In this document: positions 1 to 64,000 of the stretch, piece after piece
Layout of the letters: the number at the start of each line of letters is the position of its first letter
How positions within the stretch are numbered: position 1 is the stretch's first letter
DNA from: Sycobia sp. Sy_11
Lineage: Eukaryota; Arthropoda; Insecta; Hymenoptera; Epichrysomallidae
Length of the DNA stretch: 64,000 nt
Direction: 5' to 3'
Assembly: GCA_018907035.1 (NCBI GenBank)
Contig: JACCIC010000021.1
Coordinates: 319,501 to 383,500 of the forward strand
Notes under the pieces: model-generated
Database searches by the model: none
The model's input: the letters and a program-made list of their open reading frames with translations, nothing else
Told to the model about the DNA's origin: nothing
Program-made: the position numbers and the translations under genes

Positions 1-592
1 AAAATCGCAAAGAATTTCTACATCGAATCGTGACACTACGACAACCCAAAGCATGGGAAGTCATGAGGTAAGTCCGGGCACACGTCTACTTCTATAGCCA
101 AGCCAAAGATTCATGGCCAAAAGCTAATGCTGTGCATTTGGTGGGATCAGCTTGGAGAAATCTATTACGAACTACTCCAACAGAATCAAATTGTCACCGG
201 GGAACATTACCAATACCAGCTGATGCAATTTAGCCGAGCATTGAAGATTAAACGTCCACAATATGCCAAAATGCACGATAAAGTCATTTTTCAGCATGAC
301 AACGCTCGGCCACATGTTGCAAAAATGGTAAACGGAAACGTTAGAAGCACTGAATTGGGACGTCCTACCCCACCCGTTGTATTCACCAGACATTGCTCCT
401 TCAGACTACCACCTATTCTGGTCGATGACTCATGGTCTGGATGAGCAGTACTTCACTTCTTACGAGGATTTGAAGAAATGGGTCGATTCGTAGATCGCCT
501 CAAAAGACAAGCAATTTTTTAAACGGGGTATCCACTTGCTGCTCGAAACATGGTCCAAAGTAGTAGAAAATGATGGGCAATATTTTGAATGA
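1..592 (+). pseudogene. mariner transposase fragment (mauritiana type), cut by the window edge
   Basis: The window opens inside a mariner element. Reading through several breaks gives the second half of a transposase, with the CIWWDQ and HDNARPH motifs (second catalytic Asp) and a decayed C-terminus ending at a stop at 590-592. The element's 3' untranslated part runs to about 668 and ends in a weak copy of the terminal repeat. The segment that should carry the first catalytic Asp (in the TGDE motif) is missing: around 33-36 the sequence jumps from the IVT codons to the following YYDNP codons. A Trp codon shortly after is TGA. It is closely related to the copy at 45393-46411. It is dead; no start is visible because the window begins inside it. 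Confidence 0.85.
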
Positions 593-782
593 CATTATTT
601 GTACCTTTTTTACAATGAATTCTTATTTCTTTATAAAAAAACGGCGGAAACTTATTCGTACATCCAATATATATAAACCATTATATATTAAAAATAAAAG
701 CACAAAATATAAAAAAATCCCCCTTACAGATGCAAGTATTCTTCAATAATTCGTAAGATAATAATTATTAATTAAATTATTA

Positions 783-2061
783 GGAGTGTGAATAAGTCTT
801 TCCCGTTTTTTGTAAGAGATGGCGCCACCAATACTGTGCGAGTATTCAATGGTTACATATGTCATAATCAAAGCTTATTCATATGTCAACAATTCCATAC
901 TAACACATTAGTTAAAATTTTTTCGCATCATAAATTTTTGATATCGTGAAAATGTCGAAATTTGAGCCGAGTCGACGTCATTTGCGGGAAGTTTCACTTT
1001 ATTGGTTCAATTTGAAGAAATCTGCTGCCGAGACGCATCGATTGCTTCAGGAGGCTTATGGAGAAGGTTGTGTCGATGATTCAAGTGTTAGCGGATGGTT
1101 TCGACGCTTCAAAAGCGGTGATTTCGACGTGGAAGACAAGGAGCGTTCCGGGCGGCCGCAAATCTTTGAAGATCGAGAATTGGCGACTTTGCTTGATGAA
1201 GATTCTTGTCAAACGCAAGAAGAACTTGCTGAAGCATTGGGAGTTGACCGAACAACCATTTCCAAGCGTTTGAAAGCCATGGGAATGATCCAAAAGCAAG
1301 GAAATTGGGTGCCGTACGAACTGAAGCTGAGAGACGTCGAACGGCGTTTTTTCACTTGCGAACAGCTGCTTCAGCGACATAAAAGAAAGGGTTTTCTGTA
1401 TCGTATCGTGACTGGCGATGAAAAGTGGATACGTTACGATAATCCGAAGCGAAGAAAATCATGGGGACTACCCGGCCATGCATCATCATCGACGGCCAAG
1501 CCAAATATTCATGGCGCCAAGCTCATGCTCTGTATATGGTGGGACCAGCTAGGTGTGGTTTACTATGAGCTTCTGAAACCGAATGAAAGGATCACAGGCG
1601 AGGTCTATCGACGACAATTGATGCGTTTGAGCCGCGCACTGCGAGAAAAACGGCCACAATACTCCGACAGGCACGACAAAGTTATTTTGTAACATGACAA
1701 TGCTCGCCCACATGTTGCACCGCCGGTGAAAACATACTTAGAAACGCTCAAATGGGAAGTCCTACCCCACCCGCCGTATAGTCCAGACGTTGCTCCGTCT
1801 GATTACCATCTCTTCAGATCGATGACGCATGGCCTGGCTGACCAGCACTTCCATTCCTACGAGGAAGCCAAAAAATGGGTAGATGACTGGATAGAGGCCA
1901 AACCGGTCGAATTTTTTCGCAACGGGATTCGTATGTTGCCAGAAAGATGGGAAAAAGTTGTATCTAGCGATGGCCAATACTTTCAATAATTCATTTATAA
2001 CCATTTTTTCACAATAAAGGCTCAAAATTTGAAAAAAACGGGAAAGACTTATTCACATACC
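783..2061 (+). mobile_element. mariner element with both terminal inverted repeats
   Basis: The 30-bp ends at 783-812 and 2032-2061 are inverted repeats matching at about 27 of 30 positions, differing near the tip and at the last inner base. A TA lies just outside the left end (781-782). The right flank reads TG, so the TA target duplication is degraded by one base. The length of about 1.28 kb is normal for mariner. The single gene inside is on the same strand. A near-identical sister copy lies inverted at about 40383-41560, so this family was active fairly recently. Confidence 0.92.
952..1989 (+). pseudogene. mariner transposase (mauritiana subfamily), one nonsense codon
   Basis: The frame spans 345 codons, the normal mariner length. 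ATG at 952 is chosen because the protein from there aligns with the Mos1-type N-terminus; an upstream in-frame GTG at 946 is not needed. Visible parts in order are the helix-turn-helix DNA-binding half with FKSGDFDVEDKE and the linker WVPYEL near residues 116-126, then the DD34D catalytic half: TGDEKW, HDNARPH and APSDYHLF, with exactly 34 residues between the second and third Asp. The only break is TAA at 1690-1692, where the sister copy has a Gln codon just before HDNARP. The stop removes the second and third catalytic Asp, so no active enzyme is expected from this copy. It is otherwise intact and presumably young. Confidence 0.93.
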
Positions 2062-2113
2062 TGATAATTTATTGCATATCAATTAAAGATATAAGATTTT
2101 CAATATCAATTAA

Positions 2114-2377
2114 AGATATAGATATTTAAAAAAGAGAATTTATGAGCATAAATATAGTTTACGTAGCTCACATATTACTTCTGGTTTAAAAGAGCATTGT
2201 TTAAAGTTTTTACATTCTTTTGATTTTGTAAATGTGGATATTTTGGAACATGGTATTAATAATAAGTATAAACGGGAGAGTCTTGAAAGTATTCACATTT
2301 CCAGGAATCGAAATAATGTGAATTTAATGTTAGAGTCTGGTAGATTGGACAGTGTTTATCATTCCTTATTAAATTGA
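2114..2377 (+). pseudogene. C-terminal tail of Penelope-like reverse transcriptase / GIY-YIG protein
   Basis: An open frame from just after a stop at 2111-2113 to TGA at 2375-2377 (87 codons) has no start codon of its own, so it is the 5'-truncated end of a longer gene. It shows the pattern typical of the end of Penelope proteins: a basic YEHKYSLRSSH segment, H-S-FDF-NVDIL, then KRESLESIHISRNRNNVN and a final D-VYHSLL before the stop. In the family this is the region just after the GIY-YIG endonuclease. The GIY-YIG catalytic motifs and the reverse transcriptase lie upstream and are lost. Assignment is by pattern recognition and could be tested by a profile search. Confidence 0.65.
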
Positions 2378-2478
2378 TTGGTTTTGGATAATTTGTGTAG
2401 TGGGGGAATTTATATTTAATTTACTAAATTTGGTGATGGGGATGGGTATATATAGATTAGAATATAAGGTTTAGATTA

Positions 2479-2518
2479 GTCCCTGATGAGGAGCCGTAGC
2501 GAGCTCGAAACGTTGGAC
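2479..2518 (+). ncRNA. hammerhead-like ribozyme motif, minimal type I (Penelope type)
   Basis: The core CTGATGA (2483-2489) and GAAAC (2507-2511) are present. Between them GAGC (2491-2494) can pair with GCTC (2503-2506), leaving one extra G at 2490. Flanking GTCC (2479-2482) can pair with GGAC (2515-2518) as stem I. Stem III would be the self-complementary ACGT (2510-2513), with cleavage after the following T. Such minimal stem III forms are known from Penelope-like elements and are thought to act as dimers. The position about 100 bp after the protein stop fits. The bulged G makes activity uncertain. Confidence 0.62.
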
Positions 2519-2812
2519 AAGTCTTCAATTAGGTAAGGGTGTTGGGGACAGTTAGACTGCACTTTACTGACAAAGAATTTTTTCAGCTAATATTTTATTT
2601 TCAGATTAGTCTACGGGGGTGAATGTAAACAAGGACAGTCTGACTGTTATTATAATTTTAATTTCATTTTTAATTTAATTTTTATTTTTAATTTTTATTT
2701 TATTTTTATTTTTTTTTTTTATTTTTTATTATTTTGTATTTTATTTTTATTTTTTATTTTTATTTTATTTTTATTTATTTATTTTTTTTTTATTATTTTT
2801 TATTTTATTTTT

Positions 2813-2845
<33 letters not shown>

Positions 2846-3564
2846 TTTGGATTGAATTGATTGGACTGTAAGACCAATAAAAAAATATTTATTAATTTGT
2901 ATATGGGCAGTCGACAAAAGTACAATTCAATTGTTATAAGATTTTCTCAGAGTATAATATTTATATTAAAATACTTACAAATGATATACTGATAATTTAA
3001 TTACTGATATTATAACTTTAAAATATAAATATATATTACTTTTTTATATACAATCGATGTTCGAAAAGCAATTATGTAATAGTATAAATATCAGCAGTGT
3101 TTTATAAAATTCTGTATTTAACATTTTAATTAATATATATATAATACATACCATAACTGGGACGATGAATATAATTGTTTGAGGGAAGAAGGAAAGTGTA
3201 TCAAAATACATCGAAAATAACCTCTATTGCATAAAAATTTTGAATTATTTCGCTTGCTTATATTCGGCAAGAAACTGAAGATTTTTGCTAGTTCGTCAAG
3301 CAACTTGCGCTTATGTATTACTTGATTGTGTTGTCTCGCAATACACTTGCGCAAATTTGACGCATCTGGGTGGCAAACCATGCAGGCGTGCGTACGCTTG
3401 GCAAGCGCTGTTATTTGAGTGAAGTCATGCATATGAAAAAACGTTAATTCCCGCCGCTATGTGAAGTGGTAAAACAGGGACTGCAATTATCTTGGTGGTT
3501 CGAAATAGTTGTGCTACCTACATATCGGTGTAGTAGCTTACCTAGATCGATCTTCGTAGGGAAG

Positions 3565-3616
3565 TATAGGGTGTATCACAGGGGATGTTACAGTCCCGTA
3601 TGTACACACCTACCCA
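3565..3616 (-). repeat. fragment of the hammerhead-LTR family (3' end of the LTR)
   Basis: Read on the minus strand, this matches the post-ribozyme part of the LTR at 17751-17800: both share the GTGTACATACG block, the CCCCTGT block and the terminal ACACCCTATA. Homology stops at the base where the 17.7-kb element passes into its primer-binding site, which supports that LTR boundary. No ribozyme core is seen here; the match covers only about 50 bp. Confidence 0.55.
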
Positions 3617-3797
3617 GATAGCAGCGTATGCCAGGCATGATCATGCACGACATCTGATACGTATTCATTCGTAATCTGCGCGTATATTGCGAGATTTCAT
3701 TTGCTGCGCAAGATTGTCAAAAATATGAATGTACATCTTTGCTCAAAATCTAGAGCAAAAGACTGAACTTATTGCCGGCTATATGCAAGAGCAAATT

Positions 3798-3799
<2 letters not shown>

Positions 3800-3847
<48 letters not shown>
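3800..3847. repeat. (TA)n microsatellite
   Basis: A pure TA dinucleotide tract of about 24 units. Similar tracts occur near 17196-17234, 20177-20222, 34199-34232, 34908-34958, 35120-35158, 35187-35220, 47098-47141, 50068-50110, 57390-57440, 61876-61928 and 63857-63902. They account for several low-complexity reading frames of alternating Tyr and Ile. Confidence 0.97.
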
Positions 3848-3851
<4 letters not shown>

Positions 3852-4415
3852 TCCTCGCGAATAAGTCAGCTGTTGGAACGCTGTATATATCAATATATAG
3901 TATACGTGTGCCATGTGAAATATACATATTATGTGACATTACAATCAGATATATGGACTTATTCTCTATTTTGACGATTATTCGAGAAATAATTAATTGA
4001 TTAATATAAAATATATTTTATTATTATTGATGATTAGGACAAACCAGATTAATGAGTTTTTAGGACTAGATTATATAAATATAAAGATTTATATCATAAA
4101 TTTTATTATGTTCATTCATATGTAATTATTATATTTTAATTTATTTGTGTAACTTAATATAATTAATTACATATAATTGCATTAGTTTAATTTTATGTGT
4201 AAAATAAAAGTATTTTGAAAATTAAACTTAAAATAGATGAAAATATGATCTATTATAATGTTTTGAATAATATTTATTTATTTATTATTAATGTTTTTAC
4301 GACCTATATGTACACGAATATATATTTAATATGTAACATATTCTTGCATATTTGAATTTTTATATTTTCTCGCCTTGGTACTGCGCAAGCAAGTCCGCGT
4401 TTTTTACCGTTACAT

Positions 4416-4712
4416 TGTGGGGTATCGAACCTCCACATGCATACGCGTCGCCGTGTTAGTGCACATGTATACCGAGAGAGAGAAGAACATCACCTTGCCA
4501 GCGCCTTTAGCCGCCGCCACCGCGCTCGTGCATCCGCAAATGCGCCAGTCGTAGAAGAAACGAGCTAGCGCCGAGTCGCTACCCCGTCCCTTTTGTGCCT
4601 AGTGCGATAGTTTAATTGTACGCTTCTTAATAAAACCTATTTGTGTTTTACAGGTTGTGTGCTTATTTTAATTCCTCTCCTCCTTATTCGTTGGCCGCAC
4701 ACCCCGGCCACA
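4416..4712 (+). repeat. 5' LTR of the gypsy element
   Basis: This 297-bp copy is highly similar to 13515-13817. It starts TGTGGGG and ends GGCCACA. It contains a GC-rich block of CGCC and GCC triplets and a CGCTCGTGCATCC segment, then an AATAAAACC polyadenylation-type signal near 4630, followed by a T-rich stretch. No hammerhead core is present on either strand. Differences from the other LTR show age after insertion. Confidence 0.95.
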
Positions 4713-4732
4713 TTAGTAACCCCGACGCAGCA
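4713..4732 (+). other. putative primer-binding site, tRNA-Trp-like
   Basis: Immediately after the LTR, AGTAACCCCGACG resembles the complement of the 3' end of insect tRNA-Trp (the GTGACCCCGACG region), with a few mismatches. The same tRNA fits the primer site of the hammerhead LTR element at 17732-17749. Confidence 0.6.
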
Positions 4733-5185
4733 GTAACTAGCACCTCCAGGAGCCGCGGCAGCCGAGCCTGCCCTCCAGCATCATCTACGACAGCAGCCAA
4801 GCCTGCTCTTTAGCATCATCTCTGACAGCAGCCGAGTCTGCACTACAGCATCAGCGCCTTCAAGCAGCCACGCGCCCAGCCACTGATTTCGAGAATCGGC
4901 GCGACGTTTTCTTTTTCAAACATCGAAATGTTTCAGGTTTCGTAAAATTTTTTAAGCGTGCGTTTATTTCCGCTCTGTTTTTGCATTATTGCATTAATTA
5001 AATTCATTACATTATTTTATTAATTAAATTCATTGCATTATTTTATTAATTAAATTCATTTTTTTAAATCAATTCGTGCGATTAAATGTAATATTATCTT
5101 TCACTTTCAATTTAATATTGATTATAAAATTTTCATTCTTATCTTATTAAATCGATGTAATTGCTACATAATCTAGATTCTGCTA

Positions 5186-6540
5186 GAGACTAGACATGCC
5201 CTAGGATGCGCGTCTCATTGCCTATGCCGACGATGTGGCAGCCGTGATAGTCGCACTCGACTATCACTTGATTCAGTTAAAGCTGAATCAGGTCATGAGA
5301 CGCGTGAACGAATGGATGACAGATCACGGACTGCAGCTCGCGCTGCAAAAGACTGAGTTGTTGCTGCTGACTCGTAGATGTATACAGACGGTGGTTCCGA
5401 TGACGTTAGCGACGGAAAGACTGGAAACCAGGAGCGAAGTCAAGTACCCTGGCGTTACCTTGGATACGAAGCTGAGCTTCTGGCCCCACCTAGGAAACGC
5501 GGCGACAAAGGCAGCAGAAAAGACCAAGGCTCTAAGTAGACTGATGACCAATACGAACAGACCGAAACAGAACGTTCGCAGACTGCTGATGAGCGTTACC
5601 CACTCGATTTTGCTTTACGGGGCGGAGGTTTGGGCCGACGCGATGAAATGCGCGAACGCCATGAAAAGCGTACAAAGGGTGGGCGTGTTAAGAATCGCGT
5701 GCGCGTATCGTACTGTGTCTGACTGTGCCGTTTTCGTGATTGCTGAGGTCGTTCTCATCGATCTGCTCGCGGCCGAACGGAAGCGAATTTATGAGCGGAG
5801 CCCGAACGTTGGAAGGGAAGACGCTGTGACTAAAGAACGGACGAAGACCATCGAGACATGGCAGAGAAGGTGGACGACGGACGAAAGAGGACGGTGGACG
5901 AAAAGACTAATACCCGAAATCGGCCCGTGGAAAGAGAGGAAATACGGAGAGGTGGACTTCTACCTTACCCAATTTCTGTCCGGACACGGATACTTCCGTA
6001 AGTACCTCTGCAAGATGAAGAGGGTCGCCTCTTCAGACTGCAAGTACTGCGGATGGGCTTGGGACGATGCGGAGCACACATTTTTTGTATGCGAACATTG
6101 GACTGAGCCACGACTAGAGTTACAGACGAGGACAGGAGCGGTCACGCCAGAAAACGTGACGAAAATTATGATGACGGACGCGGACAGCTGGCGGTTGATC
6201 GCAAAATACGTTATGAATGTGCTTCAGAGCAAAAGAGCAGATGGATGTCTGGACGATTGAAAGTTTATGAAGAGTGAATGTAATATCAAGTATGCATGAG
6301 AATCTGGAATGAAAGATATGAACGTGAAATGACCACGCAAGGACTGCCGCCCAGGCTGAAGTAATGTGTATAACAGTTCCGGGCTGGTGTCCGTGCAACA
6401 CGGAGATATGTGTTTAGTGCGTAGTGACATGAGTTTTCTGTCCAGTCGCACATACTCCGGTGGTTGTTTTTTTCAGGACCATTCTTGCTGAACGACCATC
6501 GGAGATGCATAAACAGCATTCACAGACTCCGCAAAAAAAA
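5186..6540 (+). mobile_element. 5'-truncated R1-clade non-LTR retrotransposon nested in the gypsy leader
   Basis: The 15-mer ATCTAGATTCTGCTA is found at 5171-5185 and again at 6541-6555, a clear target-site duplication. The inserted DNA starts in the middle of a reverse transcriptase frame and ends with a 3' untranslated region and a short A tail (about 6533-6540), as expected for target-primed reverse transcription with 5' truncation. It lies between the gypsy LTR and gag, so it is younger than the gypsy insertion. Confidence 0.95.
5187..6260 (+). pseudogene. R1-clade ORF2 C-terminal half (RT palm end to zinc knuckle)
   Basis: The frame enters just before the RT active site: RLIAYADD is encoded at 5211-5234, preceded by one in-frame TAG at 5202-5204. 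It then runs open for about 350 codons to TGA at 6258-6260. The thumb region is recognisable (GLQLALQKTE, then YPGVTLD and ILLYGAEVWADAM), followed by the C-terminal Cys-His motif CKYCGWAWDDAEHTFFVC typical of R1-type ORF2. The upstream endonuclease and most of the RT fingers were never copied. Because the RT is incomplete it cannot be active. The ORF is otherwise well preserved, suggesting a recent insertion. Confidence 0.92.
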
Positions 6541-6555
6541 ATCTAGATTCTGCTA

Positions 6556-7871
6556 AGTAAAATTTAGATGTTACATACTAACTAAAATTCCTTATAAGTG
6601 CGAGTGTGTGAAACAAAATCTCGCCATTGTTGTCAGCGAGGCAACACACGCTAACAAAAGCGTCGCAGAAATTGCGTATTCTAGTTTTAAACTCAGTGCT
6701 ACAATATTCCCTCATTCTCAATACTCTTAAGTTTATCTCCTTTTTAAGCAATTAACAATAAATTATGAATGTATTGATTTAATTTTATGGACTGAAAGCC
6801 TCAATAATATATCTTCTTGTGCGCTGTATAACTTCATTAATACTTAAATTTTTATATAGCTGATTTCTTTAAATTTTCCATTAATTTCTCTTAAGTAATT
6901 TTATTTAATTTTTGTTTATTTTTACATTTAACTATTTTCAGCATATTATCTTAATAAATCAAAATACAATTTAATTAATTAAATTCCCTAAATTTAAAAT
7001 TTCTATTAAATTTTATTTTGGTTAGCTCCCTATAAATAATTAATCCGCCCACTCATTGAAGGAGTTTTGCAGATCTCAGGAAGATTTAATAAAAACTTGG
7101 TCTTAATTTAATTAGTATTAATAATATTTAATACTATTGTTTTACATATATATACATATATTTCCATAAATATTTCTCACCATTTAGCTAACTTCACTTT
7201 TTATTTTTATAAATATCGTTTTATTAATAAATAAAATTTAAAAAAAAAACAATAAAATATTTTCTTCCTAATTATTAAAACAATTTTGCTGTAGCAATAT
7301 TTTTTTTATGTTTGATTCATAAATGGTATAACTATTTATCATATAAAAATTGTTTCATTTCAATAATTTATTATATTAGCTTAAATTCTTTGTCAATTTA
7401 AATAATAATTTTCAAGAATTTAAATTTATAGCAGAATTCATATTTCAAATAACTATTTTCTTCTTTTTTCCATTCAATTTAAATTTAATAAAAAATTTTT
7501 GTGCGATTAGGCCCCTAATCAAATTAATTAATTTTTGCTACCGCCTTGCCCCTCTTATCAAGACAACTGCAGTGATCTTGAGCTGATAATTATATTTACT
7601 TATATATTAATATATTTATCTATTTATTACATATTTCAAAAAGTTATACATTCATATTTCTTACTCACACGAACATTTCCACAGATCATTTTTTCATTAT
7701 ATATACAACACGTAACACCTGTTGGTTTCAGATTTACCTCTTTGCCGATTTAATTTTTTTAATTGTGTAAATATTACTTAACCCCTTTGATTTTTTGTGG
7801 TCATCCTCGTCATCTGAATACATACACAAATATACACAAGTGTTTCGCGTTTTGTTCCTAAATAAATAATA
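6556..7871 (+). other. gypsy leader, AT-rich and non-coding
   Basis: About 1.3 kb between the nested R1 fragment and gag has no recognisable coding sequence. It is very AT-rich with many T and A runs. Small frames here (for example 7535-7753) are hydrophobic translations of AT-rich DNA and are not called. Confidence 0.6.
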
Positions 7872-8981
7872 TGTCTAACGAAAAATTAGTGAATATATCA
7901 CCGCACGGTGACTATACCGTAGAGAACACCAGTCAAACCCGCAGCGGTACTAGCTTTCAAAAAAACCACTAAAACCAACGCGATCGGTGTAAATAACAAA
8001 ATGGAGAATGACCTCCAGTCACAAGTAAATAAAATCGAAAAACTGAAAGTACAAATGCAATCAATTCAAGAATTATTAATGAAATTGAACGCAATGACCG
8101 AATCAAAAGAGAAAAATAATATGCTAGACATTGTATAAGAATCAAAACCTGCCGCAGAAACACAAAAAATAATAAACCGGGCATATAATTTTATGCCAAC
8201 AAGCTCTTCAAATTCCAGTCATAGGAATACAAATATTTACAATTTAGAATACATAACAACGAGAAACACGTATGAAAGTTATAATTACGCGGGGAATCAT
8301 AACTATAATCCGTAAAAACCAAACATAATACCTAATAATACCACCGCGAGCATTTTCGAAGACGCGGCTTTTCAACAATCAATGTCGAGTCCAGCAAGTT
8401 CTCAACGGCATAACTACAGACAAAATTACGATCAGCAACCTCGCGATAGACACTTCGAATATCATAGAATACCAAACATTCAAATGCAATCGTTATGGGC
8501 CCACGACCAGGAAGCGTGGTTAATTATGTTCGAAAATCAATTAAACTATTACAGGATCACAGAAGACGAACAAAAATACCATATCTTAATAAATAATATC
8601 GGCCAACTGGCAATGCAAAAATTAACTTATTATTTTAAAAGATTAACTCCGGGACGACCATATGAAACGATGCGTCAAGCAATTACCAAAGAATTCTGCA
8701 TTAGTCCAGAACAAAAGCTTGAAAATTTTTACAGGGATTCCCAATTGGGAAATAAGAAACCCTCCGAACTGCTTTATTAGATGCTCGATCAAGCCGGTAA
8801 TAGTATTGCGCGTAACACGGTAATAACTTTTTGGAAAAAGCGCCTCCTGGTCGACATTCAAATTGCGATCGAAAGCATCGAAGACGAGGAGCGCATGATT
8901 AAACATAGCGATCTCATTGCGGACATAATAATAAGAATAAATTCAAAGATAGATTCGGTAGACAATAAATACTTTTTTTAA
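7872..8981 (+). pseudogene. gypsy gag-like ORF, broken
   Basis: The ATG at 7872 starts a short acidic N-terminus. After interruptions there is a coiled-coil-like stretch (MENDLQSQVNKIEKLKVQMQ) and then, from 8382, the recognisable gag core: LWAHDQEAWLIMFENQLNYY, followed by KYHILINNI, TMRQAITKEF and SQLGNKKPSELLY. This is the order found in capsid-like Gag proteins of insect Ty3/gypsy elements. A TAG at 8778-8780 interrupts the frame, which continues as MLDQAGNSIARN to a stop at 8979-8981. The stops in the N-terminal part and at 8778 make it a pseudogene. No zinc knuckle and no clear protease is visible between here and the RT (8982-9270). Confidence 0.82.
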
Positions 8982-9269
8982 TCAGAACGATTTTTACAAC
9001 CCGAATGTTAACGCAATAAACAATAACCCGGAAGTTATAGAAACTCTAATGCGCGAAGCCGATACGAAAATACGTTTAATTCATGTAATTTCACCCCGAG
9101 ACAGCGCTCTCTCAGCCGCGGTAATTCCCCTGAGAGACAAAGCTGAAATACGACTCCATACAGGACACCTACCTCTTTCAACAGCCCGCATACACCATCT
9201 CCACAAAACCTTTTGAATATTCAAAAATCATAGCGAACTACCCACGTAATCGATGCGAAAAAAGCAAAA

Positions 9270-11724
9270 CTAATTAGAAACGTAAATGTCTGTCATCACA
9301 TTCGTACCTCCGGACCTCCTTTAAGCCAACCAGCTAGATGGCTAGCACCGGATAAACTAGAAAACGCGAAAAAGCAATTTGCAACTATGTGTAAAGACGG
9401 TATTTGTCAACCTTCCGACAGCCCTTGGACAAGCCCCATTCATATGCCACTAAAAAAGAATGGTTCATGGCGTATCTGCGGCGATTATAGAAAATTAAAT
9501 GCGGTAACAGTTCCGGATAAATATCCACTACCTTACTTACAGGACTTTGCGATAACATTTCAAGGAAACTTTATTTTCAGTGCTCTTGATCTTTATTAAG
9601 CTTTTCGTCACATCCCAGTCGCAAGCGAAGATAAACCTAAAACAGCGGTAACAGCCTTCGGTCTTTATGAATTTAATGTTATGAGTTTCGGCTTCCGGAA
9701 TGCCCCTCAGACGTTCCAAAGATTCATGGATATAACCTTTCGCGACTTAAATTTCATTACGATTGACAGTAACGGTTTGAAACCCACCGCGGATAAAACT
9801 AAAGTAATTTGCGAATTCCCTCGTCCTAAAACTGTCAAAGAACTCCGTCGTTTTCTTGGCATGTTAAACTTCTATCGCAAAATTCTGCCACACGCGGTAG
9901 AGAATCAAGCACCTCTCAATATTTATTTAAAAAACGTGAAAAAGACAGATAAAACTCCAATCAATTGGAGAGCGGAAGCTATTAAAGCATTTGAGAAATG
10001 CAAACAATCGTTAATAAATGCAACTTACGTAACTTTTCCCGATGCAAACGCGGGAATCCATCTCATCACTGATGCATCCGATACGGCTATGGGTGCAGCC
10101 CTTGAACAAAAAACGAATAACGTGTGGAAACCTTTAGCCTTTTTCTCTAAAAAATTCAACAACGCGCAGAAAAATTAAGCGACGTAAGATCGCGAGCTAA
10201 CAACTATATACACCGCAATTAAACACTTTCATTATTATTTAGAAGGCCGCTCGTTTGATATATTAACCGACCATAAACCGCTATTTTACGCACTTCAAAA
10301 AAACTGCGATAAAGCTCCTGCCGTTCGAAAACGACAGCTAATCTATATTTCACAATACAACACGAGTATTAAATACCTTTCCGGTTCCGATAATGTCGTA
10401 GCAGACACACTCTCGCGTATTGATGCGTACACTAAACTATATATTTTCAATTTAAATAATTTCGAAGTTAAAAACGACATACAATTATGCAAATTAATTG
10501 ATAATATAGACGCGTTCCGTCTACCAACCCTTTTTAACGCGGAACAACTCGTGCAAGAACAACATAAAGATGAACAGTTATATCAAATCATGAGGGATTG
10601 GAATCACCTTCTTAAATTACGCGAATTAACAATCGGAGAAAATTATACTCCTTTATACTGCGATATTTACAAAGAATACATCCGTCCATACCTTCCGACT
10701 CAACTTCGTGAGGAGGTATTTAAGCTTTACCATAATAAATCACACCCAAGCGCTAGGACACCAATTAAATTAATCCGAAAACAATACGTTTGGCCGGATA
10801 TGACTAAAGACATCACGCAACGTTGTAAAACATGTATTGATTGTCAACAATCTAAAATAAAACTTCTTCTCGTTTCTCTCATGTCCATATCGACATCGTA
10901 GGCCCTCTCAGAACTCATCACGCCCAATCTTATCTATTAACGATGATTGACCGATTCACCCGCTGGCCCGAGGCCACCCCAATTGAAGGCATTACCTCTT
11001 CAACTATTGCTCGAGTTTTCTTTGAGAACTGGGTGTCTCGCTACGGCGCACCCACATTTATCACTACTGATCAAGGAGCCCAATTTGAGAGCCAACTCTT
11101 CGTAGAGCTCTTGAAAACTATAGGTAGCGAACGTATCAGAACCACGGCGTTCCACACCCAGGCAAACGGAATGATCGACCGGTGGCACGGCGACGTAAAA
11201 GCAGCGTTAATGTGCCAGGCCAACAATCCAGACTGGCCGCGACTTCTCCCTACTGTTTTGCTGGGACTTCGAACTCGTCTCAGATCTGATATTGATGCTA
11301 GTCCTTCCGACCTCGTTTATGGTACCGGCCTTCGAATTTCCGGCGTCTTTTACGCTGATGAGGACGAATATCATGACCCACGCTTTTTCCTAGATCAATT
11401 TCGCGAACAAATGAATTCACTTAAACCAATTCCCCTTAAACATAATATTTCACTTAAACCAGTTATCTTTAAAGATCTCACGCAGAGAGTTCACATGTAT
11501 TTCTAAGACGTAAAACTGTTAAACCGCCACTTGAGCGACCCTACACAGGACCCCATAAAATAATCTCGCATAATGCGGACGACCTCAAAATCGTAATCGA
11601 AGTAAACGGAAGAAACAAAACTGTAAGATTAGAATTAGTAAAACCAGCACACATGCTGCCAAATGAAAACGATAATACTAATCAAAATAAAATAAACGTG
11701 AACCTAAACGTAAATAATCATTGA
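9270..11724 (+). pseudogene. gypsy pol (RT, RNase H, integrase) with RT active site deleted
   Basis: RT begins near 9279; PSDSPWTSPIHMPLKKNGSW and RICGDYRKLNA are clear, then a TAA at 9597-9599 interrupts at DLY. After FRDLNFI (near 9760) the frame passes straight into TIDSNGLKPTADKTKVI, so about 55-60 residues containing the YxDD motif are missing. RNase H follows (LITDASDTAMGAAL near 10070; LTDHKPLFYAL near 10265). Integrase has an HHCC finger (10730-10850: H and H, then CKTCIDC), a frameshift near 10865, then IDIVGPL, TTDQGAQF and HTQANGMIDRWH. The third catalytic residue, normally Glu in ANGM-E, is Asp (near 11175). A chromodomain-like tail follows to 11724, where a Penelope-like insertion interrupts. 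Clearly Ty3/gypsy and non-functional. Confidence 0.93.
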
Positions 11725-12069
11725 ATTGTACTTCTGTCGACTGCCCATATACAAATTAATAAATATGTTTTATTGGTCTTACAGTCCAATCAATTTCAAC
11801 CAAAAATAAAATAAAATAAAAATAAAAAATAATAAAAATAAAAAATAAAAATTAAAAATAAAAATTAAATTAAAAATTAAATTAAAATGATAAAAAATGA
11901 ATGTAAACAAGGACAGTCTGACTGTCATTATCATTTTAATTTAATTTTTAATTTAATTTTTATTTTTAATTTTTATTTTTTATTTTTATTATTTTTTATT
12001 TTTATTTTATTTTATTTTTGGTTGAAATTGATTGGACTGTAAGACCAATAAAAAATATTTATTAATTTG
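11723..12069. mobile_element. short Penelope-like insertion with inverted halves and 12-bp duplication
   Basis: TAAATAATCATT occurs at 11711-11722 and 12070-12081 and brackets about 347 bp. The right half (about 11902-12069) is a direct copy of the terminal segment seen at 2628-2900. The left half (11723-about 11890) is the same terminal segment in reverse orientation, including the GTCGACTGCCCATATACAAA end. The result is a self-complementary insertion with T/A-rich arms. The shared sequence with the Penelope-like 3' end at 2064-2931 assigns the family. It splits the pol tail of the gypsy element. Confidence 0.82.
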
Positions 12070-12587
12070 TAAATAATCATTTAAGCGAAACCGAAGAATT
12101 AAGTAATAACAATTGAATTAATAACTATTCGCAACAAATCTGCGACTCAGGAACTAATTCTCAAATGAATAGTCCCATTCAAAGCCAACATTTAGAAGTA
12201 AATTACGAATTTAATCACTCGACTCCTAGCGTCGAACCGACCCCTAGCGCCTCTTGTAATGAAAGCGATATTACTCAACCAAAATCAATCCTTAAAAAAG
12301 CGAAATCTCAAACCTGCGAAAACGTAATCCAACCGAAACCAATTCTAAAGAAAACTAAGCATCAACCTAACATACTGCGTAGGAACCGTATTAACCTAAT
12401 TAATTGCGATAAGAAAAGAGTAACTTTCGCGAAATTCAACGACACACGTCTAATGGAATTCAAAACACCTATTGTCAATATATACCTAAAAAAATCGATT
12501 TCTCTTGCCAATTTCATCGATATTCGTTATTTTAAATTCAAGGATCAACATTTTTACACAATCCATCTAATTATCCAATTTACATAA
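12070..12587 (+). pseudogene. gypsy pol C-terminal tail with SILK and RVxF-type motifs
   Basis: Bridging the Penelope-like insertion, the pol frame continues (NNHLSETEELSNN), meets a TGA, and then reads on in the same frame into a 140-codon stretch from an ATG at 12165 to 12587. It is polar and low in recognisable domains, but carries two short repeats, QPKSILKK (about 12276-12299) and QPKPILKK (about 12330-12353), followed by KKRVTFA (about 12411-12431). SILK followed by RVxF is the classic docking pair for protein phosphatase 1. Whether the motif works is unknown. From about 12480 the frame is less convincing. Confidence 0.55.
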
Positions 12588-13497
12588 AACTAGATCACTT
12601 TCCAAACATACATTCTATGTCTTACATTCTGAACTCACTCTCAGTATGCATAATATTCCATAAAAAATAAGTTAGGCACGCCAAAATCAAAATCATTTAA
12701 TTTACATCTCCTTTTTATTGCGATTAAGATAAGCCATAATTCGTATACAACTTTCTTAAATTGTAAAATTAATAACTGCGATGAATATGCAATATGAGTA
12801 TAGAAAACCCAGCTCGTCGTTAGATACATCACGAGACAAATTTATAAATAATAACTAGACTTAAGATCGATTCATCTCTATGTAAATAAAGCACATGCCT
12901 TACCCCTTTATTATGTAAACATTAAGCAAATATAATTGATGTATTATCTAATGACTCTCAAATCATATAATTTTGATTCCTTTCTTTTTCAGCTTTGCGA
13001 TTACATTTTATTGCGATTTTTCTTTTTCAGATATGCGATTATATTTTCATAGCGATTTTCCCTTTCAGCTTATGCGAGCGAACTTTTATATATAAAAAAA
13101 ATGTAAATATTGACTTGCGAATTACTTAACTCGTTTTGATAATTTTTTCTTCTCTGAGCTACTATGCTAACTAATTAATCCCATCATTCTGCGATGTGAA
13201 TACCGACCTTATTCTTAATCTTGCGATAAATTACAATCCGCTTAAAAATGTATACCCATTCATTTTTGGAGCGCGTTTTTCCTGCGAAATTTTTCCCACT
13301 GGGTTTTAATCGCAGGTTTTCACCGATCCTCAGCAGGTCTGAGCAAATGCGAGAATGCATGGGGTAAATCTGCTTGTACATTCATATATATTGTTACGCG
13401 TGCTTCTCTCTCACACGCGGTTTTTAATAGTTTTTTTAGTTTTTGCATACGATGTTGCACCTACGAAAAAAAAAAATTATTGAGTAATTTTTTTTTG

Positions 13498-13514
13498 CCC
13501 TTGGGGGGGCGTGA
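13498..13514 (+). other. polypurine tract of the gypsy element
   Basis: A G-rich run, TTGGGGGGGCGTGA, lies immediately upstream of the right LTR, where plus-strand priming occurs in LTR elements. Confidence 0.8.
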
Positions 13515-13817
13515 TGTGGGGTATCGCACCTCCACATGCATACGCGTCGCCGTGTTAGTACACACGTATACGGAAAGAGAGAAGAGCGCTACCTTGCCAG
13601 CGCCTTTAGCCACCGCCACCGCGCTCGTGCATCCGCACGTGCGCCAGTCGTAGAAGGAACGAGCTAGCGCCGAGTCGCTACCCCGTCCCTTTCCCTTTTG
13701 TGCCTAGTACGAGAGTTTAATTGTACGCTTCATAATAAAACCCATTTGTGTTTTACAGCTTGTGTGTTTATTTTAATTCCTCTCCTCCTTATTCGTTGGC
13801 CGGATACCGCGGTCACA
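13515..13817 (+). repeat. 3' LTR of the gypsy element
   Basis: This 303-bp partner of 4416-4712 has the same TGTGGGGTATCG start and CACA end and is followed directly by the target duplication ACAT. It differs from the left LTR by scattered substitutions and small indels near the C-rich block. Confidence 0.95.
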
Positions 13818-13821
13818 ACAT

Positions 13822-16800
13822 TTTAAACGTTCCACGAACTTTTTGAAATCTAAATTCAATTTTGGTTGTACTCATAAGTATATATACAAGTTTTTTCCTA
13901 TAATAAATATAATTCATTGTTTAAACAAAAAGAAAAAGAAAGACTTAAATTTATATTGAGAATCGATTATTGCAACATATTGAGATTTAATAATTCTCTG
14001 ATTTTTAAATTATACAAGGTAAGTTTCTTTAATTATTAAATAACATCGTACTGAATTTAATTCTTAAAAAAGACCACTGAAAGTAGAATATACACATTTT
14101 TCATTTAGCATTACAATTTTCTGAGAAGTTTAATATTGTTACTCACTAAAATTTTGAAATTATTTATTTTGAGTGTTATTTAGATAACTAACATGATTAA
14201 ATTTTTTGTAATTATGTCTTTGTTGATTTATTTTTTTATATTTGGAATAATTATAATCAGTTACATAACTAATTACTAATAATATCTGTTATAATTCATC
14301 ATCGCAACTATGCTATTCATACTCAAAGGAATTTCTCTTCATTCTTATGCAAAAGAAGAAGATGCTTCACATTAATTCAAATAGTTTCACTTTACTTTTT
14401 TATGCTGTATTGTGGATACCATAAAAAATGGTATAGTAAATAATAAATAGTATAAATAAAAATTTTAAAATAATTAGTAATAAATATTGACATATTGTAA
14501 TATTTTAATATATATCTAAATTTTAAATTTAATTGTAAATAAAAACTGTTTTGTATAAAATTTAATTTTTTATAGTTTTATATAATTTGATTTCAGAGGC
14601 CTAGGGGATTGGAAAAAAAATATGCAAAACAAAGAATGTACTGAAGCAGGTTTGTTTGAATTTATAGTTTTTCTTATTGTAAAAGAAATTAGGATAAATT
14701 ATATACAAAAAGTACAAAATGTTTTGTATATCATGGAAAATTTGCATTTAAGTTTATGTGGTTATTTTGGTTAATTGAATATCAAATAATAGTTTTTCAA
14801 ACTCACAAAGTGAGATTGTCTGAATATTTTTTCAAAAGTTAAATATTGTTGTTCGCTAATATTTTGATGTTATTTAATGTAAATTTCATTTGGATAACTT
14901 GTATGATTAAATTTTTCTTATTTATATCACTGTAGATTCTTTTTATATTTAGAATAATTTTAATCAGTTACATAACTAATTATAATAATCATAAATGTTT
15001 TAGTTGATCATCGCAATGCGGCGCTCCCCCTTCGCCGCGCCGCGCCGCTCGTGACTTCGCGACTCGAATACAATATATAATATTATTTGCGCGAGACTAT
15101 TTGCTCGTCGCAATTATTATAATCGATATCAATGACATTTAGTCCATGGTATTTATAAATTAACAATAGTAGTGATAACTTTTCTAATTCTCTACTTATA
15201 TATGTAGCCATACTTTTTTTGAATGGATGGGTGCTTTATACATTCAATTCCATAACAATAATTTACACATGGAATTGAAATGTACAAATGAAATTATTAT
15301 TAATAGATTTTTAGATATTCACAAGGAAAGCTTTGGGTCATGGATTTGGCTCAAATTGGTTGAAATATCATTGATTACCTGATTGATAACTCCTACACAA
15401 TTTTAGGATTTAATGCTGTCCTTCCCAAAATATCAATAGTTCTGATTTGAAAATAGAATATATAGTGGTATATTGATATCATGTAATGATACATGTTGAA
15501 GCTCTTCAAATATTCTACTCTTTCTGATGCTTGGGACTTCCTGAAATAAACTCTAATTTGTTAGATCTATATCAAGTAGTATGGGTATTATTTGATTTTA
15601 AATATTAAATATAAGTTGATTATAAGTTGAATATCATATATACGTCAAATAATCATTGTCACTCAAAGATGAAGTTATTCATATTTGTCATCCCATTTAG
15701 AAGCAGAAAAATAAATAAGAGGAAATCTTACATTCTTATACATTAAATAAGAATTTCATTTTTTAATAATTATTAATAATGCATATCCGATGATTTTTTT
15801 CAATCAGAGGTAGTAAATGGAAGAAAGAGAAAGAGTATGTAATCTAATTGTAACATAATAAGAAGAATATTAAAGACTGTAATCTGATTCGACAGTTATG
15901 TAAAATAAATTTTGACCATTGTCCTTGACTGGCACGATTAAAAACTATGCAGTCCTTTAATGAACTACTGTTTTAATGAAGAATAAGTGTTTATATGTTA
16001 TTAAAAGAAAAGACTTTTATTTAATTATTTAATTTATAAGAATGTTATCGTTGTACCATTTTATTTTTCATGATCTATATTTGGGATGACAAATCTAAAC
16101 AACTTCAACTTAGAGTAACATATGATTATTCATTGAATTATTATAATGTGTTTAATTTAATTCATCAATTTAAATAAATGTTTAAATCATCTATATTCAT
16201 TTACAAAAAGGATGATTGCATTCAAAAAGACGACAATTATAAATGTAATATAACTACTATATTAATAATTTATAAATACCATTATTTATGGGAGAGAGAT
16301 AGCTGCTATATACGACCAACCTGTCCTTAACCATGCTGAACAGTTCTCATGCGCGTGCACACATTAAAATTCCCTTATGTTTTAAACGTAAGTGAACTAT
16401 TTGTCAACATTTTGAGCACCTAGAAGCGGCAGCGCGTTTTTTTATGCATATCCTTTATTCGCCCTATACAATGTGCACATTCATGTGGCACTTTCACTTT
16501 GAACACATTGAACCTCTGAACTAATACTTTCATACATTTCTGCACGAGCTTTCAAACCAGTATCTTTGATTTGAAGAAACGTAGTAAGGGGTCTTTCGAG
16601 ATTTAAACGATTTGACAGCATGCATGATGAAAATAATCAGTTCTATTTGTTATTGTAATGTACGTCTAAAAAACAATAAACTCAAAAACATATGAATATT
16701 AATCAAAAAATGTAAATTGCTAAATAAATTAGTAGTAACTGATTGAATATGTATGTGTTTGTTTTGAAATAAAATATATCTTTGTTGAAATGTATCTAGA

Positions 16801-17194
16801 AAATATTAAATGTACTAGCTATAAATATTGAAATAGCTGTATATACTGTAACGGCTTATAAATAACCTCCAAATGTATATTGTATATTGTAATATAACTG
16901 TAATGTATATTGTAATAATTAATTATAAAAATATTCTGTAATAATAATAATAAAGACAGATAGAAAATCATAAATACATACATATGTAAATATATAAATA
17001 TATATATATATATATATACATGTATATATTTTGTAACAATAATAAATAAGCTTACCGATATTTTTGCAAACGAATACAATATATACGTTATATATAGTAC
17101 AACAGGTTCTAATAATTGATTGCCAATGCCTATTATAATAGTATAAACTGTATGCATCAATAAGTATATGTAATTATTTAAATTTGAATAATTT

Positions 17195-17234
<40 letters not shown>

Positions 17235-17470
17235 TGCCATCTGATGCATAGAAACATAATTTGAGAATCAGAACTTATAAAATTCGCACAAGCGAAGCTT
17301 ACTCCCGAATGGAAACACGATTTGCTTGACAAATCGTGTGTCTAATTTGGACCGATTCTGAAAGCACGATGAGCTTCTCCAAAACGTGGATCCAATATAG
17401 AAACAGATAGGACCCACACGCACATGCTCACTGGACCCAAACCGTGGCGAGCACGCGCTGTTATCTGGGT
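13822..17470. other. AT-rich stretch without recognisable genes
   Basis: No supported gene. Two related segments of about 200 bp occur in direct orientation (about 14115-14310 and 14815-15020), followed in the second copy by a short GC-rich island (15015-15065). Between about 15140 and 16295 there are several facing similarities (for example 15630-15700 against 16080-16140, both with TTTGTCATCCCA), suggesting a decayed element with inverted structure. A (TA)n tract lies at 17196-17234. The minus-strand frame at 16819-17160 is an AT-rich low-complexity translation. Confidence 0.5.
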
Positions 17471-17476
17471 CATGGT

Positions 17477-17545
17477 GCGTTTCGTCCCGGGGTTACCGAC
17501 TGGACTCATCAGTAAGGCATTGTCGGTAACCTCTGCCTTAGACGC
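17477..17545 (-). ncRNA. hammerhead ribozyme, type III (canonical core), LTR-B
   Basis: Minus strand, 69 nt, in order: stem III strand GCGT with cleavage after the following C (GCGTC, 17545-17541); stem I TAAGGC (17540-17535) pairing with GCCTTA (17518-17513); CTGATGA (17512-17506); stem II GTCC (17505-17502) pairing with GGAC (17487-17484); GAAA (17483-17480); and ACGC closing stem III (17480-17477). All invariant core bases and all stems are perfect. Loop I (16 nt) and loop II (14 nt) share a 10-nt perfect complement. A TATA-like box 26-35 bp upstream would place transcription start at about the ribozyme's 5' end. Confidence 0.93.
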
Positions 17546-17570
17546 GATCATATGGACCGGGTCAAGGGCT

Positions 17571-17580
17571 TATATATTAA
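17571..17580 (-). promoter_or_regulatory. TATA-like box in LTR-B (same box in LTR-A at 17914-17923)
   Basis: Minus-strand TTAATATATA stands alone in otherwise GC-balanced LTR sequence and is conserved in both LTRs at the same spacing, about 30 bp upstream of the ribozyme cleavage site. This fits RNA polymerase II initiation near the hammerhead. Confidence 0.55.
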
Positions 17581-17666
17581 CCGGAGGCCTGTGTGGTCAC
17601 TCACGGGTTAACTAAGGGTGCCCCAGCTGCCCTCTGTTGGCAGACTTGGCATGTGGATACCCCACA

Positions 17667-17682
17667 TCACTCCCCCTGAAAT
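17667..17682 (-). other. polypurine tract of the retrozyme-like element
   Basis: Minus-strand CAGGGGGAGTGA directly precedes the TGTGGGG start of LTR-B. The resident gypsy element has the same layout, a G-rich run ending GTGA next to TGTGGGG at 13498-13515. Confidence 0.75.
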
Positions 17683-17731
17683 GAGGCGAGGGTAGGGGGT
17701 ACGTGACTTCATACGAAGATTGCGTGTTTAG

Positions 17732-17749
17732 ATCAAGTCGGGGTCATCA
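17732..17749 (-). other. primer-binding site, tRNA-Trp-like
   Basis: Minus-strand TGATGACCCCGACTTGAT follows LTR-A and matches the complement of the 3' end of tRNA-Trp with only two or three mismatches (the TGACCCCGAC core is exact). Confidence 0.72.
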
Positions 17750-17821
17750 CTATAGGGTGTATTACAGGGGATTCTGCATTCACGTATGTACACGCCTATA
17801 TTTAGAGCAATGGCTCATGGT

Positions 17822-17890
17822 GCGTTTCATCCCGGGGTTACCGACTGGACTCATCAGTAAGGCATTGTCGGCAACCCCTGCTTTAGACGC
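17822..17890 (-). ncRNA. hammerhead ribozyme, type III (slightly degraded), LTR-A
   Basis: The copy of the motif at 17477-17545, shifted by 345 bp. CTGATGA (17857-17851), GAAA (17828-17825), the cleavage triplet and stem III are unchanged. Stem I has one mismatch (TAAAGC against GCCTTA), and stem II closes with a G-U pair because GGAC became GGAT. The loop I/loop II complementarity is kept and slightly longer, with one G-U wobble. Likely weaker than the other copy. Confidence 0.85.
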
Positions 17891-18765
17891 GGTCATATGG
17901 ACCGGGTCAAAGGCTTATATATTAACCAGAGGCCTGTGTGGTCGCTCACGGGTTAACTAAGGTGCCAAGCTGCCCTCTGTTGGCAGACTTGGCATGTGGG
18001 TACCCCACAGAAGTGCAGTTGCAGCGGCGGGATCGTTCCATTTGAATTGAACTTATTGAACGCCCTATTTTTCGTATTACATGAAATTATTATATGGATG
18101 TAATGAAAATGTATGTTTTGTAAAGATTATGTATAAATGACGTGTAATTGTGTACGTGAAATAAATTTAAAAATTTTATTTTTTTACAGAAAAAAATCGA
18201 GGTGTAGAGAATATGAAGCAGCATATTGAAGATGTTTTTAAAACTGTATAAGTTCTTAATGTATTGATGAATCAGAATAGATGCAATTTTTTCTCAACAT
18301 TTTAATAATATATAACATTCAGCAGTCATCTTGTTGGTTATAAGAAGTTAATAAAATAAAAAGACATATTTTGATATGTGAACAAAACAGTTTTTGTTTC
18401 TAAGATTATTAAAGTTTTCAAGTACAACCTATAACAAATATATCAGAAAACAATGAACTTAAGTATAAATATAATTTTATGAATTGATTGAAATTGCAAA
18501 ACATCTGAATTTTATGAATTATTATAAAAGAAGTAAACAACTTTGAAAATATCTTAACATTATTTATTATTAATTTATATACTCTGTTCAATATTTAAAA
18601 TGTAATAAAAATGTACAGTGCTTATTCATATCAAATGTCTGTAATATTTGATTTATTTCAACATTATTTACTAAATATGTTCAGTAAGTTTAAAGATATA
18701 AATATTTGATTTTCTGCATATTATTTTAAACAATTGAATATAAAAGTTTCCTAATATATACATTT

Positions 18766-20172
18766 TTATTCGGGTACTTCCAACGTACGAAAATAATTTA
18801 CAGAATCAACTGCTATTGAATATACCAAGTTATATACAGGATGTATTGCATGGACAGTATTTATATCTTCAGGCCCAATAACTATTGATAGTGGAGAATT
18901 TTGTGCTATTGAAAGTCCACTCAGGCCGTAACATGTATGATATATATCACAATCTCTGAAAAATAAAAATTACAATAATTTTCAATAGTTTACGTTTCAC
19001 AATCTAAACTCAATTCATACTTTTCAGGTTTATCCACCAATCCTCCATGAGGAGACTGGCAGCAAATTAGTAAATATTCCTGTAGAGCTGCTTGATCAAA
19101 TAACCAATGGTCTGAAACAATACTTTTTTCTTTCATTAAAAGAGTATGTATTAAAGGAAAAGCCCCACCTTGCCAAAACGAGTAACATCCATCAACTAAT
19201 TTATTTGTACGTCCCTGAAAACCTCCCTCTAAACGCATTTGTCTGTTAACAGCCCAACGCTATAAATATTAAAACATTTTGATTATCAGATAAATAAATT
19301 AAATTATAAAAACCAATTAGTGAAAAAATTTACCATAAAAGCAGGTAAGTTAAAATCATCCGTTTTTCCTAATAAAATAAGAGAAGCTAAACCACAATGT
19401 GCATAACCTCCATGTGCTTCCATACCTGGACATCCACTAAATCCTCCTTCCCAAGTTTGGCATTTAGCTACCCATTTTTCTGTATTTTTAAAGATATTGG
19501 AAGTATAAATATTAGTAAGTTTGGCTATAACTAAAGCACAATATACACCTCGTATATCAATTTCTCCATCAATGTGCATACAGAAACTACCATCAGGATT
19601 ATGCAAAGATTTTAGAAACTTATAAAGTCCCTCTCTAAAATTAAAAATATTAATAATATATATAATGATTAAAATAAAAATATATTAATTTTACCTATTT
19701 ATTAAATTGTATGCCTCTCTTGTACCTATAATACAAAGAGCATTAACTGCTGCATAGGTTGATGCTAAGTGAGGATATTGTCCTGGACCACCACCAAATC
19801 CACCTTCAGGAGCTTGGCATTTTGATAAGAAAGTAACAATTTTTGAATAATCTTCATATTCTAATCTCCCACCCAAAATATAAAGTGAATGTAGAATCCA
19901 ATAACATAGCCATGGTCTACTGGAATCTAAACACTAAAGAGAAATGTATTAAAAGTATTAACTATTTTAATTCATATTAAATTTACTGATAATACCTCAT
20001 ATAATTTTGAAAGATGATTTATTGAATTTTTTAAAAATTGAATATGTTTGTATTTATTCAATATTGGTTCTTCATCAAGTTTATATAATTTAAGTACATT
20101 TTGTTCAACCCGTTCCTAGAAAATGTTTAAACAATGTTAAATAAGTAAATTTTACTATATATTATATTTTTT

Positions 20173-20225
<53 letters not shown>

Positions 20226-20350
20226 AATATAGTTACTTGTTCCTCTGTAGATGGTGTTTCAAATTCTACAAATTGTTTTTCCTCTAATAAGTCATTATAA
20301 CTTCTAACGGATTGTTTTTTAAATATACTATCGAAACCAAAGTTTGACAT
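18766..20350 (-). CDS. Fntb: protein farnesyltransferase subunit beta, six exons
   Basis: Exons on the minus strand: 20350-20237, 20115-19996, 19933-19695, 19634-19334, 19259-19021 and 18955-18766. All junctions have GT/AG and keep the frame, giving about 400 residues (human 437). The enzyme attaches farnesyl to C-terminal CaaX cysteines in the cytosol, as a heterodimer with the alpha subunit. The barrel signature GGFGGGPGQYPHLASTYAAV (exon 3), the GMEAHGGY repeat (exon 4) and RLEGGFQGRTNKLVDGCYSF (exon 5) are conserved. The zinc ligands are present: Asp281 and Cys283 in VDGCYSF and His344 in YHTCYGLSG. The start ATG at 20350-20348 gives a short N-terminus. Intron 1 contains a (TA)n tract (20177-20222). 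A possible poly(A) signal on the minus strand is at 18652-18657. The gene appears intact. Neighbours are only repeats. Confidence 0.96.
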
Positions 20351-21795
20351 GTTCTATTATTAAGACAATAATATATTAATCATTAATTATATTACATATT
20401 TTTAGAAATAGTGATTTTTATGAAGTAGTCAGAATATCAGGCTTTATCATAGATTGCAATATTTATGCTCAATCTTGACTTAGTTATTCTACTTACTTTT
20501 GGGACAATTATAGTGAAGTATTAGCAGATATTAGTGATTTATCCTAAAAATAATAACATTTTATTTTTCATTATATTAATTGGATTTCTTAAAGTAGTAG
20601 TATTATTAAAAATGTATTAATTTTAATTTATAATTAATTAAAGTAACGTAATATATTTCGCAGATTCATAAAAATACATAACTATAACCTAAATTTAATT
20701 TTTTGTTATGTTCTCAAATAATGTTAATAATGGTTTTTTAATCACTCTATTAATGTAAGAAAGTGTAAGAATTATTCTTTAACTTAACTGTTTTTTGTTA
20801 AATAAAATTAATCTTGACTGATATACATTCTCAGATTGTTGCTATTCGGTTATGCTTTCTATGGTTATATCTCTGTACATACACGGCAGTTTTTCCTTAT
20901 TAATATTATATTAATTAGCTACAATATAAATACTGTTATATGACAATTAAATATAGAAAACTAATTTCTACAATTTTGTTTTATTATTATGTATGTTATT
21001 GCGGCATTCGGTAATATCAGCTGGTTTGTTTTCAAGATTGCGATTAGTGCAAATGCAATCAGGTGCGAGTTGTTCGCGCTTACTCCTCGTTCGTAATCGT
21101 GCTCGCAACTCATGATCGTCTTTACAAATTGAAACCGTTCAAAAATTTATGACGTACATGTCTAATGCTGTTCTCTGGCGGTTGGAAATGGATTCATCTC
21201 GTAAACAAAATATAGCATATATGCTTTATTGGCAAAGAAAACGTTCACTGCGTCTACGCGGGCGCCACTCTATCAAAGCAAAAATGTTAATCGTGGGCGT
21301 TAAGATAGTACAGGATGTATAAGGATAAACTATTTTTCTTTTAATTATAAAATAGATGATTACACTTAAAATATTCATTTAAATTTTGTAATATATATAT
21401 TATAATTCCATAGTATATTAAAAATCATAATAAACGTGATTTAGTTGTTTTCTTCACATTTTACTTAAATAAATAATGTAACAAAGAGGATATTAAATAA
21501 AAATAAATTTTTAAATAAATTTATTTCTGTTGATAATTGTTATACATATATTTTGTTTAGAACCATAGCTATCATTGTAGCCGTAAATGATCGTTTTCTT
21601 ATCTAATTTAATTTTTATTTTTTTTGTTCACTCTTAATGATTCATCACCATTTCAATATCACAAAATAAATTTTAGCAACTTCATGGATAGAAGTGTAAA
21701 GCCTATATAAAAAATGTCACAGCTTCGAGATAAGCTACTTATCCCAATGTACAGATGGCACAACCACTTCAAACCACGAAAATAATAGTTTTTTG
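20351..21795. other. upstream flank of the farnesyltransferase gene
   Basis: AT-rich sequence with no recognisable gene. A slightly more balanced patch at about 21000-21330 has no long open frame. Promoter elements of Fntb should lie just above 20350, but no distinct motif can be assigned. Confidence 0.5.
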
Positions 21796-23335
21796 CACGA
21801 GGACGTCGATAAAATGATTAACGAAGGCGTGATCAGGTTATCAGATAGCCCATAGAGTAGTCTAGTCTTGATAGCTAGAAATAAGGACGGAAAAACTCGA
21901 TTTTACATGGATTTTCGATGCCTTAATAAAGTATCAAGAAAAAATGCGTATCCATTGCCACAGATACAGTCAATTCTCGATAAATTGCGAGGAGCAAAAA
22001 TTTTACCAACAATTGACTTCAAAAACGGGTATTGGCAAATTGAACGAACGGAGAAGAGTAAACCACTAACGGCTTTTACAGTTCTGGGTCGAGGTTTATG
22101 TGAATGCCTTTTGGCTTATACACAGCACGAGCAACTGTTTAAAGACTTAGATAGAGTTATTACACCTGATATGGCTCCTAACGTATTTGCATATTTAGAC
22201 GATATAATTATAGTTACAGAGACATACAAGGAACATAAAAGAGTGTTGAAAAGAGTCTTTGAAAAACTGAGAGCTGCAAAAGTAAAACCGATCCCGGACA
22301 AATGCCAGTTGGCCCGTTCACAATTGACGTATCTCGGACATGTAGTAAATGCATAAGGAATACGAACAGATCCTGAAAAAATCAAGGCAATCTCAGCCAT
22401 ACCACCACTGACAACTCCAAAAGAGTTGAAGAGATTTTTTGACATGCTTTTATGGTACAGAAGGTTCATAAAGGACTTATCAAAAACTGCGGCACCGATG
22501 AGTATTTAATAAAGAAAAAGACGAATTGGGTATGGGGTAAAGAATAAACAGCAGCATTTGAAGAGCTGAAGAAAAATTTAATGGAAGCTCCAGTTTTAGC
22601 ATGTCCTAATTGGAATCTGCTGTTTGTCTTGCAGACAGATGCGAGTTTACTCAGCCTAGAAGCCCTGCTAACACAGATAGATGATGATAAAGAATATGTA
22701 ATCACCAATGCAAGCCGCACGCTAAATGCAGCAGAGAAAAATTACTCTGTCACAGACTTGGAGTGTTTAGCTGTACGGTGAGGCACATGGAAAATAAGAC
22801 AATATTTGAAAGGCTATCCATTTACAGTGGTCACGGATCATCAGTCTCTGAAATGGCTTGAAAAGCTAGATAACCCATCTGGACGATTAACACGGTTGGC
22901 ACTCGATTTGTCCCAATGTGATTTTGATATACAGTATCGAAAGGACACGGAGAATCCAGTTGAGTTAAATGCCGTTTCGCAAATAGGTAATAAATGGTAT
23001 AGTAAATAATTTAAATCAATAACGGAAAACGCAGCAGATTTTCCTGTTTGCAGAATAAAAAATAATAGACTACTGACATATTTTACATACACTGGTCTTC
23101 AGCGAAAGTAATGAAGTAGGTGAATGGAAAATATGTGTCCACGAATCCGAGAAACGATGAGTACTCAAGGAAAATCATCATGATACGATTACAGGACACT
23201 TAGACGTTGCAAAAACACTAGGAAGACTGGCTAGGAATTATTATTGGCCTCGTATGTTTCGCGAGGCCATCCGGTATATACGCGCGTGTACGAATTGCCA
23301 ACAGCATAAAGTACAACAATTAGCGCCTGCCTTGT
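21796..23335 (+). pseudogene. Ty3/gypsy pol remnant (RT, RNase H, integrase finger)
   Basis: The remnant begins in the RT with NEGVIRLSDSP, meets TAG at 21853, then continues: DFRCLNKVSRKNAYPLPQI, PTIDFKNGYWQI (first RT Asp) and the intact FAYLDDIIIV active site near 22190. After YLGHVVNA come a stop and frame changes near 22355-22520. RNase H follows (LQTDAS near 22635; TDLECLA; VTDHQSLKWL near 22830). The last recognisable part (23170-23335) is the integrase HHCC finger with CTNCQQHK. No gag, protease, integrase catalytic core or LTR is present. It is unrelated in detail to the gypsy at 4416-13817. Confidence 0.88.
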
Positions 23336-24163
23336 TAGGTCGAGATTAGCTTGGCCGGCATTAACTTGCGCGGCCGGCACATCTCACTACGTTTCCGGCG
23401 GAACAAAATCTATACAAATAAACATAAATACAAACTTTAGTAAATAAGTAGTTGTTAAACAAATCACTGAAATATAACACAGTTTGCCATGCACAAGTAT
23501 TATAAAATAAAAAGTTTTTATGGGCCATTTAGAATTTACATATAAGTTCGGCTACTAAGGTCCTGATGAATACTGGAAAAGCCGATAAAATTGAATAGGC
23601 TTTTTCGTACATTTGACGTTCCATACTATTCTGTAATATATTAAAAATTAGGCGCTGCAATCGATTTGAACTTTTGATAGAGGTATGGAGCAATCTTAAG
23701 TTGCCAATACCGATGTTAAATAGAAATTACGTTAATAAAGAAGCAAGTTACATCTATGAACGTACTACCAGAGATGAATAGAAATTGCCAGGGACATAGG
23801 CAGATCTGATTACGTCGCAGGGCCAGCTGGATAAAATTTTTCTGCGGCAGAAACACTATCAATGTCTATTACGATCACTAAGGGTAAGACACTACAAGAT
23901 AAGGTTCGAATAGAAACAGCTATATAATTTGTTAAATAATAGAACAGGCGGCCGATCGTCCGACACGTGCACAGACTGGTGCAAACAGCGTGAAGTGGTG
24001 GTGGAGAGGGCGCAAGAAGAGCAGGCTTATGATGCACAATCTTGCAGTTACAGTCTTATAAAGAGGGGGAAGAGTAGAAAACATTGGAAAGTGAAGGAGC
24101 GGCAAGATTCGGGACAGGATGCTTTGAAAGAAAAATAGCATATATTTGTGCGATCGATTCTGT

Positions 24164-24196
<33 letters not shown>

Positions 24197-24740
24197 CATA
24201 TAACAATTAAATTTATTTAATAATTGTTGTTGTTAAATAAATTACAAAATAATATGTAATACATTGAACATTTTATTATTTTCAATAAAAAGTAAAAAGA
24301 TAGAAGAAAAAAAAACTATTCATAAAAATAATTTTAAACAATATATCGATATATAAATATATAATTCCATGCTCAAAAAAGCTTATATATAGCTGATTAC
24401 AAGTGAAAAGTTAAATTATGAAGAATATTTTAATGAATTTTTTTATTTTTATTTCAATCATAAGTCTTTGTGAGATATGATGATATCTTTTCTGAAATCA
24501 TAAAGAGGTTAGTCTCATATCCTATAAAGAGAAAAAGAAATTATTATGGTTGGCATAAGAAAGAAAGAAACCAGTTGTGACTTCGGCTCTGACCTTTGTA
24601 GACAACGGAAAAATTGCGTATGAATAAAAAGTTAACTGTGTCTGTTTTATTTTTTCTTTCTTTCTGAAGGTGATACGTTATAGTACGCTTATAAATAATA
24701 TTCATATGCTTATTTTATTAATGTAACTTTCTCGTATCTT
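23336..24740. other. intergenic, with CA/TA microsatellite
   Basis: No gene is recognised. A composite (CA)n(TA)n tract lies at about 24167-24197. The short frames around 23810-24183 are antisense to each other and have no family resemblance. Confidence 0.5.
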
Positions 24741-24972
24741 GTTAACCCATTAACGTCCAAAACAGAGAAATCGTAACTCTGTTTTTAACCGTAAATCTAT
24801 CACATATTCTACGGATATATTCAAAGCAACCATAATTTTTCTTAAGTATTTTTTTTCTACTTTTCATTTCTGGTATCAGAATTGCGAAGTTTTCACTCAA
24901 AAATTCAATATGGCGACGTTTACAAAAAAAATACAAAATTTCGATACTTTTTTTTAAATCCAATTTCTTCAA

Positions 24973-25203
24973 TCTCGAAAAAATTTAGATATACTTCTTG
25001 GTCAATTCTAAGCACTTTTTATTCTCTAACTTTTTCTTATATAACGATTTGTTTTTGTGTGAAATATCAAAAACCAAAAGTTGCATAACTCAAATTTTTT
25101 ATGATTTTTGATTTTTTACACAAAAACAAATCGTTATATAAGAAAAAGTTAGAGAATAAAAAGTGTTTAGAATTGACTAAGAAGTATCTGAATTTTTTCG
25201 AGA
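24973..25203. repeat. foldback: inverted repeat with about 100-bp arms
   Basis: 24973-25075 and 25103-25203 are near-perfect inverted copies separated by about 27 bp, sharing blocks such as TAGAGAATAAAAAG and CAAATCGTTATATAAG. A more distant inverted similarity links 24918-24970 with about 25530-25580, so the foldback may be the core of a larger decayed DNA element (about 24740-25590). No coding capacity. The element type is not identified. Confidence 0.75.
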
Positions 25204-25649
25204 CGATTCGATGAATTTTTCCAATTTGTCATAAATTGCCAATTGGCAAAAATAAAAAAGTTGCTCAAAACTCAGTGAAAAAATTTAGACATTTTCTATT
25301 AATTTTTGATTAATTGTAAGCACTTTTTATCTTATTGATTTTTTCGTCGAATGCATTATATTCGAGAAAAAAATTCGTGAAAGTTTGGGCAAAATTTTGC
25401 GCTTCAGGTGCCATTTTCTAGCCACCATATTGAATTTATGGATTCGGGACCAAACTGAATTTAAAGTACAACTCATTTATGCACTCATAGTTGAAAATTA
25501 AAGTTCCGTCCTCAACGTTAACATAACAAGAAATTGGATTTTAAAAAAAAGTATCGAAATTTAGCAATATTTTTGTAAAAAAAAACTAAAAACTAAGTCG
25601 TTTTTCATTCAAACGGTGTCCTAGATAATTCACGTCTCTTTTCAGAAAT

Positions 25650-26946
25650 TCGCACTTTGTCGGTTTGCAATTTTAATCCGGCTTCTCGAAGTCTGTTTAA
25701 TACTAGGCTTGCAGTCCTCTTAATAAGGTATCCATTAACCTTTGGAAAGTGACGGGTGCATTTTGCAACCCAAAAGGCATACGAACGAATTGATAGTGTC
25801 CAAATGGCGTACTAAAAGCTGTTTTATGTGCGCCTCTCGGGTCCGTCTTAATTTGGTGAAACCCTGATGCAAGGTCCAGTACAGAGCAATACTTTGCACC
25901 TCCTACTTGTTCAAATATCTCAGTGATATTCGGCAGTGGATAGGCATCGCTTACTGTTTTTTAGTTCAAAGTTCTGTAGTCAAGCACGATTTGCCATCTT
26001 GGTCGACCTTGTGAGTCTGCTTTCTTTTTTACAATCCCAATTAGGCTATTAACTGGAGAATCGGAGTTCTCTATCACCCCTTGGTTTAATAAATCATTTA
26101 TCTGTCTATCTATTTCTTCTTTGAGTGAGTGAGGAAATTTGTCTTGTCGGGCATTCACTGGTTCTTCATCCGTAGTGTTAATTCTGTGAGTTATGACATC
26201 TGTTTCCGGCAATGAATCTCCGGGTAGAAAGAAGATATCGCGATTTTTATCGACTAAATGCTGTACGTATTCTTTTTCGGTTTCATCAAGGTGATCTGTG
26301 CGTATTATATCTCTTATAGATGCGATTTCTACGGAAGTTAAGTTTTCCGTGGGGAAAACGTTGGGTTCATTATTTATTGTCTTTGAGGGGATATTGAGTT
26401 CTTCGAATATTAGTTCTTGCGTAAATGAATAAAGCGTCTTTGTGGATATACTCTCATTATCGAAGTAATTATTTAAAAATTCATCTGTTTCATCATCTAT
26501 GTGTAACAATTCTTCGTTCAACCTTTGATGTTCATAATTCATCTTTGTTGTTCGCTCTCGTCGCTCTGACTATGGGTAGATACGTTCGCGAGTAACGAGT
26601 CTACCGTATGGTCTATTCCCTCTTCTTCCGTTTCCGTGGATAAATTTTTGCGAAGCATCTGTGGTGACACAAATTCAATAGGTTGGCCATGTGTATGAAA
26701 CTCTAGTCGTTTCGTCTCGTAGTTTATTGATACTCGAGCGTCGCTTAAATATCGTGCCCCCAAAATACCGGAATACGGTATTGGAAAATGATCGGAGACG
26801 ACTTGGAAACTTGAAATTCCGCCTAAAACTTTAAGTTTTAAAATTCCTAAGAGTCCCTTCTGTGACTCGTCGATTTTGTATTGATGGGGTAAGGTTCCTC
26901 TTTTTATTAAATTTCCCTCAATCCTGTGTCTACTAGGAATCTGCAT
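25650..26946 (-). pseudogene. gypsy protease-RT linker and truncated reverse transcriptase
   Basis: From 26946 leftward comes a linker with GILKLKVLGG, VSDHFPIPYSGILGARYL and an acidic stretch. Then, in overlapping frames from 26542, the N-terminal RT: NSDSPVNSLIGIVKKK, RPRWQIVLDYRTLN. Past a break at about 25960 the palm continues (YPLPNITEIFEQVGGAKY, FHQIKTDPRGAHKTAFSTPF, LQNAPVTFQRLMDT). Near 25710 it jumps with a frameshift to VLNRLREAGLKLQTDKVRI. The jump skips the segment that should hold YxDD, so the catalytic aspartates are gone. Non-functional. Confidence 0.85.
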
Positions 26947-27149
26947 TTACCGCCTATTGGGTTCTTGGTAATCATGATAGGAAGTAACTCCGTTTCTTGT
27001 TCGATGTGGATATTCACAATGATATATGCAAGGATGCCTTAAGTTTCATTTCCTAATCGTAAATGGTCGTTTGGCCAGTTATAATGAGTTATTTATGGGT
27101 AAAGTTTAAGTTAATGTTTCTGTTAAGAATTCTGATCCTATGATTCCAT

Positions 27150-27485
27150 TGTATAGAATAGGAAAATTGTCTGATACAGCGAGAAGTTCGATTCTTTGTC
27201 CAGCAATTTTCAATGACTCGGTACCTAGGGTTGTTTCTTTACTATCTCCCACTCCTGTTAATGTATAGATTTTGATTCATTTATGCGTGCTCCTTTTGGT
27301 ATTAATCCTATTTTAATAATGCTTACTTCGGATCCACTGTCTATCATAAATGAAAGAAGACATTGTGGCCCGAACTGAACCTCTACGTATGATACGAAGT
27401 TGGTTATTGTCGTTCCAAGGGTATTAATTCGCCTAGGAGGTACGATAGTTGGTTCATGTTCGTGGATCGCGTTGGTCTCTTGCAA
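27150..27485 (-). pseudogene. gypsy aspartic protease region
   Basis: LLSFMIDSGSEVSIIK carries the retropepsin active-site triad (D-S-G) near 27330. The frame breaks at 27258; the downstream continuation includes AVSDNFPILYNGIIGSEFL (about 27145-27200). That motif is repeated, diverged, in the following linker at about 26755-26800, suggesting an internal duplication or fusion of two related elements. Confidence 0.78.
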
Positions 27486-27529
27486 ATCCCTTTATTCGCG
27501 CTCTCGTTCTGGGGATTTCGTCCATTTCC

Positions 27530-28138
27530 CTAGTTATATTGGCGCTTTCGACATTCTGATATTGTGTGTCCTGGGTACTTGCAATAAGCACATATGTGTC
27601 TGTTAGAAGTGGTTGCGGTTTGCTGAGCGGGATCGCGTACCCTACATGTAATTTCAGACTGCCCTAACCATTCACATTTCTTGCATTTCGGAATCGGTTT
27701 TTGCTTATTCGCTTGATAGGTTCGAGAGAAGTTCGCTGTATGGCCAGGCTTATTGCATAGCTGGTATGCTATAAACGGTGGTCTATTGTTACTACTGCAG
27801 TTGCGGGCATTATGACCGATTGCATTACATGCTTGGCACTTGATTGTTGCGAAGCATTGGAAGGTAGTATGGTTCGACCTTCCGCAAGTTTGGCATATTA
27901 GCGCTTGGCTTGATCTGAGTCTTCTTCGACATTCTGCAAACGCACGACCTATTATATTGCAGTAGCTGCAAGGTATATTCCTCGGAAGAGTTAAATTGTT
28001 TACCTGGCGGGGGTATATATTTTGTTTGTTAGGTTTATGGCGTATTTCTTGCCTCCCAAATAAGTTCTCCCGAGCTTCGAGTCGTCGTTTTACTGCGATC
28101 GCTTTGTTCTGTTTCAATCTAGTTTTGATTTCGGGCAT
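27530..28138 (-). pseudogene. gypsy Gag nucleocapsid region with multiple CCHC knuckles
   Basis: A 202-codon frame has a basic N-terminus and a series of zinc-knuckle motifs. These include CQTCGRSNHTTFQC, CQACNAIGHNARNC and CAYCKYPGHTISEC, all intact C-x2-C-x4-H-x4-C, plus degraded ones (CSYCNIIGRAFAEC lacks the His; LCNKPGHTANFS has lost a Cys). Such arrays bind RNA in retroelement Gag. Five or six knuckles is more than the one or two usual in gypsy Gag. Confidence 0.85.
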
Positions 28139-28359
28139 TAATCCTAGTCGAAATCATTCTATTATTGCCTTTTCGATGATGCGCTTGAAGGCGACCGTAT
28201 TTGGTGCTTTGGTTATGTGCCGATTTACTTCATAAATTTGAGAACCAATGTCTCTTATGCTATTCACGTACTTTATGGCTGATTCGTGTTCACTCTGAGA
28301 TTGACTACTCAGTTCGCCGAGAAGTTCGTGCACGTTTTTCGATTGGGCGTAAAAGTCTT

Positions 28360-28779
28360 TTAATGTCCTTTAAATTCTTCGACTGTGGTGAACGCGTACC
28401 CAGATATGATTTTTCTTGCTTCACCCAAGAGTTTTCTCTTAAGTAATTTCGCGAAGCTTTCCTCAAGATTGTTGCTTATGAGTTCTCTAGCTTCTATACA
28501 GTATTCTAGGAACTGGTTAAGGGGAATATTTTTGCCGTCAAATGCAGGAACAAATTTAAGTGCTCCCTTTAAGGATATGGTTGTGGCTTTATCGTTCGCC
28601 ATTTTAGTACTTGGTAGGTGTTCAGCTATTAAGCAATCAATTGTTAGGTGTGACAAGTATGGTCTGACTGTCTCTTGTTCGGCGAGATCTATAGATTCAC
28701 GGAAGAACGATAGGTTTTCAGGGGTAGATGAATGTGTGTGCACGGGACTGATGTCTCCTATATTTTGTTCGATACTCAA
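28360..28779 (-). pseudogene. gypsy Gag capsid-like fragment
   Basis: A 139-codon frame contains VPAFDGKNIPLNQFLEYCIEA and KLLKRKLLGEARKIISGY, the pattern of Ty3/gypsy Gag capsid N-terminal regions. It breaks near 28360; 28140-28360 continues in another frame toward the zinc-knuckle region. It is the 5'-most recognisable coding part of the minus-strand gypsy remnant. Confidence 0.75.
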
Positions 28780-29681
28780 TTGGTCTCGAGGCGTTGATTA
28801 GCCAAATGGCGTAAATTTAACTTCTTTTAAGTCTTTCGGAAGAGTTCTGATGTCGTCCTCTCTTCGTCGATTTTTGGATTCGCTTTCTGATGGAACTTCT
28901 AACCCCTTCCCTGATCAATTTTTTACGCGTATACATTCGATTTTTAATGTATACATATATACATGTATGAATGTATCCTTTTTTTACTTATTTTGATGGC
29001 TGTGAGGCAGTTGTGTGTGGCTATCATTTGTTTCGATAGTTTATTTTCATTCGTAATATAATTAATTGGATTTTCTCTCCTTTTTTTAAATTGTTTCGTT
29101 TAATTGTTTAAATCAATTTGATTTGTTTCCTCAACCTTCACCTGTTTAATAATTTTATTTTAATATATATTTCTTTTGTAAATTGAATGTTACAAGATAT
29201 ATATCGATTAGCAATATCGTTTCATAAATTTTTGTAATGATTCAGTGAATTTATATAATTTTTGACCAAGAGGCAGTTGCGCGTGGCTATCGTTTGTAGC
29301 TCAGAGGCTTTGGTGCTTGGTCGTATTAATGCTTGTTTTATTTATTTATTTTTTGAATGGTGAGATTGGTTTATTAATTTGTTAATTTAATTCATTTGTT
29401 TAACTTGTAACATCTCGATTTAGGTTTTTGATGATTTTTTACGTTCTCCCCTTTTTTTATCATTAAATGATTTGTTTTATTGTTGTTTAGTAAAAAACTT
29501 TTATTAACCTTTCAATTATTTCATTCCATTCCTCGTCGTGACGTTTATTCTGTTAAGGAAAGCTATTTAAACGCGTTTTCTAAGCTTTTTAGAGTTTCAG
29601 TGTTCTCCTCTTTAGGTAATTTTGTAGGCTTATTGTAGCCTTTATAATTGTAACAATAATTATTTGTAATGTTTTCTCGTC

Positions 29682-29985
29682 TCATTGCCTTTCCTTTAGT
29701 AAGGTTATAATTTGTTGCTGTCTTCTTTCTGAGGTTTTGAGTTCATCCTGTTCTTCTGCGAGCAGGGAATATATTTGAAATATCGTCTCTTTCAACCCTT
29801 TATTTTCGGCTTGTTCCTTATTCAGAGCCTTTTTCAATTGGTCTATTCTTTTATCTAAGTAGTTCCCGAATTCCCAACGGTCATGATCAGTGCCGATTAA
29901 TGCATCAATATTTTGTTCTAGGCGTTCTAACCTAGTGTTTCTACTCAGGATTTCCGTATAATAAAAAGTGAGTAGTTCAATGTGT
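29682..29985 (-). other. unassigned coiled-coil reading frame without ATG
   Basis: On the minus strand an open frame of about 100 codons ends at TGA (29684-29682). From about 29940 it encodes a highly charged, heptad-rich segment: RLERLEQNIDALIG, then YLDKRIDQLKKALNKEQAE and LLAEEQDELKTSERRQQQI. The composition is quite unlike the AT-rich surroundings and typical of a coiled coil. There is no ATG, so it is a fragment or an exon. It lies between the gypsy gag (ending 28779) and the BEL-type LTR. I cannot assign it to either. Confidence 0.45.
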
Positions 29986-30401
29986 AACTACGAATTTTAT
30001 TTGTTTGCGAGAAAGACAAGAAAATGTATACTTCATGGAATGTCGGGGAAACGGCTAGTATTAACAAGAAATAATATATAGTTAGTTTTATACCTGAGAC
30101 GGTCATTAGGGACAAGGGTAATTTAGGGATGACCATATGCCGACCCCCCCTTTTTCGCCGATCTGACCGGCAGACGTACGACTGCGTCTGAGTGATGGAA
30201 GAGTGTCGTCCCGGCATCGAAGCGAAAACGTCGCGTATTTACTTACCGCTTGATGACTTGTGTATTTTGTGTTAAAAAACCTTTTTCTTAATATAATCCT
30301 TAATAAATTCATAATTTAAGTGTATATATCGTTAAACTCATTTTATTTGATCTCAACCGTACTATCCCAAGTTTTTATTATATTTTATCGAATTGAACAA
30401 T

Positions 30402-30420
30402 TAGTGACCGTGACAGGACT
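30402..30420 (+). other. primer-binding site complementary to tRNA-Arg
   Basis: TAGTGACCGTGACAGGACT matches the complement of the 3' end of insect tRNA-Arg(TCG) with two mismatches near the CCA end. This primer is typical of BEL/Pao elements. Confidence 0.8.
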
Positions 30421-30475
30421 TGGGTTGCAGTGAAGGGTTTTATTTTGAGTGTATTAAATAGTGAGTTAAATCAAT

Positions 30476-31535
30476 ATGGAGAAGCTTAAAAGAAAAAGGT
30501 CGAGTTTAAGAACAGCGTTCACAAAAGCGCTGAACTCCTTAAACGTTTTATTGGACGACGTTACCTCAGGAACAGCAGATTTGACCGTATCGTACGGTCT
30601 CCTGAATGATAAATTTCAAGACTTGGAATCGATCGGAGCAAGCATCCTAAATGAGTTGACGGAGCACGAGGACACAGTAGAAAGTATCGAAAAGGAACTT
30701 GAAGACCAGGACGCATACAAAAGTAAGTTTTTATTGGCGAAATATAAGTTTGAGAGACGGATCGCTGCAAGGAACGCTAGAGCGAGTCTAGGTACGAATA
30801 ATACAGTGAATGTGAATGGAAACGTGAACCAGGTCGAATAAAAAAAAGATATAATTTGCCAAAAATAGAGCTTGTGAAATTCAGTGGAAATGTGCGAGAG
30901 TGGCTGCAGTTTTGGAGTTTGTTTAAAAAGATCCATGAAGATATAAACATGGAAAAAGAAGACAAATTCCACTATATATTTCAAGCAATGGTACCTGGTA
31001 CACGAGCAGCTGATTTAGTCAAAAATTACCCTCCGACGGGAGAAAATTATGACAAAGTTGTTGAAAGCCTGAAAAAATGATTTGGGCGTGGTGATCTGCA
31101 GTTCGAAGTTTATGTGCGCGAACTGTTACAGTTAGTACTGCAAAACGCCATGTCCTCGGAAAAAGTGCAGATAGCTAGTCTATATAACAAGATAGAATCA
31201 TATTTATGTGCACTCGAGACGGTTGGCGTAACGACGGATAAGTGCACTGCAATGTTATTCCCATTAGTGGAATCTTCGCTACCAGAAGAATTACTGCGTG
31301 TGTGGCAGCGCTCTAATAGTGCTAGTGAAGTGATTTCAGCTGATTCTAATTTAACCGATTTGTCTAGGATTCGCTTAAACAGATTAATTACTTTTCTGGA
31401 AGGGGAGGTACAGAACGAGCTGCGAATTTCCATGGCAATACAAGGCTTCGGATTAAAAGATAGTGAACCGGAGCGTACACGGAGGTCGAAAGGACATTCT
31501 GAGGTTAAGATATACCTAGTGCATGAGCTCTATTA
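30476..31535 (+). pseudogene. BEL/Pao Gag (DUF1759 type), broken
   Basis: The ATG at 30476 opens an N-terminal helical region (SSLRTAFTKALNSLNVLLDD) to a stop at 30841. An A-run shifts the frame, after which the DUF1759 signature follows: LPKIELVKFSGNVREWLQFW and a FHYIFQAM segment from about 30856. A TGA at 31078-31080 (in KK-stop-FGRG) interrupts it. The same frame continues with IASLYNKIESYLCALETVGV and LVESSLPEELLRVWQR to about 31460. A frameshift follows before the zinc knuckles. Pseudogene with at least one nonsense codon and two frameshifts. Confidence 0.88.
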
Positions 31536-32110
31536 ATAGCTAAAGATAAAACGAGTGTCTGTATATTTTGCGAGAACAACGACCACGATAGCGCTAAGTG
31601 CATGATAGCCAAAAATATGGCTCTATTGGAAAGATAGGAATTAGTAAAGAAAAAGCGTGCTTGCTTTAATTGTTTGAAAATTGGCCATGATAGCAGATTT
31701 TGTCGAGTAAGTGTAAAATGCTCGAAGTGCTCGCGTCACCACGTAGATTTAATGTGCTACAGTGATGGAAAACAGAAGGACAATGAAAAGTAAAAAACGA
31801 CGGTCGCTGCCGTAAATACTCAAGAGGAGTGTAGTTTGGCGTTATCATCTACGATTCCATCAACTTTTATGCAGACATTGAAAGTTAAAGTGCGAAATGA
31901 TGAAAAACAAATTATAGTAAGCGCGGTTATAGACACGAGATCGTAGAATTCATATATTTTAAAGGAAGTTGCTGATAAATTAAATTACGTACCGCTTGCT
32001 AAGCAAGATATGGCGCATTTGCTTTTTGGCGGTGATAAAACCAGTATAACGACGCACAATAAATATTTGATTCATGTCGGTAGCATAGATGGCAAATATT
32101 GGTGCAATTT
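31536..32110 (+). pseudogene. BEL/Pao zinc knuckles and peptidase start
   Basis: Reading in a shifted frame from about 31540, CIFCENNDHDSAKC and CFNCLKIGHDSRFC are zinc knuckles, followed by a third CSKCSRHH unit. After a linker the retropepsin motif appears as AVIDTRS near 31930, where the family has D-T-G-S: the Gly is replaced and the next codon is a stop. The remainder (YILKEVADKLNYVPLAKQD) reaches about 32110, where recognisable sequence ends. Confidence 0.8.
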
Positions 32111-32716
32111 TCACTCATCACAGGTCACTCCGCACAGGCAGGGGTTGGGTGGCAGGCTCGTTAGCTTGAGTCCTGCAACTACGTCCGCTTAACGAACTCC
32201 GCGAATCTCGGCCCAGAGGGCGGTGGCAAGCGCGAATAGTAGCGAAAGCTAAAGCAAAGAAGAGTACTTCGCGGGGCAGGATCGCCAGCACTTGAAACCA
32301 AATATCTACTTTCTTTTTGCGTTTCCGAAAAAGACCCACGAGCACGTAACAAGGCAAAGCTCTCCCTTAATTCTGTCTCTACCAAAGTTCGCGCGCGACG
32401 ATCTCTCCCCACTCCCCGTTCTCTCTCTCTCTCTCTCACTTACCTCTCCGCCGGTGTATTAGTGCGTCGGCCTGTAACAACTATATATTAGTATTTACAT
32501 ATAGATAAGAGAAAAGTATATATGTACAATACATACGTACATATGTACAAGACTACGACGGGAGAGAGAGCATAGGGACGTGGGAAAGCAAGCGTACGTG
32601 GCGCTCGCGCTCCCCGTCACAATATATATATATATTAAAACAAATATGCATACATAATAATATATGCAATTGTTGTTGAGAATAGAGTTTGATTTTGTGA
32701 TTATGTTGTAATTTAT
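32111..32716. other. unassigned, GC-richer stretch between two BEL elements
   Basis: About 600 bp with a GC-richer section (32115-32460, including a CT-rich run at about 32418-32438) and then TA-rich sequence. Neither strand gives a recognisable protein. It could contain the left part of the next LTR or part of another element. Confidence 0.4.
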
Positions 32717-33819
32717 AAGTATAATTATTATAAGTGATTTATTCTTAGTTAATTATTTAATTAAACGCGAAATGTATTTCGTTTTAGTTATATATGTATT
32801 ATATGTGTAGGTATTTGTTATAGTATATATATGTGTGAAATTTGTTATATGTTTATGAATAAGTTAAATAAATCAAAGTTAAAAATAAATTTAAATAACT
32901 AAAATATATGTTTTAGAACGTTTTATTTCTTTAAACGTTGAAAAGAATGATATGTATTTGTTTTTGTATTAAATCGAAAATTATTTGTAAAACATAATAT
33001 TTATATATAAAAAAAGAATGTATGATCTTGATGTAAGCGTTCAAAAGGGAATTTAAAGGGATAAAAGGGGTAACGTTAGTTGATCCGCACGTTGCTTTAC
33101 TCAGGGCTAGGGTTGAGTTGAATCAACCTGAGGTCCTCTTAGGCACCGCGTCTAGGGTCGACGCTACCATCGACCTGAGGTCGCACTTAGACTCTACCTG
33201 GGAGAATCTATCTCTGCTGAATATACGGGTCCCGCGTCCACAGGAATACCGAAATGGTTACCTGGGGCCGCACTTGTGCCAATCCTGGAAAGCAACGGGC
33301 ATATACGTAACAACCGAACATAAAAGAAAGAAGCAGAAAAACAAAGAAACGTGCTTCGTAAAGTCGCGCGCCAGATTTTAATCCGCAAATGCAGAATAGC
33401 GCGCTATGTTTTTGCAGCCAGTACGGAAAAGCGCATTATTGAACCGCCAATGAGGAAAAGCGCGCCCTTTTACGCTGCAAAACGTAAAAGAGCGTGCATT
33501 CCTTTAAACCCACTGAGAAATACGCAATTTGAACGTGATAATATTAGACTCATGTTATTGGTTTTATCGTTGTCTTTGTTTTTCCCGACTTCTATTAGCT
33601 TTTCTTCTATGATATAGGGACGGCCTTTTATTCGATGTTTAAACCTTACTAAAGTGGGGAAAGGCGGAGCCTACGTAACTATAAAGGGAGCGTACAAGAA
33701 ATAGTGAGTCAGTACCTTTTGAATCACCTTACAGAGAGCTCGAAGTACAAACCATTATTCCGTAAATAAATTATAATTTCTTAATATATCTGCAATTATT
33801 TACCCTGTAGTTAATATTT
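32717..33819 (+). repeat. 5' LTR of BEL/Pao element 2
   Basis: The region 32717-33617 is repeated at 41569-42419. The remaining part to 33819 includes an AATAAA signal near 33765 and ends next to the primer site. The true left end may lie a little further left, because the right copy is cut at the matching point by the mariner. The 88-codon frames inside both copies (33351-33617 and 42149-42415) are fortuitous. Confidence 0.78.
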
Positions 33820-33837
33820 TGGTGCCGAAACCCGGGA
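33820..33837 (+). other. primer-binding site complementary to tRNA-Phe
   Basis: TGGTGCCGAAACCCGGGA is an exact complement to the 3' end of metazoan tRNA-Phe including the CCA. This fixes the LTR boundary and the element's orientation. Confidence 0.9.
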
Positions 33838-34196
33838 ACTACACTTCACCGGTGGTCTAAATAATTGCAAATATTTATTAGCTGAAAGTTCAAAATAAAT
33901 TAAAGTATTAATTAGGTGTTTAAATATTAATTTTTGTTTTCCTTATTGAATTTCTGTGTGTAAAATCAATGCTCAAGTTATGTATAATACTTATACAGCG
34001 TAATAGATAAAATATTTATCTTCTTTTTTAGATACATAAACACTGTATTGGAATTCAATTCTATTCAAATACAAAATAAATATTTCTGTTCCTTTCATTG
34101 AGTTGTGATATTCCTAAAAATAATTTTTTTAATAAATTAATAGATAAGATTAATATTAGTTAAAATTAATTAAATCGAATTAAAATTATTATTTAG

Positions 34197-34235
<39 letters not shown>

Positions 34236-34903
34236 TATATATCATATCATATCATCATACTTCATACTAATTTATAAAGACAAAGCGTGTTTTTGTTTGT
34301 ACGCGATAACCGAAAAAACTACTGAACCGATTGTTCTGAAATTTGACATATAGAGTCTATATTACCTTGGGAAGGACATAGGCTATATTTTTTCTAGAAA
34401 ATAATTTTACTTTTAACAATAAATTAAGTTAACAGTATTAGTGGTTAGTTTCACCAGCGGCCACTACGTGGCGTCTTGAATTATGAACATCAACTCAATG
34501 TATTCGGCTTAAAGTATTAATACCAGGCCAACTCAAACGAATACTCGTATCCAACTTTGGGATTCGTATCCTAAAGGACGTGTGACGTTTAGTGCGTATT
34601 ACCTTTTTTATTCTTCAGGTTAATCTGACATTACTCCCACACCTTATGGATATCTTTTAATTTTTGTAAATTTTATTTTCTCTTACGGGGGAAATCCTCT
34701 CTCTCTCTCTCTCTCTCTCTTTATAAAACGGTTCTGTATGCCAAATCATACTGAATATAGTTTGTGACGACAAATTATATTTTTATTTTTATACATTCTA
34801 TTAACTTCAGAATTGTGACAAGAGCCTATGCTTTTTTTAGTTTGAACAAAAGAAATAATGGCAAAATAGGTTTCTTTATCAACAACCTCAAACCTATGTA
34901 AGA

Positions 34904-34963
<60 letters not shown>

Positions 34964-35113
34964 CGTCACTTCTGCATAAATGCATAAAAAGGTAATATCC
35001 ATCGTCTGCTTAAAAAATACGTTATTCGCATACCAACATTTTGCTTGAATTTCAGTTGGCATCGCTACGAAAATATTCACTGTATCTAATTGGAAAAAAC
35101 GAAAATATAGGAA

Positions 35114-35169
<56 letters not shown>

Positions 35170-35182
35170 ATGTATGTGTATA

Positions 35183-35224
<42 letters not shown>

Positions 35225-35267
35225 TGTATATTATATTGTATATAAGATATATACACATTTTAAATAC

Positions 35268-36553
35268 GGTTTCTACTGAGAAATATTGTATTGTCGTGTA
35301 CGGGCGATTGATTACGATATTTCGTTGCCTCAAGACGATTTCTATAGGTAGTTGTGTGTTCGGATGATAGAATGCAATGTCCAGGTGTCTCTAGGCGATT
35401 TCTACGGGGAATATTGTATTTAGTTGATAGAAAACGACGTCCATGTACGAGAAAATCAACTTCTATGGGAAGATTCGTGTATGGACGGTAAAATATGATA
35501 TCTAGGTCTTTCCGAACGACTTCTACGGGGAGTATTGTGTTTAGTCGTTAGGAAGCCATGGTAGTTTTCTCGGGACGACTTCTACTCGGACTATCGTGTT
35601 TAGTTGGTAGAAAACAATGTCTGGCTATGACGGGACGACTTCTACGGGGAATTTTGTGTTTGGACGGTAGAGGACGATGTCCAGGTATGACAGGACGACT
35701 TCCACGGAGAATTTCGTGTTCGGACGGTAAAAGACGATGTCCAGGTGTCTCTAAACGACTTCTATGGGGAGTTTCGTGTTTGGATAGTGGGATAAGATGT
35801 CCAAACGCTTTGGGACGACTTCTACGGGAAATTTCGTGTTCGGACGGTGGAAAATGATGTCTAGGTATGAGGGAACGACTGCTACGTGAAATTTCGTGTT
35901 CGGATGGTAGAAGACGATGTCCAGGTATGACGGGACGACTTCTACGGGAAATTTCGTGTTCGGACGGTAGAAGACGATGCCCAGGTATGACGGGACGACT
36001 TACACGGGGAGTTTCGTGTTCGGACGGTAGAAGACGATGTCCAGATATGATGGGACGAGTTCTACAGGGAGTTGTCTGTTCAGACGGTAGAATAAGATAT
36101 CCAGGTGTCTCTGAACGACTTCTACGGGGAATTTCGTGTTCGAACGGTAGAAAACGATGTCCAGGTATGACGGGACGACTTCCACGAGGAATTTCGTGTT
36201 TGGTCGGTAGAAGACGATGTCCAGGTATGACGGGACGACTTCTATGGGGAGTTTCGTGTTTGGATAATGGGATCAGATGTTGGGATGTTTTGGAACGACT
36301 TCGACGGGGAGTGTTTAAGATACTTCTATAATGAGATTCATTTTCTATCGGTCGAACACGCACAATCCCAGTAAAAGTCGTCCCGGAATACCTGGACGTC
36401 GTAAACTACCTTCCTAACAAAAAACTCTATAGCAGTCGTCCCGAGACATGTTCTATATTACGAACATGATACTCTATAAACGTCGTCTCGAGACACTTGG
36501 ACATCTTTTCTTACCGCTCGAACTCAAAAGTACAATTTTCCTCATAAAAGACG
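35268..36553. repeat. 60-bp tandem array that inverts near 36330-36344
   Basis: About 17 direct units of exactly 60 bp run from about 35268 to 36316, with core words GGGACGACTTCTACGGGGA, TTCGTGTTCGGACGG and GATGTCCAGGTATGA. From about 36344 to 36553 roughly four more, diverged units appear in the opposite orientation (CCTGGACGTCGT, GCAGTCGTCCCG). Because 60 is a multiple of 3 and stops are rare in the unit, long frames result on both strands: 271 codons minus (35548-36363) with a 20-residue repeat RPVIPGHRLLPSEHE, and 154 and 99 codons plus. I treat these as by-products. Inverted arms made of tandem repeats resemble Foldback-type elements. Confidence 0.92.
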
Positions 36554-36859
36554 TATGTAATATGCATACGTGTGTGCATTAAATACGATTGTACATTCTG
36601 TATGTACATACTGTATATACAGAAGCGACGATAGGTAAATTACCGTCAATTATTGATAGTAATATAGATTTTTATATATAGAGTACTTTTTACTTAGATA
36701 TTATTGAATTGCTTATGAAATCGGTTAAATTCTTATCATGGGCGAAGCGGAGACGGGGGATACTAGTATAAATATATACTTAAGTTTGTCTTAAATTTAT
36801 TTTGAATTACCGATTTTGGTTAATTATAAATAAATCAACTTAATTTAAACTATAATTGC

Positions 36860-38440
36860 TCCGAGCTCGCGTAAGAGCATGCAAGCAAAAAAAGCAAACT
36901 TAGAAGAGCCACCTGTCAAAAGAACGTGAAAAACTAGTGCCACGAAATCAAGTGAAAACGCAATGGCGAAGATGGCCGAGGACCTACCTACAAAAAAAGC
37001 CACAAAAATACTGTAAGAGAAACAAAGAAAAAAGTAAGGAAGGAACCGGTCAAGAGAACTGAACAAAAAATGGAACCAAAAATAATCAAGGAGCAAGTGA
37101 TTCGATATGCTACAGTCAAAGAGAGCAATATTAGGATCGGTGGATTGGATCAAGATGTACGACTTAGAGAGCCGAACATGTAAGATTACGAGTGCACCGA
37201 CTATAGTGAACAAGTACAAGACCCTCAACCGCAGTTGATTCAAATAGACGTGCATCGACCTATGGCAGTCTAGTCAGAATAACGAGGGATCCAGGAACGT
37301 GATAGTGTTAGAGATCCCCGGACATCATTAGCTGTCAATCAAGATTATACCATGAAAAGTAGTAGAAATAATGAGTTACGTGACGAAAATATTATTAATA
37401 ATCATCCGAATAATGAAACATCGCGCTTAGTGAATGCGATACACGATACATTAAGAGCTATGATAGAGTCTGCGGCGCCCGGGGTTCATTCGCAGCTTAT
37501 GAATCGTTTCAAATTAGTAAAAAATTTACCGTCATTCTCCGGGAACCCCCTCGAGTTGCTGCATTTCAAAGAGGTTTATGAATCATCAGCGGTTTGAGGT
37601 GGTTATAGTGACCGCGAAAATATTATGAGATTATTTGAATCCTTGAAGGGTGAGGCACGCGATGCTGTCAGCACCTTATTAGCTACAACGTGGGACTCGA
37701 GAACGATTATGCGAATATTAGAACTCCGTTTCGGAAATAAAAATATTATTGCAAAGAAAATTGGCAGCGAGTTAAAGGAACGACCTCATTTGGAATCCGG
37801 AAAAACGACAATGACGCGTTTTGCTACGAAATTAGCAAACGCGATAGCTGTATTTAAATAATTAGACCTAATTGGGCAATAGCACAATCATGAATTAGTG
37901 GAATCAGTTGGAAGTAAATTACCGATCGCATTAAAATATGCATTCAACAGTTACGCCGCAGAAGCGAGTGCTGAAAAAAAGGTGTTAGAGAAACTCGCAG
38001 ATTTTATATATCGCGAAGCAGACCTTGAGGTATCTGCGGGCGTATTTGACGGCGAAAGTACAACTCTAATACCGTACACGTCGAAATCGAAATACAGCAA
38101 TAAATCTAGGACACCGGCTGGGACATATGTAGTAGATCATAAAAAAGACGTGAATGAAAAATCAGTCCGAATTATAAACAGCCAAATAAGTCATGTGCGA
38201 TATGTAATTTTGCTCGTGAATCTATAGATCGACGATGGGTTCTAGCAAAACGGAATAAACTCTACTATAAATGCCTGAAAACGGGACACTCTAGCGCAAA
38301 TTGTTTCGGTACAGATTGTGATATTTGTAAAAAGCGTCACCACAAACTTCTTCACGGACGAAAAGCAAAGCCGGAATTAAACGTGGTAGCAAGTATTAGT
38401 CCAATAGAATCGAAGGAAACATATACGCAGGATAAATGAC
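36860..38440 (+). pseudogene. BEL/Pao element 2 Gag (DUF1759) and zinc knuckle, broken
   Basis: A decayed lysine-rich N-terminal region (36860-37340) leads into a frame from 37352 with the DUF1759 pattern FKLVKNLPSFSGNPLELLHF. A TGA at 37595-37597 interrupts; the frame resumes with RLFESLKGEARDAVSTLL and ILELRFGNKNIIAKKI. After stops near 37860 it continues ELVESVGSKLPIALKYAF to 38227. A shifted frame then shows a zinc knuckle: CLKTGHSSANC and CDICKKRHHKLLH (38265-38355). Several nonsense codons, no intact Gag. Confidence 0.85.
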
Positions 38441-39455
38441 TAGAACACGACTTTGTTTTATTAAAAATAATACCGGTTCAAATTGTTGGCCCAAAATCTG
38501 CAATAAATTAGCGCGCGAGATCGACTTAAACGGCATAAAAATAAAACTTCAATTAAAGGGAATCAATAAACGTGAAGTAGTAGAGACTATGAGTGAAAGA
38601 GTTGATTTCCAAATACGAGGGACCTCCGAAAAATTTACAGTGAGAAACGCAATAACGAAATTAAATTTGGATCTGGTTAATCAATCAGTACCCGAAACTC
38701 TTACACAACGAATATATCGCGAACAGGACGTCAGGATAAAGAGTTATTATAACGTGAAACCAAAAGTTCTGTTGGGCCAAGACAATTGGAACTTGATTTT
38801 GACTCGCGAATATGGTGCACTAGGTGCCTCACTGTGCCTATCGAATACGAAATTAGGTTGGGCAATTCATGGAATCGCTTCAAGAGAAAATAGCACAGGT
38901 CTCGCATTTTGCACAAAAACACAATCTGCGAGCAACGATGAACCTGACCAAGCACAAAAACTAGACGAGTTAATGAAATTTTACTTCCAGTTATGGAATT
39001 TGGATTTTTGGACGAATTTGGAACATCTGAACATCGTAAAAAACGTAGTGTACATGAACACGTGCTAAATACATTAAGGTGTACTAGTGTGAATTTGGAT
39101 TCAGTGTGGCAAACGGGCCTATTATGGAACAATAACCGGCCTCCCGATATAGATAGCCAAAAAACTGCAGAAAGAAGATTGCTATCGTTAGTGCGAAAGT
39201 TGGACCGTGACCTCCAGTACGCATCATTATATTATGCGGAAATGGAGCGTTTCATTCAAAACGGCTGCGCGGTAAAAGTTTCAAACAAGAATAGAGCAAG
39301 AACATGATATGTGCCTCATTTCGGTGTACTGAATATTCATAAACCGAATAAAATTCGCATAGTGTTTGACGTGGCTGCAAAAACTTCGGGTGTGAGCCTA
39401 AATGATCAGCTTGAGACCGGGCCGGATCTATTAGAATCATTACCTTGAACGGCCA
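38436..39455 (+). pseudogene. BEL/Pao element 2 peptidase (DUF1758) and RT beginning
   Basis: KINGIKIKLQLKGIN-type sequence is followed by VLLGQDNWNLILTREYGALG and TKLGWAIHG (38760-38875), the hallmark end of the BEL/Pao peptidase domain. A frameshift near 39000 leads to a frame with AERRLLSLVRKLDRDLQYA, then a TGA at 39305-39307. The start of RT follows: [34 protein letters not shown], ending with a stop at about 39447. The RT palm with its catalytic aspartates and the whole RNase H are absent, because the sequence jumps to integrase. Confidence 0.87.
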
Positions 39456-40344
39456 TTTTCCCACTGTGGAATGGACTATTATGGGCCACTAATGGTAAAA
39501 GTGGGTAGACGTAGCGAAAAACGCTGGGGTGTGATACTTACTTGCCTGACCGTCAGAGCCATTCACCTTGAGCTTGCTCACACGTTGAACGCGAGTTCAG
39601 CGATCATGGCACTCCAAAGATTAGCGGCACACAGAGGAGCTCCTACCACCATTTATAGTGATAATGGCATGAATTTTCATGGAGCGAATCGTGAATTAAA
39701 AGAGGCAATACAGAAAATAGACGAAGATAAACAACAAAATTACGCGCTGTCGCACAAGATACAGTGGATATTCAACCCTCCTGAAGCACCACCGGGAGGA
39801 GCATGGGAAAGAATGATAAGGACAGTAAAACTAGAACTTCATACCATTTTAAATGAGCACGCACCGGCCGAAGAAGTTTTACTTACCGTACTTGTTGAAA
39901 TAGAGCACTCGATTAACTCGCGTCCTCTAAACCATGTATCAATCGACGTAAGAGATCATGAGGCATTAACGCCAAACCATTTTCTGATAGATACGTCCTC
40001 AGGGGAGATCAAGTTAGGCGGAGCTAAAAAGCAGCATTAAATACACGAAAACAGTGGAAGCTTGCGCAACATTTCGCGGATGCATTTTGGCGGCGTTGGC
40101 TTCACGAATTCCTGCCTAGTCTCATATCACGTCCTAAGTGGACGCGTCAAACAGAAGCGATAAAAATGGAGATTTCATACTAATGATCGGCTTTCCAGCC
40201 CAAAGAAATGAATGGAATAAGGGGACCATTATTGAAGTATATTCAGATATTCAGGGGATGACTCAAGTAGCTAAAGTGCATACAAAGAAAGGTGATTTCA
40301 CAAGACCGGCGCACAAGTTAATAAAATTCGCACTTATCACATAG
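39456..40344 (+). pseudogene. BEL/Pao element 2 integrase and C-terminal domain
   Basis: From 39471 a 189-codon frame shows the integrase core: MDYYGPLMVKV (first Asp), VILTCLTVRAIHLELA, TIYSDNGMNFHGANREL (second Asp), FNPPEAPPGGAWERMIRTVK (Glu) and EIEHSINSRPLNH. A frameshift near 40035 leads to the family's C-terminal DUF5641-type domain (WKLAQHFADAFWRRWLHEF), and a second frame from 40138 carries RNEWNKGTIIEVYSD and GDFTRPAHKLIKFAL to a stop at 40344. The catalytic triad is intact, but the gene has no functional upstream part. Confidence 0.9.
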
Positions 40345-40382
40345 TTTGTACTTTTGAAGATATTTGATTTGTGATAGTGTAT

Positions 40383-41560
40383 CAGTAAATAAGTCTTTCC
40401 GTTTTTTTTCAATTTTGAGCTTTATGTGAAAAAAGGTTCAAATGAATTATTGAAAGTATTGGCATCGCTAGCTAACAACTTTTTTTTTTGGCAACTACGA
40501 ATCCCGTTGCGAAAAAATGATTTGTCTATCCAGCATCACCATTTTTGTTCTCGAGGAATGGAAGTGCTGGTCAGCCAGGCCATGCGTCATCGATCTGAAG
40601 AGATGGTAATCAGACGGAGCAACGTCTGGACTATACGGCGGGTGAGGTAGGACTTCCCATTTGAGCGTTTCTAAGTATGTTTTCACCGGCGGTGCAACAT
40701 ATGGGCGAGCATTGTCATGTTGCAAAATAACTTTGTCGTGCCTGTCGGAGTATTGTGGCCGTTTTTCTCGCAGTGCGCGGCTCAAACGCATCAATTGTCG
40801 TCGATAGACCTCGCCTGTGATCCTTTCATTCGGTTTCACAAGCTCATAGTCAACCACACCTAGCTGGTCCCACCATATACAGAGCATGAGCTTGGCGCCA
40901 TGAATATTTGTCTTGGCCGTCGATGATGATGCATGGCCGGGTAGTCCCCATGATTTTCTTCGCTTCGGATTATCGTAACGTATCCACTTTTCATCGCCAG
41001 TCACGATACGATGCAGAAAACCCTTTCTTTTATGTCGCTAAAGCAGCTGTTCGCAAGTGAAAAAACGCCGTTCGACGTCTCTCAGCTTCAGTTCGTACGG
41101 CACCCAATTTCCTTGCTTTTGGATCATTCCCATGGCTTTCAAACGCTTGGAAATGGTTGTTCGGTCAACTCCCAATGCTTCAGCAACTTCTTCTTGCGTT
41201 TGACAAGAATCTTCATCAAGCAAAGTCGCCAATTCTCGATCTTCAAAGATTTGCGGCCGCCCGGAACGCTCCTTGTCTTCCACGTCGAAATCACCGCTTT
41301 TGAAGCGTCGAAACCATCTGCGAACACTTGAATCATCGACACAACCTTCTCCATAAGCCTCCTGAAGCAATCGATGCGTCTCGGCAGCAGATTTCTTCAA
41401 ATTGAACCAATAAAGTGAAACTTCCCGCAAATGACGTCGACTCGGCTCAAATTTCGACATTTTCACGATATCAAAAATTTATGATGCGAAAAAATTTTAA
41501 CTAATGTGTTAGTATGGAATTGTTGACATATGAATAAGCTTTGATTATGACATATGTATA
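40383..41560 (-). mobile_element. mariner element (sister of 783-2061), missing its 5' terminal repeat
   Basis: The minus-strand copy matches the 783-2061 mariner closely through the coding region and flanks. Its 3' terminal repeat is recognisable at about 40383-40408. On the other side homology ends at about 41560, about 80 bp short of the expected 5' terminal repeat, exactly where the BEL LTR copy begins. The loss of one end makes it immobile. Confidence 0.9.
40447..41460 (-). pseudogene. mariner transposase, broken
   Basis: The start ATG is at 41460-41458, and the N-terminal DNA-binding half is intact to a TAG at 41040-41038 (a Gln codon in the sister copy, in EQLLQRHK). The frame continues with TGDEKW, HDNARPY and APSDYHLF, retaining all three DD34D aspartates, then shifts near 40560 and decays to the stop at 40449-40447. 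Its nonsense position differs from that of the copy at 952-1989, so the two died independently. Confidence 0.92.
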
Positions 41561-41568
41561 AAGTATAA

Positions 41569-42419
41569 TTATTATAAGTGATTGATTCTTAGTTAATTAT
41601 TTAATTAAACGCGAAATGTATTTCGTTTTAGTTATATATGTATTATATGTGTAGGTATTTGTTATAGTATATATATGTGTGAAATTTGTTATATGTTTAT
41701 GAATAAGTTAAATAAATCAAAGTTAAAAATAAATTTAAATAACTAAAATATATGTTTTAGAACGATTTATTTCTTTAAACGTTGAAAAGAATGAAATGTA
41801 TTTGGTTTTTGTAAATTATTTGTAAAAGAAAATATTTATATATAAAAAAAGAATGTATGAGCTTGATGTTAGCGTTCAAAAGGAAATTTAAAGGGATAAA
41901 AGGGGTAACGTTAATTGAGTTGAATCAACCTGAGGTCCTCTTAGGCACCGCGTCTAGGGTCGACGCTACCATCAATCTGAGGTCGCACTTAGACTCTACC
42001 TGGGAGAATCTATCTCCGCTGAAAATACGGGTCCCGCGTGCACAGGAATACCGAAATGGTTACCTGGGGCCGCACTTATGCCAATCCTGGAAAGCAGCGG
42101 GTATATACATAACAACCGAACATAAAAGAAGCAGAAAAACAAAGAAACGTGCTTCGTAAAGTCGCGCGCCAGATTTTAATCTGCAAATGCAGAATAGCGC
42201 GCTTTGTTTTTGCAGCCAGCACGGAAAAGCGCATTATTGAACCGCCAATGAGGAAAAGCGCGCCCTTTTACGCTGCAAAACGTAAAAGAGCGTGCATTCC
42301 TTTAAACCCACTGAGAAATACGCAATTTGAACGTGATAATATTAGACTCATGTTATTGGTTTTATCGTTTTCTTTGTTTTTTCCAACTTCTATTAGCTTT
42401 TCTCCTATGATATAGGGAT
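41569..42419 (+). repeat. truncated 3' LTR copy of BEL/Pao element 2
   Basis: A direct copy of 32717-33617 with high identity; a segment of about 30 bp present at about 33081-33110 is missing here. Homology ends near 42419, so the last 200 bp of the LTR are lost. The left edge is the broken mariner end. Confidence 0.82.
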
Positions 42420-43273
42420 GGGCTTTTATTCGACTTTTATTTAGCTATGTTATCACTCCATTTTGAAATAAATTTTTCTTTTTAGACAAGGTGTTTCAGT
42501 TGATGTTTTTCTTTATTTAAATATTATATTTTATAATTTCTTACGAATTTTCCTGGTAATTTTATTTATACGTATTTTTTTCCAGGCTTCTTGCCTTCTG
42601 AAGTAGTACCCTTTTTTTTCTTCGTTTTTTTCAATACGTTTTTCTTAATCGTTTTTTACAATTTTCCTCTCTTTATTATTCATTTCTCATATCGTTTATT
42701 AATTTATGTATTCCTTCTTTTGTATTAAGTATTTTTTTAATTAGAAGTATTAATTTGTTATTGATTTTTGATATTATTATTTATTATTTGTTATTAGTTG
42801 TTATTTTTCACTTCAAGTGCTTAATCTCCAAAGTGTTTAAATCCCGGCTGAGCCGCCAAAAATTTAAAGCCTAATGTGATGTCTGGGCTGTTCACCCTTT
42901 CAGCCACTTTAGCTTTATCCGAAGTACACACGTATTTTTTTTATATGCGTGTGCTTTCGACGTACCTTGGCTTATTTTTGAGCCTGCAGTTTCCTCTACT
43001 AACTCAGGAATACTTTATCAAGCAATTGAATAAGAAAAATAACAAATCTATTTTTATTTTAATATGCTTCCTACGCTCGGTTAGATAAACCGGAGTCCAA
43101 GGGCTTCACTTGAATACGGATTCCTTTTCTTTCGAAAGGAAAGCCGTATTCGCCTCGGTCTACTGATTTATTTCCCTCAACAAGAAAATATGTATATATA
43201 TTTACGTGCAATTAAAATTGGCAAGTACAGTCCTACCATGTACGAGGACCAGTCACTTCCCCGGATGAAATGG

Positions 43274-43345
<72 letters not shown>

Positions 43346-43408
43346 ATGAAATAATAATTTTAATTAGAAATAAACTTTATTGCTTACTTTTAAGATTTTG
43401 GCTGTTGA

Positions 43409-43453
<45 letters not shown>

Positions 43454-44740
43454 TATGCTGATACGACGTTCTGGACACCTGGGAGATTCTTCGAGACTAC
43501 TTGATTTTTTGATTGAAACTGGTACTGATTGCCACTGCCTGCCTGACTGCCACTGACACTCCCTTTTTTGTGCAAAACTCGGGGCTTTATATACCCGATT
43601 TTCCTATCACTATTCGCAATCCCTCTTTCAGCTCCTCGTTTTTATAGCTTATTTTATTACTTTATTGATTTTTCTTATTTCTGGCCTTAATATTAATATA
43701 ATTTTATAATGTTTACTAGAAACGTTTGTTGTAATATTTATGCCAATTTTTCATTTTATTTATAATACGGTTTAGTTGTTAAAAGTAGTAGTTTTACCGC
43801 AAATTAAACATTAAAAATCGTAAACTAGCCCATCGCTAATGTACACATTGCGCTACCTAAAAGGCCTTGGTCGGAAAAACATACGCTGCTGACGTATGAA
43901 CTTGCGCAAATCAAACGTTTTATTTCGGCACGTATTACGAAGTTGTTTTTCTCGCCCAAATAGGATGATGACATATCGCATGAGATTTGGTGATTTTAGT
44001 TTAGACTTATTTTCTTGATTTTACTTTATTCTACAAAAACTTATTTATTATTATTAATATATATTTATTATTGTTCGTACAACTAATACGTATTGCAACT
44101 TATTATTAATTATTTAGATATTATCGTTACCAATATTATTATTAAATAATACATATTTTTATTTCTAGGACTATCGGTATTAATATTGGCATAAATTATT
44201 ATATTTAATCATTATGATCATCGCGTATGCCTACTGTTACACTTATTTATTTAGATTATTAATACATATTATTATTTTTAACATTATTTTTCATTGAAAT
44301 ACAGCACTGCTATGAGTATTTAAATTAATAAATTTAAGTTTATCGATATAACGTAGTTTTCTACAAAGTTTCTATAGCAGTATAGACTTCAGACACCGAA
44401 AATAATCATAATAATGTACGAGATGAACGGAGAGATAGTTCTTGCTATGAAGAAAGACGTCCTTTCATTTCCCCCGCCGCCATGTAATTTTCCGCGGAGA
44501 AAAGTTCGGCGGCGCCGGGCCCTGACTATAAATACAGGCCCTCGAGACTGCGGAAAGCAGACTGCCGGTCGTGCTCGTTCCGCGCGCCTCTTCATATCTG
44601 ATTCGGAATTTTTATTCTTATAAATAAAAAGTCAGTTACGTTACCCACACTCTATTTCGTTTTGGTTTCATCTTTTTCTTATTACGTGATACACGCGCTA
44701 ATTTTTAGGGCAAAGGACACTGATTGGGCAGACAAATAAA
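42420..44740. other. intergenic with (GA)n tracts and a hairpin
   Basis: No gene is recognised. (GA)n runs lie at about 43278-43345 and 43416-43451. A hairpin of about 40 bp at 43110-43151 has GAATACGG and CCGTATTC at its ends and TTCCTTT/AAAGGAA in its arms. A TATA-like TATAAATA at about 44528 precedes a GC-rich block ending in AATAAA near 44622; this could be part of an LTR, but no partner is in the window. Confidence 0.45.
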
Positions 44741-45031
44741 TTGCCGCCTGATAATGTAGTCTCCGCTAAAAATAAACGCGGTAGGTTAGCGAGGTACATT
44801 AGAGGCCGAGGTTATCCTGCCCCTAATACCTCCTATAGAATACTGGAGCCATCGCCTGTCTGGGTATTCGAACGTTCGGGATACAGCCGCTTCGGGATTG
44901 CTCGCACCACGAGCAATATTCCGCGATCTGCCCCGCGTATCCCCGGCGTCGATGCGAAAGCGTGGCTGAAAAACCAGGGGACAAAACGGTGGGGTCAACG
45001 GCAAGAAATCACCGTCGGGACCTCTGCGTAA
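44741..45031 (+). other. unrecognised 96-codon reading frame in a GC-rich island
   Basis: The frame encodes a basic, Arg/Gly/Pro/Ser-rich protein (RGRLARYIRGRGYPAPN at the start) with no domain I recognise. Base composition is markedly more GC than its surroundings, and a TATA-like box and polyadenylation-like signal lie upstream. An overlapping frame exists on the other strand (44786-45106), so open-frame length alone is weak evidence. Confidence 0.25.
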
Positions 45032-45392
45032 CACCAACCTGCGTGTACATATTGCACTAACTAACCATATTAGTATACAGAAAATACCTTCAAATAAAAC
45101 TTGCACTAGATTTTAGATAAATTCTCCGTCGAAATCAAATACCTCTATAAATAATATACAAGCGTGAGTTAAAAGAGCGATTAAATGAAAATCAATATAG
45201 ATTTACTAAGCGGATAATATAAGAGATAATAGGGAAAGTTTGCTGATGTCATATAAGAAAAGCTCGACGATTTTTGAACGACGTGCATTTGCGCTACCTA
45301 CATTTTCAACTGCTACACTAATACGCCAACTCGACGTGCAGTTGAAAAAAGTACGCTTTTGCCTACGTCAGCCTACGTCCTCAAAACTTAAG

Positions 45393-46411
45393 ATGTTAAG
45401 TTTTGAGCCAAGTAAGCGTTATTTGCGGGAATTGTTATTTTACTTCTTTCATGTAAAGCAATCTGCAGTTAAAGCACATCGACTAGTCATAGAAGCATAT
45501 GGTGATGTTAATTTGAATGAGAGAAGTTGTCGGGAGTGGTCCCAAACATTTAAAAGTGGCGATTTTGATGTGGAGGACAAAACACGCAGTGGAAGGCCCA
45601 AAGTGTATGCTGACACAGAACTGGAAGCTTTACTGGAGAAAAATCTGCCAAACGCAAAAAGAACTTGCACAAGAGTTAGGAGTGACTCAACAAGCTATTT
45701 CACAACGTCTCCAAACCCTCGGTATGGTCCAAAAGCAAGGAGATTGGGTTCCTTACTAACTGAAGCTAAGAGATGTCGAGCATCGCTTATTCGCTTACGA
45801 ACAATTGCTCGAAAGGCAAAATCGCAAAGAATTTCTACATCGAATCGTGACGATACTACGACAACCCAAAGCATGGGAAGTCATAAGGTAAGCCCGTGCA
45901 CGCCTCTACTTCTATAGCCAAGTTAAACATTCATGGCCGGAAGCTAATGCTGTGCATTTGGTGGGATCAGCTTGGAGAAATCAATTGCGAACTACTCCAA
46001 CACAATCAAACCGTCACCGGGGAACGCTATCAACAAGAGCTGGTGCAATTGAGCCAAGCATTAAAGATTAAACGTCCACTATATGCCAAAAGGCACAATA
46101 AAGTCATTTTTCAGCATGACAGCGCTCGGTCACATGTTGCAACAATCGTAAAGGAAACATTAGAAGCACTGAATTGGGACGTCCTACCTCACTCGCCGTA
46201 TTCACCAGATATTTCTCCTTCAGACTACCACCTATTTCGGTCGATGACTCATGATCTGGCTGAGCAACATTTCGCTTCTTACGAGGAATTGACGAAATGT
46301 GTTGATTCGTGGATCACTTCAAAAAACGAGTAATTTTTTAGACGGGGTATCCACTTGCTGCCCGAAAGATGATCAAAAATAGTAGAAAGTTATGGGAAAT
46401 ATTTTGAATGA
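45393..46411 (+). pseudogene. mariner transposase (mauritiana type), heavily broken
   Basis: ATG at 45393 starts a recognisable DNA-binding half (FKSGDFDVEDKTRSGRP). A frameshift near 45650 is followed by QTQKELAQELGVTQQAIS in another frame, and a stop in WVPY. As in the copy at the window start, the TGDEKW segment with the first catalytic Asp has been deleted (near 45848-45856, only a GAT remaining), and the same downstream Trp codon is a stop (TAA here, TGA there). HDSARSH and SPSDYHLF retain the second and third Asp. The element extends to about 46457, but clear terminal repeats are not visible. Confidence 0.9.
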
Positions 46412-46774
46412 CATTATATGTACCTTTTTTACAATAAATTCTTATTTCTTTATAAAAACTCGCTTTATTCTCGCAGGAAGAAACCCATTACAAAACGTAT
46501 AGCCCATACCGCCCCACAATGAGGGCGGAATGGGTTTTCTGAGATTCAAAAACTTTTTTTCTCTATTAAAAATAATTTATTTTTACTATGTTTTTTGTAT
46601 TCATTTGCTTGTTGAAGCATTATTTTAACTATTTATCCCATTGGCAGCCTTTGGTAAAACTTATATAAACCATAAAAATCATCTGAGAATTTTCATACCT
46701 AAACCACCTTAGGTTCTGCTACCTACGTTTACCACCGTGGCACCGGGGGGGGGGGTCAAAATCGCCATGTTAGC

Positions 46775-46990
46775 TCAGTCTCTAACATAGGCATCAGCGA
46801 ACTCCGCAATATCAAAAATAATAAGGGGAGATCGCCGACGCTTATGGGCACGACTGCAGTCAAATTTTTTGACTGAAAACGAGAGCCTATGGTGGCCAAA
46901 GCAAGGTACTGATCGTTTCGTGCGATATTCCAGATGCTGTTTTTTAAGCTCGTGCGATCGTGCGATCGAGGGGGTGACGACTGTCTTCGA
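46775..46990 (-). repeat. dispersed repeat with a partner at 56745-56900 (plus)
   Basis: On the minus strand this resembles 56745-56900: both contain a CGATCGCAC-GAGCT block, TGGAATATCGCACGAA, and near the end GGCGATCTC. The peptide EYRT and its flanks are similar in the corresponding frames. The class is unknown; a minus-strand frame (46775-47041) and a plus-strand frame (56718-57098) run through the two copies. Confidence 0.5.
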
Positions 46991-47094
46991 CGCGTGCAGG
47001 GGGAAAGCTTGGTGAGGCAATATGCTGGCAGCAGGGTGCAATAAAAGATGAGCAGCTTATACTAGCAGCGACCAAAAAGAAATTTTATTCCCAC

Positions 47095-47142
<48 letters not shown>

Positions 47143-47245
47143 CAGCAGCTAGCAAGTAGCTCAACGTTTTCAAACCTGCAGCAACTTCGGAGAACTGGCA
47201 CTTTCCTAAAAGTTTATGTATTTCAGTCCAACAAATATGCATTTA

Positions 47246-47390
47246 AATTCTATTTATTTGGAACAAAAACATACATATTTAAAACGAACGAATGTTTTAT
47301 AATTTTGGAAGAATCGTCTGTTTTAAATGAACAGTTAGGTTTATTTAACGAGCAAAAATATTTGTTGCGACAAATACTTTTAAATGATTA
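47246..47390. repeat. AT-rich dispersed repeat, copies at 53057-53190 and 53400-53530
   Basis: All three copies contain TTTATTTATTTG(G)AA, an ACATATTTAAAACGAACGAAT-like block, TTTGTAATTTTG(A) and a tract ending near an AACAGTTA motif. A second shared word, AAATGCAAATGAGTCAATTTC, occurs at about 51500 and 53338, indicating larger duplicated blocks. No coding capacity. Confidence 0.55.
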
Positions 47391-48251
47391 AAATTTCTAA
47401 TACACCATACTTGCCTTATTTTAAACTTTTGTATAAAGTAAATTTAAAGTATGTTTTAGTTGTATAATTAATTTTTAAAATTAAGATTTTTAGTGCTGAT
47501 GGAGTACGCCAACCATGGTTTCAGAGATTAGCAATTGTCTCGGCCTCGCCTGAGATAGTAAATGTAAATGACTTATTAATCAGATAAACAATCTCTATTT
47601 ATTTGGATTAAGTCCTAATAATAACCCTCATTAACATTCTGATCGGGATGTCTAAAGCTTGAACGGTAGATTGTTTGCGTTGAACATTCACTTCCATTGC
47701 GTTTCCTACAATACAAATATATTACATATAATATATATATAATACAATAACAATGATGGGAAAGTACGTAAAAATAGTGAGTATATATTGCAATATAATA
47801 TATAGTGTACGTTTACATCGTTGAAGATTACGAAAATGACGGCTTAATAACTTAAGATATTACAGTTGAATTTTATATTTTGTTTAAATTCTAAGTTCTC
47901 ATACATCAAAAAAAAAAATTTACTGCATTTGAATAAATATTTCAGTATTTTAAATGTATAAATTACTTTTTTTGAATAACTGGTTAATTAATGGTATATG
48001 AATAAACCATTTATTTCTATGTTTTTTATAATTTTTTATAATTTATAATTTTTTTTCACTGTAGACTTATTTCTATGACATATTTTGTTACTTGTACATG
48101 CTTGTTATAATTAATAAATAGAAAAAAATCCTCAGAAACACTAAATGTAATTAATTTACTTATTAATTAAAAAATATAAAAAGAAATCCATGTTCGTATC
48201 ATGATATTAATGCTATTATACGTATTAATTCTATTATATTTCTGAATATAT

Positions 48252-48530
48252 CCCTAAAACTCTTGCACTTTTCACTAATGCACACTTTTTCGGAAACAAA
48301 ATTAATTGGAAGCGTTCATAATTCCATAACTTTTATCTTTCCAATATTTGGAACTAAAAAAATGTATGGTGCAATTAGATTATCTAGACCATAAAATATA
48401 CATTTTTTTAGTTCTAAATATTTGATAGATAGAAGTTATTTAATTAGGAACTTCAGGCAAAGAACGCATTCAATGAATTTTGTTTCTGAAAACGTACACA
48501 TTAGTGAAAAGTACAGGATTTTTTAGGACA
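48252..48530. repeat. MITE-like inverted repeat element
   Basis: The two halves are inverted copies of about 110-130 bp. The left half has CACTTTTCACTAATG, GGAAACAAAATT and GGAACTAAAAAAATGTAT; the right half has their complements. Ends read CCTAAAA on both sides. There is no open frame. Size and structure fit a non-autonomous DNA element or foldback. Confidence 0.72.
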
Positions 48531-50067
48531 TTCTTAAACATAATGATATAAATAACTGATACAAATATCTTATTTATTTATATAATGTCGAATTAATAAA
48601 TAAATTTATCGATTGTATTACATTTAGTTTCTCTGGAGATTTTCTTTATCGCTACGATGTAAATCTTAAAATAAATGCTAGATTTCTTGACAATGTAGCC
48701 TTGCTGTAAGGCTGTTGCGATCATGCAGAAATTTAAATACGTATACGCAGAAAGATTGCTACGATAAAAATTGTTATCTGACTACCATAACGGCGATCGT
48801 GGATGAACTTCCGAAAAACAACCATAACGGATTCGTCGATTTTTTTGGCTTGCTGGTTAAAATTATGGTAGTGGCATTTAATGGAAATTTAATTTTCATG
48901 TCAAAAACTATAAGTACATAATCTTTCGAACATATCTCAGGAAATAGTAAAATTTACAAAAAAATTTAAAAAAACGTTGTACATTTATGTTCTTGACTAA
49001 TGGAAATTTTAAATAATCAACTGTTCAGAAAATTCAATAAATAATTTATTATTTAATTACAACTTACGTAATAGAAATCCAGTGGAAAGAGAGCCGATGT
49101 CTTGGTTGCGCTCACGCTTTTATAGATTGCCTCCTCCCCCGATTGCAAACGTTTCCGAAAAAATTGAAAGCTGCATTTGAATTTTCGGGGCACTTCACTT
49201 CGCAGCCTTTCGACCCGGAATATTCTAAACCTTATTGGAATCTTTCTCTATCTTGTAGAGTTCGTGTTTTTATCTCTGTAATTCTATAGATTTTTCAGCT
49301 TTCGAAAATTCCTAGATTTTTCACCAGGTAAAAATATGCAGTCAAAACTATAGCTTTCGAAAACCTTTAGTTTTCTGGGAACGGCACCGGCGTCTCGAAT
49401 TACATGTTTTTACTTATGAAATAAATGATATTTTCCAGTTACAGCACTGTATAAAAGTGTTGCGTTCCGAAAATATCTAATATTTCTTTCATATTATATT
49501 AATTTGTATTTTTGAAAATATTTACAAAACTTTCTACTGTCTTTCTGTAGAAACATTTGACAATATTCAATTTGATCAAATACAAATTTTTTCCCTTTTT
49601 TATTTTTAATAATAATATTTTTTATAATTAAGTAATTGAAATTAATTATTTTCTTTTGTTTTATTAATTTCTAGAAGATCTCGAAATTTCATTTGTCATC
49701 ATTTGACATCATATTTTTGTTTACATTTATCTTTTATTTTACATTTTTATGGATACTTAAATAAGTCTTATTTATTTACCTTTTTTCATTTTTATTATTA
49801 ATTTATAAATAAACTTTTCATATAATTTCATAAAATTTTCATAAAAAACTCAATTATTATAACTATATACATTAAAAGAAAATGATTCAATTCGCAAATG
49901 CATTTAAAAAACCCTATCAATTTAAAACCCTTAACCTATATTTAAATATATAAACATAATACAAAAACAAAAGAACGCTTTCTTAAATTTAAGATTTAAA
50001 TGACCACAGGACATTTAAATTTCCTTCGCAATTGTTTTATCATCTATTTGAAATTATCAAAATGTAT

Positions 50068-50112
<45 letters not shown>

Positions 50113-52730
50113 TAACAAAACGACGATAAATTAAATATATTATATTTTTTATTTTATTTTTACTTATTAAACAAATTAATTTTATAACTAATATTAAGTA
50201 ATTCAAAGTAGTCGGTAACAATTTGTTTAAAATACAATTTTTTTTATTCTATTGAATTCGTCTTTACTAACAGTATTTCTCGAGAAAAATGTATACGAAG
50301 GTACCTGTGCTGAGTATATGCGAGGAACCGTTTAGGGGACCCGAGACGGAATTGTTGAACTTTTGTCGAAAAACATTGTTTGCACTAGAAACAATATAGA
50401 TGAAACAATATATATTTTAATGAGCTCTCGGATTTTGGTTTTAATTATGTTACAACTTTTTTTTGTTTTCTAAGAGAAATTCAAGAAGCTATGACCTTTA
50501 TATAATTTTCGTGGATTTAGGATTAGGCAATATTCACTTTCCATCTAAAGCTGTTACGATATTCGTAATGAGCTCCTGAAAAATCATAAATATTTAGATA
50601 AATAGCGCGGGGGAACTATCTCGAGACTAACTGAAGACAGCCACACCACTAAGAATGTTTCAGGGGGGCCTGAGGTAGGATTCTTGACTTTTTTGCAGAA
50701 ATATCATAGGTAAAATTATCGATAAGTAATATATTTATATATTTTTAAACATAAATTATTTTTTACATATATATTAATTAACTATTTGATTGTCGATTAA
50801 GTTATGAAATTGTCACCGAATTAAAAAAATACAACTAAAATAAAACTATTATCAAAACGACTCGCATTGACATTATTTGAACAATATTTTGAATTTGAAT
50901 ACTATTTAATCTGAGAAAAATTTAGTAGAAAATTATTTTAATATTTTTTTAAAAATATTTTATAATTATTATGTGATTTCTTTTAATAAGAAAATTTACT
51001 TTTCAAAGGTAATTTTTTCAAAATGGATTTTTTAACAGTAATTGTAATTCGAAGGAAACTTGTAATTGTAAATCGTAATTTTACATTGTAACTTATGAAT
51101 CAAAATTGAATTACATAGTTTTAAGGTTTTACCATATTTAGAAAACTAATACACAATTAAATATTATTTATTAGGACCACTTTAATTAAAACAATAGTTA
51201 GATCACGTTCAAACTATTTAAAAAAATCATTTGAAATTGACCGGCTATTATAATTTTCAACATTTGAATTTTTTGTGATTGAAACTGTAAAATATGAATT
51301 TCTTCAAAAAATTAAAAAAAAAATTGTATTTAACTCGTTATGTGTTTCTGTGTAAGCAGATTCATGTAGGTGACAGTGAGAATCTTATAATTTGCTTTAT
51401 TTTCTGTGAAAAACTGAATAATATGACTGCAATTTTATATACACATGATTTTATCTGATAACATAATTTTCATTGTACTAAACAATGAAAAAAGCTTAAA
51501 TGCAAATGAGTCAATTTCATAAAAGTACAAGTGTTGTTATGAACACACGATATTTTGATATTTTATATTTTAACCAATTAGAGTTATGTTAAATAATATA
51601 TTAAGAAATAAGAAATTTATTTAGTTTGTAATTTTATATGTAGATAAGTTAAAAAAAAAATGATTAATCTCGGACAAACCGGCTCCACGTGCGAATATAA
51701 TGTGGCTATATAATTCTGTAAATTAATGTAAAGCAGAGACTGGAAAATTACAGCTATTCGTTTCTTTAAATAAGATTAAAATTAAATTGAGTTCGATCTT
51801 TTATTAAAAGAGAATGAAAGTTGAATAGAATTGCAACTCTTGTTATAGGCCAAATTATTTGTACAACTAAGGTGTATAATTGACTCGTGCCGTAACGGGA
51901 AAACTCAAGAATTTTTCCTAAAATAGCTTTTGTATGATATCACAAATAAGGTGCTCGAATACTTGCTACGGAAAAATTCTTGTTGTTTTCGAAAGAGGTT
52001 AAAAGGTTATGCTTCCTAAAAGCAATGATCCGTGCTGTGATGGGAGCTTCCCAATATTTTCTTTAAAAAAGCTATTTTGCGGACTTATAATCAGATAGGT
52101 CGCATTCTAGCTTTTAGAAAATATTGAGAACTTCAAAATCAGGTGACGTGTTCGGCTTGCCACCTCGGGCTTTTCGATCGTCAGGCTGCGCAAGAGTTTG
52201 GGCTGCGATCTATGTATGGGGCTTATCGCTGGAAATTTGACCCCGAATCCAGGGAATGTAATTTATAAAAGACGCTGTATGAGAACGCGCTAAATTATTG
52301 TTCTCTGGTCTCTGCTCAGATCAAAATTTGTTATTAAAAAATTTATTGAAGTTACTAGTTTTGTTTTATTTAAATACATTTAAAGTCTCAGCTCCATTGT
52401 TTGTTATAAATATTTTTAAAATGATGTCAAAGTTAAATGCATTGAAATGTTACGAGCGGTTTATATAATTACATCTAATTATTAATGTATATAGTTATAA
52501 TTAATTTATCAACTATTTTATTAATTATTCATTTGTTCATCGCTATGGAGATATTTCACTTATAAATAACAAAAAGAAAAAGATTGTAAAAACATCTCCA
52601 TAGCAACAAAGGTGAATAAAACTGTTTGAAAACGCTTGAGCGCCACTCTTTCTGATTAGCCTCCGAAATATCAACGTGTTCATAATTATAATTTATTATT
52701 TGTGTTCGATTTTTAAAATATTAAAAAAGT
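48531..52730. other. long AT-rich stretch without recognisable genes
   Basis: About 4.2 kb with a (TA)n tract at 50068-50110 and some loosely duplicated blocks (for example about 50325-50390 and 50640-50705). No homology to a known protein could be read in any frame. It may include introns or regulatory DNA of genes outside the window, which cannot be judged from sequence. Confidence 0.5.
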
Positions 52731-52741
52731 TATTATTTATT

Positions 52742-52958
52742 TATTTATTTATTTTTTTTATATTATTTAACGTCGCTCTATTTATGCTTCCAAATATTGG
52801 TGCTAATCAGCGACGGAGGTCTACGATGTGTTTGTAAACAAAGCACATGTAAATTATTACAGCGGTGCTTGTGTCAATCGGCCGAGACCGGGATTTGAAC
52901 TCGGATCACCAAGTTACTAGTCCTTCGCTCTAGCGATCGAGCCATCCTAGACCTCGAA
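52742..52958 (-). mobile_element. tRNA-derived SINE with 11-bp target duplications
   Basis: TATTATTTATT flanks the element at 52731-52741 and 52959-52969. On the minus strand it begins with a tRNA-like head containing an A-box-like TGGCTCGATCG and a B-box GAGTTCAAATCCC (52901-52889 region), then about 120 bp of unrelated body, and ends in an A/T-rich tail of AATA and AAATA units. A proper anticodon stem cannot be formed, so it is a SINE and not a tRNA gene. Pol III would transcribe it from the internal boxes. Confidence 0.8.
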
Positions 52959-53625
52959 TATTATTTATTGTTAAACAATTTATTTACAATTCCAATACAA
53001 TATTATTTTATCACGGAATAAGTGTATTGATTTCAATTCAACAAATATTTATACAAATTTTATTTATTTGAAAAAAAAACCATACATATTTAAAACGAAC
53101 GAATATTTTGTAATTTTGAAACAATCGTGTATCTGAAATAAACAGTTAAATTTATTTTAAAAAATATGTCTTACGTTACAAATACATAAGTAATTCTAGT
53201 TTACATAAATTAATTATCTAACAACATGTATTACAGTTTTATATTATTGATTTTACTTCTTTCTACTTACATTATCATATCGTTCAATTTTCTAAAGAAT
53301 ATTATTTACACTGTATTACACACTGAAAAAAAGTCTAAATGCAAATGAGTCAATTTCGTAAAAGTATATTTATTTTAAATCAAAAAAATTTTCTTTAAAT
53401 TTTATTTATTTGAAACAAAAATATACATATTTCAAACGAGTGAATATTTTGTAATTTTGAGTAAACTATGTTTTTGAAACCAATAATTAGATTTATTTTA
53501 ATAGAAAAAATATATTTATTACATTACACTAAATCAATTAAAAATAATAAATATTTATTGACTTTTTCTAAACAGAATTACATGAAATATAAAATTAAAT
53601 AAATAGATATTTGTAAATACTATTT

Positions 53626-53631
<6 letters not shown>

Positions 53632-53679
<48 letters not shown>
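53632..53679. repeat. (AC)n microsatellite at the left edge of the R1-clade element
   Basis: About 24 AC units followed by AGAGAG, then immediately by retrotransposon coding sequence. Confidence 0.97.
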
Positions 53680-53682
<3 letters not shown>

Positions 53683-53685
53683 AGA

Positions 53686-54229
53686 TGCACATGAGTTGGC
53701 TCGCGTTGTTGAAACTAAGGGTGGCCATAGCGCATCCACTTCGGTCCTGACTAATCTTATTACTTTGGAGATTAAAGATATAGATGAGGTCACTACAAAG
53801 GATGAAATATTAGAGGCTCTAAAAACACACCTCGAGCTAAAGGAAGCTAACCTACTAATCGCTCGTTCCTTGCGGCAAGCTTACGGGGGTACTCAGACGG
53901 CGGTGGTGTCTGTACCATATAGCCACGTAGCTGAGTTACTACGTGCAGGGCATGTTCGAATAGGATGGGTCAGCTGCAGAGTTCGAAAAAAACAGAAATA
54001 AAGCGCTGCTTCAGGTGTTGGCAGATTGGCCATTTAGCGGCCGTGTGCTCGGGCCCTGACAGAACTAACCTTTGCAGGCACTGCGGTGGAAAAGACCATC
54101 TATCGAAGCTGTGTGTAAACGAGCCCTGCTGTTTACTCTGCAAATGTGAAGGAAAAAAGGAAATTAACCATCCAGCATACAGCTATAAGTGCCCGATCAC
54201 TGTGGAGTTTTTAAACAGACATAAAACAT
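53686..54229 (+). pseudogene. R1-clade ORF1 (Gag-like), 5'-truncated, with zinc knuckles
   Basis: The frame enters from the microsatellite edge without a proper N-terminus and shows LEIKDIDEVTTKDEILEALK and RVGWVSCRVR-type sequence, as in R1-clade ORF1 before the knuckles. An A run of seven at about 53983-53989 lacks one A relative to the expected frame, causing a stop at 53999-54001. In the next frame the zinc knuckles follow: CFRCWQIGHLAAVC, CRHCGGKDHLSKLC and a third CCLLCKC unit. The stop TGA at 54227-54229 overlaps the start of ORF2 as ATGA. Confidence 0.88.
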
Positions 54230-56360
54230 GAGAATACTCCAACTGAATACCAACCATTGCGTAGCAGCTCATGACCTGTTGAAACAGACAATAAAGGAGC
54301 TAAGAATAGACATTGCTGTAATCTCCGAACCATATTGTGACAGGGTCAGACCACAGCGCTGGATAAGTGACACAAGCAATAGAGCTGCCCTCTGGATTGG
54401 TCAAAATAGGCAGGTACTAAAGCAGTCGAGTCATCAGAGCGAATTGATATCCTGGGCTAAAATACTAAAAATATACGTCTTTAGTGTATATGCTCCTCCA
54501 AGCTTGACGGACAAGCAGTTTGAAATCCTTGTAGCTAAATTAGTTGATGAAGCCATGGACAAGAAACCATTATTAATCGCTGGCGATTTTAACGCGTGGT
54601 CCACAGCCTGGGAAAGCTCTTCAACAAATAACAGAGGTAATATGCTGCTTGGTGGCCTTAACTCTCTTTAACTCCACGTGGTTAATAAGGGATTTGAATC
54701 CACTTTCATTAGAGGTGATAAACAATCAGTCATTGATGTAACATTCGCCAGTGATGACTTGATTCAGCGGATCCTTAATTGGAGAGTAAGCGACCTTTAC
54801 ACCCACAGTGATCACAGGGCGATCTTGTACGAGATTGCAGAGAAGAAAGTAAAGAACAAGTGCAATGAGTGGATGCCCACACGGAAATGGAACATCAGAT
54901 CGCTAGACTGTGAAGTGTTCGCCACTATAATATCAGAAGAGCGTTTAGAATATGGTGCACCAGGCCATCTGGCAAATGCACTCATGAAGCATATCTCTGA
55001 AGCATGCGATGCATCGATGACTAGGACTAAGAGCGGATTTAAACATTGTCAATCTGTCTACTGGTGGACAAATGAAATTGCAGAATTGTGCAAACAATGT
55101 CATCGCGCACATAGACTTGCCCAAAGAGCCCGCACCCATCGTGGTACGTTTAATAGTTTATTTAAAGAAGCACAAAGAGCGCTTGTCAAGGCCATTACGG
55201 CAAGCAAGCGTCGATGCTGGCTTGAACTGTGTGCAGAGGCCAACAATTACTTATGGGGACGACCATACAAAACGGTCATGGCACGATTGAGTAGGGCACC
55301 AATACAACCCACTAGCACGGTATTGATTGATAAGATTGTTTCCGCTCTCTTTCCCAATGACACCCAAGGGACTGTACTGCGCACGCAACACTCGGACGAT
55401 ATACCTCCTATAACAGAAATGGAGCTACATAATGCTTACGCTAAGACTAGAGACAATGCTGCCCCTGGCCCTGATGGTATCCCTAATGCGGCAGTTAAGT
55501 TAGCGATACAGAAGAATCCATCTATATTTCTAAAAGTATATAATGCTTGTCTTCTTGAGGGTATTTTTCCTGATTGCTGGAAAACTCAAAGGTTAGTCCT
55601 GTTACCTAAGGGCAATAAGCCACTTGATGATCATTCATCATACAGGCCATTGTGTATGTTCGATACGGTAGGTAAAATATTTGAAAAAATAATATGTAGC
55701 CGACTAGAAGCATTCACTGAAGGATTGCACGGCTTATCCTCACGCCAATTTGGATTTCGGAAATCAAAATCAACAGTCGATGCTATTAAACTGGTAGTGT
55801 GTACCGCAAGAAATGCAATCAGTGGTAAGAGATGGAAAGGTGGCACTAAACAGTATTGTGCCATTGTCGCTCTAAATGTCAAGAATGCCTTCAACTCAGC
55901 GCGCTGGTTTTCTATTATGAATTCTCTTAAAGAGTTCGGAGTACCTGGTTATTTACAGAATGTCGTGGCCAGCTACTTTGAGAATAGGATAATATTATAC
56001 CGAACGGATGAAGGCATTATATCGCATAAGGTTACTGCGGGAGTCCCCCAGGGCTCAGTTATGGGACCTATATTGTGGAATATTATCTATGACGGCGTGT
56101 TGAGGATTCCACAACCGCCTGCTTCAATAACAGTAGGGTACGCCGACGATATCGCTCTAGTAGTGACGGCTAAGACCCTTGATGAACTCACTGAAAATGC
56201 CAATGAGGCAATCAGCAACATCAGTAGATGGATTAAGTCGGCTGGTCTACAATTAGCGGAGCACAAGACAGAAGTAGTTCTTGTCAGCAGTCATAAGAAG
56301 GTAGATAGTATTACTCTTAAAGTTGGTAGCTGCCGCATTAGTTCTGCGCTAAATTATTAA
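54228..56360 (+). pseudogene. R1-clade ORF2 (endonuclease + RT), one nonsense codon, 3'-truncated
   Basis: ATG at 54228 overlaps the ORF1 stop. The APE-type endonuclease occupies the first 230 residues or so: QLNTNHCVAAHDLL, ISEPYC, LIAGDFNAWS, then SVIDVTFAS and THSDHRAI. A TAA at 54669-54671 replaces what is probably a Gln codon. RT follows: AAPGPDGIPN, SSYRPLCMFDTVGKIFE, RQFGFRKSKSTVDA, GVPQGSVMGP and the active site GYADDIAL near 56150. The usual FLDVKNAFN motif reads ALNVKNAFN, so the first catalytic Asp is Asn here. The frame stops abruptly at ALNY (56360), where family members continue with YLGV and a C-terminal Cys-His motif; that part is missing. Two broken features plus truncation make it inactive. 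Confidence 0.92.
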
Positions 56361-56423
56361 CGTCAACGTAGTCTTATTATCAAGTTTTAAAGTTACAATT
56401 TTAAGAAAATACGTATATATATA

Positions 56424-56431
56424 CACGCGCG

Positions 56432-56469
<38 letters not shown>
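56424..56469. repeat. (CG)n(CA)n microsatellite
   Basis: A GC alternating run followed by about 16 CA units, about 65 bp downstream of the ORF2 break. AATTTTAAGAAAATACG occurs just before it and again at about 56606-56622, so the region is locally duplicated. Confidence 0.9.
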
Positions 56470-56470
<1 letters not shown>

Positions 56471-56744
56471 CTATTTTCTTAAAAAATTGGCAGCGGGGTA
56501 TAATAAATGGGATTCACTGGTGTCGACCAAGAAATTCTTTATTCTTTAAGTGTGTACCTTTTTGTAGTCTGATTCCGCATCACGATCATCGCCACGCAGC
56601 GAATTTAAAATTTTAAGAAAATACGTATTTATATAAATACATACTTACTCAAGCATACAAGAAAATCTATACACACTTAAAGAATTTCGATACCAGTTAA
56701 TCCCTTTTATTGCATTATTGTTTCGCCCCCTCCCCCTGTTGAAC

Positions 56745-56900
56745 GCCCTCTCCATCGCGATCGCACAAGCTCGAAAACCAACATATGGAATATCGCACGA
56801 ACGGAGTACCGACATTCACCGCCGTAGCGCTGAGTGTCAAAATTTTACTGCAATGTCTAACATGGGCATCGGCGATCTCTCATTATGTGTGCCATTATCT
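56745..56900 (+). repeat. dispersed repeat, partner of 46775-46990
   Basis: See the minus-strand partner at 46775-46990: shared blocks CGATCGCACAAGCTCGAAAA, TGGAATATCGCACGAACG and GGCATCGGCGATCTC. Nature unknown. Confidence 0.5.
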
Positions 56901-57382
56901 CTGGTCAGAGTCACAATTCCATCCGTGCTCTTTTCCTCTAGTGCTCCAATGATACGAGAACCAGACCACATTATGACACACAGGTTACACGACGATTACG
57001 AATTACAATTTATTACCATTGTGATTACAAATTACAATGTATTACAAACGCATGGCATGGCGGCAAATTCTTCTGAAACTTTTATTTCTATAATGTAAAG
57101 TTTTTAGGATTATTTAAATTAAAATTTTTACAAGGATAACATGATCAATTTCTAAAATTATTTAAAAATATTAAATCTAAATCATATTTTTGTATAAAGT
57201 TTTGTAACTAACATTTAAAAATTCGACTTTCATCATTGCATTATAATATGCAATTATACATTACGACATAATCATCTGATTTTTCTACATAGTATATAGA
57301 GCAGCGGTATAATTTACTTAAAAATTAAGGCTACTCTATTCTGAAATTGTAAGTTTTACAGAAGTGTTTCAAGATGACTTAA

Positions 57383-57444
<62 letters not shown>

Positions 57445-57636
57445 TAATCATATTTATTAAATTAAAAAAATTTAAGTAATTTAATTGTTATAACAAATCT
57501 ACTTATATAAATTTTTTTAATTTTTATAAATGAGGTTAGAGAACTATTCTTTTGATCAGTAGTTTTTAACATTTTTAATTCTTAATTATACCAAAATATT
57601 GTTTTTATGTAGGTTGTAAAATAGTGGTGTACAAAA

Positions 57637-58035
57637 ATGGCAAAATATTTAGCACAAATTATTGTGCTTGGTACACAAGTGATAGGAAGAGCATTTGCTC
57701 GAGCTCTTCGACAAGAGATTGCAGCAAGTCAAGAAGCAGCCCGTAGAGCTGGTGGTGGACAACAAGGATCACAAAGAGTAGCTGCTAATACTCGAACTGG
57801 TTTGACATTAGATGAGGCTTTAAGGATCTTGAATGCTGATAGAGTAGATCAAGTGGAAGAGATTGAACGTAATTATAAATATCTTATGGATGCAAATGAT
57901 AGATCAAGAGGAGGCTCCTTCTACCTTCAATCTAAGGTAGTCAGGGCTAAAGAACGTATTGATGAAGAATTGAAACGTACAACTGCACCTCCTAAATCAG
58001 ATACATCAAAAAAAAGTTCTACAACTTTGAACTGA
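57637..58035 (+). CDS. Pam16: mitochondrial import inner membrane translocase subunit Tim16 (Pam16/Magmas)
   Basis: A single 132-residue frame. Pam16 sits on the matrix side of the inner membrane and, paired with Pam14/Tim14, regulates the Hsp70 import motor of the TIM23 complex. The N-terminus MAKYLAQIIVLGTQVIGRAF is the typical hydrophobic region, followed by a low-complexity Ala/Gly/Gln stretch. The J-like domain then occupies about residues 54-112: GLTLDEALRILN, EEIERNYKYLMDAND, GGSFYLQSKVVRAKERIDEEL. As in the family, the HPD motif of true J proteins is absent. The start has a good context (ACAAAAATGG). An AG at 57611-57612 after a T-rich run may be the acceptor of a 5' UTR intron. A tandem AATAAATAAA lies at 58111-58120. 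It converges with the EXD2 gene, 285 bp between stops. Confidence 0.97.
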   Translation: MAKYLAQIIVLGTQVIGRAFARALRQEIAASQEAARRAGGGQQGSQRVAANTRTGLTLDEALRILNADRVDQVEEIERNYKYLMDANDRSRGGSFYLQSKVVRAKERIDEELKRTTAPPKSDTSKKSSTTLN

Positions 58036-58110
58036 TACTTTAGTTTCTACTAGTCGAAATCTGTTATTTGCTTAAATGCATTTTGTAAATAATACTACAA
58101 TATTAGACAT

Positions 58111-58120
58111 AATAAATAAA
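58111..58120 (+). promoter_or_regulatory. polyadenylation signal of Pam16
   Basis: Two overlapping AATAAA hexamers 76 bp after the stop codon. The opposite gene has a minus-strand AATAAA at 58216-58211, so the two 3' untranslated regions probably end within about 100 bp of each other. Confidence 0.7.
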
Positions 58121-58320
58121 ATTTTAATGTAAAGATATGGGAGACTATTTTTTGTAAAAATAATAAAATAATATTCGTCAATAAATGTACAACTGATAAG
58201 TTGATTTAAATTTATTGGTCAATAAATATAAATTTTATAATATACAGTCTTAGAAATATAAGTACTTGCTCTTATACGAGTACTTTTCAGGTACAAGTTT
58301 TTTTCAATTTAATAATTTAA

Positions 58321-61113
58321 TTACAAGTTCTGCAGACCAGCTACCTTTGCATCTGATGGTTCTATTCTATTTTGTATTTGACGAATACTTAAACGCTCTT
58401 GATTGTGACAAACAGACCATAATTCAGGTAAAAATTTAGGACTCATTGTATTTAAAAAATGTTCCCTCCATAACCTTTCTAATTTTACAAGACCACCTTC
58501 TCTATTTTCAAAATATTGTACAACCTTCATGCAATAAAAATATAAATTTAGTTAAGCTTCTTTTATGAATATATTTATTAGCATAATACAGAAATTTAAA
58601 TATACCTTTAGGCCATGTGGTTGACTTTTTGTTTGAACAGATGATGTATTCTTTTTTATTCTATCTCTTAATAAACTATGTTTTTGGGCTGACTTCTTTG
58701 CTAATTGTTCATGTAAAATGTTAAGCAAAACTGGTGTTATTTCTCGGTAACCTGTTGATTTCATAATATACAGTTCTAATTCTTTTCTTCTTTCTAGAGG
58801 TATTATTGTTCCATCTCTGAGCAATACTTTAACAGCTGATTGTAGCATTTGCCAACCTCGAGGAACTTCATCACGCACATGTGATAGTGGACCTGATAAA
58901 GGCGCATTACACATATCTGCCAGTTTTCTTCTCAGTTGCAGATCATGACAATTGCTTAATTCATGACATGCTGGACACAACAGTAGAACATCATGGGATT
59001 GATGCGATTTCATGACCACTGCAAAATTAAAAGAGAAAACAATTTTAATAGTTTGATCATAATATAAAATTTAAGTAGAAAATTATAAACTTATGTATAA
59101 AAAATAAGATAGCTAAAATAAAAATTATGTAACGATTAATAATAACAAAAGTACCAAAATAATATAATTATGTTAGATTTTTTATCAAATTAGATTGCAT
59201 TTTTATATTATTTTGTTATCTAAAATTTTGAAATTATAGTGTGGTAAAACATCATTAAATTCATACATGGGAAATATTTGCGATATTCTCTAGGTACAAC
59301 ATTCTTTCTTATAAATTTATCAGATGTTCCGCATACTACACACTGATTTACTTTAACTTGAGTATAATATTTTCCTACTTCTCCTAAGGCTCGTCCAGAT
59401 GGTTCAAATTTCAATTTTACAGTAAATGGATCTTCTTTAACAATATCTCCTAATTGTTTTGAAACATACCATTCAGCTTTTTTTTTATCACATGTACATA
59501 AAATATCACCATCAGGTGCTTGTAAATAACAATTATGGTACAATGGTTTATTTCTAGCTGGCACACTACTTTTATACATAGGATCATTATTTCTACTAAT
59601 AATTTGACCAATTTTGTTATTGTTATTATCATTTTGATTATTATTATTATTAGTCACTGCTTGTCGCACATCCTTAAATCTAAAAATATTATTTTTAAAA
59701 TTGAATTCATATCATTGTTGTAAAATTTAAGAATATAGATTTTAAATTATTTACGAACCTTGCATCAATTATTCCATCAGGTAAATCAAGAAACTTATTA
59801 TTCTTGCTACATTTTTGCAGTCTTTTAATATAAAATATTAAACTTTCCCACAAGCTACGCCTTTGTATTGCTTTTTGTAATATCTATAATTTATGATAAA
59901 TTTAATATTAGCTTAAAAATAATTTATACAATTTCAATTTATTCAAAATTGATCAATTTACTTGATAATAAATAAGGATAGAAGCATAAGCATCATAGGA
60001 AGCATATGCAATTTGTTCATCAGTGAGTATGTCAGCATTCCAATCACTACATCTCACTTCTAAAACTTTATCCATTTCAATACCTAAATACTGCATACAA
60101 AGAGCTGCTAAACTTTTTGGACTTGGTAATGACAAACGATTTGCCAGCATTCGTAAATCTATAGTTCCAACAACATTACAATCATAATCTTTGGCTACTT
60201 TTCTTCCATCTTCAAATGTTGCTACACCTACTTTTAATAGATCCCGATTTACTAGCAATTCCTGAAGTAATACAGTAAATATTATTTAAATTAGTTTAAA
60301 ATAATTTAAATAATCGAGTTTGTATTGAAGATTATTAATATAAAAACATAGTTTTTAAATATTAATAAAAAAAATATGTATTTTAAATAATTGACTTGCC
60401 TTTAACATTATATTTTAACAAAATCAATAATTTAAAAGATAAAGTTAAAGTTTTTTACTGTTATTGTAAGAATTATTTATACAACATTTTTATTTTTAAT
60501 ATAATATAAATTAAAATATAAAATTGTTTTATACTTTAAGTTTTGGTGGAACATAGCCAATCTTGCTCAGGCGAAATAATGCACATACACCATTATTAGT
60601 GGCAAGTTGAAGCAAAGAAATAGGACCTTCATTTACCCACTCACAATCAAATCCTAATATTCCATTCGACAAGTTACTGTGTACAAAAAAAGTATTATTG
60701 ATTAATGCTTTACAGATATATTTATACATTCTAATTATTAGGAATTTATTGTATTGTTTGAGAACTGTGATATTCAAATGACTTTGAAAATTTTTGATTC
60801 ATTAATAGGCTAATAATACTAAGATAACAAGTATGTTTACAAATAAAACTTACCAGCGAATACGTTGAACAGCGTAATCACATTTTTCTGGAGAATCAGC
60901 CAGAATAACTTTGTCTAATGTAATTTTCAGTTCTTTTTTTTTACCAATTCTTTCATTATCTTCTTCATTATTACAAGTGCTATTTTTTTTTATAATACTG
61001 TGGCAAAGCTGCTTGACACTCCTAAGTACGTTATTGCGATACTTGGAGGCCAGTAGCACCAGGCCTACAGTAACGCACATAAAAAACATATTGTTTTTCC
61101 GTATTTGAAGCAT
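58321..61113 (-). CDS. Exd2: exonuclease 3'-5' domain-containing protein 2 (EXD2), seven exons
   Basis: Exons: 61113-60854, 60676-60535, 60261-59962, 59883-59759, 59679-59267, 59018-58606 and 58524-58321. GT/AG sites join in frame to 618 residues (human 621). It is a DEDDy-family exonuclease associated in animals with mitochondria and with DNA end resection. The N-terminus has one hydrophobic membrane segment (FFMCVTVGLVLLA). The active site is visible: FDCEW (Asp97, Glu99), IDLRMLANR in exon 3 and YASYDAY. The C-terminal half carries the family's zinc-binding part: LYHNCYLQAPDGDILCTCD, QCVVCGTSDKFIRKNV and SHDVLLLCPACHELSN, then QPHGLKVVQYF and RLWREHFLNTM. A short Asn-rich insert lies in exon 5 (59655-59625). 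No defects are seen. Confidence 0.96.
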
Positions 61114-61868
61114 TAATATAAATAATTATTTTTACAAATTTCAATAAATATAATATACAAAAATTATATACAGATATTATATACAATTAGATTTATAATT
61201 CAATTTGATATATTGAATTAATTAGATCATATCAAATAAATAAATAAACAAATAATTAACAAAAAACAAAAATAAAAAAGCAACGATTTCAAATTTATTG
61301 CTTTTCTAAACAGGTACATTTAAAACCACCGAACAAAAATGTATTCATAATATACATTGAGCAATGCATTGAATTAATTTTTTTTATTTCAGGATTGATA
61401 AACTAATCAAAATTTAAGGATCTTTGTAACAATACATTAAAAAAAATTGTAATTGTCTAACGCGACTACGAAATTTCACACATGACTGATTAATGATTGT
61501 GCCAATACTGCGGATACATGCGAAACCAACAGTCAATACCTCCTGTGGAACTACTAATGATTTGTAATTGTATAATAATAATGGTTTAGTTTATTTCGTT
61601 TATTTTGTTGCTTAGCACACTCTAATATGATAGGGTCAACTCAATCTAAGAAGTAAGTAGATATCACTACAATTTAATAATATCCGAATACATATTTGTT
61701 AATATCTATGCCTCTGCTATATATAATTTGTATACGAGTTGTACATTGTACTTATACGGTATACCCTTGTTATACCACAGTTTTATTATACTTAAAAACT
61801 AGAATTTCAAATTTTTTCGCTGAGAGAAAGCAACATAATCCTGCTATACATAGGAATATAGGAAATCC

Positions 61869-61933
<65 letters not shown>

Positions 61934-63846
61934 TTTTGTATAATTTCATGTAACACTGTAATGTAAGGTCGAAAATAGTGCGCCGCGCGGTAACGTTATT
62001 TGGCGCTAGCAACGGTGTATCATTCGATAACTAATTCCTGCTGGTATAACCCTAAAGTATAACCAGGTATAACTTGGTATAACCTGGTATAACCAGTATC
62101 TGCCAGTATATAACATACATTCATTATATATAAATATAATGATAACAGGCCTCTACAGCTTACAACTTCTATAACTACGGCTTATATTGTGTAAGAAAAG
62201 TTAAAACATTTCTAAATTCAAGTAGGCTGGTCAAGTTAGGTAAAAAGCATCAATATTGGTGTACACTATCATCTGCTATCATATAACTTCATAAGGGTTA
62301 AGGCAGATTAAGAAGGATCCATCAAAGTTGATGATTTTTTCGAGCTATCTGTACTATACAAGTGTGCTGTGTATGGTGATCACTGATCAGAAATGAGGTG
62401 ATCGTGATGCCAGTACCAGTTACCAGTACCTGTCAGTACCGTACCGAGTCTTCTCACGTATTAAATTTGAAAGTTAATATTGAAAATAAAGTAGCACATT
62501 TACAATAAAATAAAATAATTAATCAAATGAACGCTATGCTATATTTTATAGATATCGACGATAAATATTTTTTGTATAAAGAGAATGAAATAAATATTTT
62601 TAATTTTTGTATGAAAAAAATGAAATGCAAAAAAATATTTATGTTATAGCAAGAAATCCAAGAAATATTTTTGATTTTTTTATAAAATAAATTTAACGCA
62701 AGTAAATATTTGTTCTATATAAATAAATGTAATAAAATTTTCTTTTATAAAATAAATCTAATGCAAATACCTATTTATTTTATAGCAATAAATGCAATAT
62801 AAATATTTTAAACTTTTAATATATTTTTTTTATAAATTTAGTGTAATTACGTATTTATTTATAAATCTAAAATAAAACGTTTATTTGCTTTTAACTTATT
62901 TTTTCCGTTATATATGCATATGGATTTTTTATTATTTTATATTGCATTTAACACAAATGGGTGACCTCACTATTGCAGTATCAGATATTCGTGGTATTGG
63001 TATTGAGAATTTGGTCATACATTTTCGTATACTTTGATCTGCTTTGATGTATGTTGAATCGATGTAACTGTTGCAACAGGTTGCAACTCTTCAGTGCTGT
63101 GCATAAAACCAAAGAATAATACGGTTATAGATCATAAAAGTTAAAGCAAAAAGTCCATGTATAGAAATATATATCATATACCTAGTTGCAATGGACGATT
63201 TTCTTTAAAATCGTTAATTATTGTTGGAATTTACGGTTAAAAATTTGGCGAAGAAGAGGAGTTCAATAGGATGAGTCATTTGTTCACGATTGATTTCATT
63301 ATTTTGAATTTTTGTATCATCATCTGATTACATATAAGAAATATTATAGATAATTAATTTTTAAATATACAAAGAATAAAATGTTAATAAATAATTAAAT
63401 TATAAAATAATGTTTTCTACATACTTTAATATCTTATAATATGTTGCATTGTGGAATCTATCTCAAGTATAGAATCTAATAGAATATATATACTTATGCA
63501 TTTGTTTTAAATATATGCTTCAAAAAGCGCGAAAGCGCACAGCCCAACAAAATCGGATCAGATGAGACTACATAAATTTAATAACATAAGTAGTGTACCT
63601 GTTTTATATATGAGTGTGTATTAAAAGAAATAATACATATATGTCTTATGATTATTTTCATTATTAGATAAAAAATCAAGTATATACAATCGAGATGTCG
63701 AATATGTAAATATTAATCACAAATGAAAGAAGAATAAAATTTTAAATACGTAAAAGAAAGTATCGCGCGCTATATTACTTTATCTACTATTATTCGACCT
63801 GGAATTGGACTCAATGATTGGACTATTCGGCAGATATTGATATCTG

Positions 63847-63905
<59 letters not shown>

Positions 63906-64000
63906 CAGTCTCAGCCGCTACTGTAGACATCTGGTTTGAGCTTATAAGAAATAGTGGTGGTATGCCTTCTTCTCGATTCCCCGTTTTCGTTCCCGCGTGT
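61114..64000. other. AT-rich flank with short tandem repeats
   Basis: No gene is recognised. (TA)n tracts lie at 61876-61928 and 63857-63902. Around 62040-62100 a GGTATAAC-type motif is repeated irregularly (GGTATAACC, AGTATAACC, GGTATAACTT), and CAGTACC words recur at 62410-62445. From 62540 to 62880 there are loose AT-rich repeats built on AATAAAT and AAATATTT. The upstream region of the EXD2 gene lies at its left edge. Confidence 0.5.

Follow-up and report, generated by a model that had tools for sequence, protein, structure and literature searches.

Reviews up to 2024 describe plant retrozymes as LTR elements with type III hammerhead ribozymes and animal retrozymes as non-LTR elements with type I hammerheads (PMC7761336, PMC11722881). 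The plant elements, as set out in the accessible text of PMC4918200 and PMC7761336, are non-coding, carry their hammerheads in the LTRs, have a primer-binding site (PBS) directly after the 5' LTR and a polypurine tract (PPT) directly before the 3' LTR, and leave 4-bp target-site duplications (TSDs) and solo LTRs; their interiors measure 300-700 bp, their RNAs 600-1000 nt, and their PBS matches tRNA-Met. They have PBS and PPT boxes in common with Ty3/Gypsy elements and nothing else alike (PMC4918200). Metazoan non-LTR retrozymes are also non-coding and hammerhead-delimited, with monomers of 170-400 nt, but consist of tandem repeats with type I hammerheads and a GC content below 50%, and lack LTR, PBS and PPT (PMC7229834).

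Type III hammerheads have been reported from insects in other settings. They occur in termite and toad HDV-like RNAs and in termite and dipteran genomes (PMC7936874), where they have an atypical stem I architecture and the termite genomic copies are isolated motifs; according to the authors, no motif of that architecture is present in hymenopterans. PMC7761336 names insects among the organisms with type III hammerhead elements, as a possible source, giving no details in the text available but referring to previous studies and to data in preparation, so that type III elements in insects are not unsuspected. Miniature LTR elements form a further group for comparison. PbTRIM of the harvester ant is a miniature insect LTR element that leaves many solo LTRs and duplicates 4 bp of target, in many cases ATAT; its LTR measures 152-184 bp, its PBS matches tRNA-Leu, and the word ribozyme is absent from the text consulted (PMC3532108). 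Helenus TRIMs are short LTR elements with tRNA-like sequence and, in animals, 4-bp TSDs; in the available text of PMC10886601 hammerheads are mentioned nowhere but in the title of a cited paper on plant retrozymes.

The element described here lies on the minus strand of a 64-kb window (the whole stretch of DNA that was analysed) and is quite likely an LTR retrozyme whose host is probably an insect: an element of about 600 bp that is non-coding and non-autonomous, with a type III hammerhead in each LTR and a putative Gypsy helper. Its DNA contains LTRs, PBS and PPT, and the host genome holds dispersed copies with 4-bp TSDs, solo LTRs and hybrids with a Gypsy LTR. As in the plant elements, type III hammerheads sit in the LTRs of a non-coding unit, PBS and PPT directly adjoin them, and a Ty3/Gypsy element has the same PBS and PPT boxes (a likeness for which LTRs were compared using one copy of the Gypsy-type LTR). 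Unlike them, it has a tRNA-Trp PBS, a presumed non-plant host, an interior of 84 bp, a predicted RNA of 345 nt, 14-nt hammerhead loops that are complementary at 10-12 bases, and the hybrids. With metazoan non-LTR retrozymes (PMC7229834) it shares a presumed animal host and a monomer within their size range; the type I hammerhead and the LTR-, PBS- and PPT-free organisation of that class are not found in the window element. The tRNA-like sequence of Helenus is a sense promoter within the LTR (PMC10886601), whereas the present element has its tRNA-like stretch in antisense orientation, in the interior that separates the two LTRs.

Going by these features, the element is placed among the LTR retrozymes as a candidate non-plant member that shows new traits. 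Among the papers listed in an open-access library, none describes an animal LTR retrozyme, and the first-pass annotation, which gave type I as the hammerhead of known animal retrozymes, agrees with PMC7229834, PMC7761336 and PMC11722881 as far as their available text goes. An animal LTR retrozyme would break the division between plant LTR and animal non-LTR forms and bear on the choice between a single origin, several origins and horizontal transfer. If the reading is true, LTR retrozymes are not confined to plants, and a helper can be named from DNA alone.

Layout of the window copy

The element is genuine and recurs throughout the host genome. The copy in the window (Table 1) consists of a 259-bp LTR and a second LTR separated by 84 bp of internal sequence, with hammerheads 345 nt apart. 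The first-pass annotation had described two LTR-like minus-strand copies at that spacing, enclosing 84 bp with a tRNA-Trp-like primer site and a PPT, and alignment bears this out: 18009-17811 matches 17666-17466 at 93.5% identity over 201 columns. The gag-pol of an autonomous LTR retrotransposon is not found in the 84-bp interior. The 345-nt unit has a GC content of 53%, against 34% for the window.

Table 1. Features of the element in the 64-kb window
Feature	Position	Strand	Remark
TSD CTTC, 3' side	3561..3564	-	directly after the 48-bp LTR remainder
3' LTR, last 48 bp	3565..3612	-	85% to 17798-17751; same CCCTATA end
Insertion splitting the 3' LTR, about 13.9 kb	3613..17469		inverted ACCCAGATARCAGCG at both ends
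3' LTR, first part	17470..17666	-	93.5% alignment to 5' LTR
Hammerhead type III, 3' LTR	17474..17548	-	cleavage predicted at 17541/17540; core and stems intact
Loop I (17533-17522) and loop II (17500-17489) of 3' LTR hammerhead	17489..17533	-	mutually complementary
Predicted self-cleaved monomer, 345 nt	17541..17885	-	spacing of the two predicted cleavage sites
Polypurine tract AGGGGGAGTGA	17667..17677	-	immediately 5' of second LTR; similar box in other copies and in Gypsy-type element
PBS (17749-17732), running on into antisense tRNA-Trp-like stretch	17685..17749	-	16/18 at PBS
5' LTR, 259 bp, TGTGGGG...CCCTATA	17751..18009	-	ends from exact 1-259 genome alignments
Hammerhead type III, 5' LTR	17819..17893	-	cleavage predicted at 17886/17885; weakened by stem I A-C mismatch
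TATA-box-like TATATAAG	17914..17921	-	starts at LTR position 89; putative promoter role
TSD CTTC, 5' side	18010..18013	-	same letters as CTTC at 3561-3564

The 3' LTR is interrupted. Its truncation upon insertion was considered and dropped, as its last 48 bp and a matching CTTC were found at 3.6 kb; the remainder and the CTTC on both sides point to an original LTR-internal-LTR element with a 4-bp TSD that was split later, with 16 bp of the LTR absent at the break. The intervening insertion of about 13.9 kb contains pieces of non-LTR and Gypsy reverse transcriptase and of integrase. Elsewhere in the genome, the left LTR of the copy L010 (1782-1912) is cut at a sequence similar to the inverted terminus of this insertion (TATCTG); the sequence is perhaps a repeat that hits the LTRs of these elements.

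Internally, the sequence GTGATGACCCCGAC... after the first LTR matches the complement of the 3' end of what we take to be tRNA-Trp at 16 of 18 positions, and the next best place on either strand reaches 12. In less mutated copies the PBS matches at 17-18 of 18, and one subfamily has two extra PBS bases. The antisense similarity runs on past the PBS, with 55-57 identities in 68-69 aligned columns in four other copies; beyond the first 18 nt, the four copies scored give 41-54, while the highest of 1000 shuffles for each is 26-30. The window copy is weaker beyond 36 nt (p 0.021 against shuffles). From its sequence, the internal domain appears to be little more than an antisense tRNA-Trp-like copy and a PPT.

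Hammerhead motifs in the LTRs

Read manually, the hammerhead has stem III GCGU/ACGC, cleavage site GUC, stem I UAAGGCA/UGCCUUA, core CUGAUGA and GAAA, and stem II GUCC/GGAC. The first-pass annotation had placed a full fold in each LTR, which holds for the 3' copy but only in part for the 5' copy. A strict descriptor (core, three stems and NUH site) has one match on both strands of the 64-kb window, the 3' LTR copy with cleavage at 17541/17540, and 20,000 mononucleotide-shuffled versions of the 5' LTR yield none; the native 5' LTR gives no match to it because of the A-C mismatch in stem I, and its hammerhead also has a G-U pair in stem II. The covariance model that had been proposed as a check gives a mixed answer. 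In a permissive search of 1.1 kb with all families, RF00008 finds both folds (17548-17474, 29.8 bits, E 4.5e-4; 17893-17819, 19.2 bits, E 0.45), but both score below its gathering score of 48.5; no Rfam family reaches its gathering score anywhere in the window, and RF00008 has no match on the plus strand of the 1.1-kb stretch.

Across the genome the motif recurs with the LTR. It is found in 39 of the 39 LTR rows of the first genome search (best 40 of 290 candidates), with the core intact in 26, and RF00008 matches 7 of 11 other loci at E <= 0.1, none of them at the gathering score. With a custom hammerhead model, 55 matches exceed 57 bits and fall in 43 of the 45 distinct places among the matches listed; 38 of the matched sequences served to build the model. 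The best score on the opposite strand is 15.4 bits.

The two 14-nt loops, I and II, complement each other over about 10 nt in the 3' copy and 12 nt in the 5' copy, and minimum-energy folds favour this long loop-loop duplex over the hammerhead stems. To our knowledge, loop-loop complementarity of such length is unusual in a hammerhead. One survey predicts stem I-stem II pseudoknots for about 40% of the hammerheads it covers (PMC3088659). In each of the four copies folded, the predicted circle of 345-347 nt is more stable than its 100 shuffles are on average (z -1.98, -4.7, -3.42 and -1.96). Self-cleavage and a 345-nt circular RNA are predictions from sequence.

Genomic copies and a Ty3/Gypsy-type partner

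The host genome (621 Mb, 472 contigs) was searched with the element (best 40 of 290 candidates scored) and with its internal region (best 40 of 177), which together gave at least 60 loci at no fewer than 45 distinct places. Besides the window copy, the best 40 of the element search include six nearly full-query matches at 90-92% identity and two at 82%; 15 align exactly over query positions 1-259, two of these being right-hand LTRs of the hybrids described below. Dispersed copies have either the LTR-internal-LTR arrangement (259-84-259) or the form of solo LTRs, with TSDs. Among the 60 loci, 29 non-duplicate rows pass a filter on both ends; 4-bp TSDs are perfect in 17, have one mismatch in four and two to four mismatches in eight, the last group including L006, L015 and L057, which are without an LTR end on both sides. 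By arithmetic at this base composition, identical 4-bp flanks would be expected by chance in about 0.2 of 29. The first-pass annotation had taken the absence of LTR-like termini and target duplications from other copies, or a plain tandem satellite lacking the PBS and PPT, as grounds for abandoning its reading; copies elsewhere have both ends and duplications, and retain the LTR/PBS/PPT layout.

Divergence between paired LTRs in nine copies ranges from K 0.054 (the first part of the window copy) to 0.151, corresponding to insertion ages of about 5 to 14 million years at 0.54e-8, a rate taken from an ant (PMC3532108) that may not be the host's. A tandem internal-LTR-internal-LTR arrangement at L006:1462-2101, the sole tandem copy seen, lacks a clear target duplication, and possibly arose from a multimeric template or by recombination. 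Viral contigs contain no exact match to the hammerhead word or to the internal-region word.

In 8 of the 45 distinct places listed (L012, L018, L029, L044, L046, L047, L053 and L056), the internal region is bordered by another LTR, about 340 bp long and here called LTR B as opposed to the retrozyme's LTR A; it is partial in L018 and L029, and the L056 arrangement is inverted. The four hybrids that pass the both-ends filter all have perfect TSDs and so were inserted as units. LTR A and the LTR B of L012 are not significantly similar (best E 0.44), and the custom hammerhead model finds no match on LTR B in the eight hybrids. A genome search with LTR B gives at least 41 matches (best 40 of 151 candidates scored), and among those listed are six same-direction pairs 5-9 kb apart. 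An open frame in a piece of one such element matches Pfam RVT_1 (9.1e-28), with Ty3 as the closest solved structure by sequence (1.6e-37); Pfam integrase was not found in the next 1.5 kb of that copy, where frames are broken.

Five 5' junctions of LTR B elements were read. In four, 13-15 of the first 15 PBS bases match tRNA-Trp and then the match ends, with post-PBS sequence different from that of the retrozyme; the fifth (C112) is left out of this count, as retrozyme internal sequence and an inverted LTR A follow. The PPT/LTR-start box of LTR B, CTCAATTTGAGGGGGAGACA|TGTGGGG (L073), is close to the retrozyme's CTCATTTGAGGGGGAGTGA|TGTGGGG. Judged by these sequences, the Gypsy-type element and the retrozyme have the PBS start and the PPT/LTR-start box in common and little else, which extends the parallel with plant LTR retrozymes drawn in the first-pass annotation. 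At L056:1238-1917 and L068 (G000:C112:854480-854640), LTR A and LTR B are inverted and face each other around the internal region; such copies might be products of self-integration.

Proposed copying route and competing explanations

The transcription start, cleavage, circularisation, priming and transfer route that we infer are as follows. Transcription would start near the TATA-like box; with this box at LTR position 89 and the predicted cleavage site downstream of it, after position 124, the transcript may begin close to the hammerhead. Two hammerheads would cut it to a 345-nt monomer without repeated R ends, whose circularisation would leave one LTR, the PBS and the PPT on the circle. tRNA-Trp would prime minus-strand DNA, made by the Gypsy reverse transcriptase, and the PPT would prime plus-strand strong-stop DNA comprising LTR and PBS, whose transfer to the PBS complement would yield two LTRs; Gypsy integrase would insert the product. 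If Gypsy strong-stop DNA were transferred instead, at the shared tRNA-Trp PBS, the product would have LTR B as its left end and LTR A as its right, as in the observed hybrids. The balance tips slightly towards this full account, in which an insect LTR retrozyme with an antisense-tRNA interior is copied by Gypsy proteins through a tRNA-Trp-primed, self-cleaved circular RNA, and the hybrids are the footprint of second-strand transfer onto helper strong-stop DNA. The hybrids would then offer DNA-level evidence for the helper, and also for the way in which LTRs could be restored to a template that lacks R regions at its ends.

The strongest competitor, unlikely but deserving some weight, is an ordinary TRIM copied from a full-length R-to-R transcript by Gypsy proteins, with the hammerhead a relic or idle in copying. 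Every DNA feature is compatible with it: the element is structurally what defines a TRIM (a short, non-coding LTR element with PBS and PPT), and TRIMs are known in an ant (PbTRIM, PMC3532108) and other animals. Across the 39 LTR rows, mostly from younger copies, variability is the same in the hammerhead and in U3/upstream sequence (0.088 each; downstream 0.110), which suits a TRIM and is also expected if inserted copies decay freely. The comparison of older with younger copies argues the other way. When the majority letters of 9 older LTR rows are set against those of 44 younger ones, 0 of 69 positions differ in the hammerhead, 7 of 71 downstream of it and 9 of 119 upstream, where several of the differences fall at an end whose alignment is ambiguous; Fisher's test gives 0.013 for hammerhead against downstream and p 0.065 against downstream plus U3 minus its first 12 positions. 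Mean old-young differences are 0.126 in the hammerhead, 0.176 upstream and 0.201 downstream. Base-pair counts in 38 rows show no excess over shuffles, and covariation gives the fold no support. Maintenance of the hammerhead between older and younger copies is suggested by the majority-letter comparison, though not strongly. Lying past the TATA-like box, the hammerhead, if active, would also strip the R regions that normal transfer needs, and the hybrid copies require no R-R transfer.

It is improbable that the hammerhead is native to the LTR of an autonomous LTR retrotransposon from which the short copies derive by internal deletion. Some TRIMs do originate in this way (PMC10886601), but solo and paired copies with matching TSDs are complete short elements among the top-scoring copies, and the long elements found have LTR B, which has no hammerhead match in the hybrids searched.

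Two further readings, each with a minimal chance of being right, were rejected on the solo LTRs and TSDs: a plus-strand tRNA-Trp-derived SINE that a LINE has mobilised and whose opposite strand carries the hammerhead by coincidence, which the sense resemblance of the plus-strand interior to tRNA-Trp would favour but which conflicts with element ends that are LTR ends, with the lack of a tRNA call in the window, a box B that looks mutated by eye, and a similarity peaking at the tRNA 3' end as in a primer site; and an integrated viroid-like satellite RNA or tandem satellite DNA, which the unit length, hammerhead type and contrasting GC content recall but which the dispersed LTR-internal-LTR layout, the single tandem copy and the lack of a plus-strand hammerhead match in the 1.1-kb stretch searched contradict.

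The retrozyme copy shares the window with other repeats. Mariner-like transposase copies (Transposase_1; Mos1-type), which suit an animal host, lie at 934-1689, 40498-41037 and 45887-46330, and a long 60-bp tandem array occupies 35356-36264, with a minus-strand open frame through much of it.
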